Below the pieces are notes generated by a model that worked only from the letters and a program-made list of their open reading frames with translations, made no database searches and was not told the DNA's origin. From Synechococcus sp. JA-2-3B'a(2-13) (GTDB lineage: Bacteria; Cyanobacteriota; Cyanobacteriia; Thermostichales; Thermostichaceae), in contig NC_007776.1 in NCBI RefSeq assembly GCF_000013225.1, positions 143,277 through 207,276 of the forward strand: a DNA stretch of 64,000 nucleotides, in the 5' to 3' direction. How positions within the stretch are numbered: position 1 is the first letter of the stretch; each line of letters begins with the position of its first letter. The position numbers were made by a program, and so were the translations under genes. Below are positions 1 to 64,000 of the stretch, one piece after another.

Positions 1-513
1 GCCGAGCGGCTATTTGGGGACAAGAGCTTCAGCCGGGAAAATTGGAGCTTTATTTTGTTGAACTCCCTCGTGCCCGGCAAAGATAGCGGTTACCTGACGG
101 AGCGCACGCTGCTGTGGCTGAGACAGGAATTGCAGCGGAGCAAAGCTGCCCAACACCATGTTTTGTTGGCCCTGCACCATCCCCCTTTTTCGGTGGATTC
201 TGCCTGGCTGGATCAAAGTGCCCTGCAGCAGCCGGAGCGGTTGTTTGGGGTTCTGGACGAGTTCGACCACATCCGCCTCGTTGTATTCGGCCATATTCAC
301 CAAGACCTGCACCGCCGGCGGGAGGGGGTTGATTACCTGGCTTGTCCCTCAACCTGTGTGCAATTTCGTCCCAAGAGCCCCCAGTTTGGCCTGGAGGTAA
401 TTCCCCCTGCCCTGAGGCAGATATGGTTGGAGCGAGATGGCAGCTTCAAAACTCAGGTTCAACGGGTGGGAGCTGCTCTGCAACGGCCCAACCTGGCCCT
501 GAAGGGATATTAG
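1..513 (+). CDS. CpdA-like metallophosphoesterase, C-terminal part
   Basis: The reading frame is open from the first base, so the gene starts outside the window; about 170 residues are visible. The pieces LLALHHPP and VVFGHIHQDLH are the C-terminal metal-binding histidine motifs (the GHxH box) of calcineurin-like phosphoesterases, and the HHPPF block with the spacing to GHIH resembles the CpdA/Icc group that hydrolyses 3',5'-cAMP. The N-terminal metal motifs (DxH, GD, GNH) are not visible, so substrate cannot be judged. The stop overlaps the 3' end of the convergent permease gene by 4 bp. A general phosphodiesterase role is well supported; cAMP specificity is inference. Confidence 0.75.
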   Translation, partial: AERLFGDKSFSRENWSFILLNSLVPGKDSGYLTERTLLWLRQELQRSKAAQHHVLLALHHPPFSVDSAWLDQSALQQPERLFGVLDEFDHIRLVVFGHIHQDLHRRREGVDYLACPSTCVQFRPKSPQFGLEVIPPALRQIWLERDGSFKTQVQRVGAALQRPNLALKGY

Positions 514-1334
514 CTCTCCCCCTCTTGAACCTCTGTGGGGGGTAGCCCGATGGCCTGCCCCAAACAGACGCTGGCCCCCAGCAAGGCCAACCACCCCGGC
601 AGCAGCGACAGGAAGGCCACTGCAGCCACCAGGGTATTGTTTCCCCCTTGCAAAAGGCTGTAGAGCAGCATTGGCAGCGTGAGAACCCGCCCACCGCCGA
701 CAAAGAAGGTGAGCAAAAATTCGTTCCAAGAGATCAAAAAGGCAAATACCGCCCCAATGGCTGCCCCAGGGGCAATGAGGGGCAACGTCACCTGCCACCA
801 CACCTGCCAGGGATCCGCCCCCAAACAGCGGGCCTGCGCCTCGTAGCCGCGGTCGAAACGGGCGAACACACTGCCCATCACCAGAGCCATGTAGGGAATG
901 GTGGGGATCAGATGCACCAGCACCACCCCCAGCAGGGCACCGTCTAGCCGCAGGCGAATCAGCACCCCTTGGATCCCCATCAGCACAGCCAGAGGAGAGG
1001 TGATGACGGGCAACAGCAGCAGCAGGCGCAGCCAGGCAGGCACGGGACGGGTGCCCAAAACTCGCCCTGCCGGGATCCCCACCCCCAGGGCCAGCAGGGT
1101 GGTGAACAGGGCAATTTGCAAGCTCTGGCCGAAGGCTGCCCGGAACTGGGATCCCCAGCTCAGCAGTTGCTGCCAACCGGCTATGCTCCATGCCCGGGGC
1201 AGGGCATCGGGAAAATACCAGGCCCGCGTGAAGGCCCAAAGGGCCAGCACCCCAAAGGGCAAAGCCCAAAGGAGGGCCACTCCGGCCACCCCAAGGCGGA
1301 GCAGGGATCCCCCAATCCATCTGCGTCCTTTCAC
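510..1334 (-). CDS. ABC transporter permease (second subunit)
   Basis: A 274-residue inner-membrane permease of the binding-protein-dependent class. The EAA loop that docks to the ATPase reads EAQARCLGADPWQVWW followed by VTLPLIAPG, and about six hydrophobic segments surround it. The layout resembles PotC/FbpB-type permeases for polyamines, iron(III), sulfate or thiosulfate; the substrate is not decidable here. I chose the GTG start at 1334 because it overlaps the stop of the upstream permease as GTGA and has a GGAG ribosome site seven bases before it; a TTG twelve bases upstream is possible. It follows the other permease in one operon, with no ATPase or binding protein adjacent in the window. 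Confidence 0.8.
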   Translation of the reverse strand: MKGRRWIGGSLLRLGVAGVALLWALPFGVLALWAFTRAWYFPDALPRAWSIAGWQQLLSWGSQFRAAFGQSLQIALFTTLLALGVGIPAGRVLGTRPVPAWLRLLLLLPVITSPLAVLMGIQGVLIRLRLDGALLGVVLVHLIPTIPYMALVMGSVFARFDRGYEAQARCLGADPWQVWWQVTLPLIAPGAAIGAVFAFLISWNEFLLTFFVGGGRVLTLPMLLYSLLQGGNNTLVAAVAFLSLLPGWLALLGASVCLGQAIGLPPTEVQEGES

Positions 1335-2260
1335 GGCTTTCTCCAAGGACTCCGTCCCGCTGAGCCAAACGGCAGCTGCAGAAAGGATACTCTGGCTGCA
1401 AACAGCCCTCCGATTAGGCTGACCACCGCTGCCGAGACAGCCAGCAGGATGATCCCCAGCGCCACCGCCTGCTGCCGCTGCTCCAGGTTGATGTGGGTGA
1501 AGCGCTGATAGATCAGAACGGGCAAGGTGCGCGGGTAGGTGGGCCCTAAGAGCAAGGGAACCTCAAAGGCGCTGAAGACAAAGCCGAAGATGAGAATCCC
1601 GGTGGCCAGCAGCCCCGGCCTGAGCAAGGGCAGGGTCACATACCAAAACGTTTGGGCGGCAGAAGCCCCCAGCAGCCGAGCCTGTTGCTCCAGCTCGGAT
1701 CCCATCCCGCGCAGCAGCGTCAGCGCCACCAGAGCGGCAAACGGGATCTCCTTCCAAAGCCAATAGAGCAACACCCCCACATAGCCGCGGTCGTTCACCC
1801 ACAAGGGAAAATCCTGATCCGAGGCAATCCAGCCCAGTTGGAAGGCCAGCCGCGCCAGCCAACCGCTGGGCCCCAGCAGCAGCAGCATCCCCGCCACCCC
1901 CACCAAATGAGGAATCGGCAGCGTCAACTGGCCAAGCCAGATGGCCCACCCCCCCACCCCCCGCAACAGCAGCGCCAGCCCCAGCCCCAAAAGCAGCGCC
2001 AACCCCGTCGCCAACAGAGCGATTCTGAGGCTGAGCAACAGGGATCCCCCGACTTCCGCATCCCGCAGCAGCTCCCCATACCCCTGCAGGGTAAACCCCC
2101 TCTCGCCCAGGCCGTAGAGGCCCACACTCTGGGCCAGAGCCAGCAGCAGCCCCCCGCCGTAGAGCAGGCCCACCAACCCCAACGCCGGCAAAAGCGGCCC
2201 ATACTGCCGGATCCCCTTAAGCCCCACCGGCCCAGATCCCCGTCCATTTAAGCTATTCAT
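1331..2260 (-). CDS. ABC transporter permease (first subunit)
   Basis: A 309-residue membrane protein with about six hydrophobic helices and a recognisable EAA loop, EQQARLLGASAAQTFWY then VTLPLLRPG, the ATPase-docking signature of importer permeases. It pairs with the downstream permease (4-bp GTGA overlap), making a PotB/PotC-like heterodimer. Neither the substrate-binding protein nor the ATPase is next to it; the window contains an orphan ATPase of the right class at 59889-61112, but linking them is only a guess. The ATG at 2260 is the first start of the frame. Confidence 0.8.
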   Translation of the reverse strand: MNSLNGRGSGPVGLKGIRQYGPLLPALGLVGLLYGGGLLLALAQSVGLYGLGERGFTLQGYGELLRDAEVGGSLLLSLRIALLATGLALLLGLGLALLLRGVGGWAIWLGQLTLPIPHLVGVAGMLLLLGPSGWLARLAFQLGWIASDQDFPLWVNDRGYVGVLLYWLWKEIPFAALVALTLLRGMGSELEQQARLLGASAAQTFWYVTLPLLRPGLLATGILIFGFVFSAFEVPLLLGPTYPRTLPVLIYQRFTHINLEQRQQAVALGIILLAVSAAVVSLIGGLFAARVSFLQLPFGSAGRSPWRKP

Positions 2261-2389
2261 TGAGCCAGTCCCAAGAGCTGCCTCACGAGAGAATTCAAGA
2301 TGGGAGCGGATCCCTCGACGATCAAGCGATCAAGACTGCCTAGTGCTCCACACCGCCAACGCGACCAACCATTGCGATCTTTACATCCC

Positions 2390-3544
2390 ATGGAGAGAAC
2401 CCTAGACCAGATTAACCAACGCATTGCCAAAGGCCAGGTGCGGGTGTGGACGGCCCTGGAAGCCAAAGCCAAGCTGGCCACCTTGGGGATCCAGGAAGCC
2501 TTTGAGCAGGTGGATGTGATCACCACCGGCACCTTTGAGCCAATGGAGTCTTCAGGAGCCATTGTGAACCTGGGCCATACGGATCCGCCCATCAAGATTC
2601 GCCAAGCTTGGCTGAACGGGGTACCGGCCTATGCCGGATTTGGCGCGGTGGATCTTTACCTGGGGGCAGCCCAACCCAGCGAGCAAGCGGATCAAGCCTA
2701 TGGGGGCGGCCATGTCATTGCCGACCTGGTGGCGGGCAAGCGCGTCCATTTGCGGGCCATCGGCCAAGTGACCGATTGTTACCCCCGCGCCGACTACGAG
2801 ACCACCCTGACTCGGGATCAGCTCAACCAGTTTTACCTGTTCAACCCCCGCAATGCCTACCAAAACTTCATCGTCGGGGTGAACGGCGGGGATCGGCCTT
2901 TGTACACCTACTTGGGTCTGTTGGAACCGCATCTGGGCAATGCCGTCTATTCCAACCCGGGAGAGCTATCCCCCTTGTTGAACGATCCCCTGTTGCGCCG
3001 GGTGGGGATCGGCAGCCGCATCTTTTTGGGAGGCGGCATCGGCTACGTCGCCTGGGAGGGCACCCAACACTTTCCGCTGCAAAAGCGATTGCCCAACCAA
3101 ACTCCCATCGGCCCGGCGGCCACTCTAGCCCTGATTGGAGATGCCAAGCAAATGCAGGCGGAATGGGTGAGGGGCTGCTACTTCCGCAACTACGGTCCCA
3201 GCTTGATGTTGGGGGTCGGGATCCCCATTCCCATCCTCGCTCCTGCGGATTTGGAGGCCATCGCCATCCGGGATGAAGAACTGGTGGCACCGGTGATCGA
3301 CTTTTCCATTCCCCGCCGGGTGCGGCCCACCTTTGGCTTGGTGAGCTATGCCCAGCTCAAATCCGGCCAGATCACCCTCAATGGCCGCAAGGTTCGCACC
3401 GCTCCCCTGGTCAGCCTGCGCCGCTCCATGCAAATTGCCGAAATCCTCAAGCAATGGATAGAAAGCGGCCAATTTACCCTCACCCAACCTGTCGCCCCCC
3501 TGCCCCTGGATCGGGAGTTTCTCCCCCAAAACCCTCTCAGGTGA
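2390..3544 (+). CDS. DUF39 (homocysteine biosynthesis) family protein
   Basis: A 384-residue cytoplasmic protein of the DUF39/COG1900 family. In methanogens and some anaerobic bacteria a member works with a ferredoxin/NIL-domain partner to make homocysteine from aspartate semialdehyde and sulfide. Family hallmarks visible are the N-terminal RTLDQINQRIAKGQ, the TGTFEPMESSGAIVNLGH block with PPIKI after it, the YGGGHVI segment, and GCYFRNYGPSLMLGVGIPIP near residue 280. I start at the ATG at 2390, because family proteins begin with this RTxxxIN segment; an in-frame ATG at 2300 would add 30 low-complexity residues. No partner ferredoxin/NIL gene is adjacent, so activity in this organism is inference. 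Confidence 0.8.
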   Translation: MERTLDQINQRIAKGQVRVWTALEAKAKLATLGIQEAFEQVDVITTGTFEPMESSGAIVNLGHTDPPIKIRQAWLNGVPAYAGFGAVDLYLGAAQPSEQADQAYGGGHVIADLVAGKRVHLRAIGQVTDCYPRADYETTLTRDQLNQFYLFNPRNAYQNFIVGVNGGDRPLYTYLGLLEPHLGNAVYSNPGELSPLLNDPLLRRVGIGSRIFLGGGIGYVAWEGTQHFPLQKRLPNQTPIGPAATLALIGDAKQMQAEWVRGCYFRNYGPSLMLGVGIPIPILAPADLEAIAIRDEELVAPVIDFSIPRRVRPTFGLVSYAQLKSGQITLNGRKVRTAPLVSLRRSMQIAEILKQWIESGQFTLTQPVAPLPLDREFLPQNPLR

Positions 3545-3546
3545 CG

Positions 3547-3672
3547 TCCTGATACATTTACGCTGAACACTGCTGAACATCACTGTTCAACTATGCAGCG
3601 ATAGCATTCTGTTTGTTTCCAAACAGAATGGCGGTATCCCGCAAAGCTTTGAGTAGAATACCCAAAGCGCAG
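3547..3672 (-). repeat. Dispersed repeat, copy A
   Basis: Read on the minus strand, this segment matches 61401-61551. An 18-base block GCTTTGCGGGATACCGCC (3630-3647) is identical, followed after three bases by CTGTTTGGA. A second block at 3547-3580 matches 31 of 34 positions and carries tandem GTTCAG units followed by AATGTATCAGGA. The middle part differs by an insertion in copy B. The element sits just after the DUF39 stop. I do not recognise it as a named element. Confidence 0.7.
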
Positions 3673-3978
3673 TTTCCGTGTCGTCTTACTACCAATTTTC
3701 TGCTTTGCTTTGGCTACCATGTTGGCAGACTCGAAAGTAAACAGAAAGATCAACTGGTAGTAATCCGTACTGAACATATTATACATTATTTTCAGTATAG
3801 TTGAGCTTATTATTGACTAGAGTCATGCTCCCCTCAATGAATTGGGAGCCTCCTCAAGCGGATGCACGCAGCGCTTTGGTTCGGGGACACCGTGCCTCCC
3901 TACTTTTGGGGTAAAGCAGCTCTCCAGAAGAACCGCTACCGGAATTCGCCCTGGCAGCAACTTCTCCAGGCAACCCCA
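3673..3978. other. Gene-poor gap with an IS605-like hairpin
   Basis: No convincing gene. The first half is AT-rich compared with its surroundings. At 3827-3849 there is an inverted repeat (GCTCCC and GGGAGC around an 11-base loop) like the right-end hairpins of IS200/IS605 elements and like the pair at 40910-40974. The minus-strand sequence between this hairpin and csaB (about 3850-3978) reads without stop in one frame but matches no family I recognise; a decayed tnpB 3' end is the best guess. Confidence 0.35.
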
Positions 3979-5073
3979 TCAACCCCACTTCAGGTGCTGT
4001 CTCAACAACTGAGCGTGCTGAGCCGATTGCCTCGCCCACAGGTCAGCTTGGGCAGGGCTGAGAGCTAGGCTCTCTGAGTAGCAGGCCAGCCAAGCTTGGT
4101 GTAAGGCTTCAGGATCGGTGGGCATCTCCTGCAGATCCCAGCCAGGCATGCCCAATTCCTGGAGCAGCGTTTTCACCTTGGGATCGTAGCTGAGACCAAA
4201 ACAGGCGCAGCCCTCTGCCGCCGCCATCACCAATCCGTGGTAGCGCATGGTGATCGCCAGCCTGACACCCCGAAAGACTCCTTTCAATAGACAGGGATCC
4301 CGAATTTCCAGCACTTGGCTACGGTGGGGTAGGCGCTGCTGAAGCTGCTGAGCCAAGTGGTAGTCTGGCCCAAGGTCAGGGGATCCGGGAGGAGCCAGCT
4401 GAAAGGGCACGAAGAGAAGGTATGCCCCCGTGGAAGCCTGGAGACGCTGTAAACCCTGGCTCAAAGCTTCTAGACAGGCTCCAGTCAGTTGCGGATGCGG
4501 ACGCAAGACCACAGCAATGCGGGGCTGAGGCCACGTTTCCCATTCCGGCAAGGTTTTGGACGGCAAACTCCAGACGGGATCCGGAGCCACCTGGTGAGGG
4601 ATCCCCCACTCTTGCAGCCATTGGGAGGCAACCCCATCCCGCACACTGATGGCCGTGCAACCTGCCAACGAGCGACGGGCTAGTGCGCGAATCCACCCCC
4701 GCTGCAGCGGCCCGATCCCCTGGGCCCAGGCAACGGTTCTTAGCCCCCATCGCTGGGCTAGGCCCATCACCCCCAGGTAGTAGAGAGGGCTGCGCCAACT
4801 GGTGCGATCCTGCAGCAGGCCACCTCCACCCCAGATGAAAGCCTGGGCCTCCTGGAGACAGCGCCGTAAAGCCAAACTGTTGAAGCGCGGATAGGCCAGC
4901 ACCCCATAGGTGGCAGCCGTTTCGGCAGGGCGACGGGAGAGCACCACCGGCTGTACGGGGCTGGGCAACTGCTCTAGCTCTCGTAAGAGAGCCACCAACA
5001 ACGCCTCATCGCCGGCATTGCCGTAGCCGTAGTAGCCACAGATCAAAACCTGTGGCCGTTTCATCGAGTCCAT
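3979..5073 (-). CDS. csaB: Polysaccharide pyruvyl transferase CsaB
   Basis: A 364-residue protein of the CsaB family, which adds ketal pyruvate to surface polysaccharide, in Gram-positives to anchor S-layer proteins. The N-terminal nucleotide-binding-like motif GYYGYGNAGDEA and the segments FIWGGGGLLQDRTS, WAQGIGPL and TMRYHGLVMAA are diagnostic for this fold. Cyanobacterial homologues are of the same length. ATG codons at 5073 and 5064 are both possible; I keep the longer one. It stands alone, with the next minus-strand gene starting 68 bp upstream. A role in modifying cell-envelope glycans is expected from the family; the acceptor is unknown. Confidence 0.85.
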   Translation of the reverse strand: MDSMKRPQVLICGYYGYGNAGDEALLVALLRELEQLPSPVQPVVLSRRPAETAATYGVLAYPRFNSLALRRCLQEAQAFIWGGGGLLQDRTSWRSPLYYLGVMGLAQRWGLRTVAWAQGIGPLQRGWIRALARRSLAGCTAISVRDGVASQWLQEWGIPHQVAPDPVWSLPSKTLPEWETWPQPRIAVVLRPHPQLTGACLEALSQGLQRLQASTGAYLLFVPFQLAPPGSPDLGPDYHLAQQLQQRLPHRSQVLEIRDPCLLKGVFRGVRLAITMRYHGLVMAAAEGCACFGLSYDPKVKTLLQELGMPGWDLQEMPTDPEALHQAWLACYSESLALSPAQADLWARQSAQHAQLLRQHLKWG

Positions 5074-5141
5074 CTGAGTAACAGGGATCCTAACTCACCC
5101 ACAGAGTCCTGTGAGGTTGGAAAAGGCCGCGACGGCAAACC

Positions 5142-6035
5142 CTAGTTGGATGATGACTCCCTGAGCCATTGGATCAAATCGGCCAGGGTTTGGAAGTCCA
5201 ACAGCGCTTCCGCCAAAGCCTCCAGTTGCTCGGTAGGTAAGAGGCGGATGGTTTCAGACAGGTCTTCCGGCAAAGATCCCAGCTTGCGCCGCAGTTGACT
5301 CAGAGTCAGTCGAGCTGCTTCTTGCTGCAGACCTTGCTGCAGACCCTGTTGCAGACCTTGCTCTAGACCTTGTTTCAGGCCCTCCTCTCGCCCTTCTTTG
5401 AGGGCTTCTGCTCGCCACATCTGATAGATGGTCGATTCCCGCACAGCCAGACCTCCCAGTACCCTGCTAATTTCCTCTGGCGTCCATGTTAATCCTGCCA
5501 AAACAGCAGTGGCCGCTTTCACCTCTTGCCGTAGCTTTGGATCCTCTATCTCTGCTATTGCTCTGGCCACTTGGCGGAGTCGCGGCTCCGGGTTTTCCGG
5601 ATCTGCCAACACGGCTAAAGGCAGGAGTCCTGGATATTGAGACAGCACCTCCGGATCTTGTTCCCACAGGCGCAAGACCTCAAAGCGATGGGACAGGGAT
5701 CCCCGTTGAAAAGAAGTCTGGTACACCCGTTCTGACTGGGTTTTTCTTAGGTAGATGACAATCTGCCGCACCTCCTGGTCGGGATAGCGACGGAACAGGC
5801 GCAGGCAGTAGTCGGCCATGCGCAAGGGAATGTCGGGATCCGGATCGGTTTGAAACTCCAGATGCAAAATCAGGTTTTGGGCCCGCAGCAGGATAAGAGA
5901 GTCCGCTCGGATGGGCTCGGTGGACAGCTCCGTCGGCTGTAGCTGAGCCAAGGAAACAGGGGATCCCAGTAGCCACCGGGCAAAGGACTCGGGGAACCAT
6001 TCCACCAAGTACTTGCAGACGTTATCGTAGGCCAC
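5142..6035 (-). CDS. Rpn/DUF4351-type PD-(D/E)XK nuclease-like protein
   Basis: A 297-residue protein of the cyanobacterial family related to recombination-promoting nucleases (Rpn/transposase_31), often ending in a DUF4351-like tail. The N-terminus AYDNVCKYLVEWFPE and the core LILHLEFQTDPDPDIPLRM with the catalytic-like E-x-Q are typical. Around residues 215-240 lies a short tandem repeat of the form (E/Q)QGL, encoded by imperfect 12-bp units, that separates the nuclease core from a C-terminal helical domain. The start is GTG, supported by AGGAAAGG upstream. Such genes are often numerous in cyanobacteria and near mobile DNA; cellular function is unknown. Confidence 0.75.
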   Translation of the reverse strand: MAYDNVCKYLVEWFPESFARWLLGSPVSLAQLQPTELSTEPIRADSLILLRAQNLILHLEFQTDPDPDIPLRMADYCLRLFRRYPDQEVRQIVIYLRKTQSERVYQTSFQRGSLSHRFEVLRLWEQDPEVLSQYPGLLPLAVLADPENPEPRLRQVARAIAEIEDPKLRQEVKAATAVLAGLTWTPEEISRVLGGLAVRESTIYQMWRAEALKEGREEGLKQGLEQGLQQGLQQGLQQEAARLTLSQLRRKLGSLPEDLSETIRLLPTEQLEALAEALLDFQTLADLIQWLRESSSN

Positions 6036-6086
6036 AGGATCCCTTTCCTACAAAAGCCGATTCTCCCGATGGCCCCTCTGCCGAGA

Positions 6087-6455
6087 TCAGCCGTAGTACC
6101 CTTGGTTGATGCGGTTTTCCAGTTGGTTAGCCCCTTCCTGATACTCGCCAAACACGAAGTTCTCGGCGTTGGCTTTGATCAAGGCCTTTTGCTGCTCTGT
6201 CAGGCCTGAGATCTGCAACATGTCTTCCAGGCTCTTGTAGGGGGCATTTTTCACCAGGATGCGAGCCAGGGTGGGATAGAAGCCGGGCAGTTGGCGGTAG
6301 TTGCGCAAGATGGTGTTGTTCACGTCAATCGGAGTGTCCAAGTGCTTTACCGGGGGAAGCTCTGCGGCCCTGGCCACAACAGGGATCCCCAAAGGAGCGA
6401 AGCACAGACAGAGCACTAACACCACACGAACCAAGATGGACAGCAGCCAACGCAT
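6087..6455 (-). CDS. psbU: Photosystem II extrinsic protein PsbU
   Basis: A 122-residue precursor of the 12-kDa lumenal protein that stabilises the oxygen-evolving complex of photosystem II. Residues 1-30 form a Sec signal peptide ([15 protein letters not shown], then AAELPPV after the likely cleavage site). The mature part contains [22 protein letters not shown], split here as [10 protein letters not shown] and LPGFYP, and the helix-hairpin-helix-like [13 protein letters not shown] typical of PsbU. I use the ATG at 6455 since GGAG lies about ten bases upstream and the signal peptide starts properly; an upstream in-frame ATG at 6491 would add 12 residues. No partner gene is adjacent. Confidence 0.92.
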
Positions 6456-6649
6456 AGCATCACTTCTCCAAGCAGAATCCAAAAGGCTCATCTGTATAGG
6501 TTGCTAACATTCTCCGACCATCTAGTGTCTCATCCCCTCCACCCCGAATCGAGGGCCAAGACAGGATTTGGATCCCGACAGAAACAATTTTTAACAACTA
6601 TGATCAGGAGACAGTCTTTCTTGCCATTCCTTTCGCGGCTGATTGCACC

Positions 6650-9616
6650 ATGTCCGACTTGGCCCTTCTCCACTCGACTCGACTTGACCCCCCGAGCCGG
6701 GATCCATCCACAGGGATCCCACAACCCACGCCTTCTCCGGAGCTGGAGTTGCTGGGGCAGACCGAACTCTTTCTCAGACGGCACATTGGGCTGGATGCCC
6801 GGCAAATTGGGCAGATGTTGCAAGTGTTGGAGCTGAGTTCGCTGCAGGAGCTGGTGGAGAAGGCGGTGCCGCCGGCCATTCGCAGCAGCCAGCCTTTGCA
6901 ATTGGGATCCCCTTGCCCTGAGCAGCAGGTGTTGGCGGAACTGCAGGCAATGGCGGCCCAGAACCAGGTGTGGCGCTCCTTTTTGGGCATGGGCTATTCC
7001 AACACCCTGACGCCACCGGTGATTCAGCGCAACATCCTGGAAAACCCTGCCTGGTACACCCCCTACACCCCCTACCAAGCCGAGATCGCCCAGGGACGAC
7101 TGGAGGCCCTGCTCAATTTCCAAACGATGGTGATCGACCTGACGGGGATGGAGATCGCCAATGCTTCCCTGCTGGACGAGGCCACCGCAGCCGCAGAAGC
7201 CATGGCTCTTGCCTACACCTTGGCAGGCAGGGGATCCCCAGTTTTCTGGGTGGATCGGGGCTGTCATCCCCAGACGATTGCAGTGGTGCAGACGCGGGCA
7301 GAGCCCTTGGGGATCCAGGTGCGCATAGCCGATCCAACAGAACTCTCCCTGGAAAAGGGTTTTGGATTACTCCTGCAGTATCCCAGCACCTATGGGGAAA
7401 TCCGGGACTACCGGCAGTTGGTGGAGCAGGCTCACCAGAAGGGGATGGTGGTGGCGGTGGCTGCCGACCTGCTCAGCTTAACCCTATTGCAACCCCCAGG
7501 AGAGTGGGGAGCGGACATCGTGGTGGGATCCACCCAGCGCTTCGGCGTGCCCTTGGGCTATGGTGGCCCCCATGCGGCTTACTTCGCCACCCGCGAGGCC
7601 CACAAGCGGCTGCTGCCAGGACGGCTGGTGGGGATTTCTCAGGATGCTCAAGGCAAGCCAGCCCTGCGCTTGGCGTTGCAGACCCGCGAGCAGCACATCC
7701 GGCGGGACAAGGCCACCAGCAACATCTGCACTGCCCAGGTGCTTTTGGCGGTGATGGCTTCTATGTATGCCGTCTACCACGGCCCCCGCGGCTTGCGACA
7801 CATAGCCGAGCGCATCCACCGCCAGGCCCATCACTTGGCCACTGGGATCTGCCAGTTGGGTTATGAGGTGGGGCCCGAGCATTTCTTCGATACCTTCTGG
7901 GTCAAGGTAGCTTCTCCAGAGCAGGTGCAGGCGATCCAGGCCGGCGCTGCCCAGCGACAGATCAACCTCCGCCAGATCGATGACCAGACGCTGGGGATCA
8001 GCTTGGATGAGGCTACCACCGCTCAGGATCTGCGGGATCTGTGGGAGATCTTCGCCGGAACCCTTCCCCGCAGCGGAACCGAGTCCTTACCGCCAGCTTG
8101 GGATCCCGACAGCCCAGAGCTGGACTTGGGCCAGAGCCTGCCGCCCCAGCTCCTGCGCACCACCCCCTACCTCACCCATCCGGTCTTTAACCGTTACCAC
8201 TCGGAAACTGAGCTGCTGCGCTATATCCACCGCCTGCAAAGCCGGGATCTGGCTCTCACCCATTCCATGATCCCCTTGGGCTCTTGCACCATGAAGCTGA
8301 ACGCCACGGTGGAGATGATGCCGGTCACCTGGCCGGAGTTTGCCCAGCTCCATCCTTTTGTGCCCCTGGAGCAGGCCCGCGGCTACCAAGCCCTCTTTGC
8401 CCAGTTGGAAAAGATGCTGGCGGAGATCACCGGCTTTGCCGGAGTTTCTCTGCAGCCCAACGCCGGATCTCAGGGGGAATATGCCGGCCTATTGGCCATC
8501 CGCCGCTACCACCAAGCCAGAGGGGAAAGCCGGCGGCAGGTGTGCTTGATCCCCACCTCGGCCCACGGAACCAACCCGGCCAGCGCCGTGATGGCGGGGA
8601 TGCAGGTGGTGAGCGTAGCTTGTGATGAAGCCGGCAATATCGACATTGAGGATCTGCGGGCCAAGGTGGAGCAGCACCGGGAGCGGCTGGCAGCCTTGAT
8701 GATCACCTACCCTTCTACCCACGGTGTGTTTGAGGAAGGGATCCGCGAGATTTGCCAGATAATCCACGAGGCGGGGGGACAGGTGTACATGGATGGGGCC
8801 AACCTCAACGCTCAGGTGGGCCTCTGCCGTCCTGCCGAGCTGGGGGCCGATGTCTGCCACCTCAACCTGCACAAGACCTTCTGCATTCCCCATGGGGGAG
8901 GTGGGCCGGGGGTAGGGCCCATTGCCGTGGCCCCTCACCTTGTGCCCTATTTGCCTGGCCATCCTGTTTTGCCCGGCTGTAACGGCCCCGTCAGCGCTGC
9001 CCCGTGGGGCAGTGCCAGCATTTTGCCCATCTCCTGGGCCTACATTCGCCTTATGGGATCCGCCGGCCTTACCCTGGCCAGCCAAGTGGCCATCCTCAAC
9101 GCCAACTACATCGCCAAGCGGCTGGATCCCTACTACCCGGTGCTCTACAAAGGGCCGGGGGGATGGGTAGCCCACGAGTGTATTTTGGATTTGCGCCCCC
9201 TGAAAAAAAGCGCCGGCATCGAGGTGGAAGATGTGGCCAAGCGCCTGATGGACTATGGCTTCCACGCCCCCACCATCTCCTGGCCGGTGCCGGGGACAAT
9301 GATGGTGGAGCCCACCGAGAGCGAATCTCTGGAGGAGCTGGATCGCTTCTGCGAGGCGATGATTGCCATCCGCCAGGAGATTGCCGCCATTGAGCGAGGC
9401 GAGATGGATCCGGTGCGCAATCCCCTCAAGCTGGCCCCCCACACCGCCGAGGTGGTGGCTGCCGACCACTGGGATCGCCCCTATCCTCGCTCGCTGGCCG
9501 CCTACCCGCTCCCCTGGGTCAGATCCCACAAGTTCTGGCCCAGCGTCAGCCGCATCGACAATGCCTACGGGGATCGCCACCTGGTGTGCAGTTGTCAGCC
9601 CTGGCTCGACGAATGA
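6650..9616 (+). CDS. gcvP: Glycine dehydrogenase (decarboxylating), P protein
   Basis: A 988-residue single-chain P protein of the glycine cleavage system. It uses pyridoxal phosphate to decarboxylate glycine and transfer the aminomethyl group to lipoyl-H protein; in cyanobacteria it is central to photorespiratory glycolate metabolism. The N-terminal half contains FLRRHIGLD and FLGMGYSNT, and the C-terminal half has the PLP lysine (about residue 742) in [15 protein letters not shown]. Length is normal for the fused enzyme. Start ATG at 6650. gcvT and gcvH are not adjacent. The gene carries 11 GGATCC sites by direct count. No glycine riboswitch is evident in the short upstream gap. Confidence 0.97.
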
Positions 9617-9706
9617 TGGCTGCTCTGGAACTTGGCCCAGAAAGGGAGATTGGTTGTATCCAAAGGCGGGATCCGCTATAACCAGTCAGGGATCCCTGGC
9701 CAACGG

Positions 9707-10321
9707 ATGAGAAAAAATCCCCGTCTTGAGCGGTTCACGTCAGTGGGGCCAAGTTCTTTGCCTATTCTTACTCGGCTAACCCTGGGGCTGTTGGCGGGAT
9801 CCCTCGTGGCCTGTCGCAAGATGCCTGATCCGGTTGCTCAAGAAGTGGATCAGGATCCCGTGCGGCGTCACATCGGCAAAGATGGCACGCACTTTGAGGC
9901 TTCCCTAGGAGATGCCCGCGCCCTTCCCCCTCAGTTTCCCCCTCACTTGCAGTTGCCCAACGCTTCCATCATCTCTTCGGGACAGATTCGGGATCGAGAG
10001 GGGGGCCTTGCTTCCCTGATCTTGCAGACCTCTCAGCCTCTGGAGGCGATTGCCGCCTACTATCGCCGCACCCTGTGGGGCCGGGGCTGGGACATCCTCT
10101 CCGACATCGAGCAGGCCAACGGGATCCGCACCTTGGTGTTCGAGTCTCCCCCCCACCCCAAAAAGCCTCTCCAACAGGCGGTGGTGCAAGTGGGATCCCC
10201 CCGTCGCGGGCCGGATCAGGTGGAATATCGCGATATCTTGATTTTGCTGAGCACCGTATCCCCCTCTGCCACGGCAGAAGACCTCTCTGCGGCCAAGCTC
10301 GCTCCCCCAACTTCCCCCTGA
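9707..10321 (+). CDS. Putative lipoprotein of unknown function
   Basis: A 204-residue protein I do not recognise. Starting at ATG 9707 it has a basic N-terminus, a hydrophobic segment LTRLTLGLLAGSLVAC and a lipobox-like cysteine at residue 36, suggesting a lipid-anchored periplasmic or thylakoid-lumen protein. The mature part has a central domain (about residues 75-185) with alternating strands, including LEAIAAYYRRTLWGRGWDI, a pattern seen in small cyanobacterial proteins that link a variable to repeated xxYYRxxLxxxGW units. A longer frame from a TTG at 9632 lacks a sensible signal. Its stop lies two bases before the next start, so the two are probably co-transcribed. Confidence 0.6.
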   Translation: MRKNPRLERFTSVGPSSLPILTRLTLGLLAGSLVACRKMPDPVAQEVDQDPVRRHIGKDGTHFEASLGDARALPPQFPPHLQLPNASIISSGQIRDREGGLASLILQTSQPLEAIAAYYRRTLWGRGWDILSDIEQANGIRTLVFESPPHPKKPLQQAVVQVGSPRRGPDQVEYRDILILLSTVSPSATAEDLSAAKLAPPTSP

Positions 10322-10323
10322 GG

Positions 10324-10761
10324 ATGCCCATCTATACCCAGTCAATTCCGATTGCGGCCAGCGTGGCCCAGGTGGATCGCTGCCTCACCGACCTGGAGTT
10401 GATGAAGCGCTGGCTCAACCCGCTGTTGGGCTGTGAGGCGGTGGGATCCCCTCTGGCGGAATTGGGCAGCCGCTACCGCTTTTTCCTTCGCTTGCCGTTT
10501 GTATCCCCCAGCTTGGATTGCGTGATTACAGAGCGGGCAGAAGGCTTGGTGCAGTGGCAGTTTAAGGGATTTTTTGAAGGAACCGACCGCTGGGAATGCC
10601 ATCCCCAGCCGGGGGGTACCCTTCTAGTCAATTGCTTCAACTTCCGCATCCCCAGTCCCTGGGTGGCGGCAGGGTTTTACCTGTTGGCAGCAGGGCCGAC
10701 CCAGCAGGATATGCGGGCCCAGCTCCGACGGCTGAAGGCAGTGGCCGAGGCTTTGGGTTAG
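10324..10761 (+). CDS. SRPBCC-fold (START-like) family protein
   Basis: A 145-residue cytoplasmic protein whose pattern fits the SRPBCC/Bet v1-like hydrophobic-ligand fold: an N-terminal strand followed by VAQVDRCLTDLELMKRWLNP, where the helix and the tryptophan are characteristic, then a run of antiparallel strands and a long C-terminal helix (QQDMRAQLRRLKAVAEAL). Members bind lipids, polyketides or pigments; no ligand can be assigned. The ATG follows the preceding lipoprotein stop by two bases, and the 5' flank GGATG gives no clear Shine-Dalgarno, suggesting translational coupling. Confidence 0.65.
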   Translation: MPIYTQSIPIAASVAQVDRCLTDLELMKRWLNPLLGCEAVGSPLAELGSRYRFFLRLPFVSPSLDCVITERAEGLVQWQFKGFFEGTDRWECHPQPGGTLLVNCFNFRIPSPWVAAGFYLLAAGPTQQDMRAQLRRLKAVAEALG

Positions 10762-10798
10762 GCTGGTGGCAAGTAGTAAAGAAACGTAAAAAACTGCA

Positions 10799-11380
10799 AT
10801 GACCAGCAACAGCGGACTGTTTAACCGTCGCTTTGCCGACAACTTCATCCCCCAACCAGCCAACACTTCTCTGGAAATCGGCCAGATTGCCCCCGATTTT
10901 GAGCTGCCGCGCGTGCAAGGGGATCCCGTGCGGCTATCGGACTACCGCGGCCAAAAGCCGGTGGTTCTGGCTTTTACTCGTATCTTCACCGAAAAGCTTT
11001 TTTGCCCTTTTTGCTACCCCCACATCCAAGAGCTGAAAGCCCGCTACGGCGAGATCCAAGCTCTGGGGGCCGAGCTGCTGATGGTCACCAGCACCGATCC
11101 GGTTCAAAGCCAGCAGATCCAAGCCGATCTGCAACTGCCCTACCCGCTGCTGGTGGATCCCGAGTGCAAAACCTTCCGCCTCTATGGGGTTGGCCAAGCT
11201 TTGGGAGCACCCCTGCCGGCCCAGTTCGTTGTGGATCGGGAGGGCAAACTGCGCTTCAAGCATGTTTTCTCCTTTGCCCAGCCCAATGCCGATACCGATG
11301 AGGTGCTGCGGGTGTTGCGGGAGGGGCTGCAAACCGGCTGGGATGGAACCCGTAGGGTGGCCCCTATCCCCTTTTTCTAG
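10799..11380 (+). CDS. Peroxiredoxin-like AhpC/TSA family protein
   Basis: A 193-residue thioredoxin-fold protein. The segment APDFELPRVQGDPVRLSDYR is the usual N-terminal strand region of the AhpC/TSA family, and the active-site loop reads FTRIFTEKLFCPFCYPH, with a CPFC pair where typical Prx proteins have a single peroxidatic cysteine after TxxC. The C-terminal part (LPAQFVVDREGKLRFKH) is normal for the family. The CPxC form is found in PRX-like2/redoxin members and may act as a disulfide reductase or peroxidase. It probably helps remove peroxides, with thioredoxin (one is at 62982) as a possible reductant; that is inference. Confidence 0.8.
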   Translation: MTSNSGLFNRRFADNFIPQPANTSLEIGQIAPDFELPRVQGDPVRLSDYRGQKPVVLAFTRIFTEKLFCPFCYPHIQELKARYGEIQALGAELLMVTSTDPVQSQQIQADLQLPYPLLVDPECKTFRLYGVGQALGAPLPAQFVVDREGKLRFKHVFSFAQPNADTDEVLRVLREGLQTGWDGTRRVAPIPFF

Positions 11381-11425
11381 GGATCGGGCTTCTCTGCCAT
11401 TGGACTTCCAGGGAGAGAGACTGCG

Positions 11426-13081
11426 ATGTTTGCCCGTCTGGCCCAGAGTGGGGCGCGTCAGGCCGAGATCCTGGAGGTGGTTTTGCGCCACGGTTGGGAC
11501 TACATGCGCCGCTTGCTCTCTTTTGGCAAGGCTGGGGAACCCCAACTGCCCCCCCCAATGGTGCTGCGCAACATTTTGGTGGATCTGGGGCCGGTCTATG
11601 TCAAGCTAGGCCAGCTGCTGAGCACCCGTCCGGACCTGTTGCCGCGAGAGTACATCGAGGCCCTCAGCACTCTGCAGGCCGACGTACCTCCTGTTCCCTG
11701 GAATGCGGTGGAGATCCTGCTGCGGCAGCAGTTGCGGCAGCCGTTGGAGCAGGTGTTCAGCAGCCTGGACACAGAGTCGGTTGCGGCGGGATCCATTGCC
11801 CAAGTCCATCGGGCTTGTCTGGTCAGCGGCGAGTGGGTGGCCCTCAAGATCCAGCGGCCCGGGCTGGAGGCGGTGGTGGAGCGGGATACGCGGCTAATCC
11901 GGGGCATTGCCGAGCTGGTGGCGCAAACGGAGTTCGGCAGGTTGGCAGATGTGGTGGCCTTGGCGGATGAGTTCTGCCGGGCCATTCAAGCAGAGCTGGA
12001 CTTTACCCAAGAGGCCCGCCACACCGAGCAGCTCCGCCAACAGTTGCAAAGGGGGCGTTGGTTTGATCCGGCCCAACTGGTGGTGCCGCGCATCCATTGG
12101 CCTCTCACTACGCCAAAGGTGTTGACGCTGGAGTGGATCGAGGGCCGGCCCCTGTTGGAGGCGGATCGCAGCGACGCGGACCCGGAAAACATCGCCCGCC
12201 TCTTGACCCGCGCTTTTTTCCAGCAGATCTGCATTGATGGCTATTTCCACGCCGATCCCCACCCCGGCAACCTCTTTTACTTGGGATCCGGTCGCGTAGC
12301 CCTGCTGGATTGCGGCATGATTGGGCGGCTGGATCCGCGTACGCAGCAGATTCTGCTGGAGCTGATGCTGGCCATTGTCAGCCTCGATGCCCAGCGCTGT
12401 GCCGAATTGACCCTGGAGTTGGCCCTGCCGGAAAGATCCGCGGCCCGCTCGCGGGATCAGACTGTCAGCTTGGCCCAGCTCCAAAGCGACTACGAGCGTC
12501 TGCTGCGCCAGTACTACGCCCTGAGCATTGCGGAGCTCAACTTCAGCCAGCTCTTTTCTGAGATCCTGCAGGCGGCCCGGCGCAACCAGATCCGCATTCC
12601 CGGCAATTTGGGCCTCTGTGCCAAGGCGCTGGCCAATTTGGAAGGGATCGCCCGCCAGCTCACCCCCGACTACAACCTGCCGGAGCAGCTTCGCCCCCTG
12701 ATGGCGGATGTGTTTCGGGCGCAATTGCTGGGGGAGGCCCCTCTGCCTTCGCTGCTGCGCACGGCTTTGGATTTGAAAAATCTCTCTCTGCAATCGCCGC
12801 GCCAGATGGAGCTGCTGCTCAGCCGCATCACCTCGGAAACCCAGCGCTGGAACTTGACCATCCAAGAGCTGGACGGGATCCGCAGCAGCCTGGATCAGTC
12901 GGCCAACCGCCTTTCCTACAGCATTGTGGTCGGCTCTCTGATCGTCGGAGCTGCCATCATCTCGGCTCAGACGCAGCGGTTTCAGGTCTTTTGGCTGAGC
13001 GAACTCCTGTTCGGGGCGGCCAGCCTGTTGGGGCTGTGGCTCGTCATCAGCATCCTGCGCTCCGGTCGCCTGCGTGGCTAG
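11426..13081 (+). CDS. ABC1/UbiB-family atypical kinase
   Basis: A 551-residue ADCK/UbiB-family protein. The signature KxGQ motif is in YVKLGQLLSTRPDLLP (about residue 55), the nucleotide-binding AAAS-like loop is VAAGSIAQVHRA, the lysine is in VALKIQRPG, and catalytic and metal sites are HADPHPGNLFY and LLDCGMIG. Two hydrophobic helices close the protein (about residues 490-545), giving membrane attachment. Family members are ATPases or kinases that support prenyl-quinone (plastoquinone, tocopherol) biosynthesis and homeostasis. Cyanobacteria have several paralogues, so the exact one is not assigned. A GGGAGAGAG ribosome site precedes the ATG. The CRISPR leader begins just after its stop. 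Confidence 0.88.
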   Translation: MFARLAQSGARQAEILEVVLRHGWDYMRRLLSFGKAGEPQLPPPMVLRNILVDLGPVYVKLGQLLSTRPDLLPREYIEALSTLQADVPPVPWNAVEILLRQQLRQPLEQVFSSLDTESVAAGSIAQVHRACLVSGEWVALKIQRPGLEAVVERDTRLIRGIAELVAQTEFGRLADVVALADEFCRAIQAELDFTQEARHTEQLRQQLQRGRWFDPAQLVVPRIHWPLTTPKVLTLEWIEGRPLLEADRSDADPENIARLLTRAFFQQICIDGYFHADPHPGNLFYLGSGRVALLDCGMIGRLDPRTQQILLELMLAIVSLDAQRCAELTLELALPERSAARSRDQTVSLAQLQSDYERLLRQYYALSIAELNFSQLFSEILQAARRNQIRIPGNLGLCAKALANLEGIARQLTPDYNLPEQLRPLMADVFRAQLLGEAPLPSLLRTALDLKNLSLQSPRQMELLLSRITSETQRWNLTIQELDGIRSSLDQSANRLSYSIVVGSLIVGAAIISAQTQRFQVFWLSELLFGAASLLGLWLVISILRSGRLRG

Positions 13082-13319
13082 ATCCCTCACTCGGATCCCA
13101 ATGTTTCCAAAAGAACACCAAAACGGTATCAACGCCTCTGCGAGCGTCCCTGAAAATCCCGGAAAAGCTCATTCTTTCGTCGGATCCCTCGATGCCTTGC
13201 GCCACAAGGCTTTCCGGCTACAAAACCCCCTCGCCAAAACTCTCTTTGCCCCCTTTTTTCCGGATCCCTCGCAAACGGGTCTTGCATCCCTTGTCCTGCT
13301 TGGCTTTAATAGGGGTAGA
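13082..13319 (+). promoter_or_regulatory. CRISPR leader with promoter-like elements
   Basis: This 238-bp gap has no convincing gene and lies directly before the first repeat. TTGCAT (13282-13287) and TTTAAT (13305-13310) are separated by 17 bp, a good sigma-70-like pair that would start transcription within a few bases of the first repeat at 13320. Orientation agrees with the repeat, whose GAAAC end is on the downstream side, and with the degenerate repeats being at the far end. Confidence 0.55.
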
Positions 13320-15900
13320 GTTCCCCCTTCGGGGGGATCCCTAGAAATTGGAAACGCTTACGTGGCGTGGCATAGAAGTACAACTCATCAGGTTCCCCCT
13401 TCGGGGGGATCCCTAGAAATTGGAAACGCTTTTATTGCAGCGTGTGAGAATAGCAGGTATCATGGTAAGTTCCCCCTTCGGGGGGATCCCTAGAAATTGG
13501 AAACCCCTGGCCAGAGCTATCGAGTTCACCCGCTGGCTGCAGAGTTCCCCCTTCGGGGGGATCCCTAGAAATTGGAAACTTGCCGGGGAAAATGTAGGCG
13601 AACGCCATCAGGGCCGTTCCCCCTTCGGGGGGATCCCTAGAAATTGGAAACTTTTGGGCTCTCGGGTAATCATGACTACCCCGTCTAACTGTTCCCCCTT
13701 CGGGGGGATCCCTAGAAATTGGAAACTTTACCAATAGTACCTACTGGTCTAGATTGTTTACCCCAAGTTCCCCCTTCGGGGGGATCCCTAGAAATTGGAA
13801 ACGCTATCCAGCAAAGTTACCAGTTTCTCCATTTCTTCGTTCCCCCTTCGGGGGGATCCCTAGAAATTGGAAACAAGATCTGCTTCTCTGCACCACTAGC
13901 TCGCTTGGCTGGTTCCCCCTTCGGGGGGATCCCTAGAAATTGGAAACTCATTGTTTCCCCCTTTCATGCGTGCGTGTGGATAAGTTGTTCCCCCTTCGGG
14001 GGGATCCCTAGAAATTGGAAACGCCCAATATAAATGCCTCTGCTAAAGCCCTCGACTTTGCCATTGTTCCCCCTTCGGGGGGATCCCTAGAAATTGGAAA
14101 CAGATGGTGGTGAACCTTGCATGGATCCGCAGTGAGGTTAAGTTCCCCCTTCGGGGGGATCCCTAGAAATTGGAAACTTGGCAATTAGCAAGTGAACCAA
14201 TTCAGGATGAACATCGTTCCCCCTTCGGGGGGATCCCTAGAAATTGGAAACTACCAAACTATCGGAAGAGGGGAGGGATGGCAGTAGTTAGGTTCCCCCT
14301 TCGGGGGGATCCCTAGAAATTGGAAACAGAACTACCTCTGGACTAGCTTCTTTGGTTGCTTTGTTCCCCCTTCGGGGGGATCCCTAGAAGTCGGAAACCA
14401 GAAGACGAAGTCTAGAAACAAAACGAGAGGAGTGTAGTTCCCCCTTCGGGGGGATCCCTAGAAATTGGAAACTCTTGGTACTCGATCTCGGCCCCTTCTA
14501 GCCCATCTGGTTCCCCCTTCGGGGGGATCCCTAGAAATTGGAAACCTTTCTCCGAATGTCCTTTCGGACTTGCGCGTTAAAGCGCTTACGGTTCCCCCTT
14601 CGGGGGGATCCCTAGAAATTGGAAACTGTCTCTGAAATGTTGAAGAATCAGAGACTTTCCAGGTTCCCCCTTCGGGGGGATCCCTAGAAATTGGAAACAA
14701 GGAACCGTCGAAGCCGGCGAACATCTCGATTTCGTCCGTTCCCCCTTCGGGGGGATCCCTAGAAATTGGAAACCCCTCTTGAACGGTCTGCGAGCTGCCG
14801 CTCGTGTGGAGAGCGTTCCCCCTTCGGGGGGATCCCTAGAAATTGGAAACAGGTGAACTGGTCTTTTTCTCTCACCTTGTAGGTGAGGTTGCTTGTTGTC
14901 CCCCCTTCGGGGGGATCCCTAGAAATTGGAAACGTTGCATTCTTGATTGGTCCCAGAGGAGTATCCTGCCGTTCCCCCTTCGGGGGGATCCCTAGAAATT
15001 GGAAACTACGTTGAATCTCAGGACGTTGAAACTCTTTACATATACGATGTTCCCCCTTCGGGGGGATCCCTAGAAATTGGAAACTTTGACACTAAACACT
15101 CGCGGATAAACCGCATGGCCTGCAGTTCCCCCTTCGGGGGGATCCCTAGAAATTGGAAACAAGGGAGGAGTCTGTTATGAACGTTATGAAGTTTATCGGG
15201 TTCCCCCTTCGGGGGGATCCCTAGAAATTGGAAACACGCGCACGGCGTTTTGCACGATGCGTAAGCATAACCAACCTCGTTCCCCCTTCGGGGGGATCCC
15301 TAGAAATTGGAAACTGCCGAACACGGCCTGGTAGCAGTTTTCTGCTACTTCGTTCCCCCTTCGGGGGGATCCCTAGAAATTGGAAACTTCCCTCAGGCTA
15401 TTGCTAACCAGACGTGCCCGAACAGTTCCCCCTTCGGGGGGATCCCTAGAAATTGGAAACAGCATCTAGCCAGCTCACTTTTGCGAGTATCCGGGCAGTT
15501 CCCCCTTCGGGGGGATCCCTAGAAATTGGAAACTAAGCTTCTTGGTCCCTGGATCTACTACTCCAAGTTCCCCCTTCGGGGGGATCCCTAGAAATTGGAA
15601 ACAATCCAGATAATTTCGTTATTCTCGTTGATTGCATACAACGGTTCCCCCTTCGGGGGGATCCCTAGAAATTGGAAACAACCAGTCCTGGCATTCGCAG
15701 GTGAACTGGTCTTTTTCCGTTCCCCCTTCGGGGGGATCCCTAGAAATTGGAAACACCAAAAGCTCCCTGGCACTTTGCCGGCGAAACTCGAGTTCCCCCT
15801 TCGGGGGGATCCCTAGAAATTGGAAACCGCAACTCCAAGACAATCTCATACAGGTCATCGTAAAGTTCTCCCTTCGGGGGGATCCCTAGAAATTGGAAAC
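13320..15900 (+). CRISPR. CRISPR array, 35 repeats, 34 spacers
   Basis: The 36-base repeat begins GTTCCCCCTTCGGGGGG and ends ATTGGAAAC, with a CCCCC-TTC-GGGGG hairpin and an internal GGGATCCC. I counted 35 copies; spacers are 33 to 47 bases. Nearly all copies are identical: the copy at 14363-14398 has GAAGTCGG instead of GAAATTGG, the one at 14898-14933 starts GTCCCCCC, and the last, 15865-15900, starts GTTCTCCC. The GAAAC 3' end is typical of type I/III arrays and fits a leader at 13082-13319. No cas gene occurs in the window, so the subtype is not decided. Two spacers (14851-14897 and 15680-15718) share 19 bases. Confidence 0.98.
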
Positions 15901-15945
15901 AACTTGTTGGATCCCTTGCCACCTTGGGGTGTATTTGTTGAGTCA

Positions 15946-15983
15946 GTTTCCCTGCAGTGAGGGATCCCTAGGGATGGGGAAAG
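15946..15983 (+). repeat. Decayed terminal CRISPR repeat
   Basis: After the last recognisable repeat and a 45-base interval, this stretch keeps the outline of the repeat: GTTTCCCT at the start, GGGATCCCTAG in the middle and GGGGAAAG at the end. It would be the oldest, mutated trailer copy. It contains the ribosome-site region and ATG (15974) of the downstream cfa gene. Confidence 0.5.
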
Positions 15984-17113
15984 GACTCAACAGCTTGCGC
16001 TGGCTGGCGCGTCAGTATGCGCTTCGAGTTCTGGATGCTGCCGGTATAACCCTCAATGGCTCGCAACCTTGGGATATTCAAGTTCACGACGAGCGGCTAT
16101 ATCTGCGCTGCCTGCTCTATGGATCCCTGGGCTTTGGCGAGGCCTACATGGAGGGCTGGTGGGATTGCGAGGCCATTGATGAGTTAGTTTGTCGTCTCCT
16201 AACTGCCCAGGCACCGCAGCAGGTGGGTTGGCTAACTCAGCCCTTGCTTGGGTTGGACAGTTGCCTTATCAACCGCCAGCGGGGCAAGGGGGCATTCGTC
16301 ATTGGCCAGCGCCACTACGACATTGGCAACGATCTCTATGAGGACATGCTGGATCGCCGCATGATCTACAGCTGTGCCTATTGGGATGGGGGCGCGCAAA
16401 CTCTGGATGAAGCCCAAGAAGCTAAGCTTGACCTCATTGCCCGCAAGCTGGAACTCCAACCCGGCATGCGGGTGCTCGACATCGGCTGTGGCTGGGGCGG
16501 CACAGCCCAGTACCTGGCCGAACGCTACGGGGTGCAGGTTGTGGGGATTACTGTTTCCAAAGAGCAAGCCAAACTGGCCAGCGAACGCTGCCGCGGCCTG
16601 CCGGTCGAGATTCGGTTAGAAGACTATCGCCAGACCCAGGGAAAGTTTGATCGCATCCTTTCTGTCGGCATGTTTGAACATGTTGGCTACCGAAACTACC
16701 GAACGTTTATGCAGGTAGCCCGCCGCTTGTTGAACGACAATGGCTTGTTTCTTCTGCACACCATCGGCAGCAACGTGGCCTACCAGGGGCGGGATCCCTG
16801 GATTGAGCGCTACATTTTCCCCAACTCGATGCTGCCCTCGCCTCATCTGATTACTGCAGCCTTTGAGGGCTTATTTGTGCTGGAAGACTGGCACAATTTT
16901 GGGATCAATTACGTGGCCACCTTAAAAGCCTGGCACGCCAATTTCGAGCAGGCATGGCCAAAATTAGCCGACCGCTACGATGAGCGCTTTCGCCGCATGT
17001 GGCGGCTCTATCTCCTGATGAGTGCCGGTAGCTTCAAGGCCCGGGCCAGCCAACTTTGGCAACTGGTCCTCTCACCACGGGGAGTAAGTGGCGGCTATCG
17101 CTCGCTTCGGTAA
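15974..17113 (+). CDS. cfa: Cyclopropane-fatty-acyl-phospholipid synthase
   Basis: A 379-residue SAM-dependent enzyme that methylenates cis double bonds in membrane phospholipid acyl chains. An N-terminal lipid-binding part (FGEAYMEGWWDCEAID, about residues 48-63) precedes the methyltransferase domain with VLDIGCGWGG (SAM loop), the conserved HYDIGNDLYEDMLD and MIYSCAYW, and the bicarbonate-site region MFEHVGYRNY. Length matches the family. I start at ATG 15974 (MGKGLNSLRW); the frame stays open back into the last CRISPR repeat but that part is not protein-like. The gene may be co-transcribed with the CRISPR array or use a promoter inside the trailer. Confidence 0.9.
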   Translation: MGKGLNSLRWLARQYALRVLDAAGITLNGSQPWDIQVHDERLYLRCLLYGSLGFGEAYMEGWWDCEAIDELVCRLLTAQAPQQVGWLTQPLLGLDSCLINRQRGKGAFVIGQRHYDIGNDLYEDMLDRRMIYSCAYWDGGAQTLDEAQEAKLDLIARKLELQPGMRVLDIGCGWGGTAQYLAERYGVQVVGITVSKEQAKLASERCRGLPVEIRLEDYRQTQGKFDRILSVGMFEHVGYRNYRTFMQVARRLLNDNGLFLLHTIGSNVAYQGRDPWIERYIFPNSMLPSPHLITAAFEGLFVLEDWHNFGINYVATLKAWHANFEQAWPKLADRYDERFRRMWRLYLLMSAGSFKARASQLWQLVLSPRGVSGGYRSLR

Positions 17114-17171
17114 CGACAGTCCCAAAAGTTTGCAGGTGCCCCTGCGCCCTCGCTGAGTGGGGGTGTTATGA

Positions 17172-17192
17172 TGAGTTTGATTATCATTCTCA
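17172..17192. promoter_or_regulatory. Zur/Fur-type palindromic operator candidate
   Basis: A 21-bp near-perfect palindrome: TGAGTTTGAT, a central T, then ATCATTCTCA. The symmetric core TGAT-T-ATCA with flanking TGAG/CTCA is Fur-family-like and close to cyanobacterial Zur boxes. It lies 19 bp before the sufE start, in front of a run of sufE, znuA, znuC and znuB genes, which fits zinc-dependent repression. Confidence 0.6.
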
Positions 17193-17210
17193 CTCTAGAC
17201 AGGCTGAGGG

Positions 17211-17654
17211 ATGCCCGCAGCTCTGCAGCAAATTGTCAATCGCTTCCAGAAGGCCAAGACCTCGCGGCAGAAGTATGAGCTTCTCCTAGCCTATGCCAAG
17301 CGCCTGCCACCCTTTCCCGAAGCGGAGAGGAAGGAGGAGAACCTAGTCAGAGGTTGCGCTTCGCGGGTGTGGCTGGCCACCGAGTTTAGGGAGGGCAAGG
17401 TCTACATCCAAGGGGATGCCGATGCTCAGTTGGTCAAGGGTTTGGTGGCCATTGTGGTGGAGGGGCTAAGTGGCCTAGCGCCGGAAGAGATTTTGGGGGT
17501 TTCCCCAGAGTTTGTGCGGGAGATGGGCCTCAATTTCAGCCTTAGCCCTTCCAGGAGCAACGGTCTGGTGAGCATGTTTTCTTTGCTCCAGCAGAGGGCT
17601 TTGGCTTTTCGAAGGTCGGGTTCTGCAAGTTCTGCTGTCTCTGTTGTTTTGTGA
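17211..17654 (+). CDS. sufE: SufE-family cysteine desulfurase activator
   Basis: A 147-residue protein that accepts persulfide sulfur from the cysteine desulfurase SufS for Fe-S cluster assembly. The diagnostic segment is VRGCASRVW, containing the acceptor cysteine, and the flanks ALQQIVNRFQKAKTSRQKYELLL and LVKGLVAIVVEGLSG are typical (each within normal family positions). The last 25 residues are a poorly conserved tail. The ATG has CTGAGGG just upstream. Its stop is 13 bp from the znuA start, so it is the first gene of a likely sufE-znuACB operon controlled by the palindrome at 17172-17192. Confidence 0.88.
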   Translation: MPAALQQIVNRFQKAKTSRQKYELLLAYAKRLPPFPEAERKEENLVRGCASRVWLATEFREGKVYIQGDADAQLVKGLVAIVVEGLSGLAPEEILGVSPEFVREMGLNFSLSPSRSNGLVSMFSLLQQRALAFRRSGSASSAVSVVL

Positions 17655-17667
17655 GGTATTTCTGCAC

Positions 17668-18789
17668 ATGACCGATAGGCTTAACTCTCTTCGCTCTGTT
17701 CGATCCATGCGATTGCTGGTATCTCTGGTGGCCGCTCTTTCGGTCGGGATCCTGGGAAGCCTGCAGATGCGCCAAGAAGAGTCCCGGGCCCAGCAGGGAT
17801 CCAGCCCCCCAAAGGTGGTGACCACGATTTTGCCGATAACGCAATTTACCCGTGCTGTGGCCGGGGATCGGGCAGAAGTCACGCCACTCCTTCCCCCTCA
17901 GATGGGGCCCCACGACTTTCAGGCTCGACCTGAGGAGGTTCGTTTGCTGGCTCAGGCGGATGTGCTGGTGATCAACGGGTTGGGTATGGAAACGTTTTTG
18001 GAAGGGTTGATCGCCAGCGCTGGGAACCCCCAATTGCAAATCGTTGACAGCAGCGAAGGGATCCCAACTTTGCGGGCTGAGGAGCCAGAGCATGGGCACT
18101 CCCACGGTCACGGCCATGGACACTCTCATGGACACAGTCACGGCCATTCTCACGGGCACGGTCATGGACACTCTCATGGGCACAGCCACGGCGAGTTTAA
18201 CCCTCACATTTGGCTGGATCCCAGGCGGGCCATTCAGCAGGTGGAAAATATTCGTGATGGCCTCATCTCTGTAGATCCGGCGGGGGCAGAGATCTACCAG
18301 GCCAATGCGGCTGCTTTTATCGAGAAGCTCAAGGCTTTGGATGAGGAGATTGCCGCTCGGCTAGCTCCCTTTGCCGGAAGAAGCTTTGTGGTCTTCCACG
18401 ACTTTGCCCCCTATTTTGCCGAGCGCTACAACCTCAAAGCCGAGTTCTTGGTGGAGATCCCAGAGGCCAATCCTTCTCCAGAAGATGTGCGACGGGTGAT
18501 GGAGACGGTGCGGGAGTCGGGCCTGAAGACGATCCTGGTGGAACCGCAGCTGGGGAGTAACAACCCCTTTGAGGTTTTGGCCAGAGACCTAGGGATCCAA
18601 GTTCGCGTTTTCGATCCCATCGAAACCGCTGGCCCTGAGGGGATCGAGCCGGAATATTACCTGACCATCCTGCGGCAAAACGTGGAGAACCTGGTCTCCG
18701 CCTTTGAGAAGGAGACGGCCTTCCTGCCCCTGCAATTGCCGCTGCTGGGCCAAGCTGCTCTCGAACACCTGCTGGCGAGGGGGCGATGA
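17668..18789 (+). CDS. znuA: Zinc ABC transporter substrate-binding protein ZnuA
   Basis: A 373-residue periplasmic cluster-9 (A-I) metal-binding protein. A signal peptide lies in residues 14-42 (MRLLVSLVAALSVGILG). The domain begins VVTTILPITQFTRAVAGD, and the metal-binding histidines are expected in GPHDFQARP, FNPHIWLDP and FHDFAPYF. A loop at about residues 142-174 holds 17 histidines alternating with G or S, a hallmark of zinc rather than manganese binders. I chose ATG 17668 (GTGAGG upstream); ATG codons at 17644 and 17707 are alternatives. The stop overlaps znuC by 4 bp (ATGA). Confidence 0.92.
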   Translation: MTDRLNSLRSVRSMRLLVSLVAALSVGILGSLQMRQEESRAQQGSSPPKVVTTILPITQFTRAVAGDRAEVTPLLPPQMGPHDFQARPEEVRLLAQADVLVINGLGMETFLEGLIASAGNPQLQIVDSSEGIPTLRAEEPEHGHSHGHGHGHSHGHSHGHSHGHGHGHSHGHSHGEFNPHIWLDPRRAIQQVENIRDGLISVDPAGAEIYQANAAAFIEKLKALDEEIAARLAPFAGRSFVVFHDFAPYFAERYNLKAEFLVEIPEANPSPEDVRRVMETVRESGLKTILVEPQLGSNNPFEVLARDLGIQVRVFDPIETAGPEGIEPEYYLTILRQNVENLVSAFEKETAFLPLQLPLLGQAALEHLLARGR

Positions 18790-19586
18790 TCTCCTGCTCC
18801 GGCGAGGTTGTCCTGCGCGTCGAGGGGCTGACGGTCTATCGGGGATCCCAGTTGGCGGTGCAAAATGTGTCGTTTGAGCTGAGGGCGGGATCCCATACGG
18901 CGGTTGTTGGCCCCAATGGAGCCGGCAAAAGTACCTTGGTACAGGCGATTTTGGGGATCCTGCCGCGGCAGTGCGGCTCGGTTTGGATTCTGGGAGAGCC
19001 GGTGCGCCTGTCCGGCTATTTGCCCCCCTCGGTGCGGCAGCAGGTGGCTTACGTGCCCCAACGTTTTCAGTTCAATCCTGGGATCCCCATGGTGGTGGAG
19101 GAGTTTGTGGCTTTGGGTTGGGGGGCGTTGCAACCCCGCTGGCCCTGGCAGCAGCGCTCTGCTCGGCAGCAGGCGGTGCAAGAGGCGCTGGAACGAGCCG
19201 GCGCATCCCACCTGTCCTCCAAGGCTCTGGGCCAGCTCAGCGGCGGGGAGCTGAAACGGGTGCTGTTGGCCTATTGCTTGGCTTGGCCGCGGCGGCTGCT
19301 TATCCTCGACGAGGCACCGGCAGGCTTAGATACGCTCAGCGAGGGGGAGTTTTACCGGCTCCTGGAAGAGCTGCGCCAATCTCTGGGCTGGACCATTTTG
19401 CAGATCTCCCATGATCTGGAAATGGTGTCTTGCTATTGCGACCGCGTGCTGTGCCTCAACCAATCCCTCATCTGCCAGGGATCCCCCCAGGTGGCTTTGG
19501 CACCAGAAGTGCTGAGCCGGGTTTATGGGCCTGTTCGCGACAGCGGTGCGGAGCACCATTTTGTCCGCTACATCCACCGTCACTGA
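18786..19586 (+). CDS. znuC: Zinc ABC transporter ATP-binding protein ZnuC
   Basis: A 266-residue ABC ATPase on the cytoplasmic face of the zinc importer. Walker A is GPNGAGKST, the signature loop is LSGGELKRV, Walker B is LLILDEAPAGLD and the H-loop is ISHDLEM. The Q-loop (AYVPQRFQFN) fits metal-type cluster members. Context defines the substrate: it overlaps znuA by 4 bp and is followed 10 bp later by the permease. Length is normal. Confidence 0.92.
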   Translation: MISCSGEVVLRVEGLTVYRGSQLAVQNVSFELRAGSHTAVVGPNGAGKSTLVQAILGILPRQCGSVWILGEPVRLSGYLPPSVRQQVAYVPQRFQFNPGIPMVVEEFVALGWGALQPRWPWQQRSARQQAVQEALERAGASHLSSKALGQLSGGELKRVLLAYCLAWPRRLLILDEAPAGLDTLSEGEFYRLLEELRQSLGWTILQISHDLEMVSCYCDRVLCLNQSLICQGSPQVALAPEVLSRVYGPVRDSGAEHHFVRYIHRH

Positions 19587-19596
19587 GGGGAAGGCG

Positions 19597-20433
19597 ATGT
19601 TGGAGGGCTGGGTGCGGGTAGTGGAGCTGTTGCAGTTGCCCTTTATGCAGCGGGCCATGCTGGGTGGGATCCTCACCGGCATGACAGGTGGGCTGCTGGG
19701 CAGTTTTGTTATTCTGCGGCAACTGTCGTTTTTTAGCGATGCCCTGGGGCATTCGGCTCTGCTGGGGATTGTTTTGGGAGTGCTGCTGGGGCTGAATCCC
19801 ACCGTGGTGTTGATGGTGTTTGGGGTGGGATTTGCTTTGGGCGTCACCTTTGTCTTGGAGCGCACTCAACTGTCGGCGGATGCGGTGCTGAACATCATCT
19901 ACTCTTCCTCTTTGGCGCTGGCCGTTATCGCCCTCAGCTTGCTGCCCGGCTATCGGGGCAACCTCAACCAGTTGTTGTTTGGGGAGATTTTGGGGATCAG
20001 CCCGGCAGCCCTGTGGACGAGCGGGATCCTCTTGCTGATCAGCTCGGCCTATGTGGGATTGACTTTGCCCTCCCAAATGTTGCTGACCCTGGATGAGCCG
20101 CTGGCGCGGGCGCGGGGGGTTCAGGTGGGCTGGCAGAAGCTGGCTTTTGTGGTGTTGCTGGCTGTGGTGGTGGCCCTGGCGATTCGCTCGGTGGGGGTGT
20201 TGCTGGTGAGCGCTTTTGTGGTCATCCCGGCCTCGACAGCACGGATGTTGGGATCCCGCTTTACAACCTATGTGCTGCTGGCCATAGGTATTGGGGGACT
20301 GAGCGCGGTGCTGGGGATGATCGCCTCGGCAACCTTCAACCTGCCCTCCGGCCCCAGCATTGTTGCCACCCAGTTGCTCTTTTTTCTCCTAGCTATGGCG
20401 CTCAAGGGGGTGTCGCAACTCCTGCAGCTCTAG
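19597..20433 (+). CDS. znuB: Zinc ABC transporter permease ZnuB
   Basis: A 278-residue ABC-3 family membrane permease with about eight hydrophobic helices. Early residues include FMQRAMLGGILTGMTGGLLG and FVILRQLSFFSDALGHSALLG, the latter (split: ILRQLSFFSDALGHSA) being the family's conserved cytoplasmic loop motif. I start at ATG 19597, which has GAGGGGAAGG upstream; a longer frame from 19525 overlaps znuC. The 3' end overlaps the convergent metalloprotease gene by 32 bp. It completes the importer with znuA and znuC. Confidence 0.9.
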   Translation: MLEGWVRVVELLQLPFMQRAMLGGILTGMTGGLLGSFVILRQLSFFSDALGHSALLGIVLGVLLGLNPTVVLMVFGVGFALGVTFVLERTQLSADAVLNIIYSSSLALAVIALSLLPGYRGNLNQLLFGEILGISPAALWTSGILLLISSAYVGLTLPSQMLLTLDEPLARARGVQVGWQKLAFVVLLAVVVALAIRSVGVLLVSAFVVIPASTARMLGSRFTTYVLLAIGIGGLSAVLGMIASATFNLPSGPSIVATQLLFFLLAMALKGVSQLLQL

Positions 20434-21253
20434 CTAGCGGCAATCCAAGAGCTCTCTCGGGCAGCGGCTTTTCCTGCAGAAGCTGGCCAAACAGGCGGCG
20501 ATAGCTCTCTGGAAAGACCTGCCCGCTGAGGGTGGGCTGCTCGTAGACGCGCTTGAGGGTGTTGAGATCCCGCTTGGTAATGTTGGGCACCCGCAACACC
20601 CGCCGATTGCCGGTAGCCGCCGCATGGTGTCCGCCATACATCAGATCCCGCAGGTTCGGGCTATGGCCCCACAGCCCCAGCCCATGCCCGATCTCGTGTC
20701 GGGCCACCGCCGTTATTTCGGCCAACCCCTGTCCTTCTGCAATGACGATGCGCACCCGCTGCTGCAAAGAGCCATCGGAGGCGAAGAAAAACTCCGGGCG
20801 GGCCGCCCCAGCCACCCCGCCGCCAATAGGAGGAACGCGGTAAATGCTCATCCCGTAGAAAGCCTCCTCCTCTTTGGCCACCACCTTGAGCGGGATGTAG
20901 GCCGACCACTCCTTCACCGCTTGCTCCACGGAGGCCTTCCACTGGGGGTGATCCCCTTGGATGTAGATAGGGACGGGATAGAAGGCCCACTGGGCATAGG
21001 CTCCACCTGGCAAAAGCGGCTCGATTTCCTCAAAGTAGTCTCCCACCGCCTTGTCGTAGGCGTAGCGATCCAGGCCGGGGGGAAGTTTGAGCCGCATCGG
21101 CTGCGGCAGTTCTCCGGCTTGAGTTTGAGCCTGGGCTTGCAGGGCTTCAATGCCAAAAAAGTGGGGAACCGGCAGGGATCCCCTGCCCCCCACTGCCAGG
21201 ACGAGGAGCATCGTCCAGCCGAGGATGCAAAGCTGTAGAATGCGCCGCCGCAT
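20402..21253 (-). CDS. Matrixin-like zinc metalloprotease
   Basis: A 283-residue putative secreted peptidase. The sequence HEIGHGLGLWGHS fits the metzincin zinc-binding signature HExxHxxGxxH, and LRDLMYGGHH follows at about the position of the Met-turn. An N-terminal hydrophobic stretch (LCILGWTMLLVLAVGG) is a signal peptide or anchor. The family is M10A-like, common but uncharacterised in cyanobacteria. I use ATG 21253, one codon after a TTG. It is convergent with znuB and shares 32 bp of 3' coding sequence with it; since the enzyme needs zinc the neighbourhood is suggestive, but a functional link is unproven. Confidence 0.78.
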   Translation of the reverse strand: MRRRILQLCILGWTMLLVLAVGGRGSLPVPHFFGIEALQAQAQTQAGELPQPMRLKLPPGLDRYAYDKAVGDYFEEIEPLLPGGAYAQWAFYPVPIYIQGDHPQWKASVEQAVKEWSAYIPLKVVAKEEEAFYGMSIYRVPPIGGGVAGAARPEFFFASDGSLQQRVRIVIAEGQGLAEITAVARHEIGHGLGLWGHSPNLRDLMYGGHHAAATGNRRVLRVPNITKRDLNTLKRVYEQPTLSGQVFPESYRRLFGQLLQEKPLPERALGLPLARAAGVATPP

Positions 21254-21318
21254 CAAAGCCGCCCTTTCGCCCTTGTCTTTCTACAAGGTTAGTGGCTCAG
21301 AAAGCAAGTGTCGTTCGT

Positions 21319-21674
21319 TTGACATCCTCCCCGGCCTGAAGGCTGGAGATTCCTACCACGCTGCGCATGGATGGCTCCTTGCGCAGTCGTCTCGGCGGGT
21401 TCCTGCTTCCGACCGCCCGTGCAGTTCGATCCACAGGCCATCCGGGCTGACACGGGTGGTTCACCCACCCGCATCCCGACCGCAGCGTCGGCCGTGTCCT
21501 GCCCTTCGTCTCGCAACAGCTGTATCCCGCGAGCAAGGATGTTGATGGCACCGACCAGAAAGGCCTCCGGCCCGCTGCCGCGATCGGCGTTATTCTCATA
21601 ACTGCGTTTTTAAAGGGCGTCGGCTACGGTCGGCGCTATCCTTCCCTGCCCTGAAGGACGGGGCTTGCCGCGCC
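21319..21674 (-). pseudogene. tnpB 3'-end remnant (IS200/IS605 type)
   Basis: On the minus strand one frame reads YENNAD, then FLVGAINILARG, which is the RuvC-III region of TnpB with its conserved aspartate; everything before it, including the zinc finger and the RuvC-I and II motifs, is missing. Downstream comes a long 3' region ending in the hairpin CCAGCCTTCAGGCCGG followed by GGAGGATGTCAA, typical of IS605-type right ends and the guide-RNA region overlapping tnpB ends. A second hairpin (GCCCCGTCC and GGGCAGGG-like, 21646-21665) lies upstream of the break. So this is a decayed fragment, possibly nested, not an active element. Confidence 0.7.
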
Positions 21675-21773
21675 TTTTGGTCAACCACTGATAGGCTACT
21701 TGCCTGAATAAAGCTGGGATCGGCAGCGCAGCCTCAATGCTAGCCTAGTAAGGCTGTGTTTTTGTGCGAAGCC

Positions 21774-21953
21774 ATGCCTGTTCCTAAGAAGAAAACTTCT
21801 AAAGCCCGCAGTCGCAGGCGCTACGCCGTCTGGCTGGGCAAAGCTAAGCTCCAGGCCCAGCGAGCCATGACCATTGGGCGCGCCATTCTCAGCGGTCGCA
21901 ACACCGGTTTCTACTATCCCAAAGCTAAGTCTGAAGAGGATGAGGAAGAATAG
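21774..21953 (+). CDS. rpmF: 50S ribosomal protein L32
   Basis: A 59-residue basic ribosomal protein. The N-terminus MPVPKKKTSKARSRRRYAVW is the cyanobacterial and chloroplast L32 signature; like chloroplast-type L32 it lacks the CxxC zinc knuckle near the C-terminus, ending instead in an acidic tail (SEEDEEE). The ATG at 21774 gives the standard start; an upstream in-frame ATG would add six residues. It is monocistronic here, preceded by the decayed tnpB fragment. Confidence 0.93.
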   Translation: MPVPKKKTSKARSRRRYAVWLGKAKLQAQRAMTIGRAILSGRNTGFYYPKAKSEEDEEE

Positions 21954-22064
21954 AGGCTTGCTGCAGGGATCCCGGTGTCTGCGCGAGTGATTACACTGGA
22001 CTAGAGCTGTGCTCCCCTGAAAGCGGTTTTGCTGCCCCTGTAGTCTTGCTCCTCCATAGGTTGC

Positions 22065-22481
22065 ATGCGCTCCTTGACTTCCCTCACCTACTACCAACGG
22101 CTGGGTCTGTCTCCAGGGGCATCTCCTGAGGCCATCCGGCGGGCTTATCGGCAGTTGAGCAAACGCTACCATCCCGATACTTCTCCCCTGGCCCCGGAAG
22201 TGGCCATTCGCTGCTTTCAAGAGTTGCAGGAGGCCTACCTTGTCCTCAGCAACCCGACGAAACGGGCCATCTACGATGCCAGCTTACGGGCGGTGACTGC
22301 CAACACGGGATCTCTGAGCATGACGGGATCCCTTGGTGCCGATTCTCTAGAGCTGCGTATGGAAACCCGCCCACTTTCGGCTGGCGAGCTGTGTGCCCTG
22401 CTGCTGATGGGATCCACCCTGGTTGTGTGTTTGGTGTTGGCAGGTGTCCTCGCTTGGCTGCGAGAGAGTGGGGCAAGCTGA
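22065..22481 (+). CDS. Membrane-anchored J-domain protein
   Basis: A 138-residue protein with an N-terminal J domain (about residues 8-70). YYQRLGLSPGASPEAIRRAY is helix I-II and HPD (in RYHPDTSPLA) is the tripeptide that stimulates DnaK ATPase. A hydrophobic helix near the C-terminus (LLLMGSTLVVCLVLAGVLAW) suggests membrane tethering with the J domain in the cytoplasm. It is not DnaJ itself: the glycine-rich, zinc-finger and substrate-binding domains are absent. It lies just ahead of a DUF3143 gene, an arrangement I recall from other cyanobacteria. Confidence 0.85.
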   Translation: MRSLTSLTYYQRLGLSPGASPEAIRRAYRQLSKRYHPDTSPLAPEVAIRCFQELQEAYLVLSNPTKRAIYDASLRAVTANTGSLSMTGSLGADSLELRMETRPLSAGELCALLLMGSTLVVCLVLAGVLAWLRESGAS

Positions 22482-22608
22482 TTCTGCGAGCATTTCCTGC
22501 CCTCTTCGGTAGGACATTGGGATCGAGTTTTCGGATTCTGGATCAGGAGTGCTTGAATGAACATAGCCCGTTGACTCTAGGGTTTGATTGCTTTTCTTGA
22601 ATCTCGCC

Positions 22609-22872
22609 ATGCCTTTGCCTCCTGCAACCACGCCCCTGTACAATCACCCGCTCCACACCATCGAACGCTGGCTGGAGGATCAGGGCTGCACCCGCGATCC
22701 GCAGGATGTGGAGCAGTGGTTTTGCGAACGGCCTGGCTGGAAAGCCATTTTGCGCCTGGAAGAAACCAGCATTTGGGTGCGATACACCTACCCAGACGGC
22801 AACACGAAAACTTTATCTTTTCCCTATTCCCTCAGCCGGCAAGACGTAGAACAGGCCATTTTTGAGAGTTAG
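22609..22872 (+). CDS. DUF3143 family protein
   Basis: An 87-residue protein of a cyanobacteria/plastid-restricted family. [20 protein letters not shown] near the N-terminus and [15 protein letters not shown] at the end are the conserved parts. No catalytic residues are known to me. ATG 22609 gives the family-typical [12 protein letters not shown] start. The gene is followed eight bases after its stop by gloB and preceded by the J-domain gene. Function unknown; adjacency to a J-domain protein may point to protein-complex assembly. Confidence 0.8.
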
Positions 22873-22879
22873 CCGAGCC

Positions 22880-23638
22880 ATGCGCGTTCTCCAGTTGCCT
22901 GCCCTGCGCGATAACTACATCTACCTGCTCCACAATCCCGACACTGCAACAGCAGCCGTGGTGGATCCGGCAGTGGCTGAGCCCGTGTTGGAAAAGCTGG
23001 CCGAGCTGGGGGCGGAGTTGGTGGCCATTTTCAACACCCACCACCACCACGACCACGTGGGGGGCAACCGACAGCTTTTGGAGCGCTATCCCCGTGCCAG
23101 AGTCTATGGCAGCCAGGTGGATCGGGGGCGGATCCCTGGCCAGACGGTGGAGCTCAAGGCAGGGGAAACAGTGGAGTTTGCGGGTCGGCTAGCAAAGGTG
23201 CTGTTTGTGCCCGGCCATACCCGCGGCCATATTGCCTACTACTTTTCCGAGAGTGGGGATCTCTTCTGTGGCGATACCCTGTTTGCCGGGGGATGCGGGC
23301 GGCTGTTTGAAGGCACGCCGGAGCAGATGGTGGGATCCCTGGATCAACTGCGGCAGTTGCCGGAAGCCACACGGGTGTGGTGTGCCCACGAATACACCTT
23401 GAACAATCTCAGGTTTGCCCTGACAGTGGATGGAGACAACCCCGACCTGCAGGCGCGTTATCAGCAGGTGGCTGCCCTGCGCCAGACGGGATCCCCGACT
23501 GTCCCCAGCACCATTGGCGAGGAACGCCGCACCAATCCCTTCTTGCGTTGGGATCAGCCGGCTTTGCAGGCAGCCACCGGGCTCCAGGATCCGGTGCGGG
23601 TCTTCGCTCGCCTGCGCGGTATGAAGGATCAGTTCTGA
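22880..23638 (+). CDS. gloB: Hydroxyacylglutathione hydrolase (glyoxalase II)
   Basis: A 252-residue metallo-beta-lactamase-fold enzyme that hydrolyses S-lactoylglutathione to lactate and glutathione, the second step of methylglyoxal detoxification. The binuclear metal motif THHHHDH is at residues 53-59, with further ligands in [10 protein letters not shown] and [17 protein letters not shown], and a C-terminal HAGH domain containing [10 protein letters not shown] and the glutathione-site region [12 protein letters not shown] 22880 is used; an in-frame TTG at 22862 overlaps the DUF3143 gene. It lies in the same direction as the J-domain/DUF3143 pair and ends at a hairpin terminator. Confidence 0.93.
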
Positions 23639-23726
23639 AAATCGGGTTCTGACAAAAGCTCCTGGAGGTGGCCCAAAACCTGAGGGGATGGTGCTCCTCA
23701 CCACTAGCACAAACGAAACCCCCGAA

Positions 23727-23757
23727 GAGCTGCACCGTAATCTGGTGCAGGGGCTTT
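23727..23757. terminator. Hairpin terminator between gloB and the MFS gene
   Basis: The inverted repeat CTGCACC (23730-23736) and GGTGCAG (23744-23750) has a seven-base loop and is followed by GGGGCTTTT. It lies between convergent genes and could end both transcripts. Confidence 0.6.
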
Positions 23758-23760
23758 TCA

Positions 23761-24954
23761 TCAGCCCACCTCGGCCTGCCTCCTGGACACTAGAGCCAGC
23801 AGGATAGCCGCCCCCAGCCCTTGAGTGACTACCGAAAAGAGCACTAAGCCAGTCAGGGAGAAATCGTAAAGCACCCCCATCAGGGCGCTGCCCACAAACC
23901 AAGCCAATCCATAGACACTGGTAAACAGGCCAAAGGCAAAGCCCCTCGTCTCGGGAGCTACCATACCGGCCACCGCCGCCTTCATGATGGATTCTTGGGC
24001 CCCCAAGCCAATGCCCCAGAGCACCATGCCCAGCACCGTCAGAGCATAGGTACCGGAAAAGGCCAGCGGCGCAAATCCAGCCGATACCGCCACCGCTCCC
24101 AGCAAGCTCCACAGCCCCACGCGGTCAAACAGCCAGCCACATCCCAGGGCGGCCAGGGCATCCACCCCCATGGCCAGGGCATAGAGCAAAGGGATCCCTG
24201 CCCCATCGCTCCCTGACTGTTGTTGCAGATGCAGGGCAATGAGGGGAAAATCCGCAAACCCCATAGCCACACAGGCTGCTGCCAAAAGATACAGCCAGAA
24301 AACTCTGGGCAAGCCTTTTGCCGAGGTCATCTCCGGCTCCGGCTCGAAGTCTCGTGGGCTGGGATAGAGCCATTGCGCCAGCCCCAAAACCCCCAGTCCT
24401 ATTGCCGCCGGGATCCCCAAGGCCAAAAACGCGCCCCGGAAGCCATATCCCGCTCCTAGCATGGCTGCCACCAGCAGCGGCCCTGCCACTGCCCCAATTT
24501 GATCTAGGGTCTCATGCAGGCCAAACCCCAAGCCCCGTCCCACCTGCAGGGCTGCATGAGAAAGCAACACGTCCCGCGGCGGGGTGCGGATCCCTTTGCC
24601 GGTCCGCTCGGCCAAGAGCAGCACGGCGGCCCAAGGCCAACTGCCCACCCAGGCCAAAGCCGGGATCACCGCCGTGTTGATGACATAGCCCAAGGTGGTG
24701 AGCTGCCAGTGCCCCCGACTGCGGTGCAAGGGATCCCTGCCCAGCTGGTCGCTCCAATAGCCCACCCCCAACCGCAAGCCATAGGCCAATAGCTCCCCCC
24801 CGCCGGCCACCAGGCCCACCACCGTGCCGCTGGCCCCTAGGGATCCCAAAAAAGCTCCAGAAATGCTGCGTGCCCCTTCGTAGGTGGCATCGGCGCAGAG
24901 GCTGACGATCCCCAGCAAAACAATAAAGCGCAGGGCAGAAGGGGAATCGGGCAT
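23761..24954 (-). CDS. Major facilitator superfamily transporter
   Basis: A 397-residue protein with about twelve hydrophobic helices. The first cytoplasmic loop GVGYWSDQLGRDPLHRSR is a version of MFS motif A, and ERTGKGIRTPPRD lies in the next part. Such MFS proteins are putative drug or metabolite efflux pumps; the substrate is unknown. ATG 24954 has AAGGAGC upstream. It is the last gene of a minus-strand series of membrane-ion genes (antiporter, crcB, DUF190), with 42 bp separating it from DUF190, so co-transcription with DUF190 is plausible. Confidence 0.82.
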   Translation of the reverse strand: MPDSPSALRFIVLLGIVSLCADATYEGARSISGAFLGSLGASGTVVGLVAGGGELLAYGLRLGVGYWSDQLGRDPLHRSRGHWQLTTLGYVINTAVIPALAWVGSWPWAAVLLLAERTGKGIRTPPRDVLLSHAALQVGRGLGFGLHETLDQIGAVAGPLLVAAMLGAGYGFRGAFLALGIPAAIGLGVLGLAQWLYPSPRDFEPEPEMTSAKGLPRVFWLYLLAAACVAMGFADFPLIALHLQQQSGSDGAGIPLLYALAMGVDALAALGCGWLFDRVGLWSLLGAVAVSAGFAPLAFSGTYALTVLGMVLWGIGLGAQESIMKAAVAGMVAPETRGFAFGLFTSVYGLAWFVGSALMGVLYDFSLTGLVLFSVVTQGLGAAILLALVSRRQAEVG

Positions 24955-24996
24955 AACCAGCTCCTTGGCAATGGGGAATCTATTTTCAGATCTGGA

Positions 24997-25341
24997 CTAT
25001 TGTTGTTGATGAGGAACATGATGGAATACTTGTACCCTATGGCAAGTAACTAGACCGTCATGCATCAGAGTTTTTACTTCCGGTAGAAAGGCTTTGATTT
25101 TTTCCGGCGTGTCGATGAAAGTTACCAAAATGGGCAGATCTGTGGAAAGCTCTAGAAGGTTACTGCTGCGAATATGACTGTTTCGACCAAAGCCAGCAAT
25201 AGCTCGCACCACAGTACCACCAGCTAGCCCACGCTGACGACCTAGCTCCAGCAGAGCCAGGTAGAGAGGCTTCCCTTGCCAACGGTCTGACTCGCCGATG
25301 TAAATATCCAATTTATAAACTTCTGGTTCATCATCTAGCAT
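24997..25341 (-). CDS. DUF190 (PII-like) family protein
   Basis: A 114-residue protein of the DUF190 family, which has a ferredoxin-like PII-related fold. YKLDIYIGESDRWQGKPLY at the start, GLAGGTVVRAIAGFG in the middle and LPILVTFIDTPEKI are conserved features. DUF190 genes often neighbour crcB fluoride channels, and here crcB is the next gene upstream on the same strand, so a regulatory role for an ion transporter is plausible. No ligand residues can be assigned with confidence. Confidence 0.82.
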   Translation of the reverse strand: MLDDEPEVYKLDIYIGESDRWQGKPLYLALLELGRQRGLAGGTVVRAIAGFGRNSHIRSSNLLELSTDLPILVTFIDTPEKIKAFLPEVKTLMHDGLVTCHRVQVFHHVPHQQQ

Positions 25342-25650
25342 ACTTGTATCCCTTTTGTTTTTGGGCTGTTGCGATTGTCATGGTTACAGATTTTTCCGCT
25401 TCACATAAGGTCTACAGTGAAGTGGGATCCTTGTCAGGCAAGAGATTGGCTGGCATTGGCTGTAGTGAGTAACGCTGGAAAAACTGTATATTGCTTTGGT
25501 GAAGAGTGCTCCTTAAGATAAGAAATTCCAGGGGGTTGACTAGTGGGGATCCCGGTGCTTTTAAGAAAAAAGTTATTGCCTAAAATGACCAGTTGCTGCA
25601 CCTGGCTTTTGGATGGATAGATTGCTGATTGATAGGGGTTACGTTAAACG
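25342..25650. other. Gap between DUF190 and crcB
   Basis: This 309-bp stretch is AT-richer than its neighbours and has no credible coding frame. It probably carries a promoter for DUF190 on the minus strand. I looked for the crcB-type fluoride riboswitch core and did not find one. Confidence 0.4.
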
Positions 25651-26082
25651 TTATCGCCACAATCGTGCCAACAGGATCCCAAGCTCCATAGCCAAGGCTC
25701 CAAATAGGCAAGAACCGAGCCAATAGACAAGCCCAGTAGCAAAGCGATGTTGCTGCCAGAGGCTAAAGGTATCCAGTTCATAGGTAGAAAAGGTGGTGTA
25801 GGAACCCAGGAATCCCACCCCGAACAGCAGGCGAATTTCCGGTGAGATCTCAGGGCGTTCCATAGCCACGGTCATGAACCAACCCATGACCACACAACCC
25901 GATAAGTTGATGATCAGGGTTCCGTAGGGAAAGCTAGGGCCAAATCGCTCCGCAAACCAGAGGGATAGATAGTAGCGACTCAGGGATCCGCCAATAGCCC
26001 CCAACGCAACCGCAAACGGAACTCTCAAACTGGGAGAGACCAAGCCATGGTTTAGGTAAGCCCACACCGATTGCAAGCGCAT
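25651..26082 (-). CDS. crcB: Fluoride-specific ion channel CrcB/FluC
   Basis: A 143-residue protein with four hydrophobic helices. The N-terminal part GAIGGSLSRYYLS, the asparagine-bearing helix TLIINLSGCVVMGW, and GVGFLGSYTTFSTYELD are the conserved fluoride-pore and sodium-site regions of Fluc channels, which act as dual-topology dimers exporting toxic fluoride. ATG 26082 has AAGGAGAATAG upstream. Hot springs can be fluoride-rich, which fits the habitat inferred, but that is context, not evidence. Confidence 0.9.
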   Translation of the reverse strand: MRLQSVWAYLNHGLVSPSLRVPFAVALGAIGGSLSRYYLSLWFAERFGPSFPYGTLIINLSGCVVMGWFMTVAMERPEISPEIRLLFGVGFLGSYTTFSTYELDTFSLWQQHRFATGLVYWLGSCLFGALAMELGILLARLWR

Positions 26083-26134
26083 CTATTCTCCTTGAACTGT
26101 GTTCCCAGAACTTCCTACGGAAAAGGTGGGATCC

Positions 26135-27784
26135 TTAGCTTTTTCTGCCCTCAGAGATAGGGATCCTGCTTCTCTTGAAGTCCTCTTCCTCTACCAAAAT
26201 TACCGGAATCGGGCTGGTTTCCAACACCGCTTGGGAAGTGGATCCCACCAAAACCTGCTCCCAGCCGCGGTGCCCCCGCTTGCCCATGACGATGTCGGTT
26301 ACCTGCCGCTCCTGAGCTAGGGTTACGATGGTCTCTGCCAAGGGCCCCGAGGCCAAGCAAAACTGGTGGCGAATATCCGCCAAAAGACGCTGGGTGAGTT
26401 GCCGCAACAGTTCTACCCCTTTCCCCTGCGGCTTATCGGTAACATGCAACACAATCACTTCCCCATCCACCCGCCGCGCCAAATCGGCCACCTTGCGCAG
26501 CACGGCTTCGGCCAAAGGGGAGGTGTCCACCGCTGCCAAAAAGCTCACCTTGCCCTGGCTGCCTACCTTGGTGGGATCCACCTCTCCTTTTTCCAAAAGC
26601 CGGGGGGCGCAAACCTGGGTCAGCCAAGCGCCCAGGGGAGCGGTAACCAGAATTGACAAAGCCGCCAAGGCCAAAATGATCTCCCCACCGGGGATCCCTT
26701 GGGCCAAAGGGATCCCACCAATAGCCGCCTGCACCGTCGCCTTGGCCATGTTGCCCGGTAGCAAAAACAGCCGCTCCCGCCCGTTCCAATTGCTTCCCAG
26801 AGTGGAAAGCCACCAACCCAGGCCCCGCCCTAGCAGCAGGCTCAGGGTTAAGAGCAGCAAGCCCGGCCAAAACACGGATCCTAGCACCCCCAGATCCAGC
26901 GACGCTCCCAGTAGCACAAACAACACGATCTCCGCCACCGTCCAGAGGGCATCGAACCCACCCCGCAGCCGCCGCGCCAAAGGGGCATCCAGCTCAATCA
27001 GAAAAAACCCCATGGCCATCACCGCCAGATAGCCGGAAAAATAGGGCCACACCTGCGGCGCCAGCACCAAGCCCAAGGCCATGCAGGCAGCCAGCAGCAC
27101 TTCCTGCACGCTGTTGCGAGTCCAGTTTTGTTGGGTTAGCAGCGACACCAGAACCCGCGCCCCCAGGTAGCCTACAGCCACGCCCAGCAGGATCTCCATC
27201 ACCACCTGGAACGGCAGCCACTGCAGCGGCGACAGCTCCAGGCTTCCCAAGCGAACGCTCGCGGCGGATCCTTGGCCCAAAAAGCTGAGCAGCAGGCTAA
27301 ACCCCAACAACAGCAGTACGTCGGAAAGGGCGCTGCCGGTCAAAATGGCATCCGGGATCCCTTTGGTTACTCCCCAGCCCAAACTCTTGAGGCGCAACAT
27401 CCCCGGCACGATCACAGCCGGCGACTCTGCCCCGATCACACAGCCCAGCAGCAAACCGGTAGGCCAGTCCAACCCCAGGATCCAGGTGCTCAACAGGGCC
27501 ACCGCCACCGCCTCGCAGGCTGCCGGCAAAAACCCCAGCCGCAACGCCACGGATCCCTGCTGGGCCAGCTTCTCCCGATCCAGCCCCAGGCCCGCCTTCA
27601 TCAAAATGATCATCACCGCCACCACCCGCAGATCCCCCGCCGCTGCCAGCACCTCCGGGGATAGGACATCTCCCAGCAAGATCCCCACGAGGATCATCCC
27701 CAGCAGGGGGGGCATCCCCAACCGACCCACGATTTGGCCGACAAAAAAGCCCATCACCAAGATCCACAGCCAACTGCCCAGCAT
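26135..27784 (-). CDS. Cation:proton antiporter with C-terminal universal stress domain
   Basis: A 549-residue membrane protein. Residues 1-400 are a CPA-type Na+(K+)/H+ exchanger with about 12-13 helices, including FVGQIVGRLGMPPLLGMILVG and the acidic GCVIGAESPAVIVPG, where the nearby glutamate probably takes the role of the ion-site carboxylate. Residues 410-540 form a universal-stress-protein domain (KVSFLAAVDTSPLAEAVL, then GKRGHRGWEQVLVGSTSQAV, the nucleotide-binding G-x2-G-x9-G-S/T motif). Start ATG 27784 is one codon after a GTG; GAGG is upstream. Fusion suggests ATP or nucleotide control of exchange. It leads the minus-strand ion group. Confidence 0.85.
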   Translation of the reverse strand: MLGSWLWILVMGFFVGQIVGRLGMPPLLGMILVGILLGDVLSPEVLAAAGDLRVVAVMIILMKAGLGLDREKLAQQGSVALRLGFLPAACEAVAVALLSTWILGLDWPTGLLLGCVIGAESPAVIVPGMLRLKSLGWGVTKGIPDAILTGSALSDVLLLLGFSLLLSFLGQGSAASVRLGSLELSPLQWLPFQVVMEILLGVAVGYLGARVLVSLLTQQNWTRNSVQEVLLAACMALGLVLAPQVWPYFSGYLAVMAMGFFLIELDAPLARRLRGGFDALWTVAEIVLFVLLGASLDLGVLGSVFWPGLLLLTLSLLLGRGLGWWLSTLGSNWNGRERLFLLPGNMAKATVQAAIGGIPLAQGIPGGEIILALAALSILVTAPLGAWLTQVCAPRLLEKGEVDPTKVGSQGKVSFLAAVDTSPLAEAVLRKVADLARRVDGEVIVLHVTDKPQGKGVELLRQLTQRLLADIRHQFCLASGPLAETIVTLAQERQVTDIVMGKRGHRGWEQVLVGSTSQAVLETSPIPVILVEEEDFKRSRIPISEGRKS

Positions 27785-28081
27785 CACCAGATCCTCATCT
27801 CCTTGTCGTCAGGGTGTTGAAGGGCAGCCCAGGGAGAAAAAGCCATCCGCGTCAGGAGTGGGAGCACCATCGCGTCCGCAGGGTGGGGCCTCAAACAAAG
27901 CCAAAGACCCCTACCCCCTGGACTTGCCCAGAAGTGTAGGAGTCATCAGCCTCAGCTTTTGAGGTTAGAACCCTCTTCCTCTATAGAAAAATTCCAAGTG
28001 AGGCGGTTGCGGCGAACTCCATCGCCGGTTGCCGGAGCACTACTCGAAAGCTGACCGGCAACTTACTTGGCACCTAAGATA

Positions 28082-28723
28082 TCACGCTTTGTCTTCCACT
28101 GCAATTAAGCGATAGGGGTGATCGGGACACCCAATAGAGCGATAGAAATCGCTGCACACATTGTGGGTGAGGCGGTCACTCATACCCCGGGTTACCTGCT
28201 GCACCACTTGACGGGCCACCCGATAAACCAACTTGCGGGGCAAAACCTGCAAAAACCTGGGCAAAGCCAGCCCAATCTCCAGATGAAGAGACCAGTGAAC
28301 ACGAGTTGTGGGCAGGTCTTTCAGGGATCCCTGTAGCTCCTCCAGCCGGAAATCGGCTTGGCAGCTGACCCGGTAAGGCATTCCTTCATCGCCGGGCAAC
28401 TCAATCGAGGTCAGACAAAACCGGTAATCTTTATCCGGCCAGATCTTGACCCCAAAACTGGGCTCCAGCTCAAACCCCAGCCCGCCCATGCGGAAAAACT
28501 GCAACCTGTAAGTCTCGGCAGACAAAGCTTCCACCTGCAACGGCCTAAAGCACCGCTGGATCCACTGGGCATGGCCTCTCAGGTAACGGGCCAAGGTCTC
28601 CCGATCGGTTTCCAGATCCACTTGGCCACAGCGCGCGGCTCGTAAATCCAGGTGGGCTTTGTCCAGGGAGGGATCCCAAGAGGACGGAGAGGGATCTGCG
28701 GGAGCACCGCCTTCGGGGGACAT
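28082..28723 (-). CDS. DUF1997 family protein
   Basis: A 213-residue protein of the cyanobacteria/plastid DUF1997 family, unrelated in sequence to enzymes I know. Conserved parts are YLRGHAQWIQRCFRPLQVE, the LQFFRMGGLGFELEPSFGVK region (split: YRLQFFRMGGLGFELEP) and the C-terminal LVYRVARQVVQQVTRGMSDR. I start at ATG 28723, seven bases after the hisIE stop region, with GAAAGG upstream; an ATG at 28780 would overlap hisIE by 50 bp. It is probably co-transcribed with hisIE. The 297-bp gap downstream (27785-28081) holds nothing recognisable. Confidence 0.75.
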   Translation of the reverse strand: MSPEGGAPADPSPSSWDPSLDKAHLDLRAARCGQVDLETDRETLARYLRGHAQWIQRCFRPLQVEALSAETYRLQFFRMGGLGFELEPSFGVKIWPDKDYRFCLTSIELPGDEGMPYRVSCQADFRLEELQGSLKDLPTTRVHWSLHLEIGLALPRFLQVLPRKLVYRVARQVVQQVTRGMSDRLTHNVCSDFYRSIGCPDHPYRLIAVEDKA

Positions 28724-28730
28724 GGCCCTT

Positions 28731-29417
28731 TCACTTGGCGGAACGGCGGGCTTGGAGCTGGCGATAGACATCCCTAACATCTACCTGATAGTGAGCAAGG
28801 GCCACGAGGCAGTGGTACCAGAGGTCGGCCATCTCACGGGCCAAAGCCACGCGGTCTTGATCCTTAGCCGCCATCACCACCTCAGCCGTCTCCTCGCCAA
28901 GTTTCTTCAAAATGGCATTTTCCCCCTTGGCTAGCAAGCTGCTGGTGTAGGAATCGGGACGGGGATCCGCCTGGCGGGCTTTGACGACGGCAAACACCTG
29001 CGACAGGGTATCGGCTGCCGGAATGGGATCCCCTTGCAAAGGGCGGAAGAAGCAGCTCCGCGCCCCCGTGTGGCATGCCGCATCCCCCACCTGCTCCACC
29101 AGGATGACCAGCGCGTCGCCGTCGCAGTCGTAGCGGATTTGCTTGACCCACTGGACGTGGCCAGAAGTTTCCCCTTTGGGCCACAGCGCCTGCCGCGAGC
29201 GGCTCCAGAACCAGGTGCGGCCTGTTTCCAAAGTTTTTTGCAGGGACTCCCGGTTCATCCAGGCCATCATCAGCACCGTCCCATCCAGGTAGTCCTGCAC
29301 GATGGCCGGGATCAAACCCTGTTCGTTGTAGGTGAGGCTGCCTAACCAAGCCATCTCCTCCGGTGAAAGGGCTCTGGGGGACTGCCAAGAGAGGCCCGAG
29401 ATCACAGCAGCAGCCAT
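28731..29417 (-). CDS. hisIE: Bifunctional phosphoribosyl-AMP cyclohydrolase / phosphoribosyl-ATP pyrophosphatase
   Basis: A 228-residue enzyme of histidine biosynthesis catalysing steps two and three. The HisI domain has [25 protein letters not shown], and metal-binding [13 protein letters not shown] with [11 protein letters not shown]; the HisE domain (about residues 125-228) has [20 protein letters not shown], then [12 protein letters not shown]. Fusion is the usual bacterial form. ATG 29417 is preferred to a TTG at 29438. It is divergent from phnC, with 215 bp between. Confidence 0.93.
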
Positions 29418-29557
29418 AAGGGTTTGGCAGAAAACCAATCGAGATTATTAGCAGGATAGCAGAGCAAGCTCTCCCAGGGGTACCTCCAAGAGCGCCCTCC
29501 AGGCCAAAGCCAGTTTCGAGAAGCCATTGAGAAGTCCTGCTGCCCAGGCCAGCAAAG

Positions 29558-29576
29558 CTTAACTTGGTTTTAACTT
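29558..29576 (+). promoter_or_regulatory. PHO-box-like direct repeat upstream of phnC
   Basis: CTTAACTT (29558-29565) and TTTAACTT (29569-29576) are separated by three bases, giving the 11-bp period and YTTAAYYT form of cyanobacterial PHO boxes bound by the SphR/PhoB response regulator. It is 57 bp before the phnC ATG. Expected to activate the phn operon under phosphate limitation. Confidence 0.6.
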
Positions 29577-29632
29577 CAGTATCAGGCCAATCTGCTAAGT
29601 TTGTTACCGGTTTTCCCGCCGTGAGGTAGCTT

Positions 29633-30424
29633 ATGCGCATCCAAGTCGAGAACCTTTGGGTTGCCTTCAAAAACAAGGTTGCCCTAAGGGAGGTTTACCT
29701 TGACCTATTTGGCGATGGAGCGCAGGTTGTGGCCTTGATCGGACCTTCGGGAGCAGGAAAGTCGACCTTTCTTAGGCTTTTGAAAGGGATGGTCAAGCTC
29801 AGCGGCGGAAAAGTTTGGGTTGATTCTCTTCCTCTCCATGAAGGCCAAAGGGATGCCCTGCAACAGCTGCGCAGGCGCACGGCCATGGTCTACCAGACCT
29901 TTCAACTCATCGGGCGCCTGACGGTTCTGGAAAACGTTCTTGTTGGGCGTCTGCCTCACATGAGTCCCATTCGGGGTCTTTTCAAGCACTTTTCTGTTCA
30001 GGATTTGGCCAAGGCGGAAAAGCTGCTGGAAGAGGTAGGGTTGCTAGAGCATGCCTGGCAAAGGGCCGACGCTCTCTCAGGGGGGCAGCAGCAGCGAGTG
30101 GGTATTGCTCGCGCCTTGATCCAGGAGCCAGCCCTGATTCTGGCCGACGAGCCCATTTCGGCTTTGGATCCTAAAAATGCAAAGGTAATTATGGAGCTGC
30201 TGCTGGGAGCGGTGCGCCGCCAGGGGATTCCGTTGCTGGTTACCCTGCACCACCTAGAAATGGTGCGCCATTACGCCGATCGAGTCGTTGCTTTCAAGGA
30301 GGGCCAGGTTTTCTTCAATGGGCCGCTTTCCGATTTTACCTCTGAAAAGGAAAAGGAGCTCTACTTTGGGGAGAAGGAAACCCACGAGGCAAGCGAATGG
30401 TTTTCCTCAACCTTGATGGTCTAA
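29633..30424 (+). CDS. phnC: Phosphonate ABC transporter ATP-binding protein PhnC
   Basis: A 263-residue ATPase energising phosphonate uptake. Walker A is GPSGAGKST, Q-loop region AMVYQTFQLIGRLTVLENVL, signature LSGGQQQRVGIARAL, Walker B LILADEPISALDP and H-loop LHHLEM. The segment NVLVGRLPHMSPIRGLF is typical of the PhnC family. It begins the phnCDEGHIJKLM run; a GTGAGG ribosome site and the PHO-box-like repeat at 29558 precede it. Length is normal. Confidence 0.93.
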   Translation: MRIQVENLWVAFKNKVALREVYLDLFGDGAQVVALIGPSGAGKSTFLRLLKGMVKLSGGKVWVDSLPLHEGQRDALQQLRRRTAMVYQTFQLIGRLTVLENVLVGRLPHMSPIRGLFKHFSVQDLAKAEKLLEEVGLLEHAWQRADALSGGQQQRVGIARALIQEPALILADEPISALDPKNAKVIMELLLGAVRRQGIPLLVTLHHLEMVRHYADRVVAFKEGQVFFNGPLSDFTSEKEKELYFGEKETHEASEWFSSTLMV

Positions 30425-30470
30425 CAAGATCCACCTTCAACCGCAAGTTAACTGCAAAGGAGAAAACCTT

Positions 30471-31367
30471 ATGCGGAGAAGAAAAATTCTGTTCCTTGCT
30501 GCCTTCCTCATGGGAATTTCCAGCTGGGTTCCAGGGCTGGCTCAGAAGCAAAACTGGCCCAAGGAGCTGGTGATTGCTGAAGTACCGGTGGAGAGTGCTG
30601 CCGATTACGAAGCTCGCTATGCTCCCTTTTTGGATTATCTCAAACAAAAACTGGGGATCCCCGTCCGCCTGTTTGTGGCCGGTGACTACACGGCGGTGAT
30701 GGTCTCCCAGGCACAAGGCCAAACTCACGTAGCTTTCTACGGCCCTGGCTCCTACGTAGATGCCATTGAAAAGGCCAACGCTCCCATTGAAGCGTTCGTG
30801 AAAGAGGACTCGCTGCGCTCGGGTACCGTTTATCACTCCTTGATACTTTCCAAGAAAGGCAGTGGCATCAAAACTCTAGAAGACGCCAAGGGCAAAGATT
30901 TTGCTTTCGTCGACCCAGAGAGCACCTCTGGCTTCAAGGTGCCCATGGCCTACTTCTGTCTTGAGGCCAAAATCAAGCCCAAGGAGTATTTCAAGCGGGT
31001 GGCTTTTGCTGGCACCCACGAGTCGGTCATCTTGGGGATAGCTCAGGGAACCATTCCCGTTGGTGTAACCTGGGATACCGGGATCAGCATTGCCACCAAC
31101 AAGGGGCAGATCAAAGGCATAGAGGACCTTGAGGTCATCTGGAGATCGGATCCCATTCCTTCCTCTCCCTGGGCCTACCGTAAAGATCTGCCAGAGGATC
31201 TCAAGGAGGCCTTGCGCACGGCCTATCTGGAGTACGAAAACACGCCGGAGGGTCAGAAATGGCTGGAGGCTCGTGGACTGAAGGGCTTTGAGCCGGCTAG
31301 CGACGCAGATTACGATCCCTTCCGCAAGGTCAACGATGCTCTTAAGAAACCTGAGTGCCAACTCTAG
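30471..31367 (+). CDS. phnD: Phosphonate-binding periplasmic protein PhnD
   Basis: A 298-residue solute-binding protein with a Sec signal peptide (LFLAAFLMGISSWVPGLAQ) and no lipobox cysteine. The mature protein has the phosphonate/phosphate-binding family pattern: LVIAEVPVESAADYEARYAPFLDYL at the start of lobe 1 (seen as AEVPVESAADYEARYAPFL), VAFYGPGSYVDA, and FAFVDPESTSGFKVPMAYF, with the STSG loop contacting the phosphonate. AAAGGAG precedes the ATG. Its end overlaps phnE by 32 bp. Confidence 0.92.
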   Translation: MRRRKILFLAAFLMGISSWVPGLAQKQNWPKELVIAEVPVESAADYEARYAPFLDYLKQKLGIPVRLFVAGDYTAVMVSQAQGQTHVAFYGPGSYVDAIEKANAPIEAFVKEDSLRSGTVYHSLILSKKGSGIKTLEDAKGKDFAFVDPESTSGFKVPMAYFCLEAKIKPKEYFKRVAFAGTHESVILGIAQGTIPVGVTWDTGISIATNKGQIKGIEDLEVIWRSDPIPSSPWAYRKDLPEDLKEALRTAYLEYENTPEGQKWLEARGLKGFEPASDADYDPFRKVNDALKKPECQL

Positions 31368-32154
31368 GAGACTTCCCCCCCTGCCAGCAGAGCTTAAGCG
31401 CAGGGAGCTGATCACGGTTGTGCTGTATGGGGGGGTTTTTCTCGCTCTCTTGCTGACGGCGGAGCCTGCCGGGATCTCGCCAGGAAAGTTGTTAGCTGGC
31501 TTGGGGAGGAGTGCGGCCTTCTTGGCTCGCTTCTTTCCTCCCAGCTTTTACTTCTTGCCCAACTTCCTTTACTCCCTGTTGCAAACCCTGATGATGGCCC
31601 TCTGGGGCACCTTCCTGGCCACTTTTCTCACGGTTCCCTTGGCCTTCCTGGGATCCAGAAATGTCATGCGTTCCCCTGCGGTTTACCTGCTTGTGCGCGG
31701 GCTCATGGATGTCCTCAGGGGGCTCAATGAACTGGTCTTGGCATTGGTTTTTGTGGCCGCAATTGGCCTAGGACCCTTGCCAGGGATCCTAGCTTTGACC
31801 CTGCACACGGCGGGTGTGGCAGGCAAGCTCCTCTCGGAGGCCATCGAGACAGTAGATATGAAGCAGGTGGAGGCGGTAGAGGCTACAGGTTCCCACCCTC
31901 TCCTGGTTATCGCCTATGGCTTCTGGCCACAAGTGGCTCCTGCCTTTTACTCCAGTACTCTCTACCTTTTTGAGGTTAACGTGCGCTCGGCAACGGTCTT
32001 GGGCTTGGTGGGGGCAGGGGGCATTGGGTTTGATTTGATGCAGACCATACGAGCCTTTCGCTTTCAAGATGCGGCCACGGTCGTTCTGCTGATTCTGCTA
32101 GCTGTATTTACAATTGACAAAGTTTCGGCGCGGATCCGCCAGACCCTGATTTAG
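31336..32154 (+). CDS. phnE: Phosphonate ABC transporter permease PhnE
   Basis: A 272-residue inner-membrane permease with about six helices. NFLYSLLQTLMMALWGTFLA and the EAA loop EAVEATGSHPLLVIAYGFWP fit PhnE, as does LFEVNVRSATVLGLVGAGGIGF after it. I start at ATG 31336, inside the phnD 3' end; the true start could be slightly downstream, since an AGGAG site lies right after the phnD stop but no ATG follows it. It ends nine bases before phnG. Confidence 0.88.
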   Translation: MLLRNLSANSRRLPPLPAELKRRELITVVLYGGVFLALLLTAEPAGISPGKLLAGLGRSAAFLARFFPPSFYFLPNFLYSLLQTLMMALWGTFLATFLTVPLAFLGSRNVMRSPAVYLLVRGLMDVLRGLNELVLALVFVAAIGLGPLPGILALTLHTAGVAGKLLSEAIETVDMKQVEAVEATGSHPLLVIAYGFWPQVAPAFYSSTLYLFEVNVRSATVLGLVGAGGIGFDLMQTIRAFRFQDAATVVLLILLAVFTIDKVSARIRQTLI

Positions 32155-32163
32155 GAGGCTGGG

Positions 32164-32583
32164 ATGCAGCCCCTAGAGATGCTAGAGCTGTTGCAGGAGG
32201 CCCCCGAGAAGGAGGTGCTGGCTTTGGCGCGGGAGGTCAGGCCTGCTCTGGGATCCAGCCAAAAGCTCAGGGAAGGGGCAGGGCTGCTGGCGCTCCCCTT
32301 TGAGGACTCCCGCACGGGGACGCCCTTCTACGTGGGAGAAGTGCTGGTCTACGAGGTCTGGCTGCGCTTTCCAAAAAAGGGAGTAGAAGGATACGGGATG
32401 GTGCTGGGGGAAAAGCCGCGTCTGGCGCGCGCCCTGGCCTACCTAGACGCCGCTCTGCAGGCGGGAATTGCTGTGGAGAAGATCCAGGCTTTGGCGCTAG
32501 CGGCTCAGAAGGATCTTCAAGAAGAAGACGAGCGCCTCTGGCGCAAGGTAGCTGCAACTCGCCTGGAGGTGGAGACTCTGTGA
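32164..32583 (+). CDS. phnG: C-P lyase subunit PhnG
   Basis: A 139-residue component of the PhnGHIJ carbon-phosphorus lyase core complex, which with PhnI, PhnH and PhnL forms alpha-D-ribose 1-methylphosphonate 5-triphosphate from ATP and phosphonate. VGEVLVYEVWLRFPKKGVEGYGMVLG corresponds to the conserved centre (seen as GEVLVYEVWL and GYGMVLGEKP), followed by an alpha-helical end. TTAGGAGG precedes ATG 32164. The stop overlaps the phnH GTG start by 4 bp. Confidence 0.88.
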   Translation: MQPLEMLELLQEAPEKEVLALAREVRPALGSSQKLREGAGLLALPFEDSRTGTPFYVGEVLVYEVWLRFPKKGVEGYGMVLGEKPRLARALAYLDAALQAGIAVEKIQALALAAQKDLQEEDERLWRKVAATRLEVETL

Positions 32584-33161
32584 GCCTGGGGATGTCCAAA
32601 GCCTACGGCCCCACACCGGGACTGGCAGAAAAGCAAAGCCAGCAGGTCTTCCGGGCGTTGGTTAGGGCGTTGAGCTACCCTGGCCGTCTGGAGAGCTTTC
32701 CCGCTCGCTCCCTTCGCCAAGCCTTTCGCCTCATTGGGCTGACGCTGGTGGATGGCAATGTAGGGGTTTGGGCGCCAAGCTGGCTGCTGTCGGATTTGCG
32801 TGGGCAGGATCCCCGGCCTGTGGCTTTGGAGGCTGCTGACTTTGTCTTTGCCGAGCAGCTGGAGAGTTTGCCCGCTGGCCCAGACAGCCTTTTGGCTCTC
32901 AAAAGAGGCACCCACCTTGAGCCTGAAGCGGGAGCGACCCTTATCCTGGGGGCCCCCTTGGGCCGGGGATCCCCTGTGTTGCTCAGAGGGCCCGGCATAG
33001 CTGGGGAGATCCAGTTGGCTGTAGGCTTGCCCTCTCTGTTTTGGCAGCTGCGCTCCCAGATCCTGGCCTACCCGCTGGGAGTGGACATCCTGTTAACTGA
33101 CGGCCCCCAAGTGGTAGGCTTACCCCGAAGCGTGGAGGTGGGTGGATGGGCTATGTCGTAG
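32580..33161 (+). CDS. phnH: C-P lyase subunit PhnH
   Basis: A 193-residue PhnH. It has a PLP-transferase-like fold without PLP and is part of the core complex. Conserved parts include SQQVFRALVRALSYPGRLES near the N-terminus, LTLVDGNVGVW and the C-terminal FPLGVDILLTDG-like segment, here YPLGVDILLTDGPQVVGLPR. The GTG start overlaps the phnG stop (GTGA); an ATG 12 bases later is an alternative. The gene overlaps phnI by 16 bp. Confidence 0.87.
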   Translation: MSLGMSKAYGPTPGLAEKQSQQVFRALVRALSYPGRLESFPARSLRQAFRLIGLTLVDGNVGVWAPSWLLSDLRGQDPRPVALEAADFVFAEQLESLPAGPDSLLALKRGTHLEPEAGATLILGAPLGRGSPVLLRGPGIAGEIQLAVGLPSLFWQLRSQILAYPLGVDILLTDGPQVVGLPRSVEVGGWAMS

Positions 33162-34198
33162 CGCGGGGCAGCCAAGAGGCCATTCTCAATGCCGAGGCCC
33201 TTTTTCGCGAGCTGTTGTCAGCGGCAGAAGCCAAAAGCAGGCGAGGCCGGACAAAGCAGCTGGCTGGGCTGCCCTATCTCCTGGATCATGTGATGGCAGA
33301 GGCGGGGCTGTGGGCTCCGGAGCTGGCGGCCACTGCCCTTGTGCAGACAGGGGGGGACCTCTACGAGGCCCTGCTGCTTCTGAGAGCACACCGGACTACT
33401 CTCCCTCGCCTAGGGAAAGCCCAGCTGCAGAAAAAGGAAGATCTCCTGCTGGTGCGTCGGCTTTCCTCGGCTTTCAAGAGCATTCCCGGCGGCCAGGTCT
33501 TGGGGCCCACCCTAGACTACAGCCTGCGTCTTTTGGGCTTTTCTGAAAGCCCCCCGCTAGAGCCGGCGGCCGTGGCTGCTGCCCAGCACTATCCTTCTGT
33601 GCGCAGCTGGCTGAGGGAGCAAGGTCTGCTGGAAGAAGATCCCACGGCAGAGCAGCAAGCCAGTAGCCCTGCTCCAGGGGAAGAGATTCCCGACTTGACG
33701 CGGCAGCCACTGCTGTTTCCAGCGCCGCGGGCCCACCGCCTGCAAGCTTTGGCCAGGGGAGATACGGGGGGACTTCTGGCTCTGGCCTACAGCGCCATGC
33801 GCGCCTACAACGTCCACACCCACCCAACGGTTGCCGAGTTGGGCGTGGGCTATCTCGAGGTACGCGCCTTTCATCCTGTGCGGGGGGGAAGCTTTCGCCT
33901 GGGGCGGATCCGCCTGGTCTTTACTGAGGTGGTGGGACACGGAGAAAAAGGATACCGCTTGGGCTTTGCCGCTAGCCTGGGTTGGAACGAGGGGCGGGCC
34001 ATCGCTGGCGCCATGCTGGATTTGGAAATGGATCGCCCCAGCCATCCGGCTCGCAGCGAGGAGTTTGTCCTGGTGCATACGGATCCCGTGGAGGCCTCCG
34101 GCTTTGCCCTCCACTACAAGCTACCCCACTACGTAACCTTTCTCAGCAACTGGATGAGCCACTTCCAAAAGGAGGCCTCCCTTGAAACCCAAGCATAG
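33146..34198 (+). CDS. phnI: C-P lyase subunit PhnI
   Basis: A 350-residue PhnI, the nucleosidase-like subunit that displaces adenine from ATP with phosphonate. MGYVVARGSQEAILNAEAL is the family N-terminus; RRLSSAFKSIPGGQVLGPTL, MRAYNVHTHPTVAELGVGYL and HTDPVEASGFALHYKLPHYV (within conserved blocks) follow in normal order. GGAGGTGGGTGG upstream serves as ribosome site. It overlaps phnH by 16 bp and phnJ by 17 bp, indicating tight translational coupling. Confidence 0.92.
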   Translation: MGYVVARGSQEAILNAEALFRELLSAAEAKSRRGRTKQLAGLPYLLDHVMAEAGLWAPELAATALVQTGGDLYEALLLLRAHRTTLPRLGKAQLQKKEDLLLVRRLSSAFKSIPGGQVLGPTLDYSLRLLGFSESPPLEPAAVAAAQHYPSVRSWLREQGLLEEDPTAEQQASSPAPGEEIPDLTRQPLLFPAPRAHRLQALARGDTGGLLALAYSAMRAYNVHTHPTVAELGVGYLEVRAFHPVRGGSFRLGRIRLVFTEVVGHGEKGYRLGFAASLGWNEGRAIAGAMLDLEMDRPSHPARSEEFVLVHTDPVEASGFALHYKLPHYVTFLSNWMSHFQKEASLETQA

Positions 34199-35048
34199 CT
34201 ATGCCTACCTGGATCTGGAGGCCAAGCGAGAAATTCGGCGCAAGGTTCTCAAGGCCCTGGCCATACCGGGCCATCAAGTTCCCTTTGCTAGCCGGGAAAT
34301 GCCGCTGGCTCGCGGCTGGGGCACAGGGGGATTGCAGCTTACGCTCAGCCTGGTGGGGCCGCAGGACGTGGTGAAGGTCATTGACCAGGGGGCCGATGAC
34401 TCTGTCAATGCCGCCAACTTGCGCCGCTTCATTGCCCAGGTCAGCGGCGCTCGAACAACCACCGACACGCTGGAGGCCACCCTCATCCAAAGCCGCCACC
34501 GCATCCCCGAGGAGCGGCTCCAAGAAGGTCAAATCCTAATCCTGCAAGTTCCCATCCCTGAGCCTCTGCGCTATGTGGAGCCCTCTGACGCCAGGGCGCG
34601 GGAGCTACATGCTCTGGGCGACTATAGCCTGCTGTGGGTGGATCTTTTTGAGGAGCACCTACGCCACGGCCAGAGCCGCAAGGGAGCGGCCTACCCAGTT
34701 CTGGTCCATGGGCGCTATGGGATGGATCCCAGCCCTCTGCCCCGCTGGGATCTGCCCAAGCTGCATCTGGCAGCCCATATCACCCTCTTTGGGGCCGGGC
34801 GGGAGAAGCGGCTCTATGCCGTCCCTCCCTACACCCGGGTGGAGCCCTTGGCCTTTGTGGATCGGCCCTTCCAGCCGGAGCCCATTTTGGGATCCTGCCG
34901 TCGCAGCGGTTGCCGCCACGTCTTCCTCAACGCCATTCCCCAAGAAGATGGCAGCTTGGCCTATGAAATCTCCGACCAGGGCTATATGGAAAAGCTGCTG
35001 GCCGGGAAAACGAGCGGTCCTCTATTTGTGGAGAAAGAGCATGGCTGA
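34182..35048 (+). CDS. phnJ: C-P lyase radical-SAM-like subunit PhnJ, with altered cysteine set
   Basis: A 288-residue PhnJ, which in E. coli uses a [4Fe-4S] cluster, SAM and a thiyl radical to break the C-P bond of the ribosyl phosphonate. Blocks such as AIPGHQVPFASREMPLARGW, KVIDQGADDSVNA, LIQSRHRIPEE, VPIPEPLRYVEP and LFGAGREKRLYAVPPYTRVE are excellent matches. The C-terminal cysteine region differs: E. coli has C241, C244, C266 and C272, whereas here GSCRRSGC gives C239 and C244, and the FVCSDTDYC motif is replaced by YEISDQGYM (I263, M269). These two cysteines are the only ones in the protein. The reading frame is intact to the end and overlaps phnK by 8 bp. Whether it is active is open. 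Confidence 0.9.
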   Translation: MKPKHSYAYLDLEAKREIRRKVLKALAIPGHQVPFASREMPLARGWGTGGLQLTLSLVGPQDVVKVIDQGADDSVNAANLRRFIAQVSGARTTTDTLEATLIQSRHRIPEERLQEGQILILQVPIPEPLRYVEPSDARARELHALGDYSLLWVDLFEEHLRHGQSRKGAAYPVLVHGRYGMDPSPLPRWDLPKLHLAAHITLFGAGREKRLYAVPPYTRVEPLAFVDRPFQPEPILGSCRRSGCRHVFLNAIPQEDGSLAYEISDQGYMEKLLAGKTSGPLFVEKEHG

Positions 35049-35808
35049 GGAGACCCCCCTTCTGGAGCTGGTCAAGGTTTGCAAAGCCTACGGGGATCGC
35101 TGGGCGCTTAAGAACGTCAGCCTCAAGCTCTATCCCCAAGAGGTGCTGGGGGTGGTGGGAGCTTCCGGCAGTGGCAAGACTACTCTTCTGAAGATCCTTT
35201 ACCTTCAGGAGACAGCCCAGGGGGAGTATCGGCTAAACGTGCCGGGTTGGGAGGGACGTAACCTGCTGTTGCTCTCTCGCTACGAGCAGCCTGCAGCGCG
35301 GCACTACCTGGCCATGGTCTATCAGGATGCCGCCCAGGCCCTGCGCATGGGCTTTGCGGCCCTGACTAATGTTGCGGAGCCCCTTGTCCTTAGAGGAGAA
35401 CGGCGGTTTGGAGTGCTGGAAGCGGAGGCGCAGGAGGCTTTGGAGCGAGCCGATTTTCCTTTAGAGCGAGCCGGGGATCCCCCAGCTTCTCTTTCGGGAG
35501 GAGAGCGCCAGCGGGTACAGATTGCCAAAGCTTTAGTCCAAAAGCCTCTGGCTGTTCTTTTGGACGAGCCCACCACCGGTTTGGATTTGCTGGTGCAGGC
35601 CACCTTTCTGGATACTCTGCGCCGCCTCAAGCGGCAGTTGGGGATGAGCCTCATCCTAGTAAGCCACGATCTCTCGGTCGTGAGGGCTGTGGCGGATCGA
35701 ATTGTGGTGTTGTACCAGGGGGAGGTAGTGGAGGAGGGATTGGCCGACCAAGTGCTGGAGGATCCTCGCCACCCCTTTACCCAGGATCTGGTTGCCGCAA
35801 GACTTTAG
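35041..35808 (+). CDS. phnK: C-P lyase ABC-type ATPase PhnK
   Basis: A 255-residue ABC ATPase that docks on the PhnGHIJ core. Walker A GASGSGKTT, signature LSGGERQRVQIAKAL, Walker B LAVLLDEPTTGLD and H-loop VSHDLSVVR are intact. PhnK-typical features are ILYLQETAQGEYRL and AMVYQDAAQALRMGF. It resembles oligopeptide-transport ATPases (C-terminal HPFTQDLVAA). ATG 35041 overlaps the phnJ stop by 8 bp; the frame is open far upstream but that part is the phnJ shadow. Confidence 0.9.
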   Translation: MAEETPLLELVKVCKAYGDRWALKNVSLKLYPQEVLGVVGASGSGKTTLLKILYLQETAQGEYRLNVPGWEGRNLLLLSRYEQPAARHYLAMVYQDAAQALRMGFAALTNVAEPLVLRGERRFGVLEAEAQEALERADFPLERAGDPPASLSGGERQRVQIAKALVQKPLAVLLDEPTTGLDLLVQATFLDTLRRLKRQLGMSLILVSHDLSVVRAVADRIVVLYQGEVVEEGLADQVLEDPRHPFTQDLVAARL

Positions 35809-35818
35809 GAAGGGCAAG

Positions 35819-36514
35819 GTGTTGCAGGTCGTTAACTTAGAAAAGCGGTTCTTTCTTCACCGACTGGGGCGAGAGGTTCTGGCCTTCCAGCAGGTGAGCT
35901 TTTCCCTGCAAGCCGGAGAGTTTTTGCTGCTGGAGGGCCCCAACGGCTCTGGCAAGTCTTCTCTACTGCGAACCCTCTACCGCAGCTATTGGCCTACGGC
36001 AGGACAAGCCCTCCTGCAGACCCCTCTGGGAACGGTGGATCTGGCCCGCTTAGGGGATCGCGAGGTGTTAGCAATCCGCCGCGAGCGCATCGGCTACGTC
36101 AGCCAGTTTCTGGATCCCAGGCCCCGCACCACGGCCTTGGAGCTGGTTGCGGAGCCCTTGCTGTGGCAGGGAGTAGCGGAAAACCAAGCGCGACATCGAG
36201 CAGCAGAGCTGCTCCTGGAGCTGGGTCTGAAGCCAGAGTTGCTGGAGACTTTTCCAACCAGCTTCTCGGGGGGCGAGAAACAGAAAGTCAACTTGGCTCG
36301 CTCTCTCATCCACCCCTATCCGCTGCTGCTTCTGGACGAGCCCACCGCCAGCTTGGATACTGCAGCCAAGTTGGCCTTGCGAGAACGCCTACGAGCCTTG
36401 AAGCAGCAGGGAACAGCTATCATTGGCGTTTTTCACTCCTTAGACGATGTGTCGGGTTTGGTTGACAAAACCTATTCCCTGGAGGTGAGGGCAAATGTGG
36501 CTAGCAGGGCCTAA
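35819..36514 (+). CDS. phnL: C-P lyase ABC-type ATPase PhnL
   Basis: A 231-residue ABC protein needed with PhnGHI to form the triphosphate intermediate. Walker A GPNGSGKSS, signature FSGGEKQKVNLARSL, Walker B LLLLDEPTASLD, and H-loop position FHSLDD (histidine present). IGYVSQFLDPRPRTTALELV matches PhnL. I use the GTG at 35819 since AGGAAGG is six bases upstream and the protein then starts MLQVVNLEKRF, as in the family; a TTG at 35792 would overlap phnK. It overlaps phnM by 20 bp. Confidence 0.88.
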   Translation: MLQVVNLEKRFFLHRLGREVLAFQQVSFSLQAGEFLLLEGPNGSGKSSLLRTLYRSYWPTAGQALLQTPLGTVDLARLGDREVLAIRRERIGYVSQFLDPRPRTTALELVAEPLLWQGVAENQARHRAAELLLELGLKPELLETFPTSFSGGEKQKVNLARSLIHPYPLLLLDEPTASLDTAAKLALRERLRALKQQGTAIIGVFHSLDDVSGLVDKTYSLEVRANVASRA

Positions 36515-37634
36515 GCTAGTTCTCCCCGATGGTGTCCTCCCGGTGGGATCCCTGCGGCTGGAGGAGGAGCGGATTGCCGAGATTCGGCAGGGGCAAGTGG
36601 GGGAAGGGATCCCTTTGCGAGGACTTACCCTGGTGCCCGGCGTAGTCGACCTCCATACCGATAGCCTGGAGCCCGAGCTGGAGCCGCGCCCAGGGGTACA
36701 GCTGGCGGTGGACATGGCCTTGGGGATTTGGGAAAACCGAGCTTTGGCGGCGGGGATTACCACTGCCTTTGTAACTCTGTCCTTTTGGGAAGGCCTGCCT
36801 GGCTGGCGCAGCCCAGAAACGGCCTTGGCTATGGCAGAGCAGTTGGTGGCGCTGCGTTCCCAGCTGGCTCTGGACTTGAGGATCCACGCTCGCTATGAAC
36901 TCTCGCGCCCCTTGGGAGCAGCAGCTGTTCGCCAAGCTCTCAGCCAAGGCTGGGTGGATCTCCTTTCCTTCATGGACCACACCCCCGGCCAAGGCCAATT
37001 CCGGACGCCGGAGGACTACATCCGCTACATGGCTCGCCATCTGGCCCGGCCTTCCGAGGAGGTTGCCGCTAGTTTGGCGGCCAAGGCGGGGGAGGAGACC
37101 TTGCAGAGCTTTGCCCAATTGGCTCAGCAAGCGCAAGCTTTGGGGGTACCTTTGGCTTCCCACGACGACGACTGCCCCGCCAAGGTTCAGTTAATGGCCA
37201 AGATGGGCCTGAAAATTAGCGAGTTTCCGGTTACCCTAGCAGCAGCTTTGGAAGCGCGGAAACTGGGCCTGCTGGTGGTCATGGGGGCTCCCAATGCCCT
37301 GAGGGGATCCTCCCATGTCGGCAATCTCTCCGCTTCGGAGGCTCTACAAGTAGGAGCCCTAGGCGCCTTGGCCACTGACTACTCCCCCGCTTCAGCCTTG
37401 AGGGCTGCCTTTGCCTTGGCGGAGAAGCAGCTGCTGGATCTGCCCCAAGCCATAGCTTTGGTCACTCACAACCCTGCCCAGGCGGTTGGTCTGCAGGATC
37501 GGGGAGCCCTTCGCCCAGGCCTAAGAGCCGATCTAGTGGTGCTGCGGGAGAAACCCTTCCAGGTTATGGGTGTATTCGTTGCCGGCAGGCCCGTCTTTCT
37601 CAGAGATAGCCTCTGTTGGAGGGGGGTCTTCTAG
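36495..37634 (+). CDS. phnM: Alpha-D-ribose 1-methylphosphonate 5-triphosphate diphosphatase PhnM
   Basis: A 379-residue amidohydrolase-fold enzyme that removes pyrophosphate from the ribosyl triphosphate, giving the PhnJ substrate. VPGVVDLHTDSLEPELEPRP carries the first metal ligands, followed by FMDHTPGQGQF, LASHDDDC and SDYSP-like LATDYSPASALRAAF near the end. GGAGGTGAGGG precedes ATG 36495. It is the last phn gene here; phnN, phnO, phnP and a phnF regulator are not in this window, although PhnP (cyclic phosphate hydrolysis) is normally required downstream of PhnJ. Confidence 0.92.
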   Translation: MWLAGPKLVLPDGVLPVGSLRLEEERIAEIRQGQVGEGIPLRGLTLVPGVVDLHTDSLEPELEPRPGVQLAVDMALGIWENRALAAGITTAFVTLSFWEGLPGWRSPETALAMAEQLVALRSQLALDLRIHARYELSRPLGAAAVRQALSQGWVDLLSFMDHTPGQGQFRTPEDYIRYMARHLARPSEEVAASLAAKAGEETLQSFAQLAQQAQALGVPLASHDDDCPAKVQLMAKMGLKISEFPVTLAAALEARKLGLLVVMGAPNALRGSSHVGNLSASEALQVGALGALATDYSPASALRAAFALAEKQLLDLPQAIALVTHNPAQAVGLQDRGALRPGLRADLVVLREKPFQVMGVFVAGRPVFLRDSLCWRGVF

Positions 37635-37674
37635 GCTTCCCGCCAAGGCCTAGGTTGGAAGGCGAAGACAAGAC

Positions 37675-40029
37675 TTAGTCCTGCCCGAAGGCAACCCTGG
37701 GCAGCAGTTTCCGGGTTGGCTTGCGCTCCAGGGACAGGGCAGGCCGTTCCAAGCGCGTATCCACCAGTACCGAGGGAGAGGCCAAGTTAACGCGCTCCAG
37801 CAGACGCCGCAGCAGTTGAGCATCGATGATGTCCACCCCTTGGCGGGCTGTCGCCGTTCCGGCCACCAGGGGGGTAGGGGTGGCTGGAAGGGGGGATCCC
37901 ATCTCACTGCGCTCAGGTGCAGCCAGCACCAATTCCGCCATTGCCTGGGCCAGCTCTTGACCATACACCCCATCAGGGCCCGAAGGGAGTAGATCCAGCC
38001 GTCCCTGCTGAGTGGCCAGGTGGCTCAACCCCAGTTGCACCGCCACCACCGCCGCCCCCCGATCCCCCCGCCTCAAAGTGCGTTGGCTGGCCAAGACGCT
38101 CTCTAGCTGGGCTTTGGCTGCATCTTGGTCGCTAGCTGGCAAAAGTTGCACTAGCCCTTCCAGCTGATCTCCCTCAGAGCCAGCCTTGGCCTCGGGATGG
38201 GGATCCTCCCGCCAAAGGCGAGTCAGGTCGTAGAGCAAGATGGCATGGGGCACAGGACGGCTGGGCTGGTTGGGACCGGCATGGCCGGTGGCGAGGATCT
38301 CCCCTTGGTAGACCAGGGAGGTGCTAAAGCCAGAGTCCAGCAGCACGGCTTCCCGGATCCCGGTTTTGGGCAGCAGACTGGCCAGGATGGCGGCGTTGAC
38401 GTGGGTTTTGGTAACTCCGATCACCACCCGCTCCTGGTCATCTACCCCAAAGAAAGCTCTGGGGCGAAACTCAGCAGCGCTGGCAAGGCGGAACGAGTTG
38501 ATCTCCGCCGGAGAGAGGGCATGGCCATCCTTAACCAGCCACAGACCGGCCACAAACAGATCCGTGACATCCGGCATCAACTGGCGGATGTTCTCCAAGT
38601 GGGTCATGGTGTCGGGATCAAAGGGCACAAAGCGGAGGCGATCCCTGCCCAGCAGCACCAGCGGCCGGCCGCGGATTGCCTGGTCATCTTCGGGACGACC
38701 GGGGATGAAGGTCTTGTGGTTGGCAGCCATCGCCGGCCCCACCATGACATTGCTGGCAGAGTTGATCCAAGGGATGGAGAAAAAGCTGCCATTGATGCCG
38801 GCATCGGCCTGGTAGCGCTGGGCCAGGGTGCTGACCTCGTAGCGCCGCTCCGCATGCACCGTAGCCGCCCGCCCGCCGCGAAGGGTGAGAACACGCACCT
38901 GGTTGATCACTTCGTCGGTCAAGGCCAACGGTTGGGTCACATCCAGCCGGTAGTCGGGGCTGCGGTTGAGGCTAAAGGTGCGGGCGCCAATGATGGCCTC
39001 GGTGATGCGAAACTGGTTAAAGCGTCGCACCTCCAGCAAGTTGGGCGATTGTCCTGTAAAACCGGGATCCATCGTAAAAGACATCCGGTAACCGGCATCG
39101 GCCAGGTATTGCTTCACCCGCTCGTCCCGGTTGCCTTCGGGATAGGCAAAGTAGTGGATGGGGTGGCCCAGCTCCTGCTCCAACTTGGCCTTGCAGTCAA
39201 ACACCTCTCGCCGCAGACGGGCATCGTCTAGCACCCGCAGGTCAGGAGGATGGTTGACGGTATGGGCGGCAAAGTCGATCAGCCCGCTGGCATCCATCTC
39301 CCGCATCTGATCCCAGGTGAAGTGATCCTTGCTGGTGGGCACGCCGACAAAGCCGGTTTGCACAAAGTAGGTGGCGGGGTAGTTGTACTCCTTCAAAAGG
39401 GGGTAGGCGTTCTCGTACAGGCCCAGGTAGGCGTCGTCAAAAGTGAGCAAAATGGCTTTTTCGGGCAAGGGATCCCCGTCCCGCAGGTGTTTGTACAGTT
39501 GGTCGATGTGGATGGGGGTCAACCCCGCCTGCTTAATGGCCTCAAAGTGTTGCCGCAGCTCCGCCGCCGTAGTGTCGAACCAGACCTGCTTGCGGCCAGC
39601 CACCACATCGTGATACATGATGGCGGGCACATAAGAAAGGCTGGCCAAGGGATCCAAAGCAAAGGGATCCCGTTCCAGTTGGGTCTCTAAGGAGATGGGC
39701 AAGCGCTGTTGAGCCGCTTTAGCGTGGGCGCGGGGGGCAGGGATCTCCGCTAGAGGTGGCGAGAGCCCCGGCAGGCGGCTGACCCAATCGGGATGAGCAG
39801 TTGCCCAGGCTACCAGGGCTCCAGTCCCAAACCCCAGCAGGATCACCAGCAAGCTGAAAAAGTGGAACGACCTAAGGCGAGACTTTGCCGGCGAACGTCG
39901 AGGGGGATGGGGAAAGCTCTGTCGTGAAGTGGGTGAGGAGTATGGCTGGGATCCCCTTGCTGACCCAAAGCCTGCATGGCCTTGGGGCATCGACCCTCCC
40001 AAGCGCGTCGGCTGTCGTCGAGATGTCAT
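37675..40029 (-). CDS. Polysaccharide deacetylase fused to a phosphodiester glycosidase domain
   Basis: A 784-residue protein. After a disordered N-terminus comes a membrane helix (FHFFSLLVILLGFGTGALVA, about residues 55-75). Residues 125-320 form a NodB-type deacetylase: PAIMYHDVV, ILLTFDDAYLGLYENAYPLL (metal aspartates), AAHTVNHPPDLRVL and YFAYPEGNRD. Residues 365-610 match the NAGPA family (GINGSFFSIP, GVDDQERVVIGVTKTHVNAA and LLDSGFSTSLVYQGE), which cleave phosphodiester-linked sugars. A C-terminal part (ALRRGDRGAAVVAVQLGL-like, RTLRRGDRGAAVVAVQLGL) resembles a peptidoglycan-binding repeat. It probably remodels envelope polysaccharide. ATG 40029 is used rather than a TTG at 40056. Confidence 0.82.
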   Translation of the reverse strand: MTSRRQPTRLGGSMPQGHAGFGSARGSQPYSSPTSRQSFPHPPRRSPAKSRLRSFHFFSLLVILLGFGTGALVAWATAHPDWVSRLPGLSPPLAEIPAPRAHAKAAQQRLPISLETQLERDPFALDPLASLSYVPAIMYHDVVAGRKQVWFDTTAAELRQHFEAIKQAGLTPIHIDQLYKHLRDGDPLPEKAILLTFDDAYLGLYENAYPLLKEYNYPATYFVQTGFVGVPTSKDHFTWDQMREMDASGLIDFAAHTVNHPPDLRVLDDARLRREVFDCKAKLEQELGHPIHYFAYPEGNRDERVKQYLADAGYRMSFTMDPGFTGQSPNLLEVRRFNQFRITEAIIGARTFSLNRSPDYRLDVTQPLALTDEVINQVRVLTLRGGRAATVHAERRYEVSTLAQRYQADAGINGSFFSIPWINSASNVMVGPAMAANHKTFIPGRPEDDQAIRGRPLVLLGRDRLRFVPFDPDTMTHLENIRQLMPDVTDLFVAGLWLVKDGHALSPAEINSFRLASAAEFRPRAFFGVDDQERVVIGVTKTHVNAAILASLLPKTGIREAVLLDSGFSTSLVYQGEILATGHAGPNQPSRPVPHAILLYDLTRLWREDPHPEAKAGSEGDQLEGLVQLLPASDQDAAKAQLESVLASQRTLRRGDRGAAVVAVQLGLSHLATQQGRLDLLPSGPDGVYGQELAQAMAELVLAAPERSEMGSPLPATPTPLVAGTATARQGVDIIDAQLLRRLLERVNLASPSVLVDTRLERPALSLERKPTRKLLPRVAFGQD

Positions 40030-40295
40030 GGCCTCACTCCCCACTCCCAATTGCAAAAGCTCAGCCCTCGCCGGAACGCCTTTTCCTACCCAAAGCCCAC
40101 CCCCAGGACAGCAGGAAAAGGCAGCCTTCCAGGCAACGGCAAAACCAACGCCAGCCTACCACCCCATCCTCAGGTTGGGGATAGGGGAGAAATCGCCGCA
40201 TGCTTTCTACAGGGATCCCTCGTTGAAATTGTTTGAACCAGAACGGCCTGGACAGGTGGCCTGAAAGAACCCAGAACCTCCCAGGAAGCCGCCCG

Positions 40296-40787
40296 CTACT
40301 CAAGGGTGCTTAGCAGATTGGACTCGGCAATGCTGACGATCTTGCCTCCCATTTGGGTGATCCGTTTCACTTCTTGGGAAAGGCGGCTGAAGGGCACTTT
40401 GTACTCGACAACACTTCTGCGCACACCTCCTCCCACGAGGCCGGATACCTTGATGGCGAAGATTTTATCGCTATTGGGCAGCCCTCCTTCTGAGCTGCTG
40501 GCCTGAGCAACCTCTGGTTCTGGAGCCGATGCCACCTGAGGCGCCGTGGCGACGCTCTCCCGCTCCAGGAGTAGCCGCCAGCTGCGGGGATAGGCAGGCG
40601 CCAAACGATAGACCACCTTATAGGAGCCGGCTATGTGGTCATCCTCGGCCTCCACCTTCACCACAGTTCCCGCTGGAATGTCCAGCTTGGCCCCCTTAGA
40701 CATGACTTTAATTCCCGGCCAATTGGTGGGCACATCCGTCAGCAGCTCGACCTCAAAGGCTTGATCCCCCAACAACAACTTGGCCAT
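40296..40787 (-). CDS. Protein with C-terminal CpcD-like phycobilisome linker domain
   Basis: A 163-residue protein. The C-terminal 55 residues (from about 106: DKIFAIKVSGL, then VVEYKVPFSRLSQEVKRITQ and MGGKIVSI) match the CpcD/ApcC capping-linker fold, including the V-P-(Y/F)-S-R and GGKIV pattern also seen at the N-terminus of cyanobacterial PetH. The first 70 residues (LLLGDQAFEVELLTDVPTNW and a beta-rich stretch) match nothing I recognise, and residues 75-105 are a proline/alanine linker. It is not in a cpc or apc operon. GGAG lies upstream of ATG 40787. A role in phycobilisome or thylakoid association is inference. Confidence 0.7.
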   Translation of the reverse strand: MAKLLLGDQAFEVELLTDVPTNWPGIKVMSKGAKLDIPAGTVVKVEAEDDHIAGSYKVVYRLAPAYPRSWRLLLERESVATAPQVASAPEPEVAQASSSEGGLPNSDKIFAIKVSGLVGGGVRRSVVEYKVPFSRLSQEVKRITQMGGKIVSIAESNLLSTLE

Positions 40788-40909
40788 CTCAACAACTCCG
40801 TTTTGCTCAGCACTCAGTGGCGAGAGAGCCGCTCACAGCCACAGCTTTACCGTCAGACATTCTACCGCTGCCAGGTGCCCACCAGAAGCTTCCCGCTGGC
40901 ATGGGTCAG

Positions 40910-40974
40910 CTGACGTCCTCCCTTCAACGAATTGAGGGAGATCACTGATGTCCTCCCATTCTAGAATTGGGGTG
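40910..40974 (-). repeat. Two tandem IS605-like end hairpins
   Basis: Read on the minus strand there are two units each ending GGGAGGACRTCAG: 40910-40940, with a CTCCCT...AGGGAG stem, and 40945-40974, with CCC-ATTCTAGAAT-TGGG. These resemble right ends of IS200/IS605 elements, like 21319-21345. No transposase is attached. Confidence 0.5.
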
Positions 40975-41026
40975 TTGTAGATTTGTTAAGCAGCTGTAGA
41001 TTTATTGCGGAGGTAGAGGGAGCGCC

Positions 41027-41581
41027 ATGAACCTGTTGAGCTTGGCCTTGCCGGATCTGTCGGCAGCTTCGGATGGGTTAGCCGCCACCTTGCAGCCCGT
41101 AGCCCAGTTTTTTGCCGGCCTTAACTTGCCCCAACCCATTGTGCAATGGGGTCACCCCTTGATGATGGGGATCGTGGTGGTGGTGATGGGCAGCTTTGTC
41201 GGCCTGACTGGGTGGCGAGGACGGGCCTTGCGTCTGGCAGCCGCCTCCACAGCGCCAGAGGGATCCCTGCCGGAAGCGGCCCAGAAGCCTCTGCTTGACC
41301 ACCGCAAATTGGCCCCCTGGATGGCCACCTTCATTGCCTTGGGCTACACTGGCGGCCTTCTTTCTCTGGTGATGCAAGGGAAGCCCCTGTTGAGCAGCCC
41401 CCATTTTTGGACGGGATCCCTGGTGTTGCTGTTGTTGGCGGTGAATGGAGCTTTGTCCCTCAGCGGCTTTGGGGGCAACCGCGCTGCTTTGCGCACCACC
41501 CATGCCTATGTGGGCAGCCTCATTCTATGTGTACTGTTTGCCCATGCCCTGCTTGGGCTCAAGCTGGGTTTGTCGTTGTGA
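41027..41581 (+). CDS. DUF4079 membrane protein
   Basis: A 184-residue protein with four hydrophobic helices, of the cyanobacterial DUF4079 family related in topology to cytochrome b561-like proteins. Conserved histidines occur in QWGHPLMMGI, LDHRKLAPWMA, HFWTGSLVLL, RTTHAYVGSL and FAHALLG, a pattern that could bind haem, though this is inference. Start ATG 41027 follows GGAGGTAGAGGGAG. Monocistronic; the convergent GIDE gene ends 34 bp downstream. Confidence 0.8.
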   Translation: MNLLSLALPDLSAASDGLAATLQPVAQFFAGLNLPQPIVQWGHPLMMGIVVVVMGSFVGLTGWRGRALRLAAASTAPEGSLPEAAQKPLLDHRKLAPWMATFIALGYTGGLLSLVMQGKPLLSSPHFWTGSLVLLLLAVNGALSLSGFGGNRAALRTTHAYVGSLILCVLFAHALLGLKLGLSL

Positions 41582-41614
41582 GTGGCAGTAGGCTTCCCTC
41601 TGCCTGGGCAGGAA

Positions 41615-42733
41615 CTAGCGATAAGGCTGCAGGGATTGCAGCAGGTGGAGCACGGTGAAAATGCCGATACCCAGCAGGACGACGGATCCCACCAGGTAGC
41701 TGCTGGCATTGGAGCGCTGCTCTTCCAAGAGGGCTTCAGGGGATTTGGGGGCAATCATAAACCTTTCCCCAGAAAGGGGTTTTCGGATCACGGGATCCCC
41801 TGCCTCAAAACGCACCTGCCCCATGGTAAACGCCATCGCATCCACCGGAATCACCCATTCCTTATAGATAAAAGCTCGGGTGGAGCGATTTTCTGTTCTC
41901 ACTCCGGAAAGGTAGCGCTTGAGATTGAAGTTGAACCGGCTGGGCCCTTTTCCTGGAAAAATATGCTCATCCACAACCGACATAGCCTCTATCTCCGCAC
42001 CTGTGGGATCCACCCTCACCCTTCCAGTTTCGTCTTCGATGAAAAAAGGGATCTGGCGAACCACCGAGTGAAGGGTTTCGTCTCTCGTTCTCGTCTCTCT
42101 TTCAAGGAGATATTCCCGACCTGTGCTCGGATCGTAATACACGTTGGCGTAGTGTTTTTGGGGAGAGCTTACTTCGGAAAACGGCGATTTTTGAGGATAG
42201 CCTGGAGAGCCAAGCTGCTGGGGGTAGCCAGGGTTGGGCTTTTGTGGAAAAGAATTAGAGTAGTCGGGATCAACCCTTTTCTGAAAAGAACCGGAGTCAG
42301 AGTAGCCCAAGCCGGGCTTTTTCCCGACCATCTCCCCCGGATAGGATTTTGCTCGGGATCCCAAGCGTAGAGCGTTCTGATATTCGCCTTCGCTGATCCG
42401 TTCGCTATACGCTACATCGCCTCGGCTATTCAAATACCTTCGATAGCATTCGATCTCGTCATACTCCCAAGAGATCTCAGACTTGTAGTAGACGCAAGGC
42501 TGTCGCGAAAGTTCCGATACCAAAGGCCGATCGCACACAACCCTGCCGTAAACTTGAGCCAAGTTTGCTCCTTTTGCCTGGGGGTTGGTCTGACCGAGAT
42601 GGCGAAGCTCGGCTATCTTGAGCAACCGAGTTGCAGAGAGCTGTTGAACCAACCTTTGGGAGCGCAAATACTCAACAAACGAAAACAGAGAGGCAGGAAG
42701 ACAAAGCAGACCAAGCAGCATCAGCCAGTTCAT
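41615..42733 (-). CDS. GIDE-domain membrane protein
   Basis: A 372-residue protein with a hydrophobic N-terminal helix (MNWLMLLGLLCLPASLFSFV) and a C-terminal helix (SSYLVGSVVLLGIGIFTVLH). Between them is a GIDE (MUL1-like) domain: VYGRVVCDRPLVSELSRQPC, YYKSEISWEYDEIE, then VRVDPTGAEIEA and EWVIPVDAMAFTMGQV. In eukaryotes GIDE precedes a RING E3 ligase on mitochondria; no RING finger is present here. A low-complexity insert (about residues 135-205, rich in S, P, G, Y, including PNPGYPQQLGSPGYPQ) interrupts the domain. ATG 42733 has AAGGAAGG upstream; the same frame continues upstream into the tnpB remnant and is not coding. Function unknown. Confidence 0.75.
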   Translation of the reverse strand: MNWLMLLGLLCLPASLFSFVEYLRSQRLVQQLSATRLLKIAELRHLGQTNPQAKGANLAQVYGRVVCDRPLVSELSRQPCVYYKSEISWEYDEIECYRRYLNSRGDVAYSERISEGEYQNALRLGSRAKSYPGEMVGKKPGLGYSDSGSFQKRVDPDYSNSFPQKPNPGYPQQLGSPGYPQKSPFSEVSSPQKHYANVYYDPSTGREYLLERETRTRDETLHSVVRQIPFFIEDETGRVRVDPTGAEIEAMSVVDEHIFPGKGPSRFNFNLKRYLSGVRTENRSTRAFIYKEWVIPVDAMAFTMGQVRFEAGDPVIRKPLSGERFMIAPKSPEALLEEQRSNASSYLVGSVVLLGIGIFTVLHLLQSLQPYR

Positions 42734-42860
42734 AAAGGCCTTCCTTTCCGGGGGTGGGAGTGAAGTTGGCCTCATGCTAGCAGTTACCTGTGAAACAGGA
42801 TTTAAGAGAAGTTTAAGGCAATCCCGAATGCGGGCAGTTCCAAACTTTACCAAGAAGCTA

Positions 42861-43423
42861 GGCCTGAAGCCCCGCCCTTCCAGGACGGCTTTTGCCCTGT
42901 TAGACCTGCGATAAGATACACCCACGCTGGTCAGAGAAGCCAAACTCCTCAACGCCACTCCAGCGCAGTACCAAGCCTTGGATGACAGAGTACACCGGCC
43001 AGGTGGTGGGGCTGGATGTGGGCGACAGCAGTGGGCAAGCTGTGCCGTGTCTCCAGTTTTTGCGTCGTGCCGAAAGGAGATTGAAGCAACAGCAAAGAAG
43101 ACTGAGCAGAAAGTTAGGCCCACGGCCCGCTGGCGTGAATAGGAAGGGGGTAAAACCTCAATACAGCAACTACCACAAGTAGAGGAAGCGGCTTGGCGAG
43201 GTACACTTCAACCAAATCAAAGTCTGGCGCCAGCGTAGAGACCGGGTTATTGAGCTAGCCCAGTGTGTGGGAATGTCTCACGACATTGTGGTTTATGAGG
43301 ACTTGCAGGTGCAGAACTTGGTGAGAAATCACCACTTGGCCAAGTCTTTCACGCTAGCGGCGCGGAGCGCTTGGGGGAACGACTGGGGAGATAGGCACCG
43401 CCGTCGTGGAGGGGAAACCTGAT
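42861..43423 (+). pseudogene. Decayed tnpB (IS200/IS605 type)
   Basis: An N-terminal fragment (EAKLLNATPAQYQALD, 42931-42978) is joined by a large deletion to VVGLDVG (RuvC-I with its aspartate). Next come FLRRAERRLKQQQRRLSRKL, an in-frame TAG at 43180-43182, RKRLGEVHFNQIKVWRQRRD, and VVYEDLQVQNLVRNHHLAKS (RuvC-II with its glutamate). Reading then ends at a TGA near 43421; RuvC-III and the zinc finger are lost. A GC-rich hairpin (GCCCCGCCCTTCCAGGACGG) lies at the left end. So the gene is truncated at both ends and has a nonsense codon; not functional as protein. It separates the GIDE gene from the response regulator. Confidence 0.85.
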
Positions 43424-43485
43424 ACAGCTAAGTGCTGTCGCAGAACCAGGAACCAGAATCCTTGCTCTTTGGGGCGGGGGGCATG

Positions 43486-44178
43486 TCAATCGCGCAACAC
43501 GTAGCCTACCCCGCGCACCGTCTGGATAAGGCGCTTCTCCCCTGGGCCTTCGATCTTGAGGCGCAAGTAGCGAATATAGACCTCGATGATATTGGAGTCG
43601 CCCGTGAAGTCGCAGCCCCACACATGCTCTAAGATCTGTTGGCGGGTGAGCACCTGACGGGGGTGTTCCATCAAGTAGCGCAACAGGTCGTATTCTTTGG
43701 CCGTCAGCTCCACCTGTCGCTCTCCCCGGGTTACCTCCCGCGTTACGGGATCCAGAATCAGATCCATGAACACCAACTGGCCGTCGCGGGATCGCCTTGG
43801 CTGCCGCAAATAGATCCGTATCCGAGACAGCAGCTCCTGAATGCTGAAGGGTTTGACCACGTAATCATCCGCCCCGGCATCCAACCCCGCTGCTCGATCC
43901 GACACCTCATCTCTGGCGGTCATCAACACCACCGGCACGCGGTTGCCCGTTGAGCGCAGTCGCCGACAAATTTCCAAACCTGAGATGCCGGGCAACATCC
44001 AGTCCAACAGCACCAAGTCGGGGTTTTGGTCGCAGGCTGCCCTCAACCCGGCCATGCCATCGCTGGCTACGCTGACTCGATATCCCTCACAGGTCAGCTC
44101 CGTTTCCACAAAACGAGCCAGCTTAGCTTCATCTTCGATCACCAGAATGTGGGCAGAAGAGGGTTCAGGCTCTGGCAT
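43486..44178 (-). CDS. OmpR-family response regulator
   Basis: A 230-residue two-component regulator. The receiver domain (residues 9-125) has HILVIEDEAKLARF, the phosphoacceptor aspartate in DLVLLDWMLPG, VVLMTARDEV and the lysine in DYVVKPFS. The winged-helix domain follows, with TAKEYDLLRYLMEHPRQVLT and DSNIIEVYIRYLRLKIE typical of OmpR/PhoB-type DNA binding. No histidine kinase is adjacent, so the signal is unknown. ATG 44178 is used instead of a TTG at 44199. It differs from RpaA/RpaB by its receiver sequence and belongs to another cyanobacterial subgroup. Confidence 0.9.
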   Translation of the reverse strand: MPEPEPSSAHILVIEDEAKLARFVETELTCEGYRVSVASDGMAGLRAACDQNPDLVLLDWMLPGISGLEICRRLRSTGNRVPVVLMTARDEVSDRAAGLDAGADDYVVKPFSIQELLSRIRIYLRQPRRSRDGQLVFMDLILDPVTREVTRGERQVELTAKEYDLLRYLMEHPRQVLTRQQILEHVWGCDFTGDSNIIEVYIRYLRLKIEGPGEKRLIQTVRGVGYVLRD

Positions 44179-44385
44179 ACGCTCTCTTGCTGAATCCAAG
44201 GAAGACGCCGAAAAACTTGCTCATTGCCCCCAAGCATATCTCAACCGTATGGATTGGCAGTCGAGATGACTGAATCCGTCCCAGCCTGCAACAGCCTTGT
44301 GGAATTGCCTGGGGTTGATATCAGCAAGTGCTTTGAGTTATTCAAAAGGCATTCATGTACCTTATCACCATGAGTATCCTCAGCC

Positions 44386-45159
44386 ATGACCCTCTCTCCT
44401 GTTCGGCTCACCCCGCCCCTACCTCCCATTCGATGGGAAAAACTGCCGGAAGACTTTCCCTTGCCGGATGAGCCTGTGGAAAGCACCTTACAGCCCCTTT
44501 TGGCTGCTGCTCTGCGTGAGGCATTGGAACTCGCTCAGATGATCCCTGCCCAGGCTTTGATCGCCTCCAACTTTGGCCTTTGCAGCACTGTCGGGGACAA
44601 GGTGGTGGTGAAAGCCCCCGACTGGGTTTATGTGCCCGCAGTACAGCCGATTCCCGAAGGAGAGATCCGCCGCAGCTATACCCCCCACCTAGAAGGGGAT
44701 CCCCCGGCGATTGTGATGGAATTCATCTCCGAAACCGAGGGCGGCGAGTACTCCATCAATCCCCACTATCCCTATGGAAAATGGTATTTCTACGAGCGCA
44801 TTTTGCAGGTGCCTGTCTATGTAATCTTTCATCCCAAAACCGGTGAGCTGGATGTCTACCGCCTGGAGAATGGCCGCTATACCCCTGTATCGGCGGATGA
44901 AAACCGTCGCTACTGGATCCCGGAGATTGGCTTGTTTTTGGGGGTGTGGCGGGGACAAAAAGCCGAGACCAAAGCCAACTGGTTGCGGTGGTGGACTGCC
45001 GATGGGAATTTGCTCCTATGGGGAATCGAACAGGTAGAGCAGGAGCGGCAGCGGGCCGAAGCGGCAGAAGCAGCCCTCGAACAGGCCCGTCTGGAACAGC
45101 AGCGCCTAGCCGCGAAATTGCGGGAGTTGGGCGTGGATCCCGAGGCAATAGCCGATTGA
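44386..45159 (+). CDS. Uma2 family (DUF820) putative endonuclease
   Basis: A 257-residue protein of the Uma2 family, a PD-(D/E)XK-fold group hugely expanded in cyanobacteria and often near mobile DNA. The fold markers are KAPDWVYVPAVQP, AIVMEFISETEGGEY and YERILQVPVYVIFHPKTGEL. The C-terminal 45 residues are a coiled coil (RAEAAEAALEQARLEQQRLA). Activity in vivo is not known. No partner gene is adjacent; the convergent glycosyltransferase ends eight bases beyond. Confidence 0.85.
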   Translation: MTLSPVRLTPPLPPIRWEKLPEDFPLPDEPVESTLQPLLAAALREALELAQMIPAQALIASNFGLCSTVGDKVVVKAPDWVYVPAVQPIPEGEIRRSYTPHLEGDPPAIVMEFISETEGGEYSINPHYPYGKWYFYERILQVPVYVIFHPKTGELDVYRLENGRYTPVSADENRRYWIPEIGLFLGVWRGQKAETKANWLRWWTADGNLLLWGIEQVEQERQRAEAAEAALEQARLEQQRLAAKLRELGVDPEAIAD

Positions 45160-45167
45160 GGGCTCTC

Positions 45168-46349
45168 CTAGTAGGTGCGCCCGCGCCAAGAGCGGGGCCG
45201 GCTGAGGGCAGATAGGATTATCCGCAGAACGGCCAAGGGATCCGCCAGAGGCGACATCCAGAACGTCCAAGGGGGATCCTGATAGGAGCCGCGAATGCCC
45301 AGCAGTACACCTAAGCGCAGAATCAGTAAGCCTAGGTTAAGCCCCAGCAGCACCTGCTCCGTCAGGGAAAAGGGAAACCCCATCCCGGCTTTGCCCAACA
45401 GCCCTACAACCACCGGCCCAGGGATCCCTTGGGTGAGGACGAGGAGAGCTATATCCCCCCACAACTGGGCCACAGGGGTGGCATCTTTCAAATCGAGGGA
45501 TCGGCCCCACTCTCGCCAAGTTTCGCCAAAAGAAGTGTACATGCGCACCTTGAGCAGGTGCCGACCGTCGTAAAAAGCTACTTTAAAGCCGGCTGCCGCA
45601 ATCTGCCGCACCAGGGTCACATCGTCACAAAATGAAGCCCGCGCCACTGTGTAGCCATTCATCGCTTCCAGCACCGACCGGCGCACTAGCATACATTGCC
45701 CATTGGCCATCGTCCGTTCCGGCAGGGTGGCGGTGTCTCCGGCGGCCCCGTAGCGGTAGATCAGGGTCACCAAAAGAGCCGGCTGCAGCCAGCCTTCCCC
45801 CCAGTGCTGCAGGATAAACTGCGGTGCCAGGGTGATCAGATCCAGACCTTGGGCCTGGGCAGTTTCCAGCAGGCGCTCCACCAATCCTGGCTGGGGACGG
45901 GTATCGGCATCAATGCCCAGGATCCACTCAGAGGCCGGATCCGACTGGAGAAATCCATAGTGCAAGGCCCAGGGGCGCCCCACCCATCCGTTGGGCAAGG
46001 GATCGTCGGTTACCAGACGGAAGCGCGGATCCCGCTTGGCCATCTGCAGCACTTTTTCGGGGGTGCCATCTTGAGAGCGGCTGTCCACCACCAGCACCTC
46101 CCGCAGTACGGAGCTCTGTTGGTGCAATCCTTCTAGGCAGGGATCGATGCGCTCGGCTTCGTTGAGGGTGGGCAACAACACGCTGACCAAGCCCGGCTGC
46201 AAAGGGATCCCAGGCTGACCGGGAGGCAGAGGGGAAGGGCGCCGCAAAGAGGGCAGCAGCCGCGCCAGCAGCACCGCCAGCATCGGCACTTGCATAACCA
46301 ATAGGCTCAGGGCGGCAGCATCTCCGGCCCAAGCAGGGATCCCGTTCAT
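45168..46349 (-). CDS. Family 2 glycosyltransferase, CruG-like
   Basis: A 393-residue membrane glycosyltransferase. After an N-terminal hydrophobic segment the GT-A domain has VSVLLPTLNEAERI, LVVDSRSQDGTPE, the DxD-like GIDADTRPQPG and an acceptor-site region RASFCDDVTLVRQIA. Two or three hydrophobic helices end the protein. Overall it resembles cyanobacterial CruG, the enzyme linking a sugar to myxol (2'-O-glycosylation of carotenoids), but a hopanoid or cell-wall lipid role is possible. ATG 46349 (MNGIPAWAG) has weak ribosome-site support; the frame is open further upstream. Confidence 0.7.
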   Translation of the reverse strand: MNGIPAWAGDAAALSLLVMQVPMLAVLLARLLPSLRRPSPLPPGQPGIPLQPGLVSVLLPTLNEAERIDPCLEGLHQQSSVLREVLVVDSRSQDGTPEKVLQMAKRDPRFRLVTDDPLPNGWVGRPWALHYGFLQSDPASEWILGIDADTRPQPGLVERLLETAQAQGLDLITLAPQFILQHWGEGWLQPALLVTLIYRYGAAGDTATLPERTMANGQCMLVRRSVLEAMNGYTVARASFCDDVTLVRQIAAAGFKVAFYDGRHLLKVRMYTSFGETWREWGRSLDLKDATPVAQLWGDIALLVLTQGIPGPVVVGLLGKAGMGFPFSLTEQVLLGLNLGLLILRLGVLLGIRGSYQDPPWTFWMSPLADPLAVLRIILSALSRPRSWRGRTY

Positions 46350-46502
46350 GCCAGTTCTAACCTGTAAGGGAAAAGTGTCCAAGAATGCTTGCAAGAGAAG
46401 CCCAGGGAGGACAAACTCATACTCATGGTGATTTAGCAATTCAAAATCAGTCTGGTTGCATCGTGCCTGTGCCCATCCCCCCTCAAACCTGCCGGGCTCT
46501 TC

Positions 46503-46850
46503 ATGGATGTCTTCATCCGGCTCAGCCACAAGGGATCCCCTGTTACAGTTGTGAAATTGCACAGTGAAAGGCTCAACGCCGCGATTGCCCGCGAGGTACG
46601 GAAAGAGCTAAGCCAAATTCTCACCGAGAAACCGGGACATTTCTTGTTGGATCTTAGTCAGGTTAGCCTGATCGACAGCATGGGGTTGTCGGTTCTGGTT
46701 TGGGCGCATCGCCATTGCCGCACTTTAGGCTATCAACTCAAGTTCTGCAGCCTGCAGGAGCAGGTCAAGCTGCTCTTCTCCATCACCGGCTTGGATGCCA
46801 TTTACGAAATCTACCCCTCTGTAGAAAAGGCGCTTGAGTCTTTTCCGTAG
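46503..46850 (+). CDS. STAS-domain anti-sigma factor antagonist
   Basis: A 115-residue single STAS domain like SpoIIAA/RsbV. The key serine loop is SLIDSMGLSVLVWAHR, where a serine in the D-S-M-G motif is the usual phosphorylation target of an anti-sigma kinase. Length and secondary structure fit. No partner kinase or phosphatase gene is adjacent, so its switch partners are unknown. In cyanobacteria such proteins affect stress or motility signalling. Confidence 0.85.
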   Translation: MDVFIRLSHKGSPVTVVKLHSERLNAAIAREVRKELSQILTEKPGHFLLDLSQVSLIDSMGLSVLVWAHRHCRTLGYQLKFCSLQEQVKLLFSITGLDAIYEIYPSVEKALESFP

Positions 46851-46929
46851 CTCTCCCTATCGGGTCAACTGAGAACCGTCAGGGATCAGCTTCTCAACAC
46901 CTGGATTAGCCTAACGGTTGAAAACCCGC

Positions 46930-47754
46930 TCAGGGAGTGGGGTTATCGTTTTGCCTCTCGACCGTCTGGGGCCGGTTCACCTGAGCATAAATCTCTGCTT
47001 GCTGCTGGATTTGCTCCCGAACTTGGGGCGGGGCCAGCCGGGCTGCTTGCTCAAACAGCTCAGGCGCTTTTGCCCGTAGGTTTTCATCGGTGGCGGAGCT
47101 GAGGGCTATGGCTTTGCCCAACACGGGGGTGAAATCACTGGGATCCGCCGCAATCAACTTGTCGTAGAGGACTACAGCTTTCTCAGTCTGGTTGTTGCGG
47201 GCGTAGACAAAGGCCAAGCGCAAACGCACATCATTATCTTCCGGCGCTTCTTCAAGATGCTTCTCCAGCAGGGCAATGGCCTCAGAGGTGCGGCCCAGGG
47301 TTAGCTGCACATCCACCAACTGCTGCAGCACCTGGCGATCTTTGGGATCCCCCTCGTAAAGGATCTGGAGCTGTTCTAATGCCCCTTCAAAATCCCCCGT
47401 ATCCTGCTGGATTTCGGCCAAAAAGGCTCTCAGTTGCCGATTTTCGGGCTCCAGTTCCACCAGCTTCTTCAGCGGCTCAATGGCCCCTTGCGGCTCGTTC
47501 AATTGCAGTTGGGTGTCGATCAACCCCCGCAGGGCAATGGGGTTATCCGGCTCCCGCTCCAGCACGACGCGATAGCCGTCTGCCTGGGCCCGCAGTTGCT
47601 CGGTTACCAGGCTGGCCTCTGGAGATTCGGAAGGCCCGAGGGCCTGGAATAGCGGGCCAAAGGAGAAGCCCAAGAAAGTTACCGTGCCCACCACCAGCAG
47701 CAAAATGTTGAGGAGCTTGCGGGCTGGGGATTCTTGGGGTTTGGACTGAGGCAT
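46930..47754 (-). CDS. TPR-repeat membrane-anchored protein
   Basis: A 274-residue protein. A single N-terminal helix (LLNILLLVVGTVTFLGFSFG) anchors it, and about five tetratricopeptide repeats follow, e.g. GYRVVLEREPDNPIALRGLI, PLKKLVELEPENRQLRAFLA, LQILYEGDPKDRQVLQQLVD and LIAADPSDFTPVLGKAIAL. The C-terminal tail is polar. TPR proteins of this kind act as scaffolds for photosynthetic complex assembly in cyanobacteria and plastids; a specific role cannot be assigned. ATG 47754. Confidence 0.78.
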   Translation of the reverse strand: MPQSKPQESPARKLLNILLLVVGTVTFLGFSFGPLFQALGPSESPEASLVTEQLRAQADGYRVVLEREPDNPIALRGLIDTQLQLNEPQGAIEPLKKLVELEPENRQLRAFLAEIQQDTGDFEGALEQLQILYEGDPKDRQVLQQLVDVQLTLGRTSEAIALLEKHLEEAPEDNDVRLRLAFVYARNNQTEKAVVLYDKLIAADPSDFTPVLGKAIALSSATDENLRAKAPELFEQAARLAPPQVREQIQQQAEIYAQVNRPQTVERQNDNPTP

Positions 47755-47927
47755 AAAGGGCTCGCGCAGAAGACTCCTCTGTACTCTATCATCGGCGCCG
47801 GGGCAGGCTGCGGGGTGAGGTTACCCAATACCCAAAACTTTTGAAAACAGCATCCAAGGGGAGGGCAATGCCGTACTGAATTTAGGTAGTGCTGAATCTT
47901 TTTGCCACCCCTCACTCCCTCTTAACC

Positions 47928-48959
47928 ATGCGGATCACCTGTTACCCCGACAACCTCACCTTGGAAGCCAATCCCCTGCTCACGGTTCTGGAAAATCTGC
48001 TCAAGGCGGGGGTGCGCCATGTCCATGCCTGTGGGGGCAATGCCGCCTGTTCCACCTGTCGCATTCTGATTTTGGAAGGCAGCCAAAACTGCCGCAGCAT
48101 GACCCCTGCCGAGAAGAGGTTGGCCCAACGGCTGGATCTTCCCGTGCATATTCGCCTGGCCTGTCAAACCCGCATCACCGGAGATGTCACCCTGCAGCGG
48201 CTGGTGATCGATAAAGCAGATGTGGAAGTAGCTCAACATCAATTGCAGGCCCATTCGGTCGGCAGCCAAGTCACCGCCGCCATTCTCAGCGCTTCCCTGC
48301 GGGGGACGGCCAACTTCGACGAGGAGAACTTTCCCTACGATGTTGTCTACACCTTGGGTCGCTACTTCGCCCAAATGGGGGCCTTGGTGCAGCAATATGG
48401 GGGAGTACTGGCCAACCAGAGCGGGCTGAGAAGTCTGGCTTTGTTTGGTCTCAAACAACCCGAGCTGGCCGTACAGCAGGCACTGCAGGCGGGATTGGCG
48501 CTTGGACAGTCGGTGGCGGAGTTGAACAGGTGTTTGCGGCAACTCTCCTACCCGCAGGTTAAGCTCACCCTCGGGATCCACTACGGCCCAGTCCTTTTGC
48601 TGCCCCTCGATCCCCAAGATCCGCAGCGGTTGTCCGCCTTCGGGAAGTCGGTTCAGTTTGCCACCTGGCTGGAGTCGGTTGAGGATGTTTCGCAAGGGGG
48701 GGAACAGTCTGAGGAACAGAGCTCCCGGTTGCTCATCTCGGCAGCCGTGTATCGAGCCGTGGAAGGGCAACTCCTGCAGGTGGAGCCTCTTTCGGTGAAA
48801 CCTTTTCCCAACGCCAAACCCATCCGAGTCTATAGGGTGCATCCCAACCCCGTCAGCTTGCCGACTGGCGAGGAGCAAGCTCCAGAAGCAACCAAGCCTG
48901 AACCGCTTGGATGGCTGGAAGCGCTCCGGGAATGGCTACAGGCTTGGTCTCGTTTTTGA
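47928..48959 (+). CDS. 2Fe-2S ferredoxin domain fused to a degenerate nucleotide-cyclase-like domain
   Basis: A 343-residue protein. Residues 1-95 are a plant-type [2Fe-2S] domain with ligands in HACGGNAACSTCRI and, later, RLACQTRITGDV (C-x5-C-x2-C...C). Residues 115-285 look like a class III adenylyl/guanylyl cyclase fold: VTAAILSASLRGTANFDEEN at the first strand, then the helix, LALFG, and LTLGIHYGPVLLLPL near the dimer interface. The two metal-binding aspartates of active cyclases (in FADI and GDG loops) appear replaced by S and by SG. So it is probably a redox sensor rather than a cyclase. ATG 47928 follows a GTG at 47889 that would add 13 residues. Confidence 0.7.
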   Translation: MRITCYPDNLTLEANPLLTVLENLLKAGVRHVHACGGNAACSTCRILILEGSQNCRSMTPAEKRLAQRLDLPVHIRLACQTRITGDVTLQRLVIDKADVEVAQHQLQAHSVGSQVTAAILSASLRGTANFDEENFPYDVVYTLGRYFAQMGALVQQYGGVLANQSGLRSLALFGLKQPELAVQQALQAGLALGQSVAELNRCLRQLSYPQVKLTLGIHYGPVLLLPLDPQDPQRLSAFGKSVQFATWLESVEDVSQGGEQSEEQSSRLLISAAVYRAVEGQLLQVEPLSVKPFPNAKPIRVYRVHPNPVSLPTGEEQAPEATKPEPLGWLEALREWLQAWSRF

Positions 48960-48968
48960 GGGATCCCT

Positions 48969-50750
48969 TCAGGCAAAAACGCCATCCCTTTGCTGAACTT
49001 GGGCCTGCAAATAGGGGATCCCCATCCGGTGGCAGTAGTCGCCGAAGCTCTCGCCAGGACGGCGCTCCTGCTTGTAGACCTGCAGGAGAACTCTCATCAG
49101 CGGCACGATCTGGCTGATGTGTACCCGATCCTGAAACACTTGCGCCAGGCGATCCCCCTGCGGGCTGGCTCCCAGCCAAATCTGGTAGTAGCCATTGGGG
49201 GCGGATCCCACCAATCCCAGTTCCGCCAAGTAGGGTCGGGCACAGCCGTTGGGGCAGCCGGTCATGCGCACCAAAAAGGGCGAATCCTGCAGATCCAGCT
49301 CCTGCAACAGCCGATCCAACTGGCGAACCAGCCCCGGCAAAGCCCGCTCCGACTCGGTAATCGCCAACCCACAGGTGGGCAGGGCAGGGCAGGCCATCGA
49401 CAGCCGCACCAGTTGGGGGATCTCTTCCTTGGAAAGCACCCCGTGGGATTTGAGGATCTGGTTGATGGCATCCCGCTGCTGCTCCGCAATGTCGATGAAA
49501 AGTAAATCCTGAGTGGGGGTCAGCCGCACGTGCAGAGAAAAGGCTTCCACAATCCGGCGCAGCGCCGTTTTGAGCTGCCGCTCTGGGGTGTCCTGGATGC
49601 GGCCATTTTCAATGGAGATGCCCAAAAACCAACGGCCATCCCCCTGCTCGTGCCAGCCTAGGTAGTCGTCGCTGTTGGGGACAAACTTGGGCATGCGCCG
49701 GAAGGGCAACAACTTCTCCCCCAGGTACTGCTCGACCACACGGCGAAACTTGCGGATCCCCCAGTCTCTCACCAAGTATTTCAACCGCGCCTGCTTGCGG
49801 TCGTGCCGGTTGCCGTAGTCCCGCTGTACCGCCAAAACCGCTTGGCAAACCCGATACACCGATTCCGGCGGGGCAAAGCAGAGCTTTTGGGCCAAAAGGG
49901 GCTGGGTTTCTTCCTTGCCGTGGGTACGCCCCATGCCCCCACCCACCACAATGTTGAAGCCCTTCAAGTTGCCCTTGCGATCCGTGAGCACAATCAAGCC
50001 CAAGTCCTGGGAGTACACATCTACCGTGTTTTCCCCGGCTACGGCGATGGCGGTTTTAAACTTGCGGGGCAAATAGACGGGGCCATACAGGGGTTCTGGG
50101 CCCTCTAACCTCACCCCGTTGCCGACAAACTTCTCGGCTTCCACCACTTCCTCATCCACCGGTGGGATGGGAACCGGCTCCCCATCCACCCAGATCTCGT
50201 AGTAGGCAGAGGTCTTCGGAGCCAACAGATCCGCCAGCTTGCGGGCATACTCTTGGGCATAGCGATAGGCAGGGCGATTTTTGTAGGGGGCAACCGGTGC
50301 CATCACGTTGCGGTTGACATCGCCGCAGGCGGCCAGGGTGGATCCCATCTGTTTGAGAATGCTGGCTATGGTGGCCTTGAGGTTTTTCTTGAGGATCCCA
50401 TGCAACTGAAAGGTTTGCCGCGTTGTGGCTCGCAGGGTGCCATTGCCGTACTCATCGGCCAGCCGATCCAGGGTCAAGTAAAGCTGGGGGGGCACGTGTC
50501 CCCCTGGGATGCGGGTGCGCAACATGATGGAATAGGCCCGCTCCAATCCTTCCTGCTTCCGTTGCTGCCGCCGATCCCGGTCATCCTGCTGGTAGGCGCC
50601 ATGGAACTTGAGCACCTGCACCGCCGCCTCGCTGAAATGGGTGGTGTCTTGGGCCAGCTCCTGCTGAAGGGGATCCCGTAGAAAGTGGCTGTCTGCCTTG
50701 ATCTGCTCCACCTTGGAACGCTTGGCCTCGGATGGGATCATGGGGGGCAT
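48969..50750 (-). CDS. sir: Ferredoxin-dependent sulfite reductase
   Basis: A 593-residue assimilatory enzyme that reduces sulfite to sulfide with six electrons from ferredoxin, using sirohaem and a [4Fe-4S] cluster. Cluster cysteines are in CPALPTCGLA (about residue 452) and MTGCPNGCARPY (about 490). LRATTRQTFQLHGILKKNLK and CGDVNRNVMAP are the conserved sirohaem-binding segments. I start at ATG 50750, preceded by CTGGAG; the frame extends upstream but is not conserved. No assimilation partner genes are adjacent. Confidence 0.93.
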   Translation of the reverse strand: MPPMIPSEAKRSKVEQIKADSHFLRDPLQQELAQDTTHFSEAAVQVLKFHGAYQQDDRDRRQQRKQEGLERAYSIMLRTRIPGGHVPPQLYLTLDRLADEYGNGTLRATTRQTFQLHGILKKNLKATIASILKQMGSTLAACGDVNRNVMAPVAPYKNRPAYRYAQEYARKLADLLAPKTSAYYEIWVDGEPVPIPPVDEEVVEAEKFVGNGVRLEGPEPLYGPVYLPRKFKTAIAVAGENTVDVYSQDLGLIVLTDRKGNLKGFNIVVGGGMGRTHGKEETQPLLAQKLCFAPPESVYRVCQAVLAVQRDYGNRHDRKQARLKYLVRDWGIRKFRRVVEQYLGEKLLPFRRMPKFVPNSDDYLGWHEQGDGRWFLGISIENGRIQDTPERQLKTALRRIVEAFSLHVRLTPTQDLLFIDIAEQQRDAINQILKSHGVLSKEEIPQLVRLSMACPALPTCGLAITESERALPGLVRQLDRLLQELDLQDSPFLVRMTGCPNGCARPYLAELGLVGSAPNGYYQIWLGASPQGDRLAQVFQDRVHISQIVPLMRVLLQVYKQERRPGESFGDYCHRMGIPYLQAQVQQRDGVFA

Positions 50751-50903
50751 TGATAATCTCCAGTAAACCGGTCGGAATACTTGTGAATAACAGGCTATCA
50801 CCTCCTTTGAAGAGCGTCCAGTTGGAAAAGTCAGCCTCTTATCCGGGTTTTGTCCCAAACCCGCAAAGCTTGTCATTTGAGTCAGCTGGAGATGTCGGCG
50901 CTG

Positions 50904-52931
50904 CTAGCTGGCCAGGGCTAGGCGGGCACCGTACTCCTGCACCGACCACAGTTGCCAGGCACAATTCCCCTGCAGCTCCAAGACCAAGTCGTGGTAGGCC
51001 AGGAGGGTGGGGCGATGCCCAACGCTGATGTAGGTGGTGTTCAGGTGTTGCAGTTGCAGGTAGAGCAGTTTTTCGTTGGCCACATCCAGGGCGCTGGTGG
51101 CCTCGTCCAAAATGGCGTAGCGGGGCTGGGTGATCAAAATGCGGGCAAAGGCAAGACGCTGCTGTTCCCCTAGGGAGAGAGTGCTGGCCCAGTCTTTCTC
51201 CACATCAAAGCCGCCCACCCGCTCCGGCAAGTCTCCCAGGTTCACCTGGGCCAAGACTCGGATGAGATCTTCATCGGTGAGGTCTCGGCGGCGTTTGGGA
51301 TAGAGCAGTTGATCCCGCAGGGATCCCAGCAGCATGTAGGGCTTCTGGGGCAAAAAGAGCATCTCCTGAGTATCTGGGCGGGCGATGGATCCCTGGCCGT
51401 TGGTCCATAGGCCGGCAATGGCCCGTAACAGGGAACTTTTGCCGCTGCCGCTAACACCGACAATCAAAAGCCGTTGGTCGGCTTCCAAGGCGAAGGAGAG
51501 ATCCCGAACCAGGGTTCGTTCTGAATTGGGGGTGAGCAAAGTGACGTGGTGCAGCGCCAATTGCTGGGCAATGCGAGTTTGAATGTTGCTTTCCCGAGCG
51601 CTGGTGTGGCGCAGCGCCGGATCTTCCAGAGACTCGTGAAAGGAGCCTAAGCGGTTGATCCCGGCGGCAAAACTGGAAATGCTTTGAATCTGGTTGGCCA
51701 CAATGGAGAGGGCGCTCAACACCTGGCTGAAGGCAATGGTGGCTTGGGTAATGGTGCCGAAATCTCGCACGCCGCTGAAGTAAAGGGGGGCGACGATGAC
51801 ATAGGGCACAATGCGGGTGAAATAGTTGTAGGCGTATTGGAAAATATCGATGATGGCCTGCCAGATGATCAGCAAATTAAAATTGCGCAAGGCCGCACCA
51901 AAGCGATGCAAAATTTGCCTGAGTTCTTGATCCTCTCCCTGGTAAAAGGCGATGGACTCGGCGTTGTCGCGCACATGCACCAAGCTGTAGCGGAAATCGG
52001 CTTCATAGCGCAGTTGATCGAAGTTAATTTTGATCAGCTTGCGACCAGCCAAAATGGCAATGGCGGTACCAATGGTGGCATAGACCACCAGACCCAACGC
52101 CAACGGACGAGAAATGCCATAGAGAATGCCGGTGAAGGCGTAGAGGGTGAGAATCGAGTCGAGAATGTCCAACAGGAAGGAGAGGGTGGTGCCGGTAAAG
52201 GAGCGGACATCCTCTGATATACGCTGGTCGGGGTTGTCGATTTCGGTGTTGGCGGCGTTGGAATCCAGCTCGTAGTAAGCCCGCTGATTGAAGTAGCGAT
52301 CCAGAAAATGATCGGTCAGCCATTCTCGCCAAAACAGCCCTAGCTTGAGGCGAGTGTAGCGGTAGATCACCAAAATCGGAATGGCTGAGATAATCAGCAC
52401 TCCATAAATAATCAAAAATTGCCAGAAAGTGGGCTCTTCTTTTTGCTGCAGAGCTGTGTCGATAAACCGAAAGATAAAGCTGATCATCACGTTCAGCCGG
52501 TTTACCGTCAGCGACAGAAACAGCAAAAAGGTGAGCAGCGCCCACTGCAACCAGCGCTGGCGAAGCTGCCGCCACACTGCCCCAAAACAAAGGCTGCTCA
52601 GAGCCAAGCTGACCGAGGCCACCCACAGCACTGGCGAGGACAAGTTTCTCTTCGTTTGCGCCACCAATCCGGCTGCCACATTGGTGAAAAACTCCGGGAA
52701 CAGGGCTTGACCGACCAAAGTCACCCCAATCTCCACAAAGAACATCAGGGCAACCACAAACACCATGGCCGCTGCCAGCAAGCCCAAAAAGATCCAGCCC
52801 CCATAGCGTACTCTGGGGTAAAAGTAGGGCTGGGCCACCGTGATAAACCGATCCCACAGTTTGCGGTCAAAGTTAAATTGAGAGGCTTGGGATTCCATTT
52901 TTGCGGTCGGCGGAGAGAGCAAGATCGACAT
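50904..52931 (-). CDS. ABC transporter permease/ATPase of the ABCD/SbmA type
   Basis: A 675-residue half transporter. Residues 60-380 hold five or six helices with the family-typical WREWLTDHFLDRYFNQRAYY (transmembrane EAA-like region) and RISEDVRSFTGTTLSFLLDI. The ATPase domain (about 470-665) has Walker A GVSGSGKSSLLRA, Q-loop LFLPQKPYMLLGSLRDQLLY, the atypical signature LSLGEQQRLAFARI, Walker B AILDEATSALD and H-loop SVGHRP. The relatives YddA/ABCD transport fatty acyl or cobalamin-like compounds; plant and cyanobacterial members act on other substrates, so none is assigned. Starts ATG 52931 or 52898. Confidence 0.88.
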   Translation of the reverse strand: MSILLSPPTAKMESQASQFNFDRKLWDRFITVAQPYFYPRVRYGGWIFLGLLAAAMVFVVALMFFVEIGVTLVGQALFPEFFTNVAAGLVAQTKRNLSSPVLWVASVSLALSSLCFGAVWRQLRQRWLQWALLTFLLFLSLTVNRLNVMISFIFRFIDTALQQKEEPTFWQFLIIYGVLIISAIPILVIYRYTRLKLGLFWREWLTDHFLDRYFNQRAYYELDSNAANTEIDNPDQRISEDVRSFTGTTLSFLLDILDSILTLYAFTGILYGISRPLALGLVVYATIGTAIAILAGRKLIKINFDQLRYEADFRYSLVHVRDNAESIAFYQGEDQELRQILHRFGAALRNFNLLIIWQAIIDIFQYAYNYFTRIVPYVIVAPLYFSGVRDFGTITQATIAFSQVLSALSIVANQIQSISSFAAGINRLGSFHESLEDPALRHTSARESNIQTRIAQQLALHHVTLLTPNSERTLVRDLSFALEADQRLLIVGVSGSGKSSLLRAIAGLWTNGQGSIARPDTQEMLFLPQKPYMLLGSLRDQLLYPKRRRDLTDEDLIRVLAQVNLGDLPERVGGFDVEKDWASTLSLGEQQRLAFARILITQPRYAILDEATSALDVANEKLLYLQLQHLNTTYISVGHRPTLLAYHDLVLELQGNCAWQLWSVQEYGARLALAS

Positions 52932-53014
52932 CTCTCAGGCTAGCAGGCCACGGCTGCCAATCTGTGTTCAATAGGAGCAAATTCCATTGGGGGTGGAACA
53001 GGTTCGGTGTCTCT

Positions 53015-54208
53015 TCAACCTTGCAACCGGTTTTGCCAAGCCGATTGGGCCGCCAGCCACACCGTCTGAACCGGCACGTGAAACTCCTGGGCGCGGGCCA
53101 CACAATCGCGAAACTCCGGCTGAGCGTTGACGATGCGGCCATGGTGGCGAGCTACCTTGATGTCCACCAAGCCGTAAGGGGTTTCCACCCGCTCGACGAC
53201 CCGCTCCAGCAGGGTACGCTGCTGTTGGAAGTGGCGAATGCCCAGGGTGGTGGTCTCCCGGAAGATGAGATCTTGACACTCCGGCACCCGATCCGGCGGA
53301 CAGATGACGGTAAGCAGGATCCCCGGCCGCCCCTGTTTCATGGTGATCGGCTGGGTAAACACGTCCCAGGCCCCCAGGGCCAACAACTGCTCGCAGGTGT
53401 AGGCAATCACTTGGGGGTTGAGATCGTCGATTTGGGTTTGCAACACCGATACCGTTTCCGTTAGCTCTCCCCCATTGGCTTCCCCAATCCAGAGACGAAA
53501 CACGTTGGGAATGGGCAGCTCTTGGGCACCGGCCCCACGCCCCACTTTTTCCACCCGCATCGGCGGACAGGGGCCAAACTCTTCCGCCAACGCCACGGCC
53601 AAGGCTGCTCCTGTGGGGGTTACCAGCTCCGCTTCCACCCCGTTGCTGAACACCGGCACGCGGCCCATTTCCCACAGCTCGATCACCGCCGGCACCGGCA
53701 CGGCCAATTTGCCATGCTCTGTGCTCACCCAGCCGCCCCCAACAGGATGGGGGGATGACAACACCCGCTCCACCTGCAGCCAATCCAGGCCAATGCAAGT
53801 GCCGACAATATCCACCAAAGCATCCACTGCCCCCACTTCGTGAAAGTGCACTTCTTCCACAGGCATCTGATGGACTTTTGCTTCCGCCTGCGCCAACTTT
53901 TCAAACACCGCCAAGCTGCGGGCCTTAATGGCTGGGGAAAGCTGGGATCCCGCGATCAAAGCCTGAATCTCTGCCCAATGCCGAGCAAGGGATCCACCAC
54001 TCTGGGATCCCAGCACCTCCACCACAGCTTGCAGAGCAGGCTGCCCACACCGCTGCACCCGGCTCACCTGCAAGCCATATTCCCCCTCGATGCCCAACGC
54101 CTGGAGCTGACGGTTGAGGTACTCCAAAGGCACCCCGCAATCCAGCAGGGCTCCTAGACACATATCGCCGGCAATGCCCGCCGCACAGTCGAAGTAGGCT
54201 ATTTTCAT
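53015..54208 (-). CDS. larC: Nickel-pincer cofactor insertion protein LarC
   Basis: A 397-residue LarC, the CTP-dependent enzyme inserting nickel into pyridinium-3,5-bisthiocarboxylic acid mononucleotide to form the nickel-pincer cofactor of lactate racemase-type enzymes. CAAGIAGDMCLGALLDCGV is the family start; EEVHFHEVGAVDALVDIVGT contains the metal-binding histidines; LTPTGAALAVALAEEF-like VTPTGAALAVALAEEFG and RGAGAQELPIPNVFRLWIG are conserved. No larA, larB or larE is adjacent, although such scattered lar genes are common. ATG 54208. Confidence 0.9.
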   Translation of the reverse strand: MKIAYFDCAAGIAGDMCLGALLDCGVPLEYLNRQLQALGIEGEYGLQVSRVQRCGQPALQAVVEVLGSQSGGSLARHWAEIQALIAGSQLSPAIKARSLAVFEKLAQAEAKVHQMPVEEVHFHEVGAVDALVDIVGTCIGLDWLQVERVLSSPHPVGGGWVSTEHGKLAVPVPAVIELWEMGRVPVFSNGVEAELVTPTGAALAVALAEEFGPCPPMRVEKVGRGAGAQELPIPNVFRLWIGEANGGELTETVSVLQTQIDDLNPQVIAYTCEQLLALGAWDVFTQPITMKQGRPGILLTVICPPDRVPECQDLIFRETTTLGIRHFQQQRTLLERVVERVETPYGLVDIKVARHHGRIVNAQPEFRDCVARAQEFHVPVQTVWLAAQSAWQNRLQG

Positions 54209-54304
54209 GCTGGAGAACTGGGGGTAGCCGCTGCCGCCAGAATGGACTTGGATCCCTCTTGATTGTAGGCAGCAACCGGCCTGGAAAAGGCGACGGGAGA
54301 GCAG

Positions 54305-54742
54305 TTAGGCTTCCCTAGAGTCAGAAGATTCAGAAGATCGAGCAGCAGATTCCCTCCACTGTTGGATGATGTTGCCCAAATTGCGCCGGAATTCTCCAAT
54401 TCCCAGCAGGGATCCCGGCTCGGGATCCCAGGAAGCCGAGAACACACCGTAGCTGATGCCCAAAAAACCAAGGCCAAACAAAGTTAGCGACTCCGCCAAG
54501 GTGAAGTAAGGGGGCAGAGCGACCACATGGTTGGTCAAGAGATAGTAATTCACAAAAAAGCTGCTCAGACCTAGCCCCGAAGGGATCCCAGAAAACACCA
54601 GGATCCGCCGCACCATCCGCCGGCTGACCTCAGGGGGAATCACGGCAACAGGCTCCTTCTTGGCCGGCTTCTGCTCCACCTCAACAGAGGCGGAGGGGGA
54701 GCGACGGCGAAAGGTTTTGGACTGGCGGCTGGATTTGCCCAC
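54305..54742 (-). CDS. PAM68-like photosystem assembly protein (DUF3464)
   Basis: A 145-residue membrane protein. A basic, serine-rich N-terminal extension (about residues 1-35) precedes IPPEVSRRMVRRILVFSGIP and two helices (GLGLSSFFVNYYLL and SLTLFGLGFLGISYGVFSA), then SWDPEPGSLLGIGEFRRN. This is the PAM68 family, needed in plants and cyanobacteria for assembly of photosystem II (CP47 insertion) at the thylakoid. The GTG start has GGAGATC upstream. It lies just downstream of rpsO on the same strand (36 bp), an arrangement I recall from other cyanobacteria. Confidence 0.88.
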   Translation of the reverse strand: MGKSSRQSKTFRRRSPSASVEVEQKPAKKEPVAVIPPEVSRRMVRRILVFSGIPSGLGLSSFFVNYYLLTNHVVALPPYFTLAESLTLFGLGFLGISYGVFSASWDPEPGSLLGIGEFRRNLGNIIQQWRESAARSSESSDSREA

Positions 54743-54778
54743 GAAGACAGATCTCCGATAGCGTTTTGGATGGGCTGC

Positions 54779-55054
54779 CTACTTTTTCACCCGGATGTTC
54801 AGCCGTTCGGCCAGCTCCCGGAAGCGGTCAGGAGAATGCTTGGCGATGTAGTTGAGCAAACGCTTGCGACGACCGATCATCATCAGCAGGCCGCGGCGGG
54901 AGTTGAAATCCTTCGGGTTTCTCTGAAGGTGCTGAGAGAGCTGGTTGATGCGACTGGTGAGCAGAGCCACCTGAACCTCGGCAGAACCGGTGTCGGTGTC
55001 GTGCAGTCGATAGCTCTCAATGATCTGCTGCTTCTCTTGTTGCAATAAGGCCAT
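54779..55054 (-). CDS. rpsO: 30S ribosomal protein S15
   Basis: A 91-residue S15, an early 16S rRNA binding protein. The sequence has YRLHDTDTGSAEVQVALLTS, INQLSQHLQRNPKDFNSRRG and LLMMIGRRKRLLNYIAKHSP, all standard. ATG 55054 gives the usual N-terminus ALLQQEKQQIIESY; the upstream extension is not conserved. It may be co-transcribed with the PAM68-like gene downstream. Its promoter region is divergent from the HEAT-repeat gene. Confidence 0.96.
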   Translation of the reverse strand: MALLQQEKQQIIESYRLHDTDTGSAEVQVALLTSRINQLSQHLQRNPKDFNSRRGLLMMIGRRKRLLNYIAKHSPDRFRELAERLNIRVKK

Positions 55055-55146
55055 AAGATCAAGGGACTGGATGCACTGCTTCAAGATAATAACATCGGCT
55101 TTTCCTCCCTCGCTATGGCCGAGGAGGGTTATGGAGAAAATGGGAT

Positions 55147-55830
55147 ATGACAACAACCTCTGGGGATCCTCCGGCACTGCCCGCTTTGCTGGAGCTGTTG
55201 AACTCACAAGACTTGGGAAATCGGCTGCGCGCCGTCAACAAGGCCAGAGAGCTGCCAGGGTCAGAAGCCTTGACGCTGTTGCAGCGAGCAATCACCGACG
55301 AGAATGCCCGCGTCCGTTATGCTGCCATCAGCCAGATGGGCACCCTGTCTGGCGTCGATCCGAACCTACTGTTGCCCATTTTGCAGCGCTCTTTGCGAGA
55401 GGATCCGGAGTTCGATGTGCGGGCTGCTGCCGCCGCTGCCCTGGGGGATCTCAAGCAGCCACAGGCCCTGGCCGATCTCCTGGAAGCTTATCGGCGAGAA
55501 ACGGAGTGGCTGGTACGGTTTAGCATCATCGCTGCCCTGGGAGAGCTGGGGAACCCTGCCGCCTTCGACACTCTGGTGGAAGCTTTGCAGGACAAGAGCG
55601 AGCTGATCACCACAGCCGCTGCCGCTGCCTTGGGCGATCTGGGGGATCCGCGGGCCATCCCCTACCTGGATCCCCTCATTGATTCCGACGACTGGCAACT
55701 GCGCTACCGCGTCTGCATTGCCCTGGCCAAGTTGGGAACAGAAGCCGCTCGCGCCGGACTGACCCGGCTGGCCCAGGATTCCCAAGAACAGGTGGCCGTA
55801 CATGCCCGGGCTGCCTTGGGATCCCTGTAG
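55147..55830 (+). CDS. HEAT-repeat protein, NblB-like
   Basis: A 227-residue all-helical protein with about six HEAT/PBS-lyase repeats; clear units are DENARVRYAAISQMGTLSG, EFDVRAAAAAALGDLKQPQA, WLVRFSIIAALGELGNPAAF, ELITTAAAAALGDLGDPRAI and DWQLRYRVCIALAKLG. This architecture is shared by phycobilin lyases (CpcE/F, PecE/F) and by NblB, which is needed for phycobilisome degradation. At this length, single-chain and next to apcD, NblB-like is the best guess, not proven. ATG 55147 lies 92 bp from rpsO (divergent); its stop is 4 bp from the apcD stop. Confidence 0.75.
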   Translation: MTTTSGDPPALPALLELLNSQDLGNRLRAVNKARELPGSEALTLLQRAITDENARVRYAAISQMGTLSGVDPNLLLPILQRSLREDPEFDVRAAAAAALGDLKQPQALADLLEAYRRETEWLVRFSIIAALGELGNPAAFDTLVEALQDKSELITTAAAAALGDLGDPRAIPYLDPLIDSDDWQLRYRVCIALAKLGTEAARAGLTRLAQDSQEQVAVHARAALGSL

Positions 55831-55834
55831 ATCC

Positions 55835-56320
55835 CTAGCTCATGGCATTGATGATGTAGTCAAAGTAAGGGGCGGCTTCAGCGGCTGCCGCCGGCTCCAA
55901 CAAGCTGAGGGCAGCTTCCTTCAAAAAGACAATCGCATCGATCATGCCGGCGATGGGTACGTTGAGGGCATTGTACATTTCCCGCACCCCTATCAGGCCG
56001 ATAGACTCAATCGGCTCTTTGCTGCCGGCAATAATGCCATAGGTCACCAGACGCAGATACCAGTCGTAATCTCGCAAACATTGGTTGTAGCGCTTGTCAC
56101 CGTAGGCATTGCCACCGGGTTGCACGTACTCGGGCCGCTTGGCGAATAGCTGCTTCTGGGCCTGGTCAATGATGCGCTTTTTGTTTTCTGCTAACACCTG
56201 AGCGATTTGCAAGCGCCTCTCGCCGGTGGTCATGTAATTCCTGATGGCTTCCAGTTCGCTAACTGAGAGGTAACGCAGCTGGTCATCCGCGGTCTCGATG
56301 ATCTGGTTGATCACGCTCAC
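55835..56320 (-). CDS. apcD: Allophycocyanin alpha-B subunit ApcD
   Basis: A 161-residue phycobiliprotein of the phycobilisome core, a terminal emitter passing energy to photosystems. The chromophore cysteine is C81 in [19 protein letters not shown], with AFLATGE-like [15 protein letters not shown] and [15 protein letters not shown] as alpha-B signatures; the YDQ-type end [11 protein letters not shown] is standard. The start is GTG at 56320, with AGGAGAATCCC upstream, giving exactly the usual 161 residues; an upstream ATG would add 28 unconserved residues. It is separate from apcABC and convergent with the NblB-like gene. Confidence 0.94.
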
Positions 56321-56511
56321 GGTAGGGATTCTCCTGTTTTCTAACTTGCTTTCAATTCGGTTCATCAATTCGCAACCCATCCCCCCAGCCCAAGGTCGGC
56401 CCAAGAGATGAGCAGGTAGCTCGGCAAGCCAGCGCCGCCGGCTGCTCCCAGTTTAGGATAGGGCAAACCTTCCCTCAAGCACTTTGGCGTGACTCCATCT
56501 CGAGACTGGCC

Positions 56512-58011
56512 CTAGATCCGGCCTCGCAGCCATTGGGCCATCTCATTGCGGCGTGGGGCAGCCTCCAGACACACCTCTTCGGTAATCCGCCCCTCTTGGT
56601 AAAGCCTAAACAGGGATTGATTCATGGTACACATGCCCTCATAGGAGCCGTCGGCGATCAGCTCCTCAATTTCGTCCACCGCCCCCCGCTTGATGTAGTC
56701 CCGAATGGCATCGGTGTTGCGCATGATCTCGTGGGCCGCAGCTCGCTTGCCATCGGTGGTGCGCACCAGGGTTTGAGCGATGATCGCCACCAGGGTTTCT
56801 GCCAGCTGCAGACGCATCGGCTCCTGTTCTTCCGGCTTGTAAATCCCCAGCAGACGCTCGATGGTGCGGACGGCGCTGTTGGTGTGCAGGGTTCCAAAGA
56901 CCAAGTGGCCCGTCTGGCCGGCCTTCAGGGCAATATCCACTGTCTCTCGATCCCGCATCTCCCCAATCAGGATGATGTCCGGATCTTCCCGCAGAGAGGC
57001 TTTCAGGGCATTGGCAAATTCCAGGGTGTGGATCCCGACCTCCCGCTGCCGCACCATCGATTTCTTGCTCTGGTGGACGAACTCGATGGGATCCTCAATG
57101 GAAATGATGTGTTTGGGAAAGTTGGAATTGATGTAGTCCACCATCGCTGCCAAGGTTGTGGACTTACCGGATCCGGTGGGGCCGGTCACCAAAACCAAGC
57201 CTTTGTGCTCTTCGGCAATGCGCTTCAAGACTTCCGGCGCCCGCAACTGCTCCAGCGTCAAAATTTTCAACGGGATCAGACGCATCACCATAGCCGGGCC
57301 AAGAAGGGAAACAAAGCAGTTGACCCGACACCGCACCAAACCCTCGTACTGGATGGCAGTATCCAGTTCCAAACATTCCTCAAACTGGCGAATTTGGCTC
57401 TCCGGCAGGCTTTCCCGCAGCCAGCCATAGAACATCTCGGTGGTGGTGACCGGGTAGTTGGTCAAAAGCATTTGCCCCCGATCCCGAAAGCGGGGCACTT
57501 CTCCTACCCCCAAATGAATATCTGAGTAGCCTTTGTCATAGGCTTCCTGCACCAGTTGGCGCAGGGTCAGGCCCGCAGGAGCAGCTGGAGCCACTGGGAT
57601 CCGACCGGCAGCCGTTGGGCGAGCTGGTGGCGCAAAAGGCGGGGCAGCAGGAGTGGGGACAGGTGGCGACACTGGAGGCCGAGCAGCAGCAGCCGGAGCC
57701 GGAGTGGGCGGGGGCATTCGAGGGGGAGCGACAGGATCGGGCACAGGCACAGGCACCTGAGGGGGAGCGACAGCCACACCAGGAGGAAGGGGCCGACCCA
57801 GAATGGGGTTGGGGGGGCTTTTGGCGTTGACAGGCCGGGATCCCATCCCTTGGGAAGCTGAACCCAGCACCGGATCCAGTTGCGTTGGGGGCTCCACCGG
57901 GGGCGTTTGAGCAGCCGGACGAGGCGGACGCTGCATGACCGGCGGAGCCGGGGGCTGCCAATTGGAGTCCAAATCGGTGGGAAACTGGTTTTCGGGGCTG
58001 ACCTCGCTCAT
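56512..58011 (-). CDS. pilT: Type IV pilus retraction ATPase (PilT family)
   Basis: A 499-residue secretion-type ATPase that powers pilus retraction and motility. The first 145 residues are proline- and alanine-rich low complexity, much longer than in usual PilT. The ATPase core has SDIHLGVGEVPRFRDRGQML, arginine-finger region, Walker A VTGPTGSGKSTTLAAMVDYI, ISIEDPIEFVHQSKKSMVRQ, Walker B-type DIILIGEMRDRETV and the His box HLVFGTLHTNSA. The C-terminal AIRL-like retraction motif appears altered, so pilT paralogue status (cyanobacteria often carry two) is open. ATG 58011. Confidence 0.87.
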   Translation of the reverse strand: MSEVSPENQFPTDLDSNWQPPAPPVMQRPPRPAAQTPPVEPPTQLDPVLGSASQGMGSRPVNAKSPPNPILGRPLPPGVAVAPPQVPVPVPDPVAPPRMPPPTPAPAAAARPPVSPPVPTPAAPPFAPPARPTAAGRIPVAPAAPAGLTLRQLVQEAYDKGYSDIHLGVGEVPRFRDRGQMLLTNYPVTTTEMFYGWLRESLPESQIRQFEECLELDTAIQYEGLVRCRVNCFVSLLGPAMVMRLIPLKILTLEQLRAPEVLKRIAEEHKGLVLVTGPTGSGKSTTLAAMVDYINSNFPKHIISIEDPIEFVHQSKKSMVRQREVGIHTLEFANALKASLREDPDIILIGEMRDRETVDIALKAGQTGHLVFGTLHTNSAVRTIERLLGIYKPEEQEPMRLQLAETLVAIIAQTLVRTTDGKRAAAHEIMRNTDAIRDYIKRGAVDEIEELIADGSYEGMCTMNQSLFRLYQEGRITEEVCLEAAPRRNEMAQWLRGRI

Positions 58012-58112
58012 GACAAGCCTCGCTTCTGGCAGGGTTTGCGTCGATCTTAGGCTAGCATTCCCCGCCTGAGCAGAGGCTTAACCCACTCACCGACAAAGCT
58101 CCGGGAAGCTCC

Positions 58113-58802
58113 CTAAAAATTGGACGGATGGCGAATGAGACTCAGAAACTCTTCGCGGGTACGGGGATCCTCCTGAAACACCCCCACCATCGAGCTGGTG
58201 ACCGTCCAGGAGCCGGCCTTTTGTACCCCCCGCATCACCATGCACATGTGGGTAGCCTCGATAACCACCCCCACCCCGTAGGGATCCAGCACCTCCATCA
58301 AGGCCTCAGCAATTTGCCGTGTCAGGCGTTCCTGAACCTGCAGGCGGCGGGAGTACATCTCGACGATACGGGCAATTTTGCTTAGGCCCACCACCTTTTG
58401 CTTGGGGATGTAGGCCACATGGGCTTTGCCGATAAAGGGCAGCAGATGGTGCTCGCACAGGCTAAACAGAGACACATCCCGCAACAGCACCATCTCGTCA
58501 TGGCCCTCATCAAAGATGGCACTGTTCAGTAGCTCCTCCAAAGACTGCCGATACCCACTGGTCAAAAACTTCAAAGCCGCAACCACTCGTTCCGGGGTTT
58601 TTCGCAGCCCCTCCCGTTGGGGATCCTCCCCGATCCCCCGCAGCAGCGTCTCCACCGCCGCCACCATAGCCGGATCTGAGACATCCGAGCTACCCAATTC
58701 TTCTTCCGCAAAAGTGGCTCGATCTCGAATCACCCGAGACTTGAAATGGGCTTTGTCATCCATTCGAGATTGCGAGCCAGATCCGGGTTTCGCAAGGGTC
58801 AT
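58113..58802 (-). CDS. folE: GTP cyclohydrolase I
   Basis: A 229-residue FolE that converts GTP to dihydroneopterin triphosphate for folate and pterin synthesis. Catalytic zinc ligands are in [20 protein letters not shown] and the later TCMVMRG-like [17 protein letters not shown]; the pocket segment [20 protein letters not shown] is conserved. The first 40 residues are an unconserved extension. AAGGAATATC precedes ATG 58802. Divergent neighbours are separate functions. Confidence 0.94.
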
Positions 58803-58914
58803 AGCAGGATATTCCTTGTTGAACGAAAGGCTAAGAGAACTCAGTGCAACTCAGCTCAAGGGGCATCCAGTCAAAAGCTGCGATAGCCAAGACCATCCTC
58901 AGTCAGGGGCAAGC

Positions 58915-59646
58915 CTAAAAGGCTCCCACCGCAGGCATGAAGGTGAGATCTTCCACCACCGCGCCTGTGGGCAACCGAACAATATAGGTAATCAAATCGG
59001 CTACCCATTCCGGCGAGAGCATTTTGGAACGGTCGAAGTTGACCCCTACCGTGCCCGTATCCCAGAGGGACGTGTCCACGGCACCAGGGCACAGGCTGGT
59101 GACCCGAATGCCATGCTGTCGTTCCTCTTCGGCCAAAGCTTGAGAAAAGCCCATTAGGCCGAACTTGCTGGCACAGTAAGCTCCCCAGTTGGGAAAAGCT
59201 CGCTTGCCCGCAATCGAGATGACGTTGACAATCGTGCCGCAGCGCTGCCGGCGCATTCCGGGAAGTACGGCTTGGGCACACAGAAAAGCTGCCGTCAAGT
59301 TCAAGTCGATCACTCGCTGCCAATCCGACAAAGGTAAGGTGGCCAAAGGGCCAACGTGGGCCATGCCCGCATTATTGACCAAGACATCGCAGACGCCAAA
59401 TCGATCCAGGAGAGCCTGCAACTGCTGGGGCAGAGCTGCTAAGTCGGCCAAGTCCATGGGAAAAACCGCTGCCTTGCCGCCCTGGGCTTGGATTTGGGCT
59501 TGCACCGCCAGCAGATCAGGTTGGGAACGGGCCACCAGAGCTACTGCTATCCCTTGTCGGGCTAGGGCTAGGGCTACAGCTCTGCCGATCCCTCGACTGG
59601 CCCCTGTAATCAGAGCACGTTCGGGAAACTTTGTCTCAAAACTCAT
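58915..59646 (-). CDS. Short-chain dehydrogenase/reductase
   Basis: A 243-residue Rossmann-fold oxidoreductase. Nucleotide loop TGASRGIGRAVALALARQG, NNAGMAHVGPL, the catalytic serine in VISIAGKRAF and Y-x3-K in YCASKFGLMGFSQALAEEE are all present. The substrate is not predictable; FabG-type 3-oxoacyl reductases and sepiapterin reductases are similar. It is not adjacent to fatty-acid genes. ATG 59646 is divergent from the ABC ATPase gene. Confidence 0.88.
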   Translation of the reverse strand: MSFETKFPERALITGASRGIGRAVALALARQGIAVALVARSQPDLLAVQAQIQAQGGKAAVFPMDLADLAALPQQLQALLDRFGVCDVLVNNAGMAHVGPLATLPLSDWQRVIDLNLTAAFLCAQAVLPGMRRQRCGTIVNVISIAGKRAFPNWGAYCASKFGLMGFSQALAEEERQHGIRVTSLCPGAVDTSLWDTGTVGVNFDRSKMLSPEWVADLITYIVRLPTGAVVEDLTFMPAVGAF

Positions 59647-59888
59647 TTACAACAAGCCTCTGGAGTGCGCCACACAAGCAAGCGCCGCCCAGGCCTGAGA
59701 AACTTCGTTAACTAAGTTTAACACTGATTTTCCGCTGCTTCGCTTGGAATCAGGGCGAGGCGTAGAAACCTTATTCTGTCCTGCTCAAGATCTGGCTGCT
59801 GGCTGTTGGATCTCGATCCGGTTGGACGGGATCCGGGGACATGGTAGTGTGGTAAAAATAGTGAAAATCTTTTGCAACAACAACCGTC

Positions 59889-61112
59889 ATGGCTGAGTCT
59901 TTGTTTTCTCCAAGCCCCACTGCCGCGCGGGAGGATCCCTCCTACATCCTTCAGCTTGAGGGCATCAGCAAGGGGTTTCCCGGCCAGCGGCAGTTGGTTT
60001 TGCGGGAAGTCGAGTTTCGCCTGCCCCAAGGAGACATCCTCAGCATTGTGGGCCCATCAGGTTGTGGGAAAACCACCTTATTGCGCACCATTGCCGGATT
60101 TGAGCAGCCGGATAGCGGGCGGATCCTGCTGGGGGGGCAGGTTGTGGCTGGGGAGGGGCAGTGGATCCCACCGGAGCGACGGGGAGTGGGGCTGGTGTTT
60201 CAGGATTTTGCCCTGTTTCCCCACTTGAACGTGTTGGCCAATGTGATGTTTGGCCTCCGACCCACTACCCCGTTTGCGTCGGCGGCAGGGGGTGGCAATC
60301 GCTCCTCCTCAACTGAGTTGCGAGCTGAGTTGCAAGGCGCTGCCCAACAGGCGCGGGAACGCGCTTACGAGGTGTTGCGGTTGGTGGGCCTGGAAGACTA
60401 CACCCATCGTTATCCCCACGAGCTTTCGGGTGGGCAACAGCAGCGAGTGGCTTTGGCGCGGGCTTTGGCCCCCAAGCCCAGCTTAATTCTGTTGGATGAG
60501 CCGCTGAGCAATTTGGATGTGCAGGTGCGCTACTATCTGCGGGAAGAAATCCGCAAAATCCTCAAGCAAACCCAGACCTCGGCCATTTTTGTCACCCACG
60601 ACCAAGAGGAGGCTCTCTGCCTTTCCGACTGGGTGGCGGTGATGCGGGAAGGCCGTATTGAGCAATGGGGATCCCCGGAGGAGGTTTACCGGGAGCCGGC
60701 TACTCGCTTCGTGGCAGAGTTTATTACCCAGGCCAACTTTCTGCGCTGTGAGCGGCGGGAGTTTGGTTGGCAGGCTGAAGAGCTGCTGCACATCCCATTC
60801 CAGGCTTTGAGGGATCAGCCCGACCCCAGCTTGCGCTGCGCAGAGTTGATGGTTCGACAGGAGGAGTTGCATTTGCATCCTGATCCTCAGGGCGGCATTG
60901 TCATTCGGGATCGACAGTTTTTGGGGCGAGAGTACCGCTATTCCCTGATCACAGCAGCCGGCAAAGAATTGCACGCCCTAGCCCGGGAAGCCCTGCCTGT
61001 GGGCGCGCGGGTTCACATTGCTGTTGGGCAAGGTCGGCTGTTCCCCCTCGCTGAGGGGTCCTCCGTGGCTGAAAAAGAGCCAAATCGCGCAAAAAGTAAA
61101 AGTGTTGCCTGA
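59889..61112 (+). CDS. ABC transporter ATPase (iron(III)/polyamine class)
   Basis: A 407-residue ATPase of the CysA/PotA/FbpC group. Walker A GPSGCGKTTLLRTIAGFE, Q-loop FQDFALFPHLNVLANV, signature LSGGQQQRVALARALAPKP and Walker B LILLDEPLSNLDVQVR are intact, and ATRFVAEFITQANFL marks a C-terminal TOBE-like regulatory domain (residues 290-390). An insertion of about 30 residues lies before the signature region (residues 125-155). No permease or binding protein is adjacent; the orphan permease pair at 510-2260 is of the matching class. ATG 59889. Confidence 0.85.
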   Translation: MAESLFSPSPTAAREDPSYILQLEGISKGFPGQRQLVLREVEFRLPQGDILSIVGPSGCGKTTLLRTIAGFEQPDSGRILLGGQVVAGEGQWIPPERRGVGLVFQDFALFPHLNVLANVMFGLRPTTPFASAAGGGNRSSSTELRAELQGAAQQARERAYEVLRLVGLEDYTHRYPHELSGGQQQRVALARALAPKPSLILLDEPLSNLDVQVRYYLREEIRKILKQTQTSAIFVTHDQEEALCLSDWVAVMREGRIEQWGSPEEVYREPATRFVAEFITQANFLRCERREFGWQAEELLHIPFQALRDQPDPSLRCAELMVRQEELHLHPDPQGGIVIRDRQFLGREYRYSLITAAGKELHALAREALPVGARVHIAVGQGRLFPLAEGSSVAEKEPNRAKSKSVA

Positions 61113-61400
61113 GTCGGGGTTCTTTTGCACACCTTTAGCAACCCATCTTCCCCGCGACACGAAAGCCTTCGCCCCAGATAGGGCTTAGACTGGCAAGACG
61201 GTGGTCCAGGCTGGTAGCTCCCTCTGGAGGGACAAACTGGGTAGGCTGTTGGTGGAGCATGCCTCTAACCCCCAAAACCCTGAACTTTGCTGAATTTACT
61301 GAGCTTTAGGCGGTTTGGCAAAAGTCATTGAGAGGGATATAGTAGACCAAGTTTCCCCCTGATCCTTGAGTCCACCGCAACGGTTGCCGGGAAGTGAAGG
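61113..61400. other. Gap between the ABC ATPase gene and repeat copy B
   Basis: No credible gene. A small inverted repeat, CTCCCTCTGGAGGGA, near 61221-61235 again resembles IS605-type end hairpins. Otherwise nothing recognised. Confidence 0.35.
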
Positions 61401-61551
61401 GGGAAAGCGCTCGGGGGGTATTCCTCAGGGCTTTGCGGGATACCGCCTTCCTGTTTGGACTCCGTCCCGCTGACGCGAACAGAGATAGGCAGGATGCGAT
61501 CGCTTCTTTCCTGAACCATGTTCAGGAGAGTTCAGCGTGAATGTATCAGGA
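61401..61551 (+). repeat. Dispersed repeat, copy B
   Basis: It matches 3547-3672 (minus strand). The 18-base identical block GCTTTGCGGGATACCGCC is at 61430-61447; the 3' block at 61518-61551 agrees at 31 of 34 positions. An extra segment containing GACTCCGTCCCGCTGACGCG and a GCGATCGC palindrome lies between the blocks. It directly precedes the nrtR-like gene and may contain its promoter and start region. Confidence 0.7.
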
Positions 61552-61565
61552 TTCAGTGCCAAGCT

Positions 61566-62309
61566 ATGCAGGGATCCCGCATCGTGGCAGGCCCATTGGA
61601 GAACCGGATCGCCTTGGCGGAGTTCCGGGTGGGCGTGGATGCGGTCATTTTCTCCATCGACACTGAGCAGAATCGCCTCCTGGTGCTGCTGGTGCGGCGG
61701 CGGGAGGATCCCTTCCGCGGTTGCTGGGCCCTGCCAGGAACACTGGTGCGGCGCTCAGAATCCCTAGAAGCAGCGGCCTACCGCATCTTGGCCGAGAAGA
61801 TTCGTGTTAGGAACCTCTATCTGGAGCAGCTCTACACCTTTGGGGGGCCGGAACGGGATCCCCGCGAGGCCGAGGATGGCTATGGAGTGCGCTACCTGTC
61901 GGTCAGCTACTTTGCCCTGGTGCGGTTCCAGGATGCTGAATTGCTGGCAGACGGAGTGGAGGGCATTGCCTGGTATCCCGCCGACCAGATTCCCCCCTTG
62001 GCCTTTGACCACGAAGAGATTTGCCGCTATGCCCGCCGTCGCCTCTGCGCCAAGTTGGAGTACAGCCCGATTGCCTTTGACATTTTGCCCGCCACCTTCA
62101 CGCTAGGGGAGGTCTATCAGCTCTACGGCACCGTTTTGGGCGAGGGGTTCTCCGACTACTCCAATTTTCGCGCCCGCCTACTGAAACTGGGTATCTTGCA
62201 AGATACCGGCCAGAAAAGTTCCCAAGGAACAGGCAGACCGGCAACCCTCTACCGTTTTGATGCGGCTGCTTTCGAGAAAATCCGTCATAAGCCGATGGTG
62301 TTTGTCTGA
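61566..62309 (+). CDS. nrtR: NrtR-type Nudix-related transcriptional regulator
   Basis: A 247-residue regulator of NAD metabolism. The N-terminal domain is Nudix-like (VGVDAVIFSI, LVLLVRRREDPFRGCWALPG), but the Nudix box is degenerate (RSESLEAAAYRILAEKI in place of REUxEE), as expected for NrtR, which binds ADP-ribose without hydrolysis. The C-terminal winged helix has FTLGEVYQLYGTVLGEGFSD and a basic TGRPATLYRF. I start at ATG 61566; an ATG at 61518 lies inside repeat copy B. No NAD biosynthesis gene is adjacent. Confidence 0.78.
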   Translation: MQGSRIVAGPLENRIALAEFRVGVDAVIFSIDTEQNRLLVLLVRRREDPFRGCWALPGTLVRRSESLEAAAYRILAEKIRVRNLYLEQLYTFGGPERDPREAEDGYGVRYLSVSYFALVRFQDAELLADGVEGIAWYPADQIPPLAFDHEEICRYARRRLCAKLEYSPIAFDILPATFTLGEVYQLYGTVLGEGFSDYSNFRARLLKLGILQDTGQKSSQGTGRPATLYRFDAAAFEKIRHKPMVFV

Positions 62310-62981
62310 AGGCCGTCTGAGGGATCCCGGCTCGCCAAGGCCAAGCTGGCCAGATCGGTTGGTATAGATTGGCTTTTATTCAAAGGGAGTTCCATTACAT
62401 GACCACCTAGACAAAGGTTTATGCCTTGATCATGGTCATTTCAAGTTAGGCTGAGACACTTCCCAACTACTCCGCGTCGCTTCCACAACTATCCTCAACC
62501 CCTCTTCCAATGGAACAGTTTCATTCCTCGTTAAAATGACTACAGTCGTTTCAGGTTAGGGTGAGACGCCTAGGCTACTGAGAAAAGCTTTCTAGCCCTT
62601 TGCATTATTGCTCCGCAACGCTGACGCGACCAAGGTTTTAGGTGTGGGTGCAGTGTCCTAGTTTGAATCAAAGTGACCATATAGGATAGGAGCAGCCTGG
62701 TCATGACGCACTCAACTATCCCGGGAACCTTGCCAAGACAAATCTTTTGATGGATGCCGTAGAAGCCTGCTTCAGCACGGCTCAGATGCTTTCGGTGCCG
62801 TCCCCAAACTGCCTAGCGCTGCGGTTGGCTGAGCGAAGGTCTCAGGCCGGGATCCCAAGGGACAGTTCCTTTGGCGAACGCTCCGTGTAGTAGCAATGGA
62901 ACAGGCTGAGGTCACCAGCAGCCTGGGGGCTGTGCTAAGATCAGAGACCATGACAGGTGTTGTTTCAGGAGTTCTCCAAGC
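62310..62981. other. 672-bp non-coding gap with a partial direct repeat
   Basis: No convincing gene. Two segments, 62435-62459 and 62546-62570, share the pattern TTTCARGTTAGGSTGAGAC (21 of 25 positions); they are about 111 bp apart. The part 62760-62940 has several short blocks of bases that look like decayed mobile DNA but match nothing I can name. The trxA promoter must lie in the last 100 bp. Confidence 0.45.
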
Positions 62982-63323
62982 ATGTCTGCAGCAATAGATA
63001 TCGCTGATGCTACCTTTGAGGCAGAGGTGCTGCGCAGCGATATTCCAGTTCTGGTTGATTTTTGGGCACCTTGGTGTGGCCCCTGTCGGATGGTGGCTCC
63101 TGTGGTTCAGGAGATAGCTGAGCAGTATGTTGGCAAAGTTAAGGTTGTAAAAATCAACACCGACGAGAACCCTCAAACTGCCAGCCAGTACGGTATTCGC
63201 AGCATTCCCACCCTGATGTTGTTCAAGGGCGGCCAGAAAGTGGATGTGGTGGTCGGCGCCGTACCCAAGGCAACTCTAACCACGATTTTGGAAAAGCACT
63301 TCGACACACCTGCCGAAGCCTGA
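62982..63323 (+). CDS. trxA: Thioredoxin
   Basis: A 113-residue thioredoxin with the canonical active site WCGPC (C32, C35) in [16 protein letters not shown], the structural cis-proline in [11 protein letters not shown] and normal length. It delivers electrons for disulfide reduction, including Calvin cycle and peroxiredoxin partners. m-type by general appearance. ATG 62982. A hairpin follows at 63358-63378. Confidence 0.95.
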
Positions 63324-63357
63324 GGGCTATGCCTTGGGTGTTTCAGAATGTAACTTT

Positions 63358-63378
63358 TGGGTTCTGGATTAGAACCCA
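63358..63378 (+). terminator. Hairpin after trxA
   Basis: TGGGTTCT and AGAACCCA pair in an eight-base stem with the loop GGATT. A short T stretch follows after seven bases (GCTGCCATTTT), so this could be a weak intrinsic terminator. Confidence 0.5.
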
Positions 63379-63437
63379 GCTGCCATTTTGTGCCGAGAAC
63401 TGATTAAAGTAATTCCAGAGAACTTTAGGATCCCAGC

Positions 63438-64000
63438 TTGACCGATTCCGTTTCTTCCCTTCTGCAAGAAGTTTTTTCCAACGCTGAGACCCGCCTAAAG
63501 CAGTTGGAGTATCATCCCAACCGGACGGCCTGGCTGCGTATTTTGCAGTCGCTGCAGCGCATGGGATCCCTGGAGCTGAGCCGTTTAGATGCCAAGATCT
63601 TGGCGGCTACTCTTGAGGATCTGGAGCAGGGGTTTGCCGCCTTCCAAAACTATGCCCACCAACGCAAGATCACCGTTTTCGGGTCGGCACGACTGGGGCC
63701 AGAAAGTCCCGAATATCGCCAGGCCCAGTTGTTCGCCTACTGCATCAGTCAACGGGGATTCATGGTCATGACGGGGGGCGGCGGGGGCATTATGGAAGCC
63801 GGCAACCGAGGGGCAGGGCTGGAAAACTCTTTTGGGCTCAATATCCAGCTTCCCTTTGAGCAAATGGCCAATCCCGTTATTGCTGCCAGCGATCGGGTCA
63901 TCAACTTCAAGTATTTCTTTTCGCGCAAGCTCTTTTTTGTTAAAGAAACCGACGCGCTGGTGCTTTTTCCCGGCGGTTTCGGCACTCAGGATGAAGCCTT
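63438..64000 (+). CDS. LOG-family nucleotide 5'-monophosphate phosphoribohydrolase-like protein, partial
   Basis: The gene runs off the end of the window after 187 codons. ITVFGSARLGPESPEYRQAQ, GGGGGIMEAGNRGA, and PGGFGTQDEA (PGGxGTxxE) are the LOG/lysine-decarboxylase-like family motifs, which hydrolyse nucleoside 5'-monophosphates to free base and ribose phosphate in cytokinin activation or purine housekeeping. The frame is closed by a TAG at 63426, and the first available start is TTG 63438 with AGGA eight bases upstream; ATG 63561 is the next. The first 60 residues are a helical extension typical of cyanobacterial members. Confidence 0.85.
   Translation, partial: MTDSVSSLLQEVFSNAETRLKQLEYHPNRTAWLRILQSLQRMGSLELSRLDAKILAATLEDLEQGFAAFQNYAHQRKITVFGSARLGPESPEYRQAQLFAYCISQRGFMVMTGGGGGIMEAGNRGAGLENSFGLNIQLPFEQMANPVIAASDRVINFKYFFSRKLFFVKETDALVLFPGGFGTQDEA

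Follow-up and report, generated by a model that had tools for sequence, protein, structure and literature searches.

The PhnJ protein of the hot-spring cyanobacterium Synechococcus sp. JA-2-3B'a(2-13) (OS-B') belongs to a natural, widespread, cysteine-poor (Cys-poor) class of this C-P lyase subunit, which is distributed bimodally against the four-cysteine class and is of multiple origin. PhnJ has been described with four conserved cysteines (PMC11978286). We drew PhnJ relatives from whole genomes, a scan of genome contigs, and plasmids, all in public assemblies of few phyla, and found that 151 of 188 distinct full-length sequences carry the four cysteines, 37 carry only the equivalent of Escherichia coli C241, and none is intermediate (one further row in the set is a fragment, outside the 188). 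On balance, we lean toward reading the Cys-poor complexes as C-P lyases that would dispense with the Cys4 Fe-S/thiyl site and center their catalysis on the His/Zn site between PhnI and PhnJ; for such a form of the enzyme, the textbook C-P lyase mechanism may not hold. With the cluster cysteines repeatedly removed in nature and the second site intact, a direct test is available in culturable thermophiles (OS-B' and Thermus thermophilus HB8 with pVV8).

The window, that is, the whole 64,000-nucleotide stretch of DNA analyzed, lies inside the complete 3,046,682-bp chromosome of OS-B'. It holds a phnCDEGHIJKLM operon on the forward strand (29633 to 37634), in which phnG, phnH, phnI, phnK, phnL, and phnM surround phnJ in the standard order (Table 1). 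The preliminary description had called the operon otherwise complete, which applies to phnCDEGHIJKLM but not to phnF, which the operon lacks, or to PhnP and PhnN, for which no match at or above the family cutoff was found anywhere in the OS-B' genome. It had also raised the prospect of a second phnJ; the complete genome holds one PhnJ only, the copy in the window. GC content is lower in phnC, phnD, and phnE (0.54 to 0.56) than in phnG through phnM (0.58 to 0.63), and the transporter and lyase halves of the operon may differ in their histories.

Table 1. The phn operon of OS-B' and key residues of PhnI and PhnJ (window positions)
Feature	Position	Strand	Evidence or comparison
phnC, transporter ATPase	29633..30424	+	
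phnD, phosphonate-binding protein	30471..31367	+	PF12974, E=4e-74
phnE, permease	31288..32154	+	
phnG, no cysteine	32164..32583	+	
phnH, no cysteine	32580..33161	+	
phnI, no cysteine; Zn-site histidines kept	33146..34198	+	
PhnI His323	codon 34112	+	E. coli His328
PhnI His328	codon 34127	+	E. coli His333
PhnI third Zn-site histidine, kept			E. coli His219 equivalent; alignment
phnJ, C241-only (Cys-poor) class, 288 aa	34182..35045	+	PF06007, E=3e-127
PhnJ Gly30, conserved	34269..34271	+	E. coli Gly32, proposed glycyl-radical residue
PhnJ His106, conserved	34497..34499	+	E. coli His108; role from PMC9947105
PhnJ Cys239	34896..34898	+	E. coli C241; sole cysteine kept in 37/37 class members
PhnJ Ser242	34905..34907	+	E. 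coli C244 position; S/T in every member
PhnJ Cys244	34911..34913	+	E. coli S246 position; not conserved in class
PhnJ Ile263	34968..34970	+	E. coli C266 position; I/V/L/A/T in members
PhnJ Met269	34986..34988	+	E. coli C272 (proposed thiyl) position; M/A/V/L/G in members
phnK, ABC ATPase	35041..35808	+	ABC_tran, operon position
phnL, ABC ATPase	35792..36514	+	ABC_tran, operon position
phnM, amidohydrolase (RPnTP hydrolase)	36495..37634	+	

The phnJ frame is intact, as had been described, and its product matches the PF06007 profile at 423.7 bits against a cutoff of 25 (residues 4 to 271 on profile positions 2 to 271 of 275); no NCBIfam model was matched by the protein, but in view of the Pfam match this does not matter. 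The protein contains just two cysteines, C239 and C244. By alignment, E. coli C241 corresponds to C239, C244 to S242, C266 to I263, and C272 to M269, and the four positions that define a canonical radical PhnJ of the Fe-S/thiyl type are thus occupied by C, S, I, and M. The preliminary description had correctly identified the only two cysteines and placed I263 and M269 at the C266 and C272 positions. It was also right that canonical cysteines have been lost, but it counted two, whereas three are gone (C244, C266, and C272): the OS-B' C244 that it took for a survivor aligns with E. coli S246 and not with C244. In the nearest relatives, from Thermus, this site is occupied by V or A.

Compared with the E. 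coli core complex, Phn(GHIJ)2 with PhnK/PhnL (PDB 4XB6 and 7Z15 to 7Z19), OS-B' shares the phnGHIJKLM order, 51 to 52% PhnJ identity, and the residues of the Zn/His site, and differs in that E. coli PhnJ has C241, C244, C266, and C272 while the Cys-poor class has C241 only. An AlphaFold model of OS-B' PhnJ superposes on E. coli PhnJ (7z19_D) with 274 aligned positions (residues 2 to 275, rmsd 1.6, Z 38.4), and the model predicts that the PhnJ fold, including the CTD, is kept in OS-B'. Identity between OS-B' PhnJ and that of the Thermus plasmid pVV8 is 36/53 in the CTD and 200/235 in the remainder of the protein; the CTD is diverging faster, yet it has been kept.

We then asked what is kept and lost across the operon. 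Among all seven subunits, PhnJ positions 244, 266, and 272 (E. coli numbering) are the only ones that split the two classes with zero overlap. PhnI H219, H328, and H333 are unchanged in all 29 aligned Cys-poor loci, PhnJ G32, W48, R107, H108, and R109 are unchanged in 30 of 30, and C241 accompanies G32 throughout the class; the OS-B' equivalents of the Zn/His-site residues (PhnI H219/H328/H333 and PhnJ G32/H108) are all present. Since PhnGHIJ of OS-B' holds just the two PhnJ cysteines, a conventional three-Cys [4Fe-4S] cluster is impossible there. This bears out the earlier statement that the cysteines are too few for a three-Cys radical-SAM site, and it argues against a different cluster arrangement of that kind; the part of that proposal that stands is that the standard site appears not to be in use, which is better read as a class that works without it. 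Similarly, the suggestion that another protein performs the cleavage finds no footing in a genome with one PhnJ, a class with no compensating cysteine conserved in PhnG/H/I/K/L/M, and neighborhoods with no replacement gene in common. Apart from the core, the only gene they share is the common TIGR03308, a real neighbor present in several Cys-poor lineages, and canonical loci have it too. Other gene clusters were overrepresented in Cys-poor loci and missing from canonical ones; the representatives inspected resemble shadows of phn genes, read antisense or in an alternate frame. Cys-poor operons keep phosphonate transporters and phnM, with phnN and TIGR03308 in some; PhnN scores above the cutoff in Mucilaginibacter, and a PHP protein in Cys-poor members is related to cyclic-phosphate dihydrolase, though below the cutoff.

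Cys-poor PhnJ occurs in 10 of 30 PhnJ-bearing genomes of Chloroflexota, in 4 of 4 genomes in the order of Mucilaginibacter (Bacteroidota), in 10 of the 89 Rhodobacteraceae genomes with a match, and, as called by a score gap, in 2 of 64 Alphaproteobacteria at large. It is also carried by rhizobial, Nitratireductor, and Haematobacter plasmids, while no PhnJ relatives were found on viral contigs with the patterns used. The nearest relatives found are the plasmid-borne phn operons of T. thermophilus (pVV8, pHB5002b, and pTthSNM7-6b), which share with OS-B' the C241-only pattern, the phnCDEGHIJKLM order, and 82 to 83% PhnJ identity. They differ in their flanks: a LacI-type regulator or a substrate-binding protein is encoded upstream and, in pVV8, a TIGR03308 fragment follows downstream, none of which accompanies the chromosomal OS-B' operon. 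Because the pattern is common to 36 other sequences, sequencing error is excluded as its cause, as is a lesion restricted to OS-B'. The preliminary description had asked whether other active PhnJ proteins share the pattern as a known class: 36 others share it, and no description of a Cys-poor PhnJ class was found in the open-access literature searched. It had further proposed that an alignment across phyla would show whether I263 and M269 are conserved; the loss of the cysteines is common to the class, but the residues that replace them vary (Table 1).

The Cys-poor copy is the sole PhnJ in OS-B', in the 10 Chloroflexota genomes, and in the 4 Bacteroidota genomes. Two PhnJ matches are present in 8 of the 10 Cys-poor-bearing Rhodobacteraceae, and in most such members of this family the second PhnJ scores as canonical; genomes with both classes may divide labour between them. 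Rhodobacteraceae UBA6796 (G398:C24, L187) has three matches. Cys-poor and four-Cys phnJ genes lie about 8.5 kb apart on one contig, and a third PhnJ elsewhere in the genome is of the four-Cys type, an arrangement that suggests specialized, parallel C-P lyases.

In the PhnJ tree, OS-B' and Thermus fall together in a main Cys-poor clade of 25 rows. A concatenated PhnGHIJKLM tree built without the cysteine domain sets the Bacteroidota sequences apart from the main Cys-poor set and nests a Dehalococcoidia Cys-poor member within a group of four-Cys sequences. The AU test rejected a single origin of the Cys-poor sequences (P = 9e-64), and a clade uniting only the main and Bacteroidota sets was rejected more weakly (P = 0.018). 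Since joint Cys-poor clades are rejected, the same three cysteines have been lost independently at least twice and probably three times; the third origin is less sure because LG+G4 was the model used and many of the rows are compositionally deviant. Canonical cyanobacterial PhnJ (Nostoc, Lyngbya, Phormidium, and others) shares PF06007 and 52 to 54% identity with the OS-B' protein, but it has four cysteines, forms a separate clade, and is not the source of the OS-B' copy. Furthermore, phnJ is present in only one of nine genomes sampled in the order of OS-B', namely, OS-B' itself. Vertical cyanobacterial inheritance is ruled out by this absence from the other sampled members and by the grouping with Thermus plasmids, and these sequence relationships indicate that the OS-B' phn operon was transferred horizontally between thermophiles. 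In base composition the operon is close to the average of the window, so that such a transfer would be not recent, or ameliorated. Cys-poor PhnJ is under strong purifying selection in otherwise intact phnGHIJKLM operons, with pairwise dN/dS of 0.03 to 0.19 in computable pairs (one pair was saturated), similar to that of phnI.

The radical mechanism of C-P lyase is unresolved, and a second putative active site has been located between PhnI and PhnJ (PMC9947105). There, an interface Zn2+ is bound by PhnI His328 and His333, both of which are essential for growth on phosphonates, and adjoins PRcP and PhnJ His108, with His108 contacting the 1,2-cyclic phosphate of PRcP (PMC9947105). Since the loci examined show repeated loss of the cysteine site and no loss of any of the PhnI histidines, the Cys-poor class amounts to an evolutionary experiment on this active-site question. 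We infer from the missing cluster ligands that catalysis would take place at the Zn/His site. Ribosyl phosphonate would be made as usual by PhnI/G/H/L and PhnM, and its C-P bond would be cleaved with no [4Fe-4S]/thiyl centre held by Cys4. The reaction would center on the metal site that PhnI (His219/328/333) forms with PhnJ (loop 37-49 and His108), which PhnK/PhnL would open and close. The CTD would persist as a folded element with a structural or regulatory function, and C241 would have a separate, required role. We propose more tentatively, and as something short of an even prospect, that C-P lyase cleavage needs no Cys4 [4Fe-4S]/thiyl centre, that the cluster-less class uses the PhnI-PhnJ metal site, and that the radical-SAM role of the cysteines is class specific or misassigned. 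If active, the class would change the mechanism of a known aerobic methane source, as well as the assumption that phosphonate use via C-P lyase always needs iron, as has been argued (PMC6852614).

Like radical SAM and glycyl-radical enzymes, PhnJ is described with SAM, a [4Fe-4S] cluster, and a glycyl radical, and Gly32 is kept in the Cys-poor class; unlike them, OS-B' PhnJ is missing the cysteine proposed as the thiyl as well as two of three ligand cysteines. Biochemical work published on E. coli PhnJ, the Fe-S/SAM part reportedly being that of Kamat in 2011 and 2013 (cited in PMC9947105), supports a SAM/[4Fe-4S]/glycyl-radical route and counts against a cluster-free reading, as does the lack of a recognizable PhnP or PhnN in OS-B'. 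The retention of C241 in every member likewise points to a continuing importance of part of the Cys site, while conservation of the proposed radical residue Gly32 suggests that some radical chemistry may persist. Together, these two residues leave room for radical catalysis by the Cys-poor complex on the basis of a different cofactor or radical source, in which C241 would act as a single ligand or thiyl, or a separate activase or oxygen-dependent metal centre would make the Gly32 radical. Avoidance of an oxygen-labile cluster could be favored in aerobic or oxygenic groups, and many members belong to groups generally known as such (Thermus, a cyanobacterium, Rhodobacteraceae, and Mucilaginibacter). 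However, a three-Cys [4Fe-4S] site cannot be built from a single cysteine, no other PhnGHIJ cysteine is conserved, the Cys-poor neighborhoods share no gene other than those of the core and TIGR03308, and the Fe4S4 site lies 30 Å from Gly32 in solved E. coli structures (PMC9947105), leaving this a possible but rather improbable account. It is doubtful, too, that the canonical cysteines form mainly a structural, zinc-ribbon-like metal site, so that their concerted loss would mark a ligand set swapped for a hydrophobic core and say little about catalysis in either class. The three ligands were indeed lost together, with no intermediates, and are now small polar, hydrophobic, or small residues in a CTD whose predicted fold is kept; yet this account conflicts with the published Fe-S/SAM biochemistry and leaves unexplained why C241 was retained in every member through at least two origins.

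A different reaction altogether, such as the synthesis or modification of ribosyl phosphonates or phosphate esters with the C-P bond left intact, and with any methane from OS-B' cultures coming from another route or from contaminating bacteria, seems unlikely to us. The absence of residues proposed for the cleavage chemistry would suit it, as would the lack of recognizable PhnP and PhnN in OS-B' and the second, canonical-scoring PhnJ of most Cys-poor-bearing Rhodobacteraceae, which fits a division of labour. Against this stand the Chloroflexota, Bacteroidota, and OS-B' genomes in which the Cys-poor copy is the only PhnJ, and the phosphonate transporters, phnM, and sometimes phnN and TIGR03308 that the operons keep. 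The methane/ethane result for OS-B' itself is said to be that of Gomez-Garcia et al. in 2011. Phosphonate use by OS-B', invoked in the preliminary description, also counts against it and is supported second-hand by one paper, which credits JA-2-3B'a(2-13) with a full phn cluster, growth on phosphonates as the sole P source, and their degradation, and which links such cyanobacteria to methane release (PMC5955973). Another paper ties the difference in phosphonate use between OS-B' and OS-A to the C-P lyase operon, which OS-A lacks (PMC9600594). Finally, the idea that this PhnJ has lost its activity and is a degenerate subunit heading for loss is very improbable. Only the loss of residues deemed catalytic in E. 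coli speaks for it, and it is opposed by the 36 other sequences with the same pattern, by purifying selection, by complete operons in several phyla, by the close identity to Thermus plasmid proteins, and by the reported growth on phosphonates (PMC5955973).

Several neighborhoods in the comparison have features of their own. In one Cys-poor operon from Anaerolineae, phnK and phnL are separated by an inserted gene for a YfcE-like metallophosphoesterase (L012:9630-10385), and one for a YmdB-like metallophosphoesterase lies downstream in Thermus pVV8 (L092:17037-17840). Bacteroidota Cys-poor operons encode a protein of about 270 to 295 aa after phnM (L027:13939-14742, L033:13863-14669, and L175:13334-14221); the L027 protein matched no Pfam or NCBIfam family, and by eye it may be a 2H-type phosphoesterase that could replace PhnP. 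A divergent phnGHIJKL set without adjacent phnM was seen on a Rhizobium sp. WL3 plasmid (L193:6428-11256) and on Proteus mirabilis pPM35-1 (L194:6473-11181), with similar matches on Klebsiella and Morganella plasmids. It adjoins a LysR regulator, an iron-type ABC transporter, and a hypothetical protein of about 170 aa. As a mirror image of the Cys-poor class, its PhnJ keeps the four cysteines and has Gln at the His108 position (RQRVPE), while its PhnI keeps all three histidines.
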